DNA of 38,963 nucleotides from Actinomycetes bacterium. Lineage in GTDB: Bacteria > Actinomycetota > CALGFH01. The notes below the pieces were generated by a model. That model did no database searches. It was not told where the DNA came from and worked only from the letters and a program-made list of their open reading frames with translations. Position numbers and translations under genes: made by a program. Numbering within the stretch: position 1 is the first letter of the stretch; the number at the start of each line of letters is the position of its first letter. Below, one piece after another: positions 1 to 38,963 of this stretch. Location of the stretch: assembly GCA_036000965.1 (NCBI GenBank), contig DASYUT010000128.1, forward strand, positions 1 to 38,963, given 5' to 3'.

Positions 1-12
1 GGAGGCTGGCCA

Positions 13-1059
13 TCACGCGGGGGAGGCTGCCGGCGCGTTGGAGGCGTCTTGGCTGAAGGTCACGTCGCGGACCCAGTGCAGCTGCTGCTGCTGGATCGTC
101 CAGTGCCCGCGAAGGGAGCCGGCCAGATGGGCAGGGCTTGCCTTGTGGATGGTCAGGCTGGTGACGGCGTCCACGGTGACGGTGCGCCAGGTGCGGCTGC
201 GAGCCTGGCGGACACGGCGGGTGAGGTGGATCATCGCGTGGGCGGCGTGGGGGAAGCAACGGCCGGCGATGGTCGCGACCTTCAGGGTCCGGGCCTCGAC
301 CCGCCCTTGGCCATGGTCGCGGGTGCGGTCGGTGACCGGGAGCTTGCGCCACGGCACCCCGACGAGCTGGGCGTGCAGGGTTGGCTGGTTGGCCTTGATG
401 ACCAACAGGTCGTCGGCGCCGCGGTCGATGCGGAAGCTGGCGTGGTCGCGTTGGGGTGCATCGCGTCGGCCGTGACGACCACACCGGCGAGGTCTAGGTC
501 GGCCAGCAGCGGCTGGAACTGCGAGCGCTCCTTGGTGTGGTCCTCCACGTGGTGGTGGGCGAGCACGCAGCCGTCGGTGTGGTCCATGGCCGCCAGCAGG
601 TGCACCGGCCGGTCATGCCCGGCCGTGCCGTCGACCGCGACCGCATGTCGGCGTCGCCGGCCCGGCGGGTGTAGCCGGTCGGCCAGCCACGCGCCGACGG
701 TGGTGGCCACCGCGTCGCCGTCCACCCGTGCAAGCACCCGGCGGATCGTGGCCTGGCCGGGGAGGTGACAGCAGCGGGTGAGTGGGTCACGGCGGACACC
801 GAGCGCGGCCAGGACCGGCGGGGGGCGCGTAGCGGCCCACTCGGCCGGTCGCGGCCACCGACCGGGCGCCGGCCGCCACCGCCGCGGCGCTGCTGGCGAG
901 CACGCTGGCCAGGGTGTGCCGCAGTCCCCGCCGGTCACGCGGGTCGGGGAGCATCGCCAGCCGCGCCAGCAGGCCAGGGCACTCGCGCAGGGCAAGCAGG
1001 CGGGCATGGCCGAGGTCGGTGACGGCGGCGGGGATGGGGGATGGGAGGGCGGCAGGCAC
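13..1059 (-). pseudogene. ISAs1-family (H-repeat type) transposase, frameshifted remnant
   Basis: Three minus-strand frames together rebuild one DDE transposase. The N-terminus (from GTG at 1059) reads PDPRDRRGLRHTLASVLA; the middle reads VLAALGVRRDPLTRCCHLPG, then AVDG, VHLLAAMDHT and VVTADAMH; the C-terminus reads LLVIKANQPTLHAQL and HWVRDVTF. The frame changes near 847 (one extra base) and near 462 (one missing base). The first catalytic Asp (AVDG) and second Asp (VVTADAMH) are still readable, but the segment after AVDG is shortened. The usual catalytic Glu in the W-x-I-E motif has become Gln (WTIQQQQLHW). The C-terminal end stops early at position 13. The copy should therefore be inactive on its own. 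The family call is confident from these conserved blocks; whether the element continues left of the window cannot be seen. Confidence 0.85.
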
Positions 1060-1168
1060 GGCGGTCCCGTCAGGGCATGAGGCGATGAGAACCGCATGAT
1101 CTCGGAATCCCGTGCCTGCTTCACGTCTATCCTGTCAGACCACCCTCATCGGCCATAACGACACTTTG

Positions 1169-1178
1169 CCAGAGCCCT
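1169..1178. repeat. Candidate left terminus of the ISAs1-like element
   Basis: Read on the minus strand, CAGGGCTCTG lies about 110 bases upstream of the transposase start. CAGGGCT-type ends are common in ISAs1-family elements. No second terminus is in the window, so this is a suggestion only. Confidence 0.3.
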
Positions 1179-1316
1179 GGCCAAGCCTGTGATTGCTTCC
1201 GGCGTCCACCGGCTGAACGCGATCCTCTTCCTGCACGAGCGGCGGCAAGGTCCGCTCATGGTCTGGAGCGAGCACCGCGTCGTGGGCTGCCTCAGTCGAC
1301 GTGGTCGTCGTCGGGC

Positions 1317-1523
1317 TCAGGGACCGTCCGGTGCCTCGGGCGGCATCGCGTCGACTCGGCCGATCCTGAAGCCACCGATGCCACCGAAGTGGGGCACGTA
1401 CTTCTCGCCCGGATCGAGCACGAGCTTCTCATACGTCGGCGTCCACTGGACGATGAAGCGGCGGTCGCACGTGGAGCAGGACCACTCCTCGGCGCCCGAC
1501 GGCTTGGACTCTACCAAGACCAT
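1317..1523 (-). CDS. Small CxxC (zinc-ribbon-like) hypothetical protein
   Basis: A 68-residue protein from ATG 1523; an in-frame upstream start at 1610 would give 97 residues. It has one CxxC pair (WSCSTCDRRF), then an aromatic/basic stretch and a Gly-rich GGIGGFRIG segment. The general pattern (CxxC, then LVLDPGEKYVPH and GGxGG) resembles short actinobacterial proteins I have seen without assigned function. A single Cys pair would need a partner or dimer to bind zinc. It lies alone between the IS remnant and the SARP regulator gene. The ATG start is preferred because the conserved-looking part begins there, but the ribosome site is weak. Coding status is likely, not certain. Confidence 0.5.
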   Translation of the reverse strand: MVLVESKPSGAEEWSCSTCDRRFIVQWTPTYEKLVLDPGEKYVPHFGGIGGFRIGRVDAMPPEAPDGP

Positions 1524-1712
1524 CTCGTGCCGCCGTTGCTCAGGCTGCGGTAGGGGACCTGACGACGTGCTGCTCCTTCCTTGCGCTATGCCGTGGGCCC
1601 CTTCGATCAATGCAACAGGTCAGGCGGCACGGCTTGTAGCCAGAGTGCCCGTCGATGGCGATGTCATCAAGATGCCTTCCCGCCCCTGTCGCGGCGATCT
1701 GGGCGATCTGTC

Positions 1713-4484
1713 CTAGACGGGCCGGCGCAGGCGGATCTGTTCGTTGAGCGCAACCGTGGCCGGATCGGGCTCGACACCCAGCTCGCCGCGGAGCGCCTCG
1801 GCGCACGCCTGGTACTGGCGCAGCGCGAGGTGGGGTTGACCCTGGCGGCTGTAGCAGCGCATCAACCGGCGGTGGGCGTCCTCCCGGCAGGAGTCACGCT
1901 CGATGATCCGCCGGCACAGGGCGGCGCAGGAGGCGTAGCTGCCCTGGCCGAAGTAGAGCTGGCTCAGCCGGTCCAGGGTGTCGAGGTACTCGAGCCGGAG
2001 GCGCTCGCGGCTGAGCACGGACCACTCCTCGTAGGGGTCGTCGGCCAGGAAGTCCCCCTGGTACACCGAGGCGGCCAGCTCGTACTCGGCGATCGCCCCG
2101 GTCAGCTCCCCGGTCTCCTCGAGCTGCCGGCCGGAGGCAACGTGGCGCTCGAACTCGTCGATGTCGAGCCAGAGCCCGACGTCGGCGTGGAGCCGGTAGG
2201 CGCCGCCCTCGAGCACGACGACGGGCGCGTCGGCGGCGGCCCGGAGCGCACGGCGCAGGCCGTGGACGGCGACGTTCAGGCTGTTGCGGGCCGCCTCGGG
2301 CGTCGAGTCGGGCCAGAACACCTCCATCAGCACCTCGCGGGCCGGCCAGGGGGCGCGGTGGGTGAGCAGGTACTTGAGCAGGGCGCGGCCGCGGCCGCTG
2401 GGCCAGCTGGTGACCGGCACCTGGTTCAGCGTCACCCGGAGCGGGCCGAGCAGGTGGACGGTGAGGGTGGGAGCCCCCCGCCCGGCAGGGGCTGGCGGCA
2501 CCGGCCCGACGCCCCCCTCATCAGCCGGGCCGACGTCCCCCTCCTCAGGTGGGAAGGACACCGCGGCGGATTGGAGCTGGGCCAGGCCCAGGAACTCTCT
2601 GGTGTGGACAGCGTCGCGCTGGGGAACGATCACGCGGCGTACCTTCGACCACCATCCGGCCGGCTCCTGCCCGGAAGGCCCCTGTCCGGGTGGGTTCTGC
2701 CCGGGCTGCTGCGTCCCAGGCGGCTCGTCCTGGACCGGCTTGAACGGCAGCGGCGTCTGCGACCAGCCGTAGGCGTCGACCAGCGTGCCCGAAACCCGGG
2801 CGGTGTCCAGGTGGCCGCGGAGTTGCATGGCCGCCTCGTGGATGGTGCCTTCGAGGGCGAGCAGGGCCGAGTAATGCCGATCCCGCTCGTGCTCCAGCTC
2901 CTGCACGCGCCGGGCCAGCCGCTCCGCCACGGCCACGACGTCGGTCAGCACCCGCTCCCCCACCCGGGAGGCGGCGGTCACGGCCCGGCCGAAGTAGGTG
3001 CGGGCATCCTCCAGGTCGCCGGTCCTCGACGCCAGCGTGCCGAGCTGCCAGGACGCCCAGGCCTGGTGCCGCGGCAGGCCGGTCCCGTCGGCCAGGGCGC
3101 TCGCGGCCAGGGCCCGGGCGCGGGCGTGGGCCAGGTCGTCCTGGCCGAGCGCGAGGGCGCTCTCAGCCAGCATGCTCCGGCAGGCGCCCTCTGGGTCGTG
3201 CCGTTTGACGAACAGGGAAGCGGCGGTGGAGAAGCGGTCCCGGGCGGCCGCGGACCGGCCGCTGGCCGCGGCGATCTCTCCGTGGTGGTAGAGCAGCCGC
3301 GGCTCGACGTTGAGCACCCGTCCCGGGAGGCGGTCGAGCCACCCCCCGAGCGTCTCCCACTGGCCGAGGTCCATGAGCCGGTCGGCCTCCCCGGCCATCA
3401 CCTCGGCGGCGCGAGCGGGGTCGCCCAGCCGCAGGTAGAGCGGGATCGCGCGCTCGGTGGCCCCCATGCCGGTCAGGCGGTCGGCCGTGCGGCGGACGAC
3501 CTCGCCCGAGGGGAGATGGCGCAGGGTCGGGGCCGAGCGGAGCGGCGCCCGCCACACCGTGCGGATCCGCGACCATCCGTCGGCGAGCGCCTGCAGCCAC
3601 GGCCCGGGCGGGGGCGCGCCGCCGCCCAGTGCGGCGCCGGTGAGGGTCGGGTGACCGTACTCGACCTCGAGCATGAGGCCGAGGAAGCGCCGGGCCTGGG
3701 CGTCGAGCATGAAGAGCCAGGCGTCGGCCAGGTAGCGGAGCAGCTCCCCGGCGCTCCCCGCCCAGGCCAGTCGCTGCTGCACCAGCCTCGGCCCGAGCGC
3801 GGTGCACGCCGAGGCGACGGCGTCGAGCGTGGCCGCCTGCCCCCGGCAGAGCGCCGCCGCCCGCGCCGCCGCGTCGCCGGACAGCCCGGGCGCCGCCCGC
3901 TCGAGCATGGCGCGGGCGGCCGCCGGCGCGATCCGCAGGTCGCGGCTGGCCAGGCGGGCGGTCGACCCGGGGAGGGCGGCCGGTGGCAGGTCCCGATGGC
4001 TGGTGACGACGACGGCGAGCTGGGCCGGCAAGGCTGGGAGCAGGTGCCGGCCGACCAGCCCGAGGGTCGGGTGGCCGTCGTCGAGATGGTGGGCGTGCTC
4101 GAGGACCAGCGCGCCGGTGGCGGGCAGGGCCTCGGCCAGTTCCTCCGCCATCCGTGCGAACGCCGGCGGCCAGCCCGCGACGGGGCCCGGCTGCGCGCGC
4201 ATGAGCTCGAGCGTGGCGCGGCCGAAGCCGGCCGAGGTGCGCTGCATGGCGGCGATCAGGGAGGCGAGGAACAGGCCCGGGTCACGGTCCTCGGGACCGA
4301 GCCGGACCCAGACCACGTCGCTCCTGCCCTGCCGCGTGAACGCGGTGGACAGGCCCTCGCTGAGCAGGTAGCCGGGTTCGGGGGTGAGCACGGTCCTCCC
4401 GCTGGCGGCCGCCTCGTCGAGGACTGGGTGCTCGGCGGCGGGACGCGGGCCGTGTGGCATGGCTGACTTGGCGACGAACGCCAT
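1713..4484 (-). CDS. SARP/BTAD-type transcriptional regulator with degenerate STAND ATPase and TPR region
   Basis: Large regulator (923 aa from ATG 4484; a GTG at 4559 would add 25 residues). The N-terminal third is MalT-like: the Walker A position reads LTPEPGYLLSEGLSTAF, so the GK[ST] nucleotide-binding residues are missing, while a Walker B-like LVLEHAHHLDD remains. The middle is helical TPR-like repeats (LYLRLGDPARAAEVM, YHHGEIAAASGR and similar). A Pro/Gly/Gln-rich linker precedes a C-terminal winged helix of the OmpR/SARP type (LTVHLLGPLRVTLN to NSLNVAVHGLRRALR) and a bacterial transcriptional activation domain (LWLDIDEFERHV to ALRGELGVEPDP). It probably binds direct repeats near target promoters; targets are unknown. 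ATG 4484 is favoured because GGGGGGA lies just upstream and a TTGACA hexamer at 4576-4581 would place transcription start inside the longer version. HTH at the C-terminus is the reverse of classical AfsR order. Confidence 0.85.
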   Translation of the reverse strand: MAFVAKSAMPHGPRPAAEHPVLDEAAASGRTVLTPEPGYLLSEGLSTAFTRQGRSDVVWVRLGPEDRDPGLFLASLIAAMQRTSAGFGRATLELMRAQPGPVAGWPPAFARMAEELAEALPATGALVLEHAHHLDDGHPTLGLVGRHLLPALPAQLAVVVTSHRDLPPAALPGSTARLASRDLRIAPAAARAMLERAAPGLSGDAAARAAALCRGQAATLDAVASACTALGPRLVQQRLAWAGSAGELLRYLADAWLFMLDAQARRFLGLMLEVEYGHPTLTGAALGGGAPPPGPWLQALADGWSRIRTVWRAPLRSAPTLRHLPSGEVVRRTADRLTGMGATERAIPLYLRLGDPARAAEVMAGEADRLMDLGQWETLGGWLDRLPGRVLNVEPRLLYHHGEIAAASGRSAAARDRFSTAASLFVKRHDPEGACRSMLAESALALGQDDLAHARARALAASALADGTGLPRHQAWASWQLGTLASRTGDLEDARTYFGRAVTAASRVGERVLTDVVAVAERLARRVQELEHERDRHYSALLALEGTIHEAAMQLRGHLDTARVSGTLVDAYGWSQTPLPFKPVQDEPPGTQQPGQNPPGQGPSGQEPAGWWSKVRRVIVPQRDAVHTREFLGLAQLQSAAVSFPPEEGDVGPADEGGVGPVPPAPAGRGAPTLTVHLLGPLRVTLNQVPVTSWPSGRGRALLKYLLTHRAPWPAREVLMEVFWPDSTPEAARNSLNVAVHGLRRALRAAADAPVVVLEGGAYRLHADVGLWLDIDEFERHVASGRQLEETGELTGAIAEYELAASVYQGDFLADDPYEEWSVLSRERLRLEYLDTLDRLSQLYFGQGSYASCAALCRRIIERDSCREDAHRRLMRCYSRQGQPHLALRQYQACAEALRGELGVEPDPATVALNEQIRLRRPV

Positions 4485-4552
4485 GGTCCCCCCGGACCGT
4501 TCGGCAGGGCCCCGCTGCCCGGCCACCACGTAGCAGAGCGAGGTCACCTGCC

Positions 4553-4581
4553 ACTCCACGCCTCGGTGTACCAGATGTCAA
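4553..4581 (-). promoter_or_regulatory. Possible promoter of the SARP regulator gene
   Basis: On the minus strand a perfect TTGACA (4576-4581) is followed after 17 bases by TGGAGT (4553-4558), a poor -10. The -35 match is notable in such GC-rich DNA, but the -10 is weak, so confidence is low. Confidence 0.25.
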
Positions 4582-4671
4582 CCCTTTTGCGAGCAACGCA
4601 CCTTCTCGGATGATGCGAAGGCTTGGGGCGTTTGACGGCTCGCAGCGCGCCCTGGCTGCGGCGGCCTTCCC

Positions 4672-5667
4672 CTACGCCTGCGCCGGCGTGCGCTCGTCGC
4701 CGAACAGGCGGAGCAGCGCCTGGCCTTCCGGGGTGAGCCGGTACAGCACCCGGTAGCCCCGCCGCGTGGAGGTGACCACGCCGGCCCGGCGCAGCCGGGT
4801 GAGCTGCTGGGACACGGCCGGACCGGACACCCCGAGCCGGCGGGCGAGGTCGTCGGTGGTGACCGGCTCGACCAGGTTGCGGATGACCACGGCGCGGCTC
4901 TGCCCGACCAGCTCGGTGAGGGCGACGGCGGGCGCGGCCGCGACCCGGTCGAAGGCCCGGCCCAGCCCCCTGGGATGGTAGGCGGTCGCGGGCTGCCAGG
5001 GCCGCTCGGTGGTGACCAGCAGCCGCGGCCACGCGAAGAAGACGGGGACCAGCACCAGCCCGCGCCCCTCCGGGTACAGGTCGGCCTCGAAGCCCTTGAC
5101 CACCTCCAGCACCCCGGCGCGCAGCCGCACCCGCTCGTGCAGGTCGCCGAAGAGCCCGGCCGGCCCGCTTGCGGCCAGCCGCTCGGCCCGGTGGCGCAGG
5201 TCGGCCTCGAGGATCTGCTGGATGCGCGGCCAGTGCGGCTCGACCGCGGCCGTCCAGTAGGCCCGGCAGGCGGTGGTGAGCCGGTCAAGGGCGGCCGCCG
5301 GCTCGCGCCGGTAGGCGGTGGCGAGTCGCTCGGGGACCTGCCCGCCGGACACGGCGGCCAGGTCGGCCCGGACGACCTCCTCAGGGGTTGCCCGGACCCG
5401 GTCGAGCTGGTCGTCCAGGTCGGGGCGGGGCGACTCGGGCGGCGGCACCACGAAGTCGGGCATGCCGTCGCGCAGGCGGACCAGCTCGGTGAGGGGGTCG
5501 AGGTCCAGGCCGGCAACGGCCCGGCGCGCCTCGGTGACCCAGGGGCCGTACAGGATCGGCGCCCGCCAGGCCGACAGCGCCACGACGCTGAACACCAGCT
5601 CGGCCAGGGGGCTGGTGGCCAGCCGGATCCTGCCGAGGTCGCGCTGGTCGAGATGGATGCGGATCAC
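4672..5667 (-). CDS. ArsR-family winged-helix regulator with DUF5937-type N-terminus
   Basis: 331-residue regulator. The C-terminal ~90 residues form an ArsR winged helix: LVEPVTTDDLARRLGVSG then AVSQQLTRLRRAGVVTSTRRG and a wing ending YRLTPEGQALL. The N-terminal ~240 residues match the long extension seen in actinobacterial ArsR-like proteins (start IRIHLDQRDLGRIRLATSPL; later GLVLVPVFFAWPRLLVT), which I associate with DUF5937. No Cys-rich metal site of ArsR/SmtB is visible, so the ligand is probably not a thiophilic metal. It is divergent from the acyl-CoA dehydrogenase operon starting at 5850, with 182 bases between, and may regulate it or itself. That link is inferred from position only. 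Confidence 0.85.
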   Translation of the reverse strand: MIRIHLDQRDLGRIRLATSPLAELVFSVVALSAWRAPILYGPWVTEARRAVAGLDLDPLTELVRLRDGMPDFVVPPPESPRPDLDDQLDRVRATPEEVVRADLAAVSGGQVPERLATAYRREPAAALDRLTTACRAYWTAAVEPHWPRIQQILEADLRHRAERLAASGPAGLFGDLHERVRLRAGVLEVVKGFEADLYPEGRGLVLVPVFFAWPRLLVTTERPWQPATAYHPRGLGRAFDRVAAAPAVALTELVGQSRAVVIRNLVEPVTTDDLARRLGVSGPAVSQQLTRLRRAGVVTSTRRGYRVLYRLTPEGQALLRLFGDERTPAQA

Positions 5668-5711
5668 GGACCGACCTTACGGCGGAGGGATGGGCGTCCG
5701 GTACCGATTTA

Positions 5712-5770
5712 GCGGACGGCGAAGCGGCGGGCTCTCGCGGACGGCGAAGCGGTGGGCTCTCGCGGACGGC
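5712..5770. repeat. 25-bp tandem repeat, 2.4 copies, in a divergent promoter region
   Basis: Copies at 5712-5736 and 5737-5761 differ at one base; a third partial copy runs 5762-5770. The unit starts GCGGACGGCGAAGCGG. The array lies between the ArsR-type gene and the acyl-CoA dehydrogenase gene, so it could be a duplicated operator or just slippage. Confidence 0.85.
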
Positions 5771-5849
5771 CCGGCAGCTCCGCCGGCCGGCGCGGCCGGG
5801 GGCGCGACTCCGTAAGATGCCGGGAGCTGAGCACGACCGGAGGTGCGTG

Positions 5850-7091
5850 ATGGAGGAGCCCGGCGGGGCGGCGTTCGCCCTCGGCGCCGAGCAGGAGCGC
5901 CTCGCCACCGAGGTCCGCGCGCTGGCCAGAGACGTCCTCGCCCCCCTGGCCAGGGCCGGGGTGCCGGGCCGGGTCAACCGCAAGCTGGTGGCCGCGCTCG
6001 GCGAGCACGGCCTGCTCCCCCGCCTGTTCCCCCGCTCGGCCGGCGGCAGCGCCGCGGGCGCGTCGGCCTCCGCGCTCGAGCTGTGCCTGCTCCGGGAGGC
6101 GCTGGCCCGGGAGTCGACCGAGGCCGAGACCGCGCTCGCCCTGCAGGGTCTCGGCGCCTACCCCATCCTCACCGCCGGTCCGGAGCCGCTGGTGCGCCGC
6201 TTCGTCCCGGAGGTCGCGGCCGGCCGGGCCGTCGCCGCGTTCGCCCTGTCGGAGGCGGGGGCCGGGTCCGACGCGGGCGGGCTCGAGCTCGCGGCCGAGC
6301 GGGACGGGGACGGCTTCCGGCTCACCGGGACCAAGCTGTGGATCTCCAACGCGCCCGAGGCCGACGTCTACACGGTGTTCGCCCGCACCACTCCCGGCGC
6401 CCGGGCCCGCGGAGTCACCGCGTTTGCGGTCCCCGGTGACGCGCCCGGCCTGGGCGGCGAGCCGATCGAGCTGCTCGCCCCCCACCCGGTCGGCCGGCTC
6501 GACTTCGACGGCGTGCGCGTCGGCCCCGGCCAGGTCCTCGGCCCGGTCGACGGCGGCTTCGCCGTGGCCATGCGCACCCTTGACCTGTTCCGCCCGAGCG
6601 TCGGCGCGTTCGCAGTCGGCATGGCCCAGGCCGCCCTGGACCTGGCCGTGGCCCACGCCGCGACCAGGCGGGCGTTTGGCGCGCCGCTCAAGGACTTCCA
6701 GGCCGTGTCCCACCGGCTCGCCGAGATGGCCACCCGCACCGAGGCGGCCCGGCTGCTGGTGTACGCCGCGGCCAGCCGCTACGACAGGGCAGCCCGCAGC
6801 ATGGCCGGCATGGCGGGCGGACCGGGCGACGGGGTGACCCAGGGGTCGGCCGCGGGTGGACCGGGCGACGGGGTGACTCAGGCGTCGGCCATGGCCAAGC
6901 TCTACGCGACCGAGACCGCCCAGCAGGTGATCGACGCGGCCATCCAGGTCCACGGGGCGGTCGCCCTGGAGCGCGGGCACCCGCTCGAGCACCTCTACCG
7001 GGACGTGCGCGCCACCCGCGTCTACGAGGGGACGTCGGAGATCCAGCGGGCGGTGATCGCCCGCGAGCTGTTCCGCCCGGTCACCACATAA
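5850..7091 (+). CDS. Acyl-CoA dehydrogenase
   Basis: 413-residue FAD-dependent acyl-CoA dehydrogenase, oxidising an acyl-CoA to the enoyl-CoA. Family blocks appear in order: FALSEAGAGSDAGG (about residue 130), LTGTKLWISN, the C-terminal helical core RRAFGAPLKDFQAVSHRLAE, and RVYEGTSEIQR near the end, where Glu ~393 is the usual catalytic-base position. ATG 5850 is chosen over 5817 because GGAGG (5839-5843) sits six bases upstream. Residues about 322-347 are a 39-bp in-frame tandem duplication inserted in the helical domain. It is the first gene of an operon; its TAA overlaps the next AAGGAG ribosome site. Substrate cannot be told from sequence; the neighbours suggest aromatic or branched acyl-CoA degradation. 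Confidence 0.9.
   Translation: MEEPGGAAFALGAEQERLATEVRALARDVLAPLARAGVPGRVNRKLVAALGEHGLLPRLFPRSAGGSAAGASASALELCLLREALARESTEAETALALQGLGAYPILTAGPEPLVRRFVPEVAAGRAVAAFALSEAGAGSDAGGLELAAERDGDGFRLTGTKLWISNAPEADVYTVFARTTPGARARGVTAFAVPGDAPGLGGEPIELLAPHPVGRLDFDGVRVGPGQVLGPVDGGFAVAMRTLDLFRPSVGAFAVGMAQAALDLAVAHAATRRAFGAPLKDFQAVSHRLAEMATRTEAARLLVYAAASRYDRAARSMAGMAGGPGDGVTQGSAAGGPGDGVTQASAMAKLYATETAQQVIDAAIQVHGAVALERGHPLEHLYRDVRATRVYEGTSEIQRAVIARELFRPVTT
6813..6890 (+). repeat. 39-bp in-frame tandem duplication inside the acyl-CoA dehydrogenase gene
   Basis: Units 6813-6851 and 6852-6890 differ at three bases. Each encodes 13 residues of the form AGGPGDGVTQGSA. It extends a loop in the C-terminal helical domain without breaking the frame. 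Confidence 0.9.
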
Positions 7092-7170
7092 GGAGACCTC
7101 GTGAGCCCGTTCCGTGCCTCAAACCCGTTCCGTGCCTCAAAGGAGACCCCGTGAGTCCGTTCCGTGCCTC
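7090..7170 (+). repeat. Duplicated ribosome-site/start region with a 17-codon leader ORF
   Basis: The block AAGGAGACCYCGTGAGYCC followed by GTTCCGTGCCTC occurs at 7090-7120 and again at 7140-7170, with an extra partial copy (CCGTTCCGTGCCTC) at 7125-7138. The first copy has its own AAGGAG and GTG at 7101. This opens a 17-codon frame (MSPFRASNPFRASKETP) that stops at 7152-7154 within GTGA, overlapping the real GTG at 7151. The leader would therefore be translationally coupled to the hydratase gene. Translation of the leader is inference. Confidence 0.8.
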
Positions 7171-7978
7171 GGCCGGGTTCACCGGGCGCTGGGACCACTT
7201 CGGCTACGCCGAGCGGGACGGCGTCGCCACGGTCACCTTCGACCGGCCCGAGCGACTCAACGCGCTCACCTTCGACACCTACGCCGACCTGCGCGACCTG
7301 CTCGCCGAGCTGCCCCACCGGGACGGCGTGCGGGTGCTGGTGATCACCGGCGCGGGCCGCGGGTTCTGCTCCGGCGGCGACGTGCACGACGTCATCGGTG
7401 CGCTGCGGGAGATGGGGCCGCGGGAGCTGCTCGACTTCACCCGCATGACCGGGGCGGTCGTGCAGCGCATGCGGGAGCTGCCCCTGCCGGTGGTCGCGGC
7501 GGTGAACGGGGTCGCCGCCGGTGCCGGGTCGGTGATCGCGCTCGCGGCCGACTTCCGGGTCCTGGCCCGGTCAGCCTCGCTGGCGTTCCTGTTCACCAGG
7601 GTCGGGCTGGCCGGTGCCGACATGGGCAGCGCCTACCTGCTGCCCCGCCTGGTCGGGCTGGCCCGGGCCACCGAGCTGCTGCTGCTCGGCGACCGGGTGG
7701 ACGCCGAGCAGGCGGCCGCCATGGGGCTGGCCAGCCAGGTCGTGGACGACGCCGACCTGCCCGGGACGGCCGGCGCGCTGGCCCGGCGGCTGGCCGAGGG
7801 GCCGGCGCTGGCCTACGCGGCCACCAAGGCGCTGCTCTCCCGGGAGCTGGACATGAGCCTGGCCGCCGCGATCGAGCTGGAGGCGGTCACCCAGGCGCTG
7901 CTGATGACCTCGCAGGACCACGCCGAGTTCCACGCCGCCTTCACCGAGGGCCGGGCGCCGCGGTGGGTGGGCCGGTGA
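7151..7978 (+). CDS. Enoyl-CoA hydratase/isomerase family protein
   Basis: 275-residue crotonase-fold enzyme adding water to, or isomerising, an enoyl-CoA. The oxyanion-hole segment GRGFCSGGDVHDV is near residue 70 and the second one, VNGVAAGAGSVIALAADFRV, near residue 117. At the usual second catalytic-Glu position the sequence is VGLAGADMGSAYLLPRLVG, with Asp-like chemistry in place of the common Glu-containing PGAGG motif. This variant occurs in crotonases acting on aromatic or alicyclic CoA esters. The GTG start is set by AGGAG at 7141-7145. The gene follows the acyl-CoA dehydrogenase and overlaps the RidA gene by GTGA. Specific substrate is unknown. Confidence 0.88.
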   Translation: MSPFRASAGFTGRWDHFGYAERDGVATVTFDRPERLNALTFDTYADLRDLLAELPHRDGVRVLVITGAGRGFCSGGDVHDVIGALREMGPRELLDFTRMTGAVVQRMRELPLPVVAAVNGVAAGAGSVIALAADFRVLARSASLAFLFTRVGLAGADMGSAYLLPRLVGLARATELLLLGDRVDAEQAAAMGLASQVVDDADLPGTAGALARRLAEGPALAYAATKALLSRELDMSLAAAIELEAVTQALLMTSQDHAEFHAAFTEGRAPRWVGR

Positions 7979-8634
7979 CCGCCCCCGCGCCCGCCCCTGG
8001 CCCGGGCGGCACCCCGCACCCTGAGCTGCACCCTGCCTCGAGGGGCACGCCGCACCCTGAGCTGCACTCCGGCCCTGGGGGCACGCCGCACACTGGCCCT
8101 GGCGGCACGCCGCACACTGGCCCTGGCGGCACGCCGCACACTGACCCTGGCGGCACGCCGCACACTGACCCTGGCGGCACGCCGCACGCTGACCCTGGCG
8201 GCACGCCGCACGCTGACCCTGGGGGCACGCCGCACCGGATCGTGAACCCGGCCGGGCTGGCCCCGCCGGTCGGCTTCGCCCACGCGCTGGTTGCCGCGCC
8301 CGGCCGCACCGTCTACCTGGGCGGCCAGGCCGCCCAGGGGCCGGACGGGTCGATCCGGGGCGTCACCATGGTCGAGCAGTTCGACGTGGCCGCCGGCAAC
8401 GTCGTGACCACCCTGGCCGCCGCCGGGGGCCGCCCCGAGCACCTGGTCACCCTGCAGATCTACGTGACCGACGCGGTCGCCTACCGGGCCGCCCTCGGCG
8501 AGCTGGGCGCGGTCTGGCGGCGCCACCTGGGCCGCCACTACCCCGCCACCGCCCTGCTCGAGGTCGCTGGACTGCTTGATCCCGCGGCGCTGGTGGAGCT
8601 GGTCGCCACGGCGGTGGTCCCGGAAGGGCCCTGA
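7975..8634 (+). CDS. RidA/YjgF-family protein with long repeat-containing N-terminus
   Basis: 219 residues from GTG 7975, which overlaps the upstream stop (GTGA). The RidA domain begins about residue 88 (IVNPAGLAPPVGFAHALVA), with YLGGQAAQGPDGSI and a C-terminal ALVELVATAVV strand. Classical RidA removes 2-aminoacrylate-type imines and uses an Arg in the motif PARSCVEV. Here the equivalent stretch is PATALLEV, so Thr replaces that Arg and ordinary imine deaminase activity is doubtful. The first ~87 residues are a Gly/Thr/Pro/His octapeptide array, far outside the usual ~130-residue length and probably disordered. Acyl-CoA dehydrogenase, hydratase and RidA trios accompany CoA-linked aromatic degradation in other bacteria, but no ligase or oxygenase is present here. 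Confidence 0.88.
   Translation: MTAPAPAPGPGGTPHPELHPASRGTPHPELHSGPGGTPHTGPGGTPHTGPGGTPHTDPGGTPHTDPGGTPHADPGGTPHADPGGTPHRIVNPAGLAPPVGFAHALVAAPGRTVYLGGQAAQGPDGSIRGVTMVEQFDVAAGNVVTTLAAAGGRPEHLVTLQIYVTDAVAYRAALGELGAVWRRHLGRHYPATALLEVAGLLDPAALVELVATAVVPEGP
8077..8235 (+). repeat. 24-bp coding minisatellite (octapeptide GGTPHTGP-type), 6.6 copies
   Basis: Six full 24-bp units start at 8077, 8101, 8125, 8149, 8173 and 8197, with a partial unit at 8221. They encode GGTPHTGP twice, GGTPHTDP twice and GGTPHADP twice, in that order. Pairs of adjacent identical variants suggest recent unit duplication. More degenerate units (GGTPHPELH) precede the array back to about 8005. It lies within the RidA-like gene. 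Confidence 0.95.
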
Positions 8635-8700
8635 CCGGCAGGACGCCTTGTGGGTGTTGGAAGCGGCCGCAGGACGCCGCCAGGGCCGCGAGGCCTCGCG

Positions 8701-9306
8701 TCACCCCCCGGTGGTCGGGGCCTGCGTGCTGGGAACGGTTGTCGTCGGGGCCGTGGCGCTGGGCGCTGTGGTGCTGGGAACGGTCCCCGCCAGCGCGGTC
8801 GTTGTGGCAACGCCAACCGGCGCCGTCGTGAGCGCCCATGCCGGCGATGGCGTGGCGGACGTGGCCGGAGCCCGGCGTGCCCGCGCAGCCGACCCGTCCG
8901 CCTGACCGACGACCACGCCCACGGACGTGCGTGCCCCGCGCTGTGAGTGGCGTCCCAGCAGGCTCGCAAGCGGCCGCCCGGCGGTCGCTTCGACCGCCGT
9001 GATCGCCGCGATCGCGATCGCGAAGGCGGCCACCGCGGCGACCGTGACCCGCTGCCACCGGATCGGCTGGTCGTGGGGCTCGGCGGCGTCGCCGTCACCG
9101 CCCGCCCTGCGGAGGAGCGTGCGTCGCATCCATCCGTGGGCGGACTCGAGCGAGTGGGTGTACCCGGTGGTGGCCACGGCCATGAAGACGCTCATGATGC
9201 CGGCGCCGGCGAGGGTCCCGCCGACCCCGAAGAACGATGCGACGACGGCCCCGGTGACCGCGGCAAGTGCGCCGGCAAGCAGTCTGGAAACGCGTAGCTC
9301 GTCCAT
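8701..9306 (-). CDS. Two-helix membrane protein with Thr/Ala/Pro-rich tail
   Basis: 201 residues from ATG 9306, with GAGGAAGG just upstream. A first hydrophobic region (LLAGALAAVTGAVVASFFGV and following Ala/Gly-rich residues) is followed by a basic loop containing GWMRRTLLRR. A second helix is VTVAAVAAFAIAIAAITAVEA, then GRPLASLLG. The remaining ~60 residues are low-complexity Thr/Ala/Pro repeats (TTAPSATAPTTTVPSTQAP), likely a flexible, possibly surface-exposed tail. Similar two-helix proteins ending in a GKPLxxLxG motif are common in actinobacteria, without known function. It is convergent with the RidA gene, with 66 bases between, and divergent from the glutaryl-CoA dehydrogenase-like gene. 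Confidence 0.7.
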   Translation of the reverse strand: MDELRVSRLLAGALAAVTGAVVASFFGVGGTLAGAGIMSVFMAVATTGYTHSLESAHGWMRRTLLRRAGGDGDAAEPHDQPIRWQRVTVAAVAAFAIAIAAITAVEATAGRPLASLLGRHSQRGARTSVGVVVGQADGSAARARRAPATSATPSPAWALTTAPVGVATTTALAGTVPSTTAPSATAPTTTVPSTQAPTTGG

Positions 9307-9762
9307 GCCTTCCTCGACGATCGGGTGGGGACGGCGGCGTTGCCGCGTTTGCGCCCGGAGCGGGCCAGGACAAGGTCCAACCACAGCCTCGCGGGACCCT
9401 CACCCTAGCGATCAACTGCTCGCTCGCGCTAGGCGCCCGAGGCCCGGAGGGCAACTACACGTGCTGGGTGCCGCGGCCCATCACCGTGAGCGGCGCCCAG
9501 CGGATCCCAGAAAGTGAGCTCAAGAACGGCACCACCCGTTCGCGGTCTCCACCACAGGGCCGGTGACCCCGGTCCCCGGCGTTCCGGGTTGCGGTGGCGT
9601 TCCAGTCGCGGCGTACCTGGTCGAGCACGGTCAGCCAGCGGCATCGACACCCCTTCCCTTGCGCAACACGCTGGTAGCGTCAAGCGGCCCGGCCCAACGT
9701 AGGTACGGCGGCGCCTGTGGAATACTCGGGAACGGACCGGCCCCGCGTGACAGGACTGCACC
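9307..9762. other. 456-base intergenic region, no gene supported
   Basis: It separates the divergent membrane-protein and glutaryl-CoA dehydrogenase genes. Short frames are present on both strands but have no recognisable domain and no convincing ribosome sites. It must hold both promoters; I could not pick clear -35/-10 pairs. Nothing else was identified. Confidence 0.6.
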
Positions 9763-10935
9763 ATGACGGACATGGCGGCGACCGCCCTTGACTTCCTCGA
9801 GATCGACCGCGAGCTGTCGGAAGAGGAGCGGCTGATCCGGGACACCACCCGGCGCTTCGTCGAGCAGCAGGTCCTGCCCGAGATCGCCGCCTGGTTCGAG
9901 CACGGCGAGTTCCCCCTCGAGGTGGTCAAGGAGCTGGGCGCCCTCGGGCTGCTCGGCATGCACCTCGAGGGGTACGGCTGCGCCGGGACCAACGCGGTCA
10001 GCTACGGCCTGGCCTGCCTGGAACTCGAGGCGGGCGACTCGGGGTTCCGCAGCTTCGTGTCGGTGCAGGGGTCGCTGGCCATGTTCCCGATCTGGAAGTA
10101 CGGCTCCGACGAGCAGAAGCGGGAGTGGCTGCCGCGGATGGCGGCCGGCGACGCGGTCGGCTGCTTCGGCCTGACCGAGCCCGACTTCGGCTCCGACCCG
10201 GCCGGCATGCGCACCAGCGCGCGCCGGGAGGGGTCGGACTGGGTGCTGAACGGCACCAAGATGTGGATCACCAACGGCGGCATCGCCGACGTCGCGGTGG
10301 TCTGGGCCCGGACCGGCGAGGGCGTGCGCGGCTTCCTCGTGCCCCGGGGCGCGCCCGGGTTCTCGACCCGCAACATCGAGCGCAAGCTGTCGCTGCGCGC
10401 CTCGGTCACCTCCGAGCTGGTCCTGGACGACTGCCGCCTGCCCGGCGACGCGGTCCTGCCCGGCGTCACCGGCATGCGCGGCCCGCTCTCGTGCCTGAAC
10501 GAGGCCCGCTTCGGCATCGTGTGGGGCGCGATGGGCGCGGCCCGGGCGTGCTTCGCGTCCGCGCTGGAGTACGCCGGGACCCGGGTGCAGTTCGGCCGCC
10601 CGATCGCGGCCTTCCAGCTCACCCAGCAGAAGCTCGTCGACATGCTGGTCGAGCTGAACAAGGGCATGCTGCTCGCCCTGCACCTGGGGCGGGCCAAGGA
10701 CGCCGGCACCCTCACCTCGCAGCAGGTCAGCCTGGGCAAGCTGAACAACGTCCGGGAGGCGCTCGAGATCGCCCGGAGCGCCCGGACGATCCTGGGCGCC
10801 AACGGCGTGACCCTTGAGTACCCGGTGATCCGGCACGCCAACAACCTCGAGTCGGTCCTCACCTACGAGGGCACCAGCGAGATCCACACGCTCGTGCTCG
10901 GTCAGGCCATCACCGGCACCGCCGCCTTCGGCTAG
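9763..10935 (+). CDS. Glutaryl-CoA dehydrogenase-like acyl-CoA dehydrogenase
   Basis: 390 residues. The match to glutaryl-CoA dehydrogenase extends over the whole protein: GYGCAGTNAVSYGLACLELE, then DSGFRSFVSVQGSLAMFPI, GCFGLTEPDFGSDPAGM, LNGTKMWITN, ERKLSLRASVTSEL, GCLN-type SCLNEARFGIVWGAMGAA, and VIRHANNLESVLTYEGTSEIH. Arg 96 (DSGFRS) sits where the family binds the distal carboxylate, and Glu 369 is the catalytic-base position. The expected reaction is oxidative decarboxylation of glutaryl-CoA to crotonyl-CoA. The start is ATG 9763 with AGGA at 9752-9755. Its TAG stop coincides with the insertion site of a MITE-like element. Isolated from the other acyl-CoA genes by a minus-strand membrane gene. 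Confidence 0.9.
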   Translation: MTDMAATALDFLEIDRELSEEERLIRDTTRRFVEQQVLPEIAAWFEHGEFPLEVVKELGALGLLGMHLEGYGCAGTNAVSYGLACLELEAGDSGFRSFVSVQGSLAMFPIWKYGSDEQKREWLPRMAAGDAVGCFGLTEPDFGSDPAGMRTSARREGSDWVLNGTKMWITNGGIADVAVVWARTGEGVRGFLVPRGAPGFSTRNIERKLSLRASVTSELVLDDCRLPGDAVLPGVTGMRGPLSCLNEARFGIVWGAMGAARACFASALEYAGTRVQFGRPIAAFQLTQQKLVDMLVELNKGMLLALHLGRAKDAGTLTSQQVSLGKLNNVREALEIARSARTILGANGVTLEYPVIRHANNLESVLTYEGTSEIHTLVLGQAITGTAAFG

Positions 10936-11039
10936 TGTCCCGGATCGTTGATTCGTTGCTGTTCTCAGGCGACTCCTGGTCCTCCGACCAGGAGGTTCAC
11001 GGCCACGAAGATGGAGCGAATCAGTAGCTCGGGACACTA
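10933..11039. mobile_element. MITE-like element with TA target duplication inside CTAG
   Basis: The interval begins TAGTGTCCCG and ends CGGGACACTA. Inverted ends continue imperfectly to about 23 bases, including TGATTCG against CGAATCA. Each end lies in a CTAG tetramer (C at 10932, G at 11040). A TA duplication within CTAG is the known insertion pattern of IS630-family transposases. The inner element is 103 bp with no coding capacity, so it would need a transposase in trans. Insertion at the TA of the upstream gene's TAG stop recreated the stop codon. Confidence 0.75.
10973..10994. terminator. Perfect 9-bp hairpin inside the MITE-like element
   Basis: CTCCTGGTC and GACCAGGAG pair perfectly around a four-base loop, 37 bases after the dehydrogenase stop. 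There is no T-tract. It may end transcription, as hairpins of mobile elements often do, or be part of the element's own fold. Confidence 0.5.
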
Positions 11040-11062
11040 GGCGGCCGGGCCAGCAGTCGCTC

Positions 11063-11123
11063 CCCGCCGTCCGGTCGCCTCGCCGGGAGGAGCTCCCGCC
11101 GTCCGGTCGCCTCGCCGGGAGGA
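11063..11123. repeat. 29-bp direct repeat, two copies
   Basis: Copies at 11063-11091 and 11095-11123 are identical (CCCGCCGTCCGGTCGCCTCG then CCGGGAGGA), with a period of 32. They lie just right of the MITE-like element, about 260 bases before the secreted dehydrogenase gene. No gene is seen between 11040 and 11384. Confidence 0.9.
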
Positions 11124-11384
11124 ATTGATCGACAGGATCAAGGATTTCGACCGGCTAATTCCGGCGGTGCGGGAGTCGGGCTGACACGGAATCGTACGGT
11201 TGACGTCCCGCGTGGCCGGATCGGATACTGCGAACCGCACGTGTGCGCGAAGCAGGCAGTGCGGACACCCGTCTGCTCGCGCATGGGGGGGATTCCTTGT
11301 GGTCGCGCGCGGTGATCCGCAGCCCGAATTGCGCGCGACCGTCGCTCGCCGGTCAGCCGCGAATCCACGAGGGGAGTCCCACCC

Positions 11385-14300
11385 ATGCGGCCGATGCTTC
11401 ATGCAGGACACCGACGACCCAGGGCGGGGGCCGCCGTCTCCGCTCTGGCGGTCCTGACGCTGCTGTTCGTCCTGCTCACTCCGCTCGCGGCCGGGGCAGC
11501 GCCCACCCTGCCTGACGGGTTCAGCGACGAGGTCGCCTTCACCGGCCTGACCAACCCGGTCAACGTCGAGTTCGCCAGCGGCAAGGTCTACGTCGCGGAG
11601 AAGGGCGGCGAGATCAAGGTCTTCGACGGCCTCACCGACACCACCCCGGACACCCTCGGCACCGGCCTGGAACCCCAGGTCCACAACTTCTGGGACCGGG
11701 GCATGCTCGGCATGGCCGTCGACCCGCAGTTCCCGGCCCGGCCCTACATCTACGTCCTCTACACCTACGACCACATCCTCGGCGACCCCAACCCGGCGCC
11801 CAGGTGGGGCGACCAGTGCCCCAACCCGCCGGGCGCCACCGACCAGGGCTGCGTCGTGAGCGGGAGGCTGACCCGCCTGACCGTGGACGCGACCGGCAAG
11901 GCCATGGTCCCGGGTAGCACCAGGGTGCTCATCGAGGACTGGTGCCAGCAGTTCCCGAGCCACTCCGTCGGCGACCTCGCCTTCGGCCCTGACGGCGCCC
12001 TCTACGTCAGCGGCGGCGAGGGCGCCAGCTTCAACTACGCCGACCACGGCCAGACCGGCAACGCCTGCGGTGACCCCATGGGCGACCCGGGCATCGCCGA
12101 CGACGAGGGTGGCGCGCTCCGCTCCCAGGACACTCGCACCACCGGCGACCCGGTCACCCTGGACGGCACGGTCATCCGCATCGACCCAGCCACGCTGGCC
12201 GACCTGCCGGCCGGCACCCCGGCGCTGACCGACAACGCCAGCCGCATCGTCGCCAACGGCATGCGCAACCCGTTCCGGTTCGCGGTCCGGCCCGGCAGCG
12301 ACGAGGTCTGGGTCGGCGACGTGGGCTGGAGCACCTGGGAAGAGGTCAACCGCATCCAGCCCGGCGCCCCGGTCGAGAACTTCGGCTGGCCCTGCTACGA
12401 AGGCAACGCCGTCCAGTACATCGGCTTCAACATCTGCGCCAACCTTGGCGCCGGCGCCGTGACCGGGCCCGTGTACACCTACCGGCACGGCGCCGACATG
12501 ACGGTCAATACCGGGCCCGGCGGCGTGCCGGCTGGCAGGTGCAACGGCGGCGGGTCGGCCATCGCCGGGCTTGCCTTCGGCGACCCCACCGGCACCTACC
12601 CGGACCGCTACGACGGCGCGCTGTTCTTCGCCGACCACACCCGCGGCTGCATCGCGGCCATGCTGAAGGGCGGCAACGGCCTGCCCGACCCGGCCACGAC
12701 CGAGCTGTTCGCCTCCGGCGCGAGCGGGATCGTCGACGTCAAGCTCGGCCCGGACAAGAACCTGTACTGGGCCGACCTGTTCGGCGGGATCCACCGCATC
12801 AGCTTCACGACGGGCAACCAGCAGCCGGTCGCGGCCATCACCGCCAACCCGACCAGCGGGCCGGCCCCGCTCACGGTGAGCTTCAGCGGCACCGGGTCGA
12901 GCGACCCCGACCCGGGCGACACCCTCACCTACTCCTGGGACCTGAACGGCGACGGGGCCTTTGGCGACTCGACCAGCCCCACGCCGACGTTCACCTACAC
13001 GGCGGTCGGCGCCTACACCGTGAGGCTGCGGGTGACCGACAACCACGGCCTGGCCAGCGATCCGGCCACGGCGACGATCACCGCGGGCAACTCCCCGCCG
13101 GTCGCCACCATCGACAGCCCGGCCGCGACCCTCACGTGGAAGGTCGGCGACCAGATCAACTTCTCCGGGCACGCCACCGACCCGCAGGACGGCAACCTGC
13201 CAGCCGCCAAGCTGAGCTGGTCGCTGCTGCTGCACCACTGCTTCACGCCCACCGACTGCCACACCCACCTGATCCAGGACTTCCCCGAGGTCGCCAGCGG
13301 CTCGTTCTCCGCGCCCGACCACGAGTACCCGTCCTGGCTGGAGCTGAAGCTCACCGCAACCGACTCCGGCGGGCTGACCGACACCAAGAGCGTGCGCGTC
13401 GACCCGCAGACGGTCGACCTCACCTTCAAGTCGAGCCCGACCGGCCTGAAGCTCAAGGTGGGCGCGACCGAGAGCACCGCCGAGTTCACCCGCACGGTGA
13501 TCGTCGGCTCGCGCAACACGATCAACGCGCTGACCCCCCAGACCCTCAGCGGCGCCAGCTACGAGTTCACCTCCTGGTCCGACGGGGGCCCAGCCCAGCA
13601 TGAGATCACCGCGCCGGCCACCCCGGCGACCTACACCGCCACCTACACGGCCGTCCCGGCCAGCTGCCCGACCGGGCAGTGGAAGGCGGTCTACTTCGCC
13701 AACCAGACCCTCACCGGCCCCTCTACCACCGAGCGCTGCGAGGCCGACATCAACTACGACTGGGGCACCGGGAGCCCGCCAGGCACCGGCGTGGGCCCCG
13801 ACAACTTCTCGGTCCGCTGGGTGAAGTCCCAGATGTTCACGGCCGGCGCCTACACGTTCACCGCCACCGCCGACGACGGGGTGCGGGTCTACCTCGACGG
13901 CGCGCTCGTGATCGACCGGTGGAAGGACCAGGCGCCCACCACCTACAAGGTCACCAGGGCGGTCGCCGCCGGCGCCCACGAGCTCAAGGTCGAGTACTAC
14001 GAGCACGGCGGGGGGGCGGTGGCCAGGTTCAGCGTCGCCGCGGGCTGCCCGACCGGGCAGTACCAGGCCAGCTACTTCGCGAACAAGACGCTCACCGCGC
14101 CCGCGGCCACGGTCCGCTGCGAGACCGCCATCAACAACGACTGGGGCTCGGGCAGCCCGCCAGGCACCGGCGTGGGCCCCGACAACTTCTCGGTCCGCTG
14201 GGTCGGGACGAGGACGTTCACGGCCGGCACCTACACGTTCACCGCCACCGGTGACGACGGCGTGCGCGTCTGGGTCGACGGCGTCCTGCTCATCGACCAG

Positions 14301-14810
14301 TGGAAGGACCAGGCCGCCACGAGCTACAGGGCCAGCAGGACGCTCGCCGCCGGCGCCCACCAGCTCAAGATGGAGTACTACGAGCACGGCGGGTACGCGG
14401 TGGCCAAGCTCGGCGTCGCCCTCACGTCCTGCCCGCTCGGGCAGTACCTGGCCAGCTACTACCCCAACTCGACCCTGGCCGGCTCGGCCACCACCGTCCG
14501 CTGCGAGACCGCCATCAACAACAACTGGGGCTCGGGCAGCCCGCCGGGCACCGGCGTGGGCCCCGACCGCTTCTCGGTCCGCTGGGTCGGCACCAGGAGC
14601 TTCGCGGCCGGCACCTCCACCTTCACGGTCACCGCTGACGACGGCGTCCGCCTGTACGTCGACGGCGTGCTGATCATCGACCGGTGGAAGGACCAGGCGC
14701 CCACCACCTACACGGCCACCCGGACCATGACCGCCGGGAACCACCAGGTGAGGATGGAGTACTACGAGAACGCCGGAGGCGCGGTGGCACGGCTCACCAT
14801 CACCCCGTAG
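11385..14810 (+). CDS. Secreted PQQ-type sugar dehydrogenase (GSDH fold) with PKD and three PA14 domains
   Basis: 1141 residues. A signal peptide is clear: Arg-rich start, AVSALAVLTLLFVLLTPLA, then AGA-A near residue 39. Residues ~40-475 form a glucose/sorbosone dehydrogenase-type propeller (NPVNVEFASGKVYVAEKGG; SHSVGDLAFGPDGALYVSGGE, whose His is the usual PQQ-site base; GMRNPFRFAV; GDVGWSTWEEVN). A PKD domain follows at ~477-565, then two less clear Ig-like segments to ~755. Three PA14-like modules start at residues 761, 888 and 1016, each beginning with CPxGQ and ending EYYEHGG-like. The PA14 modules should bind sugars or polysaccharide, placing an extracellular sugar oxidase on a substrate surface. 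The sugar is unknown and PQQ is assumed from the family. GGGGAG at 11371-11376 supports the ATG. Confidence 0.9.
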   Translation: MRPMLHAGHRRPRAGAAVSALAVLTLLFVLLTPLAAGAAPTLPDGFSDEVAFTGLTNPVNVEFASGKVYVAEKGGEIKVFDGLTDTTPDTLGTGLEPQVHNFWDRGMLGMAVDPQFPARPYIYVLYTYDHILGDPNPAPRWGDQCPNPPGATDQGCVVSGRLTRLTVDATGKAMVPGSTRVLIEDWCQQFPSHSVGDLAFGPDGALYVSGGEGASFNYADHGQTGNACGDPMGDPGIADDEGGALRSQDTRTTGDPVTLDGTVIRIDPATLADLPAGTPALTDNASRIVANGMRNPFRFAVRPGSDEVWVGDVGWSTWEEVNRIQPGAPVENFGWPCYEGNAVQYIGFNICANLGAGAVTGPVYTYRHGADMTVNTGPGGVPAGRCNGGGSAIAGLAFGDPTGTYPDRYDGALFFADHTRGCIAAMLKGGNGLPDPATTELFASGASGIVDVKLGPDKNLYWADLFGGIHRISFTTGNQQPVAAITANPTSGPAPLTVSFSGTGSSDPDPGDTLTYSWDLNGDGAFGDSTSPTPTFTYTAVGAYTVRLRVTDNHGLASDPATATITAGNSPPVATIDSPAATLTWKVGDQINFSGHATDPQDGNLPAAKLSWSLLLHHCFTPTDCHTHLIQDFPEVASGSFSAPDHEYPSWLELKLTATDSGGLTDTKSVRVDPQTVDLTFKSSPTGLKLKVGATESTAEFTRTVIVGSRNTINALTPQTLSGASYEFTSWSDGGPAQHEITAPATPATYTATYTAVPASCPTGQWKAVYFANQTLTGPSTTERCEADINYDWGTGSPPGTGVGPDNFSVRWVKSQMFTAGAYTFTATADDGVRVYLDGALVIDRWKDQAPTTYKVTRAVAAGAHELKVEYYEHGGGAVARFSVAAGCPTGQYQASYFANKTLTAPAATVRCETAINNDWGSGSPPGTGVGPDNFSVRWVGTRTFTAGTYTFTATGDDGVRVWVDGVLLIDQWKDQAATSYRASRTLAAGAHQLKMEYYEHGGYAVAKLGVALTSCPLGQYLASYYPNSTLAGSATTVRCETAINNNWGSGSPPGTGVGPDRFSVRWVGTRSFAAGTSTFTVTADDGVRLYVDGVLIIDRWKDQAPTTYTATRTMTAGNHQVRMEYYENAGGAVARLTITP
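13665..14807 (+). repeat. Three tandem PA14-coding units of about 380 bp
   Basis: Units begin at 13665, 14046 and 14430. Long stretches are nearly identical, for example the codons for SPPGTGVGPD in all three and the GGCACCGGCGTGGGCCCCGA core. High nucleotide identity points to recent internal duplication or gene conversion. Confidence 0.9.
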
Positions 14811-14825
14811 GCGAGCGACGCAAGT

Positions 14826-14853
14826 GGCCGGGCACCGGCGTCGGCGCCCGGCC
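14826..14853. terminator. Hairpin between convergent genes
   Basis: GGCCGGGC and GCCCGGCC form a perfect 8-bp stem around a 12-base loop that can itself pair partly. It sits 16 bases after the sugar dehydrogenase stop, before the convergent cyclase gene. No T-tract, as is usual in such genomes. Confidence 0.6.
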
Positions 14854-14925
14854 CTCGCCGTGCGGGGTCGGGCGCGCGGCCCTTTGCCGTGGCGGGCCGG
14901 GCGGTCGGGCCTTCGCCGTGGGGGG

Positions 14926-15705
14926 TCAGGCGGCGGTCGGGACCAGGGCGAGCACCCGGCAGGGGCTGCCCGAGCCGCCCACGATCTTCAGGGGCGCGGC
15001 GATGACCACCGCGCCGGTCACCGGCAGCCGGGCCAGGTTGGCGAGTTGGGTGAGCCCGTACTTGCCCGCCCCGAGCAGGAAGCTGTGGCACGGGAAGGGC
15101 GGGTCGAAGCTGTGCGCGGCGCCCGCGTCGGTGCCGACCGTCTCCACCCCGAGCCCGAGGATGGGCCGCTCCTCGGCCAGCCAGCGGGCGCAGTCGGCCG
15201 CGATCCCAGGGGTGTGCGGCCCGCGCTCGTCGGCGTTGAGGAACGCCGCCTCGTCGTGGGCGCGGGCGTCCCAGCCGGTGCGGTACAGCAGCCAGCCGCC
15301 CGCCGGCAGCGGGCCGTGCTCGGCCTCGAACGCCTCCACCTGGTCGATGGTGAGCAGGTGGTCGGGGTCCTTGGCCGCCTCAGCCGACTTGTCGATCACC
15401 ACCGCCGGGCCGACCAGCCGGCCGGCCGGGACCTGGGCGACGTCGTCGCCGTCGCGCGCGGTGACCCAGTGGACCGGCGCGTCGAAGTGGGTGCCGGTGT
15501 GCTCCCCGCCCTCGAACGCGTTCCAGTACCAGGCCGGTCCGCGCTCGTCGTAGCGGCTCAGCTCCCGGAGCCGGAACGCCGGGGTGTTGGCGAACGGCTC
15601 GGGCAGGCGCAGCAGCGGCGTCGCCTCCGACAGCGGCTGGGTCAGGTCGACGACCTCGACCTGACCGGAGGCGAGTGCGCGGGCGAGATCGGCGAGCACG
15701 GTCAT
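14926..15705 (-). CDS. Cyclase-family (kynurenine formamidase-like) metal-dependent hydrolase
   Basis: 259 residues. The family metal site HTGTHFDAPVHW lies near residue 69, preceded by VDLTQPLSEATP, the usual N-terminal block. Members hydrolyse amides, lactones or cyclic products (kynurenine formamidase, isatin hydrolase and others); the family alone does not fix the substrate. Later blocks GWLLYRTGWDARAH and GLGVETVGTDAG also fit. GGAGG lies about nine bases upstream of ATG 15705. It is downstream of both subunits of a TPP decarboxylase on the same strand (75-base gap), so the three probably form one transcript and act on one pathway. Confidence 0.85.
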   Translation of the reverse strand: MTVLADLARALASGQVEVVDLTQPLSEATPLLRLPEPFANTPAFRLRELSRYDERGPAWYWNAFEGGEHTGTHFDAPVHWVTARDGDDVAQVPAGRLVGPAVVIDKSAEAAKDPDHLLTIDQVEAFEAEHGPLPAGGWLLYRTGWDARAHDEAAFLNADERGPHTPGIAADCARWLAEERPILGLGVETVGTDAGAAHSFDPPFPCHSFLLGAGKYGLTQLANLARLPVTGAVVIAAPLKIVGGSGSPCRVLALVPTAA

Positions 15706-15727
15706 GGTGGCGGACCTCCGGGTCGGG

Positions 15728-15761
15728 CGGGCAAGGCGCGGGCGGGCAAGGCGCGGGCGGG
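15728..15761. repeat. 15-bp tandem repeat between decarboxylase and cyclase genes
   Basis: Two exact copies of CGGGCAAGGCGCGGG (15728-15742, 15743-15757) plus four bases. A second, 17-base imperfect pair containing GGTCAGYCGGGGGC follows at about 15762-15795. They fill most of the intercistronic gap. Confidence 0.8.
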
Positions 15762-15780
15762 GGTCAGCCGGGGGCAGGGG

Positions 15781-16356
15781 TCAGTCGGGGGCGGGGGCTG
15801 GGCGCAGGGCGCGCTGGAACTCGAAGCGGTTCTCGAGCAGGTGGAGGTCCATGTGGAAGCTGGCCGGACCGACCGCCTCGACCTTGGCCACGACGCAGGT
15901 CAGCTCGGGCGCGTCGATCGCGGCGGTGGCGGCGGCGGTGAACTCGTCCAGGCCGGTGACGGTGCGGGCGCTGCCGATACCGGCGGCCCGGGCGATGCCG
16001 GCCAGGTCCGAGCCGGTCGAGGTGGCGGTCGGGAACCCGCCCACCGACAGCAGGCTCTCGTTGTCGAACACCAGGTGGGTGAGGTTGGGCGGCGCGTAGC
16101 GGGCCAGGGTGGTGAGGCCGCCGAGGTTCATGAGCACCGACCCGTCCCCGTCGATCACCACCACCCGGCGGTCGGGCTGGGCGAGCGCCACCCCCAGCCC
16201 CACCGAGGAGGCCAGCCCCATCGCGTGCTCGAGGTAGAAGAAGTTGGCACGGTGCCCGAGCGAGTAGAGCTCGACCGCGACCGCGCCCATGATCGTGACG
16301 ACCGCGCACTCGGCCAGCCGGTCGTACACGGCGGCCAGGCAGTCGATCCGCTTCAC
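15781..16356 (-). CDS. TPP-dependent decarboxylase, beta-like (TPP-binding) subunit
   Basis: 191 residues matching the C-terminal TPP-binding half of acetolactate-synthase-like enzymes and the separate beta subunit of ComE type. The TPP motif is clear: DGDGSVLMNLGGL followed about 25 residues later by FDNES. The start (ATG 16356) lies 82 bases after the alpha-like subunit. Two-gene enzymes of this kind include sulfopyruvate and phosphonopyruvate decarboxylases. Nothing in the window makes coenzyme M or phosphonates, so the 2-oxo acid substrate is open. The partner subunit supplies the catalytic Glu, and the active enzyme should be a heteromer. Confidence 0.85.
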   Translation of the reverse strand: MKRIDCLAAVYDRLAECAVVTIMGAVAVELYSLGHRANFFYLEHAMGLASSVGLGVALAQPDRRVVVIDGDGSVLMNLGGLTTLARYAPPNLTHLVFDNESLLSVGGFPTATSTGSDLAGIARAAGIGSARTVTGLDEFTAAATAAIDAPELTCVVAKVEAVGPASFHMDLHLLENRFEFQRALRPAPAPD

Positions 16357-16432
16357 CGGGGCACCCCTGCGGGGGTCCCCGGACCCCTCCTAGCGGTCCG
16401 GGGCACCCTTGCGGGGTTCCCCGGACCCCTCC
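16356..16432 (-). repeat. Two tandem 42-bp units, each a hairpin, between decarboxylase subunit genes
   Basis: Units start at 16356 and 16398. In each, CCGGGG and CCCCGG pair, with an inner ACCCC/GGGGT stem and one bulged base (copy 2 slightly degraded). The paired structures occupy nearly all of the 82-base intercistronic gap and could tune expression of beta relative to alpha, or stabilise a processed message. Confidence 0.75.
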
Positions 16433-16438
16433 GGCCGC

Positions 16439-16957
16439 TCACGCCAGGGCCTCCCACATGAGGTCGCGGGTGAGCAGCAGCGCGACCGGCGAGAGCGACG
16501 CCTGGGCGAGGGTCATGCCCCGGGCCACCTGGAGCTGGACCTGGCCCGGGTCGCGCAGCTCGTCGGTGACGATGCCGAGCGCGTCGAGCACCGGCCGGGT
16601 CGCCTTGCCGCCCTGCGTCTGCCAGGGGTCGGGCTCGCCGAGGTGGCCCCGGTCGCTGATCAGCATGAGCAGCGGGATCTTGTAGAGCTGGGCGAGGGAG
16701 ACGATCCCGTTCACCGACTGCAGGAACCCGTGGTTCTGCATGAGCATGGCCGACTTCTTGCCGGCCAGGTGGGCGCCGGCCGAGATGCCCACGCCCTCCT
16801 CCTCCTTGGCCAGCCGCACCAGGATCATGTCCGGGTCGTCCTCGGCGAGCCGGATCAGGTGGACGAGCCAGGTCTCGGGCAGCGCGCTGACCACCTCCAC
16901 CCCGGCCGCGAGGAGGGCGTCGTACACGAGCTTGGAGCTCCGCTCGGAGACCGGCAT
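16439..16957 (-). CDS. TPP-dependent decarboxylase, alpha-like (PYR-domain) subunit
   Basis: 172 residues from ATG 16957 (GGAG upstream; an in-frame start at 17008 is less likely). It matches the N-terminal pyrimidine-binding half of TPP decarboxylases, ComD type: LVYDALLAAGVEVVSALPETWLVH at the start, then RLAKEEEGVGISAGAHLAGK, where one Glu is the cofactor-activating residue, and MQNHGFLQSVNGIVSLAQLYKIPLL. It is the first gene of the alpha-beta-cyclase group. Together with the beta subunit it equals one full half-enzyme. Substrate is unknown. Confidence 0.85.
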   Translation of the reverse strand: MPVSERSSKLVYDALLAAGVEVVSALPETWLVHLIRLAEDDPDMILVRLAKEEEGVGISAGAHLAGKKSAMLMQNHGFLQSVNGIVSLAQLYKIPLLMLISDRGHLGEPDPWQTQGGKATRPVLDALGIVTDELRDPGQVQLQVARGMTLAQASLSPVALLLTRDLMWEALA

Positions 16958-17056
16958 GCTCCACCCTCCCCAGCTCGTCGCCCGGCGCGGGCGATCACCC
17001 GGCCGCAAGCATACGGCCGGGTCGGGCCCTGGTGCAGCGGCGGGCGGCCGCCCCGG

Positions 17057-17671
17057 TCAGGCCTGCCCGGTGGGGCGCGCCCCGGAGGAGCCGGCCACGA
17101 GCCGGCCGCCCTGGACGAGCACGATCCAGTCGACGCTCAGCCGGTCCGGGTCGAAGTCCTCGAAGCTGATGGCGACCTGGTCGCCCTCGTTGAGGTCGCC
17201 CCCGGCCCACCGGTAGGTGCGCGTGGCCCGGTGGGTGGTGGTCACCGGGCCGGCCGGGAGCTGCTCGTAGGGCCCGGAGGGGCAGCCGAGCAGCTCGTAG
17301 TACTGCGCGCCGGCGCTGTCGATGGGCCCCGGGTCCGGGGCCAGCTCCACGCTCTCCCGGAGCACCTCCCGCTCGCCGCCGCCGGGCTGGCGCAGCTTCG
17401 GGGTGTGCTGCGGCGCGTGCCACCAGATGACGCTGCCCACCTGCGGGGGGGCCATCGCCTCGTCCCAGGTGCTGGCGTCGGTGCGCAGCGGCGGCGGCGT
17501 CACCGCGACGATCAGCTGGGTCGCGGCGGTGGTGGGGTCGTAGCCGCCCCCTCCGCCCCCGCCGGCGGCAGCAGCGGGCCGCTCGGCTGAGACGGCCAGC
17601 TCGAACTCGATACCATCCACACAGGCCTGCTTGACTTCGATGCCCAGGCCGCTCGTCCACTGGACGGGCAT
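17057..17671 (-). CDS. Hypothetical protein, 204 aa, unknown function
   Basis: I do not recognise a family. GGAGG stands about nine bases before ATG 17671. The N-terminus has VEVKQ-like strands and EFELAVSAERPAAAAG, then a Gly-rich run (GGGGGGG near residue 37-43). The rest is strand-rich with many aromatic residues (SVIWWHAPQHTP; YYELLGCPSGPYEQL; SFEDFDPDRLSVDWIVLVQGG), suggesting a soluble beta protein. No signal peptide or membrane segment. It is divergent from the large cyclase-ATPase gene and lies upstream of the decarboxylase genes on the same strand, 99 bases away, so it may be co-transcribed. Coding status is supported by codon pattern and ribosome site. Confidence 0.65.
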   Translation of the reverse strand: MPVQWTSGLGIEVKQACVDGIEFELAVSAERPAAAAGGGGGGGYDPTTAATQLIVAVTPPPLRTDASTWDEAMAPPQVGSVIWWHAPQHTPKLRQPGGGEREVLRESVELAPDPGPIDSAGAQYYELLGCPSGPYEQLPAGPVTTTHRATRTYRWAGGDLNEGDQVAISFEDFDPDRLSVDWIVLVQGGRLVAGSSGARPTGQA

Positions 17672-17751
17672 GCTCGCTCACCTCCACGGGTCGGTCCGGG
17701 TAGGGATGTTCACGCGGACCGTCGGCCTCTACTACGCACCACCGCCACCCA

Positions 17752-17779
17752 CTGACAAATAGGGACAACTGCGTAGATC
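17752..17779 (+). promoter_or_regulatory. Possible promoter of the adenylyl-cyclase-like gene
   Basis: CTGACA (17752-17757) and TAGATC (17774-17779) are separated by 16 bases in a locally AT-richer patch of a 193-base divergent gap. The heptamer TGCGTAG (17770-17776) has its inverse CTACGCA at 17741-17747, a possible operator. Weak match; treat as a guess. Confidence 0.3.
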
Positions 17780-17864
17780 GGACAGCTTTCATGAACGGGA
17801 CGGGAGCCTCCCTCCACGTGGCGCCCGCCGGCGCCCGGGGAGCCCGAGCCCCGAGGAGGACCTC

Positions 17865-20800
17865 GTGAGCTTGGCATGGCGCTCGTTCGTGCCCGACTAC
17901 GTCGTGCGGACCCTGCTCGACAACCCGGACGAGCTGCCCCTGGCCCGCACCGACCGGGTCGACTGCGTGGTGCTGTTCGCCGACATCGCCGGGTTCACCA
18001 CCATGAGCGAGGCGCTCGCCCGGGTCGGCCGGTACGGCACCGAGCAGCTCACCGGCATCCTCAACGGCTACTTCGGGTCGATGATCGAGCGCGTCTCCCG
18101 GTACGGCGGGAGCGTGGCGAAGTTCGCCGGCGACGCGATCACCGCCCTGTTCGTCTACGACCGGCGCAGCCGCCGGGCGACGGTGCGGCGGGCGATCCGG
18201 TGCGCGCTGGACATGCAGGCGGCCATGGCCGGGTTCGAGGTCGTCGACACCAGAGCCGGCAGGTTCGGCCTGGCGATGCGGGCGGGGCTCGCGGCCGGTC
18301 CGGTGCTGCCCACGATCATGGGCGACCCCGCCATCCGGCTCGAGTACGTGCTCGCGGGCCAGGCCCTGGACCGGGCCGCCGCAGCCGAGCGCCACGCCGC
18401 CGAGGGCGAGGTCGTCGTGGACGGCGGGCTGGTCGAGGACGACCTCGGCGTCCGGGTCGTGGACCGGCGCGGCGACTGCCACCTCGTGGGCGACCTGACC
18501 CGGCGGGTGCCGCCCCGCCCGCTGCAGGCCGTCGACGGGGTCCCCACGGCCCGCCTGGTGCCGTTCCTGCACCCCGACATCGCCGAACGCCTGCGGGCCG
18601 GGAGGCGGGGCCTGGTGAACGAGCACCGCAAGGTCACCGTCGCCTTCGTCGGGCTCCCCGACCTGGCCGACGACGACCCGGCGGCCGTGGCCCGCCTGCA
18701 GCGCTACATGGCCGCGGCCGTGCGCAGCATCGACCGCTACAAGGGCCACCTCCGCCAGGTCGACACCGGCGACAAGGGGAGCCTGCTGGTGGCGCTGTTC
18801 GGCGCGCCCGTCAGCCACGAGGACGACGAGGAGCGCGCGGTGCGCTGCTGCCTGGAGCTGCTCGGGCTGCCGGACGGGGCGGTGGCCGCCGGGGTCACGA
18901 CAGGCCACGCCTACTGCGGCGAGGTCGGCTCCGACACCCGGCGCGAGTACGCCGCCATCGGCCACTCGGTGAACCTGGCCGCGCGGCTGCTGGAGGCCGC
19001 GCGGCCCGGCCAGCTCCTCGTCGACGCTGCGACCCACGAGCGGGTGGCCGAGACGGCCATCCAGGACCGCCTCGAGCCGGTCACGGTGAAGGGCAAGGCC
19101 AGTACGATCGACGTCTGGGCGGTCCGGGCGGTGCGCGACCGGGTCGAGCCCATGGCCCGGCCGTCGGGGTCGGTGGCGCGCCTGGTGGGCCGGGCGGCGG
19201 AGGTCGCCGCGGCCCGGGCCCTGGTCGAGCGGGCGCTCGCCGGCAGCGGGCAGGTCGTCGGCCTCACCGGCGAGGCCGGGATCGGCAAGTCCCGGCTCGG
19301 CGCCGAGGTCGTCCGCATCGCCGCCAGGCTCGGGTTCGCCGCCTACGGCGGCGCCTGCCGCTCCCATGGCACGACAACGAGCTACCTGGTCTGGCGCTCG
19401 ATCTGGAGCGGCCTGCTGGAGCTCGACACCTCGCTGCCCATCGCCGAGCAGCAGGCGCGGCTCGCCGCCTGGATCGCCCGGCGCGACAGCGGCTCGCCCC
19501 AGCGCGCGCCGCTGCTGGCGCCGGTGGTGAACCTGCCCATGGCCGACAGCGAGCTGACCGCCTCGCTGGACCCGCAGCTCCGCGACGAGCTGCTGCGGTC
19601 GCTGCTGCTCGGCTGTTTGCGCGGCCGCGCCCGCGCCGGACCGCTCGTGCTGGTCCTCGAGGACTGCCACTGGATCGACCCGGCGTCGCTGACCCTGCTC
19701 GAGTTCCTGGCCAGGAACGTCGCCGACCTGCCGGTGCTGGTCGTCGCGGTCGCCCGCGCCACCGCCTCCGGCCCGTCCCCGCTCGCGCGGCTGGCCCGGC
19801 TGCCCCACTTCACGAACCTGCGCGTGGCCGAGCTGCCCGCCACCGACGCCGAGCGGCTGGTCGGCCGGCAGCTCCACCGCCGCTACGGACCAGGTGCCGT
19901 CCTCGCGCGTGAGATCGTCCGCGGGATCGTCGCCCGGGGCGAGGGCAACCCGTTCTACCTGGAGGAGCTGGTCAGCTTCGTCCACGCCCGGGGCGTCGAC
20001 CCGCGCGACGCCCGCACCTTCGCCATCCTCGACCTGCCCGACGGTCTGCACCGCCTGGTGATGGCCCGGATCGACCAGCTCAGCGAAGCCGAGAAGGCCA
20101 TCATCAAGGTCGCCAGCGTGATCGGGCGCTGGTTCCGGGCGGGCTGGATCTCGGGGGGCTACCCGGCAGCCGGCCGGCCCCACGAGGTCACTCGGCACCT
20201 GGAGCGCCTCGGCGAGCTCGACCTGACCCCGCGGCGCGCGGCTGAGCCAGAGCCCGAGTACGGGTTCAAGCACGCCATCATCCAGGAGGTCGCCTACCAG
20301 AGCCTCACCTTCCAGATGCGCGAGCGGCTCCACGAGCGCGTCGGCGAGTTCGTGGAGGCGGCCTACCCGGACCGGCTGGCCCAGTTCGTCGACGTGCTCG
20401 CCCACCACTACGGCCACACGCGGCGGGTGGACAAGCAGCGGCGGTGGTTCCGGGCCGCCGGCGACGCGGCCAAGGCCGCCTTCGCCAACGAGGCGGCCGT
20501 GGAGTACTACCAGCGCCTGCTCCCGCTCCTCCCCGAGCACGAGACCGGTGCGGTGCTGGTCGAGCTCGGCGCGGTGTGGCAGCTCACCGGCAGGTGGGTG
20601 GAGGCCGAGAGCGCCTACCGGCGCGCGATGCGGGCCGCCGAGCGGGCCGGGGACCGCACCGTGCTGGCCGCCAGCCAGCGCGAGCTGGGCGACCTGTTCA
20701 TGTACACCCACTCCTACGAGGAGGCGGCCCGCTGGCTCACGGGAGCGGTCAACGAGTTCGAGCGGCTCGGTGACCGGCAGGGGCTGTCGCGGGCGCTCGA

Positions 20801-21890
20801 CCGGCTGGCGTACACGCTCATCCACCAGAGCGCCTACGACCAGGCGCTGGCCGTGGCCGGGCGCCAGCTCGCCATCGCCAGGCAGGCCGGGGACCTGGCC
20901 GGGGTCAGCGTCGCCCTCAACCACATGGGCCTGGTGCGCTGGAACACCGGGGAGCCCGGGCTGGCGCTGGAGCTCCTGGAGGAGGCCCTGGACGCCGCGA
21001 CCGTCGCCGGCGACCGTCGCGGCCTGATCCACGCGGCCAACAACCTCGCGTCGGTCCACTTCGCCCGGGGCGACCACGTCCATGCCGTGGCCTGCTGGCT
21101 GCGCGCGCTGGCCACCGCCGAGGAGATCGGCTACCGGCAGACCGCCGCCGTCGTCATCGGCAACCTGGGCGAGGTCTACCTGCTCCAGGGCGACCACCCC
21201 CGCGCCACCAGCTGCTTCGCCCACGCGTTCGGGGTCGCCGCCGAGCTGGGCGACTGGACCAGCATGGCCAACCGGATGGCGAGCCTGGCCGCGGCCGCGG
21301 CCTCCGAGGGGCGCGAGCACGACGCCCGGCGGCTGTTCGCCCGCGCGACGGCGCTCGCCCGCATGCTCGACGCCTCCTTCTACCTCTGCTACTGCCTGCA
21401 CCACCACGCCCGCCTGCACGCACGGCGGGGACGGCTGCGGCGGGCGGAGCGGCTGAACCAGGAGGCGCTGCAGATCGCCAGCCGCGGCAACAACCGCGAC
21501 ATCCAGCTGCGGGCCTGCCTGCTGGCATGGCGCCTCGAGGTCGCCCTCGGACGCACCCACCCGCGGGCGGCCGTGCGGCAGCTCCGGGTCCTGGAGCCGT
21601 CCTGGACCGAGCCGCACCAGCGGGCCGCCCTGCTCGACACGGTCTGGCGGCTCGACCCGACCCAGGAGGCCGCGGCCCGCGCCGAAGCCGCCGACCTGTA
21701 CCGCGGCCTGTACGAGCAGGCGCCGGTCCTCGAGTACCGGCACGCCTACGAGCGGCTGACCGGGCTGCGGCTGACCAGCCCAGACCCGGGGCTCCCGCCG
21801 CTCCCGGACACCGTCAGGGACGCGGCCGTCGACGTCGACGCGCTGCTGCGCCAGACCGACCTGGCCGCCGGCCAGCTCGGCGCCGCCTGA
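17865..21890 (+). CDS. Soluble adenylyl-cyclase-like protein: two cyclase domains, P-loop ATPase, TPR repeats
   Basis: 1341 residues, cytoplasmic, from GTG 17865 (GAGGAGG upstream). Cyclase domain 1 (~33-200) keeps both metal aspartates: Asp40 in VVLFADIAGFTTMSE and Asp90 in GGSVAKFAGDA. It lacks the transition-state Asn/Arg pair (Asp169 and Ala173 instead). Cyclase domain 2 (~255-420) has lost the first metal Asp (VTVAFVGL). It keeps Lys304 in DTGDKGSLLVALFG and Asn370/Arg374 in GHSVNLAARLLEA. This complementary pattern equals one active site built from both domains, as in mammalian soluble adenylyl cyclase (ADCY10). An AAA/STAND ATPase follows: Walker A GEAGIGKSR near 470-477, Walker B LVLVLEDCHWIDP near 594-605. 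About 500 residues of TPR-like helices complete it. Activity and ligand are inferred. Confidence 0.88.
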   Translation: MSLAWRSFVPDYVVRTLLDNPDELPLARTDRVDCVVLFADIAGFTTMSEALARVGRYGTEQLTGILNGYFGSMIERVSRYGGSVAKFAGDAITALFVYDRRSRRATVRRAIRCALDMQAAMAGFEVVDTRAGRFGLAMRAGLAAGPVLPTIMGDPAIRLEYVLAGQALDRAAAAERHAAEGEVVVDGGLVEDDLGVRVVDRRGDCHLVGDLTRRVPPRPLQAVDGVPTARLVPFLHPDIAERLRAGRRGLVNEHRKVTVAFVGLPDLADDDPAAVARLQRYMAAAVRSIDRYKGHLRQVDTGDKGSLLVALFGAPVSHEDDEERAVRCCLELLGLPDGAVAAGVTTGHAYCGEVGSDTRREYAAIGHSVNLAARLLEAARPGQLLVDAATHERVAETAIQDRLEPVTVKGKASTIDVWAVRAVRDRVEPMARPSGSVARLVGRAAEVAAARALVERALAGSGQVVGLTGEAGIGKSRLGAEVVRIAARLGFAAYGGACRSHGTTTSYLVWRSIWSGLLELDTSLPIAEQQARLAAWIARRDSGSPQRAPLLAPVVNLPMADSELTASLDPQLRDELLRSLLLGCLRGRARAGPLVLVLEDCHWIDPASLTLLEFLARNVADLPVLVVAVARATASGPSPLARLARLPHFTNLRVAELPATDAERLVGRQLHRRYGPGAVLAREIVRGIVARGEGNPFYLEELVSFVHARGVDPRDARTFAILDLPDGLHRLVMARIDQLSEAEKAIIKVASVIGRWFRAGWISGGYPAAGRPHEVTRHLERLGELDLTPRRAAEPEPEYGFKHAIIQEVAYQSLTFQMRERLHERVGEFVEAAYPDRLAQFVDVLAHHYGHTRRVDKQRRWFRAAGDAAKAAFANEAAVEYYQRLLPLLPEHETGAVLVELGAVWQLTGRWVEAESAYRRAMRAAERAGDRTVLAASQRELGDLFMYTHSYEEAARWLTGAVNEFERLGDRQGLSRALDRLAYTLIHQSAYDQALAVAGRQLAIARQAGDLAGVSVALNHMGLVRWNTGEPGLALELLEEALDAATVAGDRRGLIHAANNLASVHFARGDHVHAVACWLRALATAEEIGYRQTAAVVIGNLGEVYLLQGDHPRATSCFAHAFGVAAELGDWTSMANRMASLAAAAASEGREHDARRLFARATALARMLDASFYLCYCLHHHARLHARRGRLRRAERLNQEALQIASRGNNRDIQLRACLLAWRLEVALGRTHPRAAVRQLRVLEPSWTEPHQRAALLDTVWRLDPTQEAAARAEAADLYRGLYEQAPVLEYRHAYERLTGLRLTSPDPGLPPLPDTVRDAAVDVDALLRQTDLAAGQLGAA

Positions 21891-22012
21891 CCCAGCACCC
21901 GGGTCGAGTGCCCACAGCACGTGCTCCCGGCCTCCTGCCCGCCCGGCGTGCTGGCACGCGACGCCGATGCCCGAGCAGCGTTCTGCCTCATGGCGGGGTG
22001 CGCACTCCTGGC

Positions 22013-23470
22013 CTATGGCGGGGGTGCGCCCTCGGCGAGCCACGCGAGGGCCGGGATCGAGGGCGCGAACGCGTACACCGCGCCGGTGGTGCGCACGAAG
22101 CGGCGCAGGTCGAGCTCGAGCCGATCGGGCGGCGGACCCTGGCGGCGGAGCACGCAGGGTCCCGCGCCGGGGCTGATCAACGGGTCGGCCCCGTCGCGGG
22201 TCAGCGGGCCGGGCTGGTCCAGCTTGTCCGAGGGGAACGTCGGCTCGTTGGCCCACCGCCACTGCAGGAACTCGAACTGGCGCTTGATGCTGGCCATGTA
22301 GGCGTTGAACAGCAGCCCGCGCTCGGGAGGGTCGTCGAAGGGGATGCCGCGCCGCAGGATCCGGCGGGCATGGGCGCCGGGCGCGTCGTCGCGCGGGTTG
22401 GTCTTGCGGATGTGGGCGAAGCGGGGGGTCTTGAACCCCTCGGGGTCGTCGGCGTAGCCGAAGTCGTTGCGCGGGTCGTTGCCGGGCGCCTGCGGCCGCA
22501 GGGCCAGGGGGGTGCCGTCGGGCCAGCGCCCGACCGCCTTGGCGGCCACGACGTCGTCCGGCCCGGCCGGGAAGTGCCGCTTGGCGAGCTCGCGCATGTG
22601 CGCCTGCCAGCCGGCCACGTCCTGGGCCAGGCGGCGGAACACCTGGAACGACCCGCCGTGCATCCAGGCCGGGGGCTCGGGCGGGCCGTCGGGCGCGTCT
22701 GCCGGCGCCTCCGGCTCGCGCTCGAGGCCGAGCACGAACTCGCCGGCGGCGACGATCCGGGAGCCGGGATGCTTGGCGTCCTCTGCATGTCCGTCCCGGA
22801 CGGTCGCCCGGGTGAAGCCCCGGACGCCCGGCTGCGAGATGCCGTCTGCGAACCCGAACGGCTCCCGGCTGGTGATCTGGCCCGCGGGGTCCACGAGCTT
22901 GCGCCCGTGCTGCTCCCGCGCCACGGTGACCCGCAGGGCCCCGGCAGCCTCGCGGAGGTCCCCGAGCCTGTCGCCGAGGTCCCCGGGGTCGTCGGCCGCG
23001 ACGGTCAGCAGCGCGTCGACCGCAGGCGTGTTCGGCCCCCCGACCACCCAGTTCCTGGGCCCGTCGCCGCCCACGTCGCCGAGCAGGGCGTAGGTGGGCC
23101 GGGACTGCTCGTCGGGGCGGATGCCCGACGGGCCCGCCCAGAACGCCGGGTAGCTCCGCAGGTCGGCCGCGAGGCCGGGGTTGCGGCCCAGGTCCAGCAG
23201 GATCCGCAACCCCGAGGCGGTCAAGCTCAGGTTCACCCAGACCGCGGACGGCGCCCGGCCCGGCGCGGCGGCGCGACGCTCGGCCCGGAAGTCGGTCACC
23301 TCGGTGGTCGAGGTGACCTGGGGGGCGAGCCCGGCCAGCCACCGGCGGGCGGGCTCGCGCCCCGGGAAGGTGAGGAACACGAACGCCTGGTGGGGCTTGT
23401 TGAAGCCGGCCAGGACGTTGCCCTGGATGGTGCTCGAGCGCCTCAGCGTGAGGGTATGGCTCGTCGTCAT
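22013..23470 (-). CDS. DyP-type heme peroxidase
   Basis: 485 residues from ATG 23470, with GGAGGGCGGAG upstream. The signature GFADG (about residue 206, FGFADGISQPG) carries the distal catalytic Asp. FAHIRKTNPRDD near residue 350 contains the proximal heme His, and RRGIPFD follows with the usual distal-side Arg region. The protein is longer than typical bacterial DyPs, fitting the long-loop subgroup. No twin-arginine signal is seen, so it is probably cytoplasmic. No encapsulin gene is nearby. It would use H2O2 to oxidise dyes or aromatic compounds. It is convergent with the cyclase gene, with 122 bases between, and has a repeat-rich region upstream. Confidence 0.9.
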   Translation of the reverse strand: MTTSHTLTLRRSSTIQGNVLAGFNKPHQAFVFLTFPGREPARRWLAGLAPQVTSTTEVTDFRAERRAAAPGRAPSAVWVNLSLTASGLRILLDLGRNPGLAADLRSYPAFWAGPSGIRPDEQSRPTYALLGDVGGDGPRNWVVGGPNTPAVDALLTVAADDPGDLGDRLGDLREAAGALRVTVAREQHGRKLVDPAGQITSREPFGFADGISQPGVRGFTRATVRDGHAEDAKHPGSRIVAAGEFVLGLEREPEAPADAPDGPPEPPAWMHGGSFQVFRRLAQDVAGWQAHMRELAKRHFPAGPDDVVAAKAVGRWPDGTPLALRPQAPGNDPRNDFGYADDPEGFKTPRFAHIRKTNPRDDAPGAHARRILRRGIPFDDPPERGLLFNAYMASIKRQFEFLQWRWANEPTFPSDKLDQPGPLTRDGADPLISPGAGPCVLRRQGPPPDRLELDLRRFVRTTGAVYAFAPSIPALAWLAEGAPPP

Positions 23471-23633
23471 GGGCTCCGCCCTCCGCCTCGCGGGGTTTGT
23501 CGGCTTGCGGCGCCTGCATCCTAATCCGTCGGGTATCGCCGTCAATCCGCCGGAGTGTCGTGGGGGGCGTGACAGTGCCGGTGTCGGGTCCGCGAACGAA
23601 CCGCCGCGCGTTCCCCGCTACGCTGGGCGGGGA

Positions 23634-23759
23634 CGACCATGCCCTGGAACCATGCCCTGGAACTCGGACGACCGTTCCCTCAACTCGGACGACTGTGCCC
23701 TGAACTCGGACGACCATGCCCTGAGCTTCATGTCCTGGAGCTTATGCCCTGGACCATAC
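23634..23759. repeat. 21-bp tandem repeats with degenerate flanks
   Basis: Three units at 23661-23681, 23682-23702 and 23703-23723 share AACTCGGACGAC and then CCCT. Shorter relatives built on CATGCCCTGGA lie on both sides (23637-23660 and 23724-23755). The array fills the gap between the DyP peroxidase and the sigma factor gene; no protein is supported there. Confidence 0.85.
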
Positions 23760-23762
23760 CCC

Positions 23763-23798
23763 TTACGATGCTCTCACGACTTACGATGCTCTTACGAC
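23763..23798 (+). promoter_or_regulatory. 18-bp direct repeat pair upstream of the ECF sigma gene
   Basis: TTACGATGCTCTCACGAC and TTACGATGCTCTTACGAC stand directly side by side, 55 bases before the sigma gene ATG. They are more AT-rich than their surroundings and differ at one base. Direct repeats in this position are typical of regulator binding sites. They could equally be another slippage array. Confidence 0.55.
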
Positions 23799-23852
23799 GA
23801 CTCTGCCTCTACTGTGCCTTCTCGACCGGCTCTCTCGAAGGGAGTGCAGCTG

Positions 23853-24428
23853 ATGGAGGAGACCGGCGATCTCGTCCGGGCCGCCGCCGCAGGAGACCAG
23901 CGGGCCTGGGACGCGCTCGTCGAGCGGTTCACCGGGATGCTGTGGGCGGTGGCGCGGGCACACCGGCTGCGCGAGGCCGACGCCGCCGACGTCATCCAGA
24001 CGACCTGGCTCAACCTCGTACAGAACCTCGGGAGGATCCGCGAGCCTGAGCACGTCGGCGCGTGGCTGGCGACCACCGCGCGCCGGGAGTGCCTGCGCAC
24101 CCTCAGCCGCGACCACCGTCACGTGCTCACCGACGACGAGACCGGCCTGCAGGTCCGCGAGCCGCTGCTGCCCACGCCCGAGGACGACGTGCTCGCGGCC
24201 GAGCGTGTGGCCCTGCTGCGGGCCGCCCTCGAGGAGCTGCCGTCCCGCTGCCAGCGGCTGCTGCGCGTGCTCACCGCCGACCCGGTGCCGACCTACGAGC
24301 AGGTGAGCGCGGCCCTCGGCATGCCGGTCGGCAGCATCGGCCCGACCCGCGCACGCTGCCTGGAGCGGTTGCGGCACAGCACACGGCTCGCCGGCATCGT
24401 GCCCACCCCGGGCGCTTCCGTGCAGTGA
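23853..24428 (+). CDS. ECF-type RNA polymerase sigma factor
   Basis: 191 residues from ATG 23853, with AAGGGAG eight bases upstream. Region 2 is clear: DQRAWDALVERFTGMLWAVARAH and ADVIQTTWLNLVQNLGRIREPEHVGAWLATTARRE, including the -10-recognising helix. Region 4 reads LPSRCQRLLRVLTADPVPTYEQVSAALGM and GSIGPTRARCLERLRH. No anti-sigma gene is adjacent, which is unusual. The next gene on the same strand is a site-2 protease, a class that in other systems frees sigma factors from membrane anti-sigmas. Any functional link here is inference. Function: redirects RNA polymerase to a small regulon. Confidence 0.9.
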   Translation: MEETGDLVRAAAAGDQRAWDALVERFTGMLWAVARAHRLREADAADVIQTTWLNLVQNLGRIREPEHVGAWLATTARRECLRTLSRDHRHVLTDDETGLQVREPLLPTPEDDVLAAERVALLRAALEELPSRCQRLLRVLTADPVPTYEQVSAALGMPVGSIGPTRARCLERLRHSTRLAGIVPTPGASVQ

Positions 24429-24518
24429 CCCGCTCGCGCCGCCAGGCCGGGTCCTGGTCCGGTGGCCCTGCTGCAGGACTTCCTTACGGCAGCCTGACGG
24501 CCGTGACGCTACCATCAT

Positions 24519-24640
24519 GGGTGAAGGGGAGTACCCCAGCGTTCACGGCGCGTCGTCATCACGGCCTCGGCCCGGTGCGCCGGCCCTCCGGGGCGGGAGA
24601 GACCTTCGGCGCTGCAGCCGGCAGCCAGTTGAGCCGAAGG
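24519..24640 (+). ncRNA. yybP-ykoY (Mn2+-sensing) riboswitch with SD-sequestering expression platform
   Basis: The aptamer has the two conserved loop strands of the yybP-ykoY class: AAGGGGAGTA (24524-24533) on the 5' side and GAGACCTTC (24599-24607) on the 3' side. P1 is formed by GAAGG (24523-24527) with CCTTC (24603-24607); a GC-rich arm with GTCATCA and CGGCC lies between. Downstream, CCTTCGGC (24603-24610) is perfectly complementary to GCCGAAGG (24633-24640), which contains the Shine-Dalgarno of the site-2 protease gene (ATG 24650, seven bases on). Forming P1 and sequestering the ribosome site are therefore mutually exclusive. Ligand binding should stabilise P1 and free the site, a translational ON switch. 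The class is known to sense Mn2+; metal response here is inferred. Confidence 0.82.
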
Positions 24641-24649
24641 GACTAGTCG

Positions 24650-25849
24650 ATGGACCGTCACACCACCTCCGCCACCACCGCGCGCCCGGGTCCAGGCCCA
24701 GGGCCGGGCTTCGGCATCGCCGGGTTCCGGGTCAGGGTCGGCTGGGGCGCCGCCGCCGTCACCGCGCTGATCGGCTGGTCGCTGGCGGCCGGCGTGCTCC
24801 CGGCTGCCTTCCCCGGGTACGCCGGCCCCGCCTACTGGGTCGCCGGCCTGGTCACCGGCGGGTTGTTCCTGGCCTCGGTGCTGGCTCACGAGCTCGGCCA
24901 CGCGCTCGTGGCCAGGCAGGCCGGGCTGAAGGTGCAGGACATCACCCTGTGGATCTTCGGCGGGGTGGCCCGCATCCACGGCGATGCGCCCAACCCCAGC
25001 ACGGCGCTGCGCATCGCCGCGGTCGGACCGCTCACCAGCCTCGTGCTCGCCTTCGGGTTCGGGCTGGCGTCAGCCGCCCTGCCCGTTGTCGGCCTGGGCG
25101 GGCTGCCCGCCGCGGTCGCGCTCTGGCTGGCCGGGATGAACGCCGTGCTGGCCGTGTTCAACCTGCTCCCGGGCGCCCCGCTCGACGGCGGGCGGATCCT
25201 GCGCGCCCTGCTGTGGCGCCGGCACGGCGATCCCGCGCGCGCCGCGGTGACCGCGGCCACCGCCGGGCGGGTCATCGGCCTCGGGCTGGTGGCGCTCGGA
25301 GTGGTCCAGCTGGCCCTCGGGAGCGCCAGCGGGATCTGGAACGCCCTGGTCGGCTGGTTCGTCTTCACCGCGGCGCGGGCCGAGGGCGGGCAGGCGGAGC
25401 TCGAGCGCGGGCTCGGGCACCTGCGGGCCAGCGACGTGATGCTCCCCGACCCGCCGCTGGGACCGGCCTGGTTCACGGTCGAGGCGTTCCTGGGCGGCCA
25501 CGCCGTGCGCCACCGCCTGCGCGCGTTCCCGCTGCAGGACTTCGACGGTCGTCCGGCCGGGCTGGTCACCCTGGCCGCGTTGCTGCGGGTGCCGCCCGAG
25601 CTGCGGCCGGCGGTCCGCGTGGGCGCCGTAGCCACGCCGGCGGCCGCGGTGGTGACCAGCGGCCCGGGCGAGCCGGTGGTGGAGCTGCTCCGGCGCCTGG
25701 CCCAGCGCAGGCAGGGCGCCGCGCTGGTGGTGGGCGAAGACGGCCGCCTGGTCGGCGTCGTGTCCGCCGACGACCTGGCCCGGGCCGGGTCGACGGCCCG
25801 GGCCGGCGCATCGTTGCCAGACCCCGGGCCGGAACCGGTCGGGAGATGA
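24650..25849 (+). CDS. Site-2 protease family (M50) intramembrane metalloprotease with CBS-like tail
   Basis: 399 residues. The zinc site H80-E81-x2-H84 lies in a membrane helix (ASVLAHELGHALVARQAG), and the second motif NLLPGAPLDGGRIL (Asp179) completes it. At least five hydrophobic segments are visible between residues 30 and 240. The C-terminal ~130 residues resemble paired CBS modules (SDVMLPDPP; VVGEDGRLVGVVSADDLARAG), which usually bind adenosyl nucleotides. This is the Rip3-like layout of actinobacteria. It cleaves membrane-embedded substrates; the substrate is unknown. Its ribosome site GAAGGGA is in the switching helix of the upstream riboswitch, so expression should follow that ligand. 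The PGPGW gene follows after four bases. Confidence 0.9.
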   Translation: MDRHTTSATTARPGPGPGPGFGIAGFRVRVGWGAAAVTALIGWSLAAGVLPAAFPGYAGPAYWVAGLVTGGLFLASVLAHELGHALVARQAGLKVQDITLWIFGGVARIHGDAPNPSTALRIAAVGPLTSLVLAFGFGLASAALPVVGLGGLPAAVALWLAGMNAVLAVFNLLPGAPLDGGRILRALLWRRHGDPARAAVTAATAGRVIGLGLVALGVVQLALGSASGIWNALVGWFVFTAARAEGGQAELERGLGHLRASDVMLPDPPLGPAWFTVEAFLGGHAVRHRLRAFPLQDFDGRPAGLVTLAALLRVPPELRPAVRVGAVATPAAAVVTSGPGEPVVELLRRLAQRRQGAALVVGEDGRLVGVVSADDLARAGSTARAGASLPDPGPEPVGR

Positions 25850-25853
25850 GCCG

Positions 25854-26102
25854 TTGACCACGAGACCGGGTTCGACCATCGGCCGGGCCCTGGTCAAGGG
25901 CGCGAGGCTGGTGAGCGTCACCGTCGTCGGCTTCTCGCTGGTCATCGTGGGGATCGTGCTCCTGTTCCTGCCCGGCCCGGGCCTGCTCGTCATCATCGCA
26001 GGGCTCGCGCTGCTGGCCACCGAGTTCGCCTGGGCCCGCCGCCTGCTCGTGCTCGCCCGCGGGCAGGCCCGCCGGATGAGCGACCGGGTGCGCCGCCGGT
26101 AG
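25854..26102 (+). CDS. PGPGW-family small membrane protein (TIGR02611-like)
   Basis: 82 residues starting at TTG 25854, with GGGAG eight bases before it and the previous stop only four bases upstream. A hydrophobic core runs VSVTVVGFSLVIVGIVLLFL, then the signature LPGPGLLVIIAGLALLATEF and a basic tail WARRLLVLARGQARR. The family motif is PGPG(W); here the fifth position is Leu. Two membrane helices with short basic ends are expected. Function of the family is unknown. Tight spacing implies co-translation with the site-2 protease and shared riboswitch control. Confidence 0.8.
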   Translation: MTTRPGSTIGRALVKGARLVSVTVVGFSLVIVGIVLLFLPGPGLLVIIAGLALLATEFAWARRLLVLARGQARRMSDRVRRR

Positions 26103-26127
26103 CGGCGCGGCGACCCGGTGACCGCTG

Positions 26128-26330
26128 TGCCAGCGGATTCCCCCTGGTTTTGCCAGAGCATTCCCCCTGGCTCTGTCAGAGCATCCGCCTGGCTCTGCCA
26201 AACCTTCCCCCGTGGGTCTGGCAGAGCTTCCCCCGTGGGTCTGCCAGGCGTGCGCATCGGCTACCTGCTCGCCGACCCGTCCGTGGTCTGCCAGAGCTTC
26301 TCCGTGGGTCTGCCAGAGGATTTCCCCTGG
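26128..26330. repeat. 22-23 bp degenerate minisatellite, about seven units
   Basis: Units of the form TGCCAGAGC-TTCCCCC-GTGGGTC recur, for example from 26153, 26176, 26199 and 26222, and again near 26289 and 26311, with a diverged stretch at 26245-26285. They fill most of the 389 bases between the PGPGW and class V PLP genes. Reading frames through it give only repetitive peptides (WQTHGE-like on the minus strand), so I do not call a gene. Confidence 0.85.
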
Positions 26331-26491
26331 CGCCCCCCGCGCCCGCGCCGGCTGTCCCCCGGTCGCGGTAGGGTTCAGGGTGCAAGGGTGGACCGAGGGG
26401 GTGCCCCGGGTGTCGGACTGCACGGCGGCCTCGAAGCAGTGCGTGCTCATCGGTGGCAGCCGTGGCTGACCCGCCCGGCCGGCCTGGGACG

Positions 26492-27610
26492 ATGCCTGGC
26501 GGCTACCTGGCCGAGTTCGGCGAGCCGCCCGGCTACCTCGACTTCGCCCGGGTCGGCCCGCCCTCCCGCCGGGTGGTGGCCGCCCTGGCCGCGGCGGCCG
26601 GGCGGGTGCACGCGGCCCAGCCGGGGACCCTCGACCAGATGGACGCGGGCACGGCAGCGGCCAGGCAGCGGGCCGCGCGCCTGCTCGGGACCTGCCTGGA
26701 CCAGGTGACCCTGATCCCGTCGACCAGCGCGGGACTGTTCGCCGCCGCGCTCGGCCTGCCCGCCGGCAACGTGGTGGTGCCGGCGGGCGAGTTCCCGGCC
26801 AACCGCTACCCATGGGTCCGGGCGGTCGCCGTCCGCGGCGGGGAGGTGCGCTGGCTCGCCGCCCCAGACGGGCGGGTCACCGCCGACCGGGTGGCCGAGC
26901 TGGTCGACCGGCAGACGACCGCCGTCGTGGTGAGCCAGGTCGACCACCAGACCGGCTTCCGGCCCAACCTCGACACGCTGCGCGAGGCGGCCGGCGATGC
27001 CCTCCTGGTCGTGGACGCGATCCAGGGACTCGGCGCGGTGCGGACCACCCTCGAGCCCGCCGACGTGCTCGTGTCCGGTGGGCAGAAGTGGCTGCGTGCA
27101 GGGTTCGGCAGCGCGCTGCTCGCCTGCTCGGCGCGGGCCCTCGACCGCCTCCAGCCGGTCCTGTCCGGCTGGACCGGCGTCGAGGACACGTTCGAGCTGG
27201 CCCACCCGACCCCCCAGCCGGCGCTCGCCGGGGCCGAGCGGTTCTCGCTCACGGTCTTCAACCCCTTCGCCGCCAGCGCCTTGGCGGCCGCGCTGGAGCT
27301 GGTCGAAGAGACCGGCATCGCCGCGATCGAGGCGGCCATCGCCCACCGCGTCCGCGCCCTGGAGCTGGCGGTCCGCTGGGCCGGTGCCGAGGTGCTGGCG
27401 CCCTGGCGGACGCCTGCGGAGCGGGCTGGCATCCTGTCGTTCCGGGTCCCCGGGTGGGACCCGGCCGAGCTGGTCGCCCGGCTCGCCGCAGCTGGCCTGG
27501 TGGTCTCCGAACGGGGCGGGTGGGTGCGCCTGGCCCCGCACGCCACCACCCCGGTCGAGGTCGCCGACTGGCTCGCCGACGCCGTCGCCCCCTCCCCCAG
27601 CGCGGGCTGA
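26492..27610 (+). CDS. Class V aminotransferase-fold PLP-dependent enzyme
   Basis: 372 residues from ATG 26492; GTG 26453 would give 385. Fold-type I class V features: LDFARVGPPSRRVVAAL at the start, VTLIPSTSAGLFAAALGL (phosphate cup), VVVSQVDHQTGFRPNLDTL, VVDAIQGLGAV with the pyridine-pairing Asp, and SGGQKWLRAGFG with the PLP Lys. The family covers kynureninases, cysteine desulfurases and EgtE-type C-S lyases. The sequence does not decide between them, and no partner genes for Fe-S or ergothioneine synthesis are adjacent. The ATG start matches the usual beginning of the fold better than the GTG. A strong palindrome follows the stop. Confidence 0.8.
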   Translation: MPGGYLAEFGEPPGYLDFARVGPPSRRVVAALAAAAGRVHAAQPGTLDQMDAGTAAARQRAARLLGTCLDQVTLIPSTSAGLFAAALGLPAGNVVVPAGEFPANRYPWVRAVAVRGGEVRWLAAPDGRVTADRVAELVDRQTTAVVVSQVDHQTGFRPNLDTLREAAGDALLVVDAIQGLGAVRTTLEPADVLVSGGQKWLRAGFGSALLACSARALDRLQPVLSGWTGVEDTFELAHPTPQPALAGAERFSLTVFNPFAASALAAALELVEETGIAAIEAAIAHRVRALELAVRWAGAEVLAPWRTPAERAGILSFRVPGWDPAELVARLAAAGLVVSERGGWVRLAPHATTPVEVADWLADAVAPSPSAG

Positions 27611-27645
27611 CACCCCTGGTGTCGCCGAGGCGACACCAGGGGTGT
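27610..27645. terminator. 17-bp perfect stem palindrome after the class V PLP gene
   Basis: ACACCCCTGGTGTCGCC, two bases (GA), then its exact reverse complement. The left arm starts in the last base of the stop codon. It should form a very stable hairpin and is probably a terminator without T-tract. As a near-perfect DNA palindrome it could also bind a dimeric regulator of the NfeD-like gene 74 bases on. Confidence 0.75.
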
Positions 27646-27718
27646 GTCCGAGCGCACAGAACAACGCGGCCCGGCACGTCACGATTGTGTGGCAAGGCGA
27701 TCAGGAGAGGAGCGCGGC

Positions 27719-28117
27719 ATGGACGTGACCATCGCGACCGGCGTAGCGGCGGGCCTCATCCACACGTTCGACCAGACCGTGATGCTCACCGGAGCGCTGG
27801 CCATGGGGCTGTGCCTGTTCACCGGGCTGGCCTGGCTGGGGTGGCGGGCCTGGCGGGCCTGGCGCGCCCCCAGCATCCTCGGCGCCGAGGGGCTGGTCGG
27901 CCGGCGGGCCACCGTCCGGCGGGCGGTCGGCCGGACCGGCTGGGTGCTGCTGGACGGTGCGCTGTGGCGGGCGCGCAGCAACAGCGGGCCGATGCGGGCC
28001 GACCAGACGGTCCGGGTGCTGGCCGTGGAGGGCCTCGAGCTGCTCGTCGCGCCGGAGGAGTGGGAGGAGGAGGGTGGCGGCGCGGTCATCACCGCCCTCC
28101 GGGCCCGCTGGTGGTGA
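27719..28117 (+). CDS. NfeD-like short membrane protein
   Basis: 132 residues from ATG 27719, with AGGAGAGGAG upstream. A membrane segment (TVMLTGALAMGLCLFTGLAWL) is followed by basic WRAWRAWRAP and then an NfeD C-terminal OB-fold-like domain. Its signature is GLVGRRATVRRAVGRTGWVLLDGALWRARS and TVRVLAVEGLELLVAPEEW. NfeD proteins usually work with a stomatin/SPFH protein in membrane microdomains, but no SPFH gene is next to it. Convergent with the class III aminotransferase gene, with 57 bases between. Confidence 0.8.
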   Translation: MDVTIATGVAAGLIHTFDQTVMLTGALAMGLCLFTGLAWLGWRAWRAWRAPSILGAEGLVGRRATVRRAVGRTGWVLLDGALWRARSNSGPMRADQTVRVLAVEGLELLVAPEEWEEEGGGAVITALRARWW

Positions 28118-28174
28118 GCCCTCCGGTGGGGGTGCGCAGGCCCCGGCTGGGTGCGCAGCCCGGCGGCGTTCGGA

Positions 28175-29491
28175 TCACCCGGTGGTCGCCTGGACCGCGG
28201 CGGCGGTCGTGGCGGCCATCTCCTCGACCTCGGCGTCGGTGGCCACCAACGGCGGGCCGAGCATGACGAGGTCGCCCTCGGTGCCGTCGGCGCAGCCGGT
28301 CGAGGAGTACAGCAACAGGCCCCGGTCGCGGGCTGCGGCCACGACCCGCTCGGCGACCTGCGCCGAGCGCGGGAACGGCGCGCGGCTGGCCCGGTCGGCG
28401 ACCAGCTCGACGGCGACCATGAGCCCGAGGCCGCGCACGTCCCCGACCCGCTGATGGCCGGCGAGCCGTGCCTCGAGCTCGGCCAGGAGCCGCTTGCCCT
28501 TGCCGGCGGCCGCCTCCACGAGCCCGTCCTGGCGCAGGATGCGCAGCACCTCCCGGCCGGCGGCCGCCCCGACCACGTGGTGGGAGTAGGTGAGGCCGTG
28601 GGTGAACCCGGTCCCGGCGATGGTGTCGTGGACCGGGCCGCTGGCCACCGCCAGCCCGAGCGGCCAGTAGCCCGACGCAGCGCCCTTGGCGGCTGCCAGG
28701 ACGTCGGGACGGACGCCCCAGTGGTCGCAGCCGAACCAGCGGCCGGTGCGGCCGAACCCGGTCATCACCTCGTCGGCGACGAGCAGCACGCCGTGACGCC
28801 GGCACACCTCGGCCACAGCCGGCCAGTAGTCGTCGGGCGGCACCGCCGCCCCCAGCGCGGCACCGGCGACCGGTTCGGCCACGAACGCGGCCACTGTCCC
28901 CGGCCCGGCCCGCACGATGGCGGCCTCGAGGGCGTCGGCGTAGCGCCGCCCGCAGCCGTCGGGATGGGTGTCCGGGAACGGGCAGCGGTACTCGTAGGCG
29001 GCCAGCGTGTGGCTGGCCTGCCCGAGCCAGGGCAGGTAGGGGCGGCGCAGCGGCTCCCGCCCGGACACGTCCAGGGCGCCCCGGGTGTTGCCGTGGTAGG
29101 AGCCCCACCGCGCGATCACCTTGTGGCGGTCCTCGCCTCGGGCCAGGTGGTAGGCGCGGGCCATCTTCAGCGCGGTCTCGATCGCCTCGCTCCCCCCTGA
29201 CACCGGGTAGACGCGGGCGTCGTCGACCGGGACCACCTCGGCCAACTCGGCGGCGTAGGCCTCGAGCGCGTCGGAGGTGAACATCGTGCCGTGGGCGTAG
29301 GCGACCGCGAGCGCCTGCGTGCGGATCGCCTCGACGACCCGCTCGTCGCCGTGGCCGACGCCGACCACGACCGCGCCGCCGGCCCCGTCGAGGTAGCGAC
29401 GGCCGTCGGCGTCCCACACCTGCGCGCCCCTGGCCCGGGCCACTCGCGGCAGGCCGCCCGGGACCCGATGGAAGACGTGGCTACTTGACAT
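28175..29491 (-). CDS. Class III aminotransferase (omega-amino acid type)
   Basis: 438 residues. PLP fold-type I class III features: LDGAGGAVVVGVGHGDERVVEAI, VSGGSEAIETALKMARAYH, KVIARWGSYHGNT, LLVADEVMTGFGRTGRWFG with the pyridine Asp, and AAAKGAASGYWPLG with the PLP Lys (~269). It fits omega-amino acid:pyruvate or 4-aminobutyrate/5-aminovalerate type enzymes; the amino donor cannot be fixed by eye. ATG 29491 overlaps the end of the CoA-transferase beta gene by 11 bases, so the two are translationally coupled. Being the third gene of this operon suggests that the amino group is removed first and the resulting acid is activated as a CoA ester. Confidence 0.88.
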   Translation of the reverse strand: MSSSHVFHRVPGGLPRVARARGAQVWDADGRRYLDGAGGAVVVGVGHGDERVVEAIRTQALAVAYAHGTMFTSDALEAYAAELAEVVPVDDARVYPVSGGSEAIETALKMARAYHLARGEDRHKVIARWGSYHGNTRGALDVSGREPLRRPYLPWLGQASHTLAAYEYRCPFPDTHPDGCGRRYADALEAAIVRAGPGTVAAFVAEPVAGAALGAAVPPDDYWPAVAEVCRRHGVLLVADEVMTGFGRTGRWFGCDHWGVRPDVLAAAKGAASGYWPLGLAVASGPVHDTIAGTGFTHGLTYSHHVVGAAAGREVLRILRQDGLVEAAAGKGKRLLAELEARLAGHQRVGDVRGLGLMVAVELVADRASRAPFPRSAQVAERVVAAARDRGLLLYSSTGCADGTEGDLVMLGPPLVATDAEVEEMAATTAAAVQATTG

Positions 29492-30317
29492 AGATGCGCT
29501 GGGGGTCGAGCTCCTCGCGGATCAGGCGGAGCTCCTCGCCGGTCGGGGCGGGCGTGGTGGCCAGGTCGCCGGCCACCCGCACGTCCCAGCCGGTCGCCGC
29601 CCGCACCTCGTCGACGGTGACCCCAGGATGCACGGTGGCCAGGACCATCTCGCCGGTGTCGGCGTCGAACCGGTAGGTCCCAAGGTCGGTCACCACCACC
29701 GACGGCCCCCGGCCCTGCCAGCCCTGGGCGGCCCGCAGGGCGGCCCCGCCGAGGTTGCCTGGGCTGGTCTGGAAGTCGACCCGCTCCACGAACGAGCGGG
29801 CCGACTGGCGCATCAGCACGAACACCTCGCGCGCGTTGATGGCGATCTCGCACGCCCCGCCGGAGCCGGGCAGGCGCACCTTGGGGTGGTCGTAGGGGCC
29901 GATCACGGTGGTGTTGATGTTGCCGTACCGGTCGAGCTGGGCCGCGCCGAGGAACCCGACGTCGATCAGCCCGCCCTGAAGGTAGTACTGGAACAGCTCC
30001 ACCATGCTCATCGCCGCGGTGGCGCCGGTGACCAGGCAGGGGTCGCCGATGGACAGCGGCAGGCGGGCGGGCCGGGCGCCGTACACCCCCGACTCGTAGA
30101 CCAGCTCGACATCGGGCGCGACGGTCCGCTGGGCGAGCGCGACCGCGATGTTGGGCAGCCCAATGCCCACGAAGCAGACGCGCCGGCCGGCCAGCGCGCG
30201 CGCCCCCGCCACGACCAGCATCTCCGACCGCGACCAGCCAGATCCCGGTGCTCCGACGCTGCCGCCGCCCGCGCCGCTTACCGGTGGTCCCCCGCTGCCG
30301 CCGCCCGCGCCGCTCAC
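29481..30317 (-). CDS. CoA-transferase, beta subunit (GctB-like)
   Basis: 278 residues from GTG 30317, overlapping the alpha stop (GTGA). The class I CoA-transferase beta fold is clear: RVCFVGIGLPNIAVALAQRT, then ELVYESGVYGA with the catalytic Glu (about residue 75) that becomes the glutamyl-CoA thioester. LPLSIGDPCLVTGATAAMSM, FLGAAQLDRYGNINTTVIG and LPGSGGACEIA complete it. The first ~24 residues are a duplicated Ser-Gly-Ala-Gly-rich segment from a 36-bp tandem repeat; a downstream ATG (SEMLVVAGARAL) may be the ancestral start. Partner of the alpha subunit. Confidence 0.87.
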   Translation of the reverse strand: MSGAGGGSGGPPVSGAGGGSVGAPGSGWSRSEMLVVAGARALAGRRVCFVGIGLPNIAVALAQRTVAPDVELVYESGVYGARPARLPLSIGDPCLVTGATAAMSMVELFQYYLQGGLIDVGFLGAAQLDRYGNINTTVIGPYDHPKVRLPGSGGACEIAINAREVFVLMRQSARSFVERVDFQTSPGNLGGAALRAAQGWQGRGPSVVVTDLGTYRFDADTGEMVLATVHPGVTVDEVRAATGWDVRVAGDLATTPAPTGEELRLIREELDPQRIYVK

Positions 30318-30328
30318 CGGTAGTCCCC
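30257..30328 (-). repeat. 36-bp tandem duplication across the alpha-stop/beta-start junction
   Basis: Units 30257-30292 and 30293-30328 differ at two or three bases. Both contain the alpha C-terminal codons, stop and beta start region: one reads CCGGTGAGC (functional TGA/GTG), the other CCGGTAAGC. The duplication therefore adds 12 codons to beta and a spare in-frame stop (TAA) relative to alpha. Confidence 0.9.
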
Positions 30329-31267
30329 GTAGTCGACGGGGCCGGCCAGGGCCGGGCCGGGGGTGAGCTCCCGCCAGCGCGCCTCGCCGAGCTTGTCGAC
30401 GTACTCGGCGTGGGTCGCGGTGCCGTGGACCCACTCCTTCAGCCATGCCTCGAGCAGCTCGGGGTCGCGGCTGATCCGGTCCCACTCCAGGTAGAAGCGG
30501 TTGTCGCGGTCGTAGTAGCCCTGCGCGTAGGAGGGGTGGGCGCCCCGGGGGCAGACGACCACGGCGTCGACCTTCATGCCCGGGACGAGGGTCCGGTTGG
30601 GGTCGGCGCGCACCACCTCCTCCCCCACCAGCTCCTCGACCACCACGATGACCCGCCTGGCGGCGAACGCCGCCTCCTTCTGGCAGCCGGTCAGGCCCCA
30701 GACCTGGGCGTTGCCGCCAGCGTCGGCCCGCTGGGCGTGGACAATGGTCACGTCGGGGGTGAGCGGCGGCACCGCGTACACCGTCTCCCCGCCGAACGGT
30801 GAGGCGACCGGCCGGATGTTCGGGTTCACAGCGGGCAGGTCGGTCTCGAAGTAGGACCGCAGCGGGTAGAACGGCAGGTTCGCCGCGCCCGCGGTATAGC
30901 GGCCGACCATGCCGAAGTGGGAGTACTCCTCGAGCTCGAGCGGGGCCGGGTCGGCCTGCTCGACCCGGCGCCGGATCGCGTGCAGCGACCCCACGCCCGG
31001 GTTGCCGAGCCAGGAGAACACCAGCTTGCGGGCGACCCCGGCGCCGACCATCTGGTCGTAGACCACGTCGGGGGTGAGCCGGCACAGGACGAGGTCGCGC
31101 TTGCGCTGGCGGATCACCTCGTGGCCGGCCGCGAACGAGATGAGGTGGGTGAACCCCTCGATGGCCAGCGTGTCGCCGTCGCGCACCAACTCCCGGACGG
31201 CGTCGGCCATGGTGGTCACCTTGCCGCCCGCGGAGGCCGCGCGCGGCTCAACCGCCAACGCCCTCAC
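30314..31267 (-). CDS. CoA-transferase, alpha subunit (GctA-like)
   Basis: 317 residues from GTG 31267; ATG 31210 (MADAVRELV) is an alternative. Class I CoA-transferase alpha features: VRDGDTLAIEGFTHLISFAAGHEVIRQ, VYDQMVGAGVARKLVFSWLGNPGVG, and PLTPDVTIVHAQRADAGGNAQVWG. The glutaconate/acyl-CoA transferase pair moves CoA from a donor such as acetyl-CoA to a carboxylic acid. IpdA-type steroid-ring hydrolases share the fold, so transferase activity is not certain; the beta subunit's conserved YESG Glu favours it. First gene of the operon with the beta subunit and class III aminotransferase. The sugar or steroid catabolic genes expected with IpdAB are absent. Confidence 0.87.
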   Translation of the reverse strand: MRALAVEPRAASAGGKVTTMADAVRELVRDGDTLAIEGFTHLISFAAGHEVIRQRKRDLVLCRLTPDVVYDQMVGAGVARKLVFSWLGNPGVGSLHAIRRRVEQADPAPLELEEYSHFGMVGRYTAGAANLPFYPLRSYFETDLPAVNPNIRPVASPFGGETVYAVPPLTPDVTIVHAQRADAGGNAQVWGLTGCQKEAAFAARRVIVVVEELVGEEVVRADPNRTLVPGMKVDAVVVCPRGAHPSYAQGYYDRDNRFYLEWDRISRDPELLEAWLKEWVHGTATHAEYVDKLGEARWRELTPGPALAGPVDYGDYR

Positions 31268-31574
31268 CCCTCATGCCGCTCCGCTCCGTCGGTCACCAGG
31301 CCGCGCCCGCCGCTGGCACCGGCCGGGACACGATACCGTACGCCCGACTACCGTAGCCCGACCCGCCGCGGGCGGGGACGCAGGGACGTGGGTGGGCCTG
31401 GCCTGCCGCGGCGCGGGACGCGGGGACGCCCCACCCGCCGCAGGCGGGACGTAGGCAGGGCACGCCCGAAACATACGAACCGTCGTGCTGGTCGCCGACC
31501 AGGGTGACGGTCAGGTCAATGTGGGCGGTCGGATAGGCAGGGCCCGTCACCGGGCCCCGCCCTGCTCAGAGTGA
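31268..31574. other. Intergenic region with GC-rich inverted repeats
   Basis: No gene is supported. It holds CCCGCC/GGCGGG hairpins (31364-31378, 31435-31449), the near repeat TACCGTA twice (31336, 31350), a CTGGTCG-C-CGACCAG palindrome (31489-31503) and a GGGCCCG/CGGGCCC hairpin (31540-31557). Some of these probably serve as promoter or terminator parts for the CoA-transferase operon and the intron remnant. On the minus strand TATCGT (31330-31335) is a possible -10 for the operon, without a clear -35. Confidence 0.5.
31540..31557. terminator. Hairpin next to the group II intron 3' end
   Basis: GGGCCCG and CGGGCCC pair around TCAC, about 20-30 bases beyond the likely intron 3' end on the minus strand. 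It could terminate transcription arriving from the intron. Confidence 0.45.
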
Positions 31575-31673
31575 AGTAGGCCGCCGACGTGGTGCCCGTG
31601 GTTGGGGTCCTGTTCCGTCGGCCCCTTCCCGAACCGTGCTGGCGAGCTTTCCCCGCACACGGCTCTCCGGTGC
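31575..31673 (-). ncRNA. Group II intron 3' end (domains V and VI)
   Basis: On the minus strand, directly after the maturase stop, GAGCCGTGTGCGG (from 31665) then GAAA and CACGGTTC (ending 31631) form the highly conserved domain V hairpin, with its GAAA tetraloop. Domain VI follows: GCCGACG (31616-31622) pairs with CGTCGGC (31583-31589). The 3' end should lie just after, near the CTAC at 31576-31579, but is not fixed exactly. The 5' intron half (domains I-IV) is missing, so it cannot splice alone. Confidence 0.8.
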
Positions 31674-32042
31674 TCAGTTCCGGGTGGTGGCTGTGGCCCG
31701 TCCTGCGTGGATGTCCTGGTGGCAGCGGTCGCAGACCACGAGGGTCTTGCGCTTGCGCATGGCCATCAGGCGCACCCACGACGGCCGTTCCAGCCGTCCT
31801 GGCTTGTTGAGACCGGCGAGTTTGCGGACGTGGTGGACTTGCAGTCCGGTGCGTCCCTCGCACAGCTCACACCGTCCGGCGAGGAGCCGGTGGAGCAGCT
31901 CGTTGCGCCGGGTGGTGGCCATGACCGGCGTGCGATCGGTGATGACGGCGGTGCGCTGGCGTTGGAGCGGGATGCCGCCGAAGCGGGCGACCAGCGGTTT
32001 CCTGCCTTCATCGCGCCGCAGCGTGACCTGGAAGCAGAACCG
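31674..32042 (-). pseudogene. Group II intron reverse transcriptase/maturase, C-terminal remnant
   Basis: About 120 residues of the maturase C-terminus remain: CFQVTLRRDEGRKPLVARFGGIPLQRQ, then the HNH endonuclease domain with CELC, LQVHHVRKLAGL, WVRLMAMRKRKTLVVC and CHQDIHAG. Two CxxC pairs and the His residues are intact. All reverse transcriptase domains are missing; upstream of about 32042 the frame runs into sequence of a different origin. It ends right before the domain V RNA, the normal place for this ORF. A 5'-truncated copy, as produced by incomplete retrotransposition or deletion. Confidence 0.85.
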
Positions 32043-32122
32043 GCGGCGCTGGCGACCGCGTGGGGATCGTCGAACGCAACATCGATTTGGTCGAGGGTGG
32101 CCGCGGCGTAGGATACGGCCAT
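32043..32122 (-). pseudogene. Transposase N-terminal fragment (IS1380-like)
   Basis: From ATG 32122, preceded by AGGAGGAGG, the frame reads MAVSYAAATLDQIDVAFDDP and HAVASA, then breaks into the maturase remnant. The VAFDDPHAVASAG-type block resembles the start of IS1380-group actinobacterial transposases. Only ~25 codons are left, so family assignment is tentative. The abrupt join suggests a deletion fusing two mobile elements. Confidence 0.4.
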
Positions 32123-32265
32123 CGAAAGAGTGTCCTCCTCCTGCGGGGGAAGCGTCCCTGGTCCGCGTGGAGACCGAGGACGCTTCCACCGTGGGGAGCA
32201 GCCGAGGTTGAGGGAGCCGTCACCTCGCCCTCGGGGTTGGCGCTCCCCAGCCTGACGACCAGCGG

Positions 32266-32574
32266 CTACGGTACGGCCAGCTCCCGTGACCACGCCCACA
32301 GGGCGTGGATCGCGGCGGGCACCTCCGAAGGCACCGGCAACCCCAGCGCGACCGCCTCCACCCACAGCGCCGAGCGCCAGTTCCCACCGCGCCGCCGAGA
32401 CCTCCCCCGGTCCCAGCCCGGCGGGCGGCACCCCGCCGGGCCGAACACCTCGGCGATTTGGATCGCCCGGGCGACCTGCCATCCCGCTCCAGCCCGCCCC
32501 GCCGCGCTGGCAGCGGGCGAGCGGCCCAACCGCGACCACGATCCGGCCACGCCCTCACAGTCAGCGGCCTCCAC
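32266..32574 (-). CDS. Hypothetical protein, 102 aa
   Basis: Starts at GTG 32574, overlapping the upstream gene's end by 14 bases. The N-terminal part is Ala/Gly/Arg-rich; the C-terminal half is more ordered (VARAIQIAEVFGPAG; RSALWVEAVALGLPVPSEV; AAIHALWAWSRELAV). No family recognised and no membrane segment. Overlap with the preceding small gene supports a real pair, possibly belonging to a mobile element because intron and transposase remnants follow directly. Coding status moderate. Confidence 0.4.
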   Translation of the reverse strand: MEAADCEGVAGSWSRLGRSPAASAAGRAGAGWQVARAIQIAEVFGPAGCRPPGWDRGRSRRRGGNWRSALWVEAVALGLPVPSEVPAAIHALWAWSRELAVP

Positions 32575-32920
32575 GCGGCCACACCCCGGCCAACAGCCAC
32601 GCGCCCGCCCCGGCCATCCGGCGTTTCAGATGCCGGAGGCCACCCGCCGACCGGCGTCCACCCTGGGTCGCGGCATGCCGCCCGCCCCGGGTGGCGACGC
32701 GCCGTGCAACGACCGCATCAGCCGCAGCGTCCGCGCGCTGGCCGCCCTCCACCGTGCGAGGCGCAGGAACACGCCGCTCGATCTCCTGCTCGCGCTCAGC
32801 CAACCACCGCAGCGCCCGCTCGGCCGCCTCGATGTCGCGGTCCAGGGTCACGGCTGACGCCAGCCCCAGCACCAGCGCGCCCAGCATGGCCCCAACGAGC
32901 ACGCTGGCCGCATCGAGCAC
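32561..32920 (-). CDS. Small membrane-anchored protein with coiled-coil segment, unknown function
   Basis: 119 residues from GTG 32920, with GGAGG ten bases upstream (longer in-frame starts exist up to 33097 but would overlap the divergent promoter). It begins with a membrane helix (ASVLVGAMLGALVLGLASAV), followed by a charged amphipathic helix DRDIEAAERALRWLAEREQEIERR. An Arg/Ala/Gly-rich basic tail ends it. No family recognised. Divergent from the XRE regulator and overlapping the 102-aa gene downstream. Confidence 0.45.
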   Translation of the reverse strand: MLDAASVLVGAMLGALVLGLASAVTLDRDIEAAERALRWLAEREQEIERRVPAPRTVEGGQRADAAADAVVARRVATRGGRHAATQGGRRSAGGLRHLKRRMAGAGAWLLAGVWPRGGR

Positions 32921-33061
32921 AACTCCCGTTCCTCCTCGTTCACCGGTAGCTGGCCGGCCGGACCTGGCAGGAGGCAATCCCACCGCAGCCAGGCCCGGAC
33001 CCTCGACCCGTCGGCCACGCCGTCCGCCGAGTACTGCGGCATGGAAACGCCTGTTCAGGGA

Positions 33062-33099
33062 GGTTGTCGATGGCGACAAACCCCGATAGGTTGCCAACC
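33062..33099 (+). promoter_or_regulatory. Promoter and candidate operator of the XRE-PP2C pair
   Basis: TTGTCG (33064-33069) and TAGGTT (33087-33092) are 17 bases apart, a reasonable -35/-10. Two inverted repeats overlap them: GGTTGTCG-n4-CGACAAACC (33062-33082, one extra base in the right arm) and GGTTG-C-CAACC (33089-33099). Shared GGTTG half-sites, 27 bases apart, suggest binding of a dimeric HTH protein, plausibly the XRE protein itself (autoregulation). Confidence 0.5.
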
Positions 33100-33124
33100 A
33101 ACAAACAAACCTGGGGAGAGCGTC

Positions 33125-34150
33125 ATGGCCCGCCCGCCGAAGCCTCTGGACCCGTCAGCCTCGCAAGCTGCCCGGCTCGGCGCCGCAGTCCGGCAACGGC
33201 GGGAAGAGCTAGGCATAATCCAAGAAGAACTCGCCGAGATGATCCTCTTCTCGCGCACGCATCTGGCCCAGGTGGAACTCGGCAAGGCATCCGCCTCCGA
33301 GGAGTTCGTACGACGCTGCGATGGGGCCCTCAAAGCCGATGGCCGCCTGCTGGCCATCTACCAAGAGGTCGTCATCGAACGTGCACAGCAGCGACAGCGG
33401 CGGACGCGAGATCGCCGCTCCAACAGCGTATCCAGGAGCCGTCGAGGACTTCGACTCGTGCCGTCACAGGACGGGACGGTCGACCAGGCCAGCGGGAGCG
33501 CCGAGCCCGGAACGTCATCTGAGAACCTCATCGACCGGCACACGGCGACCAGCTTCTTCGGTGGTACGCGACCTACCATCACCATGCCACTGCGGACCCT
33601 CGGGACTGGCCGGTACGTAATTACCCAAGAGGATTTCGAGGCAGCAGACGCCCTCGCGCAGTTCTTGCGTAGGCTCGTACTCGAACCAGCCTTCCACTAC
33701 GTCTCTCCGACGGGTGAAATCGACTTGAGCTATGCCGCGCTCTGTGTCATCTGCGGCCCGAAATGCTCACAGGTCATCGCAGACATCATCGCCTGCGACC
33801 CACATTTTTCCTTCGTCCCTGACGAAAATGGCCGATGGCGATTGACTGAGCGAAACACTGGGAACAGCTTGGGATCACCGCTCGACCTTGACTTCCCTGC
33901 GAATCAGGATCTCGCGTATGTCGCTCGCCTCCACCGGCCCGATGATCGACGCCCGTTCCTACTGATCGCCGGTGTTCACGCCGTTGGCTCTCGGGGCGCC
34001 GTAGACTTCCTCACCAAGCCGAGCAACCTACGCCAACTCCATCAGGCGGTAGGTAGTGAACCCTTCTCGATGGTAGTCTCATGCACGTTCACGCGAACAC
34101 CGCTTCGCATTCTCTCCAGTGAAGCACTCATTGCACCAAGAACGCACTGA
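33125..34150 (+). CDS. XRE-family helix-turn-helix regulator with C-terminal sensor-like domain
   Basis: 341 residues from ATG 33125 (GGGGAG upstream). HTH at ~15-70: RLGAAVRQRREELGIIQEELAEMI, SRTHLAQVELGKASASEEFVRRC. After a basic, Ser-rich linker (~85-145) a globular domain of ~180 residues begins, with CVICGPKCSQVIADIIACDPHF, FVPDENGRWRLTERNTGNSLGSPLDLD and YVARLHRPDDRRPFLLIAGVHAVGSRGAVDFL. The last block resembles an unnamed sensor-type domain found beside HTH and NTPase domains in actinobacteria. Base and codon use are clearly more AT-rich than the neighbours, a sign of transfer. It is followed after ten bases by a PP2C phosphatase gene, so the two likely form one system. Ligand and targets unknown. 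Confidence 0.75.
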   Translation: MARPPKPLDPSASQAARLGAAVRQRREELGIIQEELAEMILFSRTHLAQVELGKASASEEFVRRCDGALKADGRLLAIYQEVVIERAQQRQRRTRDRRSNSVSRSRRGLRLVPSQDGTVDQASGSAEPGTSSENLIDRHTATSFFGGTRPTITMPLRTLGTGRYVITQEDFEAADALAQFLRRLVLEPAFHYVSPTGEIDLSYAALCVICGPKCSQVIADIIACDPHFSFVPDENGRWRLTERNTGNSLGSPLDLDFPANQDLAYVARLHRPDDRRPFLLIAGVHAVGSRGAVDFLTKPSNLRQLHQAVGSEPFSMVVSCTFTRTPLRILSSEALIAPRTH

Positions 34151-34160
34151 ACGGAGCGAA

Positions 34161-35087
34161 ATGCTAGGAGCCACCCAGCAGGTCGAAGCGGAACTGGGGA
34201 ACGGCATTCCGGCGGGCACGACACACGTGGCCTTCGCTACCGTGCCACGGCCGGGAAAGACCAACAATGAGGATCTTGTCGCCGCCGTGGGCTCGGCCGC
34301 CTGGGTGCTCGACGGCTCCAGCGTTCCGCCCGGCCTACCCTCATGCTGTGACCGCGACGCGGGCTGGTACGTCGGTCGGTTGAGCGCCGGCATCGCCGCC
34401 GCCCTCGCAGACCAAGCCATCGACCTTCCGCCCGCAGTCGCGGCAGCTATCAGCTCGGTAACCGCCGAGCATGAGGCCGCATGCCCAGCCGGAAAGGCTC
34501 GTAGCGTTCTTGGCCCTTCCGCAACGGTCGCATTGGTCCGACGCAGGGGTAACGCGCTCGATTATCTCCTGCTGGGCGATACTGCTCTGCTACTGGAAAC
34601 CGACCAGGGCGTCACTCATCAAAGCGACCGCCGTTTGGCGCAGATCGCGCCCGATTTACGTGAGCGGCTCCGCGTACACCTACGCAACGGCGGAGGTTAC
34701 CACAGCCCACGATACCGCGAGATGCTTGCCTCCCTTGTGGAAACCGAACGGGCGCTACGCAATGCTGAAGACGGCTATTGGATCGCCAGCAACGACCCGA
34801 CCGCCGCCTACCACAGCGTCACGGGCAGTCGCTCTATCGGTACAGGCCCTGGTGAGGTACGAAGGTTCGCGTTGCTCAGTGACGGCTTCGAGCGCACGGT
34901 AGCCGTGTTTGGTCTCTACGCATCATGGGCCGATCTCATGGCCGCACTGGTGAGGGACGGCCCCGCCAAGTGCCTCGCCGCATTGCGCGCTGCCGAGACC
35001 GCCGATCCGCACGGCCGACGATTTCCACGCACGGCGGCAAGCGATGATGCATCAGCGCTCGTGAGCCAAGCGGGTCCACTCCTCTAA
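34161..35087 (+). CDS. PP2C-family (PPM) protein phosphatase
   Basis: 308 residues from ATG 34161 with GGAG five bases upstream. PPM metal-site motifs are in order: N36-E37-D38 (KTNNEDLVAAVG), Asp51 (AAWVLDGSSVP), LLGDTALLLETDQGV in the middle, Asp241 in LLSDGFER, and Asp295-Asp296 (ASDDASALV) at the end. All metal-binding aspartates therefore appear present, predicting Mn2+/Mg2+-dependent Ser/Thr phosphatase activity. An inserted region (~165-215, RERLRVHLRNGGGYHSPRYREM) differs from classical PP2C and may give specificity. Co-transcribed with the XRE regulator and equally AT-rich. No Ser/Thr kinase is in view; the phosphoprotein substrate is unknown. Confidence 0.8.
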   Translation: MLGATQQVEAELGNGIPAGTTHVAFATVPRPGKTNNEDLVAAVGSAAWVLDGSSVPPGLPSCCDRDAGWYVGRLSAGIAAALADQAIDLPPAVAAAISSVTAEHEAACPAGKARSVLGPSATVALVRRRGNALDYLLLGDTALLLETDQGVTHQSDRRLAQIAPDLRERLRVHLRNGGGYHSPRYREMLASLVETERALRNAEDGYWIASNDPTAAYHSVTGSRSIGTGPGEVRRFALLSDGFERTVAVFGLYASWADLMAALVRDGPAKCLAALRAAETADPHGRRFPRTAASDDASALVSQAGPLL

Positions 35088-35094
35088 TCTCTGC

Positions 35095-35796
35095 GTGGCG
35101 TCAAAGTCGCACCTGTCTAACCCTCTGCCCGGCGGGGCGTTGGCGGCCTGGGTCCTGAACTGGGTGTGGATCCCGGCCCTCGGCATCCAGGTGCTGTTCT
35201 TCCTGCTGTTTCCCGACGGGCGGGTGCCGGGCCCGCGCTGGCGAGTCGTGCTCGGGCTCGCCGCCCTCGGCTCGGCGTTGACCTTGGCCGCGAGGGCGTT
35301 GATGCCAGGTCCGCTGGCGGAGGTGCCAGCGATCGCCAACCCGTTCGGGCTGCGCGGCAGCGGCGGGTTCCTGCGAGCCGCCGAGGGGGTCGGCAGCCCG
35401 CTGCTCGGCCTGACGGTTGTCGCCGCGGTCGCCTCGCTGGTCATCCGGTTCCGCCGCGCCGGCGGGGTGCAGCGCCGCCAGCTCAAGTGGCTGGCGCTAG
35501 CCGGGGTCGGGTCGGCCTTGCGGATGTCCTAGAGCTGACCGGCCTGGTCGGGCACGCCGCCAGCGGCGACCTGTTCCTGGCGTCGTTGGCGGAGATCCCC
35601 ATAGGCGCGGCGATCGCGGTGCTGCGCTATCGGCTGTCGGCTGTACGACATCGACGTCGTCATCGGTAAGGCGATCGTGCTGGGTGGCCTGCTCGCGTCA
35701 TCAGGGCGGTGTACCCAGCGGTCGTGGTCGGCGTCGGCACGGCCGTCGGCCGGGGCACCGGGTCGAACGTCGCCCTTGCCGCCTTCGCCGCCGCCA
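35095..35796 (+). pseudogene. Histidine kinase membrane-sensor remnant, frameshifted and truncated
   Basis: From about 35125 the sequence encodes a multi-helix sensor of an actinobacterial histidine kinase: ALAAWVLNWVWIPALGIQVL, LFPDGRVPGPRWRVVL, FRRAGGVQRRQLKWLALAGV. The frame is lost near 35520 and continues in another (ELTGLVGHAASGDLFLAS, AEIPIGAAIAVLRYRL). It shifts again near 35640 (YDIDVVIGKAIVLGGLLA) and 35700 (AVYPAVVVGVGTAVGRGTG). The N-terminal helices are missing, apparently cut at the right edge of the XRE-PP2C island. The dimerisation and ATPase domains are absent, replaced by unrelated membrane sequence. Confidence 0.8.
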
Positions 35797-36112
35797 GCCA
35801 GACCACCGACGCCTTCTTCTTCGGCGCGTTCATGGCGATGGGCCTGTACCTGGCGACGCTGGCGGCGGCGATCCTGGCCGGGGGCGTCTACGCGCGCTGA
35901 GTCGGCTGGGCCTGCGCGGTGAGCGCGCTGCTGCTCGTAGGGACCTCCTCATGCTGGCTGCCGAGGCGGCCTTCCTCGCCGTGCTGCTGGGGTTCCTGCT
36001 GTTCCTGCCAGTGCTGATCGCCCTGGGGGTGGCGATGTGGCAGCAGGCGGCACTGTTGACCTCCGCCGCCGCCGAACAGGGCGCCGCCGTGACCGGCGGA
36101 GGCTCCACATAG
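35797..36112 (+). pseudogene. Membrane-protein C-terminal remnant (DUF4386-like), frameshifted
   Basis: SQTTDAFFFGAFMAMGLYLA continues as TLAAAILAGGVYAR, then the frame is lost near 35900. WACAVSALLLV and LLMLAAEAAFLAVLLGFLLF follow in other frames, ending LIALGVAMWQQAALLTSAAA. The order of hydrophobic segments fits the end of a small multi-helix protein of the DUF4386 kind, a weak assignment. It is joined to the kinase remnant, implying a deletion between two former genes. Confidence 0.6.
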
Positions 36113-36205
36113 GACCAGCCCGGGTGCGCTCGAGCTCCCCAAGGTCCAACACGCCCGGCGGCGGCGTTCCTGAGCAGCAGTGATGCTGGACAGGTTGGCG
36201 TTGGC

Positions 36206-36310
36206 TCAGGAGCGAAGGTAGGTGAGGACGGCCAGCACCCGGCGGTGGTCGTCATCGGTGGCTGCAAGGTCGAGCTTGATCAGGATGCTGCGGATGTGGG
36301 ATTCGACGGT
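36206..36310 (-). pseudogene. LuxR/NarL-type response regulator, C-terminal HTH fragment
   Basis: Thirty-four codons on the minus strand read [20 protein letters not shown] then [14 protein letters not shown] and stop. [13 protein letters not shown] is the recognition-helix region of LuxR-type output domains. A TGA stands directly before Thr, so the upstream receiver and first HTH helix are lost. It may be the former partner of the nearby kinase remnant. No further gene is seen between 36311 and 36579. Confidence 0.7.
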
Positions 36311-36579
36311 TCACCGGCGCCTGGGTCCCGGCCCGCAGGCTCACCGCAGGCGGTGGTCAGCCCTATCCGACCACGGTCTGACCGGTGGCAGCCGCTCCTG
36401 CCAGACAGCGCTGTCGGAGCTACCGGCGTCCGCGTCCCGCCACGGGTGCTGGCCAGCGGGATCTGGGCGGTGAGCCGCGCAGTCGTTCATACAGTTGGGA
36501 CGTGCCCCCGGGACGGGCCGTCTGGTGCTCCACGGCCGAAAGGGGCTAGAGTCCCGCACGGGAGTCGGCTGGTGAGGGG

Positions 36580-37053
36580 GTGGTGGACGCGGCATCCCAT
36601 GCGGGCGCCCCGCGGGCGGACGCGGACGCGGGCACAGGCTCCGGGCCAGGCGCCGCGGTACCCCGGGTGCTGCTGGTCGACGACTGCGCCGAGGTCCGTC
36701 AGGGCCTGCGCGAGCTGCTCGAGGACGAGGGGATCGAGATCGTCGGCGAGGCGGCCGACGGCGCCGCCGGGGTGTCCCGGGCCACCGAGCTGGCGCCTGA
36801 CGTGGTGCTGATGGACCTTCGCATGCCGGTGATGGACGGGATCGCGGCCACCCGCCAGATCAAGCAGGCGCTGCCGCTCACCCAGGTCCTGATCCTCACC
36901 GCCTACGACGAGTGGGAGCACAGCGCCCGGGTCGCCGGCGCCTACGCCTACCTGGTCAAGGGGACCGGGCCGGCCCTGGTCCGCGACGTCGTCCTGCAGG
37001 CCTGGCAGCTCAAGGTGGGCCTGGAGCGCCGCGCCGACGGCACGGGCGCCTAG
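36580..37053 (+). CDS. Stand-alone response-regulator receiver protein
   Basis: 157 residues from GTG 36580 (a second GTG follows at 36583; GAGGGG upstream). After a ~27-residue Ala/Gly-rich lead, a complete receiver domain is seen: acidic pair Asp34-Asp35 (VLLVDDCAEVRQGL), phosphoacceptor Asp79 (VVLMDLRMPVMDG), Thr107 (ILTAYDE) and Lys127 (YLVKG). The sequence resembles NarL-class receivers, yet ends about 20 residues after the domain with no DNA-binding output. It is either a CheY-like protein or a receiver cut off from its HTH. No intact kinase is near; the closest relatives are the kinase and HTH fragments just upstream. Confidence 0.85.
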   Translation: MVDAASHAGAPRADADAGTGSGPGAAVPRVLLVDDCAEVRQGLRELLEDEGIEIVGEAADGAAGVSRATELAPDVVLMDLRMPVMDGIAATRQIKQALPLTQVLILTAYDEWEHSARVAGAYAYLVKGTGPALVRDVVLQAWQLKVGLERRADGTGA

Positions 37054-37125
37054 CAGGTCACCAGAGGTGCTGCCCGTAGCCCGGGCCAGCGACCAGGGCC
37101 TTCCCGTCAGGTTACGGACAGGACT

Positions 37126-37143
37126 GCTGAGCAGGTGCTCAGC
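37126..37143. terminator. 8-bp palindromic hairpin between receiver and methyltransferase genes
   Basis: GCTGAGCA, GG, TGCTCAGC form a perfect stem 73 bases after the receiver stop and 58 before the methyltransferase ATG. It may be a terminator or, as an 18-bp palindrome, an operator for the methyltransferase gene. Confidence 0.5.
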
Positions 37144-37200
37144 CCGCCCGCTGGCGGCGCCTGCGCTCGCACGCCGCAGCCGCACGGGAGGTGCCTGGGC

Positions 37201-38031
37201 ATGGCAGGGGTGACCGAGCCGCCGCCGAGCGGGCCGTCGGCCGCCCACCGCGCCGGCGAGGTCGAGCAGATGATCGAGCCGGTGGTGCCGGCTCGGCTCG
37301 GCTGGCTGGCCGACCTGCTCGGCGCCGCACCTGGCGAGCGCATCGTCGACCTCGGTTGCGGCACCGGATCGACCCTCGAGATGATCGCGGGCAGGCTGCC
37401 TGAGGCAGACCTCGAGCTTCTCGGGCTGGACGTCAGCGCCGCCGCCTTGCGCGCCGCCGAGCGGACGCTGGGTCGACTGCCCAGCGGGCCGCGGCTGCTG
37501 GTTCAGGCCGATCTTGCCAGCCGGGTGCCATTGGCCAGCGCGAGCGTCGACCGGGCGCTCTGCCACAACGTCCTGGAGTGCCTGCGCGACCCCGACGCCC
37601 TGGTCGCCGAAGCCTGTCGGATCGTGCGCCCTGGCGGCCGCTTCGTCCTCAGCCACTCCGACTTCGACACGCTCGTCTTCGCCTCCGAGGACCTCGAGCT
37701 GACCCGCCGGCTCGTCCGGGTCTACTGCGACACCCAGCAGGACTGGATGGACACCGTCGACGGCACCATCGGCCGGCGGCTCGTCGACATCGTCGGGCGC
37801 TCCCAGCTGGAGGTGGAAGACGTGCAGGCCAGGGTCAACCTGAGCCGGCGGTTCCAGCCCGGCGAGCTCGGCTACGGGTACGCCCACAACCTGACTGCGG
37901 CGCTGCGGGCAAGCGACCAGGTCGACCAGGCCGAGCTGGACGGCTGGCTGGCTGGCCTTCGCCGGCTCGATGCGCGCGGCGCGTTCCTGTTCAGCGTCAA
38001 CGACTACGCGGTGATCTGCGCCCGACCCTGA
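37201..38031 (+). CDS. Class I SAM-dependent methyltransferase
   Basis: 276 residues from ATG 37201, with GGGAGGTG upstream. SAM-binding motif I is RIVDLGCGTGSTLEMIAG (about residues 48-65), motif II LELLGLDVSAAALRAAER, and the post-motifs VDRALCHNVLECLRDPDALV and RIVRPGGRFVLSHSDFDT. This is the UbiE/Coq5-like Methyltransf_11 group, acting on small molecules. The C-terminal ~110 residues (VYCDTQQDWMDTVDGTIGRRL) are helical and probably form the substrate lid. Substrate unknown; convergent with the SDR gene, so no operon evidence. Confidence 0.85.
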   Translation: MAGVTEPPPSGPSAAHRAGEVEQMIEPVVPARLGWLADLLGAAPGERIVDLGCGTGSTLEMIAGRLPEADLELLGLDVSAAALRAAERTLGRLPSGPRLLVQADLASRVPLASASVDRALCHNVLECLRDPDALVAEACRIVRPGGRFVLSHSDFDTLVFASEDLELTRRLVRVYCDTQQDWMDTVDGTIGRRLVDIVGRSQLEVEDVQARVNLSRRFQPGELGYGYAHNLTAALRASDQVDQAELDGWLAGLRRLDARGAFLFSVNDYAVICARP

Positions 38032-38056
38032 CCGAGGTCCTCCCGCGACGGGGCCG

Positions 38057-38108
38057 CCCCGAGGCTGCCGCCCATCCTGCCACCCCGAGGCTGCCGCCCA
38101 TCCTGCCA
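38057..38108. repeat. 26-bp tandem repeat, two exact copies
   Basis: Copies at 38057-38082 and 38083-38108 contain CCCCGAGGCTGCCGCCCATC then CTGCCA. They sit between the convergent methyltransferase and SDR genes. Confidence 0.9.
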
Positions 38109-38120
38109 CCCGGGCGTGGG

Positions 38121-38900
38121 TTACGCCGGCTCGGCGCTCCAAGGCAGTGGCAGCATGGCTGCCTGGCCGCCGTCGACCACCACCACCGAGCCGTTCACGT
38201 ACGAGCTCGAAGGATGGACCAGCCAGGCCACCGCCCTGGCGATGTCGACCGGCTCCCCGATCCGTCCCACGGGGTTCACGACCTGCCGGCCCGAGAGGAG
38301 GTCGTCGGTGAGGAAGGGCTCGGTGAGGGGGGTGCGGACCCAGCCCGGCGCGACCGCGTTGACGGTGATGCCGTGCGGCCCCAGCTCTAGGGCCATCGAG
38401 CGGGTGAGCCCGTGCAGCCCCGCCTTGCTGGCGTCGTAGTCGCTCACGCGCGGCTCGGACGCGAGCGCGTTGGTGGCGGAGACGAACACGATCCGTCCTG
38501 GCCGGCGCGCGGCCACCATGGCGCGCGCCGCCGCCTGCCCGACCAGGAAGCACCCGGTGAGGTTGATGGCCAGGGTCTCGTGCCACTGTTCCTCGGTGAG
38601 CTCGAGGAACGGCCGTTCGGCGCCCACGCCGTGCGAGCAGACGAGGATGTCGGGGTGGCCCAGCTGCTCGGACGTCCAGCGCACCAGGGATCGCGCCGAC
38701 GGGGCGTGCGACACGTCGCAGGGACGGGCGGCGACCCGCAGACCGCGTGCTGTCAGCGCGCCCACCAGCTCGTCGAGCTCGGACGCGGTGCGCGACGCGA
38801 CCATCACGCTCGCGCCCTCCTCAGCGAGGACCCGCGCGGTCTCGCGGCCGATGCCACGCCCGGCGCCGGTGACGATGGCGACGTGCCCCTCCAGCTGCAT
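38121..38900 (-). CDS. Short-chain dehydrogenase/reductase (SDR)
   Basis: 259 residues. The nucleotide-binding motif is VTGAGRGIGRETARVLAEEG near residue 10. CSHGVG replaces the usual NNAG at about residue 90, and NLTGCFLV marks the structural Asn. Catalytic residues are the Ser in VFVSATNAL and Tyr/Lys in YDASKAGLHGL, followed by GITVNAVAPGWVRTPLTEP. Asp/Arg pattern after strand 2 (ASRTASELDEL) suggests NADP(H) preference. It resembles FabG-type 3-oxoacyl reductases and related alcohol dehydrogenases; substrate not assignable. The C-terminal ~14 residues extend beyond the usual VDGG end. The remaining 63 bases to the window end show only its upstream region. Confidence 0.9.
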   Translation of the reverse strand: MQLEGHVAIVTGAGRGIGRETARVLAEEGASVMVASRTASELDELVGALTARGLRVAARPCDVSHAPSARSLVRWTSEQLGHPDILVCSHGVGAERPFLELTEEQWHETLAINLTGCFLVGQAAARAMVAARRPGRIVFVSATNALASEPRVSDYDASKAGLHGLTRSMALELGPHGITVNAVAPGWVRTPLTEPFLTDDLLSGRQVVNPVGRIGEPVDIARAVAWLVHPSSSYVNGSVVVVDGGQAAMLPLPWSAEPA

Positions 38901-38963
38901 GGCGACCTGCCTTGTCCCTGGGCCGTCACGGCCGCTCGCGGAGCCGGTGGTGCACCCACACGT

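Follow-up and report, generated by a model that had tools for sequence, protein, structure and literature searches.

We found that the gene for an M50 site-2 protease in an actinobacterial contig of 38,963 nucleotides (DASYUT010000128.1; this whole stretch is called the window below) stands behind an RNA element of the yybP-ykoY type. In our best explanation a translational riboswitch of this class, of a GC-rich actinobacterial form and activated by Mn2+, would govern the operon of the protease and a small PGPGW membrane protein, and we hold the riboswitch part of this explanation to be very probable. The aptamer architecture, the class membership, the alternative pairing, the operon layout and the recurrence of protease targets were computed here. 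A role of the protease in Mn2+ defence is proposed more tentatively, with a chance that we place a little below even.

Results

The features of the leader and of the operon are listed in Table 1. Both conserved aptamer strands reported in the preliminary description, which was made from the letters of the window, were recovered as AAGGGGAGTA and GAGACCTTC, and both strands of L1, GGGGAGUA and GAGACC, were present at 24526-24533 and 24599-24604. The strongest element is the L3 bulge, which was absent from that description. In solved structures of the class an invariant adenosine contacts Mn2+ (PMC6754395), and by its position in the L3 motif A24558 is taken to be this Mn2+-sensing adenosine. 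The pattern GGGGAGTA-N(12-40)-CGTCA-N(25-55)-GAGACC matched once in the window and in none of 100 shuffles.

Table 1. Features of the aptamer, its expression platform and the downstream genes
Feature	Position	Strand	Basis or remark
-10-like box TACCAT	24510..24515	+	at -16 relative to GGGGAG, position conserved in class
Whole Mn2+-type (yybP-ykoY) aptamer, putative	24518..24614	+	covariance model R1, window left out of the seed
P1.1 switch helix, 5' strand UGAAGG	24522..24527	+	pairs with 24603-24608
AAGGGGAGTA	24524-24533	+	read directly in the window
L1 5' strand GGGGAGUA, core	24526..24533	+	alignment A1; pattern match
P1.2 5' strand CCC	24535..24537	+	pairs with GGG 24595-24597
P3 hairpin	24547..24581	+	9-bp lower stem, L3 bulge, upper stem GGC/GCC
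L3 bulge UCAUCAC, 7 nt, asymmetric	24556-24562	+	between the 9-bp and 3-bp stems of P3
P4 hairpin GCCC-UCCG-GGGC	24583..24594	+	sequence; explicit pairing GCCC/GGGC
GAGACCTTC	24599-24607	+	read directly in the window
GAGA + CCUUCGGC, L1 3' strand and switching strand	24599..24610	+	pairs with P1.1 or the ribosome site
CCTTCGGC	24603-24610	+	read directly in the window
GCCGAAGG	24633-24640	+	8/8 Watson-Crick complement of CCTTCGGC
Ribosome-binding site GCCGAAGGGA, predicted to be sequestered by the switching strand	24633..24642	+	8/8 Watson-Crick complement; folds
SD-like AAGGGA	24637-24642	+	seven bases 5' of ATG at 24650
M50 site-2 protease with C-terminal CBS domain, 399 aa	24650..25849	+	Pfam
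PGPGW small membrane protein	25854..26102	+	PF09656 E=9.3e-18; TTG start

With the structure imposed on the window, P1.1 was formed by UGAAGG/CCUUCG with U-G as the outermost pair, the lower P3 contained two wobbles among its nine pairs, and the outer P1.2 pair was mismatched (C24534/A24598). P4 was seen by sequence only, and its length differs between relatives. No independent P2 hairpin was found in the window, where the sole candidate (5 pairs) would take nucleotides of P3; since 53 of 82 relatives manage three pairs at most in this stretch, a reduced P2 appears typical of the GC-rich form. A TANNNT box was present 15-24 nt 5' of GGGGAG in 84/101 relatives and in 7/101 in a shifted control interval. 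In the window the -10-like TACCAT occupies this place, from which a transcription start at the aptamer or just 5' of it would be expected.

The helices covary across 93 relatives, which were aligned by fitting them to a related structure. The columns of P1.1, P1.2 and P3 were paired in 94.6% of cases versus 77.5% after shuffling, and 320 double changes were observed versus 89 in the shuffled alignment, all slid versions being far worse; double changes occurred at 17 of the 20 pairs. The P1.1 helix was paired in 95% of cases, both partners having changed at 5 of 6 pairs; the lower and upper P3 were 95% and 97% paired, respectively. P1.2 was not in the fitted model and yet covaries strongly, its first pair being UA in 40, GC in 21 and CG in 16 relatives. 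A GG/CC hairpin that RNAalifold placed inside GGGGAGUACCCC was replaced by P1.2, since P1.2 covaries.

The preliminary description had assigned the element to the yybP-ykoY class and held that the lack of a covariance-model hit would speak against it. Such a hit was indeed lacking with the public model RF00080, which gave no match in the window at the gathering score, none at E≤5 in the local stretch and none at E≤10 in the whole genome of origin. Reading this miss as a refutation was dropped, since leaders of the same form before TerC and P-type ATPase genes were missed too. It is not taken as an exclusion because RF00080 misses most GC-rich actinobacterial members, which also means that the yybP-ykoY regulon is under-annotated.

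A tailored covariance model, R1, was built from 35 aligned and then folded relatives, with the window and the related leader of genome G279 left out. Its match in the window spans 24518-24614 and scores 72.8 bits (E=8.2e-14; 15.4 bits for the runner-up place). This score follows in part from the choice of the seed by a pattern which the window also satisfies; the pattern took no account of P1.1, the 9-bp P3, P4 or the promoter position. Over the whole genome of origin the window element was the better of two matches (E=1.3e-11). RF00080 found members in 10/247 genomes of the phylum at E≤0.01, one of them above its cut-off, and R1 in 86/397, the searches differing in sample size and cut-off. 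The three-part pattern with the L3 letters CGTCA matched in 56/397 genomes of the phylum, and a control with the pattern read backwards gave about seven matches altogether in the phylum sample. Seven pattern matches (L059, L061, L075, L089-L092) were set aside by eye as chance, as their aptamers did not resemble the others and exporter-type genes were missing behind them.

R1 also picks up sequences that pass RF00080 or fall just short of it, by which the GC-rich set can be joined to the RF00080 set: L042, which is above the RF00080 cut-off, obtained 44.5 bits from R1, R1 matched most sub-threshold RF00080 hits, and L071, L066 and L112, to which RF00080 gives a score, show the same three-part pattern. 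By this bridging, and not by the Rfam score, we claim the window element as a real member of the yybP-ykoY Mn2+ class, judged from its sequence. The earlier assignment is thus upheld by the held-out R1 match and by the covariation of P1.1, P1.2 and P3.

The expression platform had been described as a choice of the 3' strand between P1 and an anti-SD pairing, and this was borne out. Two partners are open to CCUUCGGC, namely P1.1 and GCCGAAGG at the ribosome site, and this alternative pairing covaries across the class. In 106 members the longest Watson-Crick run between the switching strand and its own downstream region had a mean of 5.47, versus 4.56 (sd 0.11) with the downstream regions of other members, so that own exceeded swapped by about 8 sd. 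Full 8/8 matches occur in the window (CCTTCGGC/GCCGAAGG) and in the G279 leader (CCTCCACG/CGTGGAGG), with different letters. The predicted unpaired probability of the AAGG bases was 0.01-0.03 in the free fold and 0.81/0.99/0.52/0.26 with the aptamer imposed, by which the first two SD bases are largely freed and the next two partly. Computed without tertiary contacts, the ON secondary structure lies about 15 kcal/mol higher in predicted energy than the OFF fold, so that the switching decision would probably be kinetic or be made through tertiary contacts that the model ignores. Docking of L1 and L3 lets Mn2+ stabilise P1.1 (PMC6754395).

The first recognisable gene after 114 collected leaders was TerC in 59, a P-type ATPase in 17, GDT1/UPF0016 in 16, a Na/Ca exchanger in 10, M48/HtpX in 3 and M50 in 2, and 7 leaders had no family assignment for this gene, one of these being GDT1-like by motif. 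Recognised divalent-cation transporters (TerC, GDT1, P-type ATPase, Na/Ca exchanger) thus follow 102 of the 114. As the transporter families known for the regulon are among them, Mn2+ is by analogy the most likely ligand. The genome of the window holds a second aptamer (G000:C161:14414-14534, L054/L148) before a gene of the Na/Ca-exchanger family. Elsewhere an aptamer precedes a DksA/TraR-type zinc-finger protein (L087, G304:C31) and, in L101 and L102 (G257, G343), a protein of ~290 aa, which has no Pfam match in L102 and is a possible further non-transporter target.

Pfam confirmed all three protein identities proposed before, namely M50 (PF02163, E=6e-23), the CBS-like tail (PF00571, E=2e-10) and PGPGW. 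Both protease motifs, HELGH and NLLPGAPLDGG, are preserved; among solved proteins the nearest relative is MJ0392 (PDB 3b4r; E=1.9e-21 over residues 72-262). The PGPGW gene starts 4 nt past the M50 stop, and the two genes probably share an operon. An ECF-type sigma factor gene (Sigma70_r2) lies directly 5' of the leader on the same strand (23853-24428); it was considered as a partner in regulated intramembrane proteolysis, adjacency being the sole support. The gap after the PGPGW gene contains a tandem repeat of ~23 bp (GCTCTGCCAGAGCATTCCCCCTG, 5.4 copies, 26124-26247), further short repeats lie at 23636-23798, and a group II intron domain matches on the minus strand at 31571-31667 (RF00029, 57 bits).

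A protease had been called an unusual target for the class, and it proved rare yet recurrent. In G279 an aptamer (66.5 bits) precedes an M50-CBS protease, followed within ~60 bases by a P-type ATPase of the kind found behind other aptamers. A second aptamer of this genome (L232 tail, G279:C5:258974-259087) lies at the contig end, ~5.9 kb 3' of the M50/ATPase locus. HtpX-type M48 membrane proteases stand behind the aptamer in L145 (G001:C952) and L146 (G002:C271), both of the window's own family, and in L203 (G256:C74), where a 12-bp terminator hairpin with a U tract overlaps P1.

When M50 leaders were compared, as had been proposed for orthologues, the G279 leader bore the aptamer and the leaders of the nearest M50 orthologues, in G001 and G002 (53-54% identity), bore none. 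R1 scanning of the top M50 loci of other genomes (~30 close loci in the phylum sample) found it in G279 only, and within the window's family and the order of G279 no close M50 orthologue but that of G279 had it. The aptamer-M50 link therefore appears sporadic. Since the M50 tree groups the window with G001/G002 and not specifically with G279, the window and G279 cases look independent, or the arrangement heavily lost. A search of genome contigs with the M50 protein alone gave one distant match. Just 5' of the start, the G001/G002 M50 orthologues have TACCCC-N-GGGGTA palindromes instead of the aptamer, which we take to resemble CsoR-type operators. At the M50 promoter these read TACCCCC-TA/TG-GGGGTA, near 1419-1433 in L002 and near 1423-1437 in L003.

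Discussion

In the mechanism that we propose, transcription would begin at the aptamer. Without Mn2+, CCUUCGGC would pair with GCCGAAGG and hide the ribosome site (OFF), and Mn2+ bound between L1 and L3 would lock P1.1, hold CCUUCGGC and leave the ribosome site free (ON). Both the ligand and the ON direction are drawn by analogy with the class. At high Mn2+ the M50 protease would most likely cut a divalent-cation importer or mismetalated membrane proteins; we infer its substrate and role with less confidence than the ligand and the ON direction.

The window element shares with yybP-ykoY (RF00080) the P1.1-L1-P1.2 stem, P3 with the asymmetric L3 bulge containing CGUCA, P4 and GAGACC. It also shares the 3' P1 strand that doubles in the expression platform and, as a class, the position before Mn2+ exporters. 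It differs from RF00080 in being GC-rich, in a rudimentary or absent P2, in falling below RF00080 detection and in its site-2 protease target. With MJ0392 and related M50-CBS proteases the protein has HExxH and NxxPxxxLDGG in common. To our knowledge, no riboswitch link has been described for this protease group. A search of the open literature, with key subscription papers outside its reach, gave no report of a protease target for the class. The HtpX leaders carry the same aptamer before a membrane metalloprotease, but the protease family is unrelated, and the L203 platform is transcriptional whereas that of the window would be translational. In B. subtilis the Mn2+-sensing ykoY/meeY leader places the same aptamer class before a membrane protein of Mn2+ physiology, which is however a TerC transporter/metallochaperone and not a protease (PMC10550928).

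The arrangement might also arise from a real aptamer with an incidental protease, through a recent move of the aptamer or insertion of the M50 gene behind a former exporter riboswitch, and would then have no physiological purpose. Such an origin fits the presence of the aptamer at the window and G279 only among the ~30 close M50 loci, the palindromes in its place in G001/G002, and the G279 M50 gene standing between the aptamer and a P-type ATPase. The switching strand, however, is tuned over all eight bases to the M50 gene's own ribosome site, likewise in G279, and a second membrane-protease family is targeted in three genomes; we consider an incidental protease unlikely. It is much less likely still that the same fold senses another ligand (e.g. 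Cd2+, Ca2+, Mg2+) or a protein. The Rfam model does not accept the window sequence, but the L1 and L3 core letters, including the A of CGUCA, are all invariant in a seed set chosen by a pattern containing them (GGGGAGUA throughout alignment A1, for which it served as a selection criterion), solved structures show Mn2+ in contact with an invariant adenosine (PMC6754395), and 102/114 leaders of the same form precede Mn2+/divalent-cation exporter families.

A chance resemblance combined with an ordinary SD-sequestering hairpin, responding to no ligand, would be compatible with the unremarkable bulk folding energy of the element (MFE z=-0.72) and with the ease with which helices form in GC-rich DNA. 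Against it stand the 72.8 bits from a model blind to the window, far above the next best place, and the 9-bp P3, P1.1, P4 and promoter position outside the letters by which the element was found. We give chance next to no probability and judge it already refuted by the held-out R1 score and the covariation.

For the riboswitch-controlled protease that we prefer, B. subtilis provides precedents. The rhomboid YqgP cleaves the importer MgtE at high Mn2+, and the YqgP-FtsH-MgtE system is thus alike in that an intramembrane protease lowers a divalent-cation importer; YqgP is however no family relative of M50 and senses by its own N-terminal domain rather than by a riboswitch (PMC7231995). HtpX and FtsH copurify with TerC proteins, in whose absence FtsH is essential (PMC10550928). 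Because of these precedents, we favour an M50 protease that would lower cation import or clear mismetalated proteins. Together with the G279 M50-ATPase arrangement they also make the earlier suggestions of an Mn2+-homeostasis pair and of metal-dependent proteolysis plausible as hypotheses.

Few signals or substrates are known for site-2 proteases with CBS tails, and a metal riboswitch before such a gene points to Mn2+ excess as the condition to look at and to MgtE/NRAMP-type importers and mismetalated membrane proteins as candidate substrates. HtpX recurs as a target, a hint that the Mn2+ regulon of some actinobacteria includes membrane proteolysis; in Bacillus, correspondingly, TerC is tied to HtpX and FtsH both physically and genetically. 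It is conceivable, with nearly as much for it as against it in our estimate, that Actinobacteria switch on membrane proteolysis (M50, M48/HtpX) by Mn2+ riboswitches as a second arm beside efflux. If true, an importer or mismetalated membrane proteins would be removed in response to Mn2+ excess.
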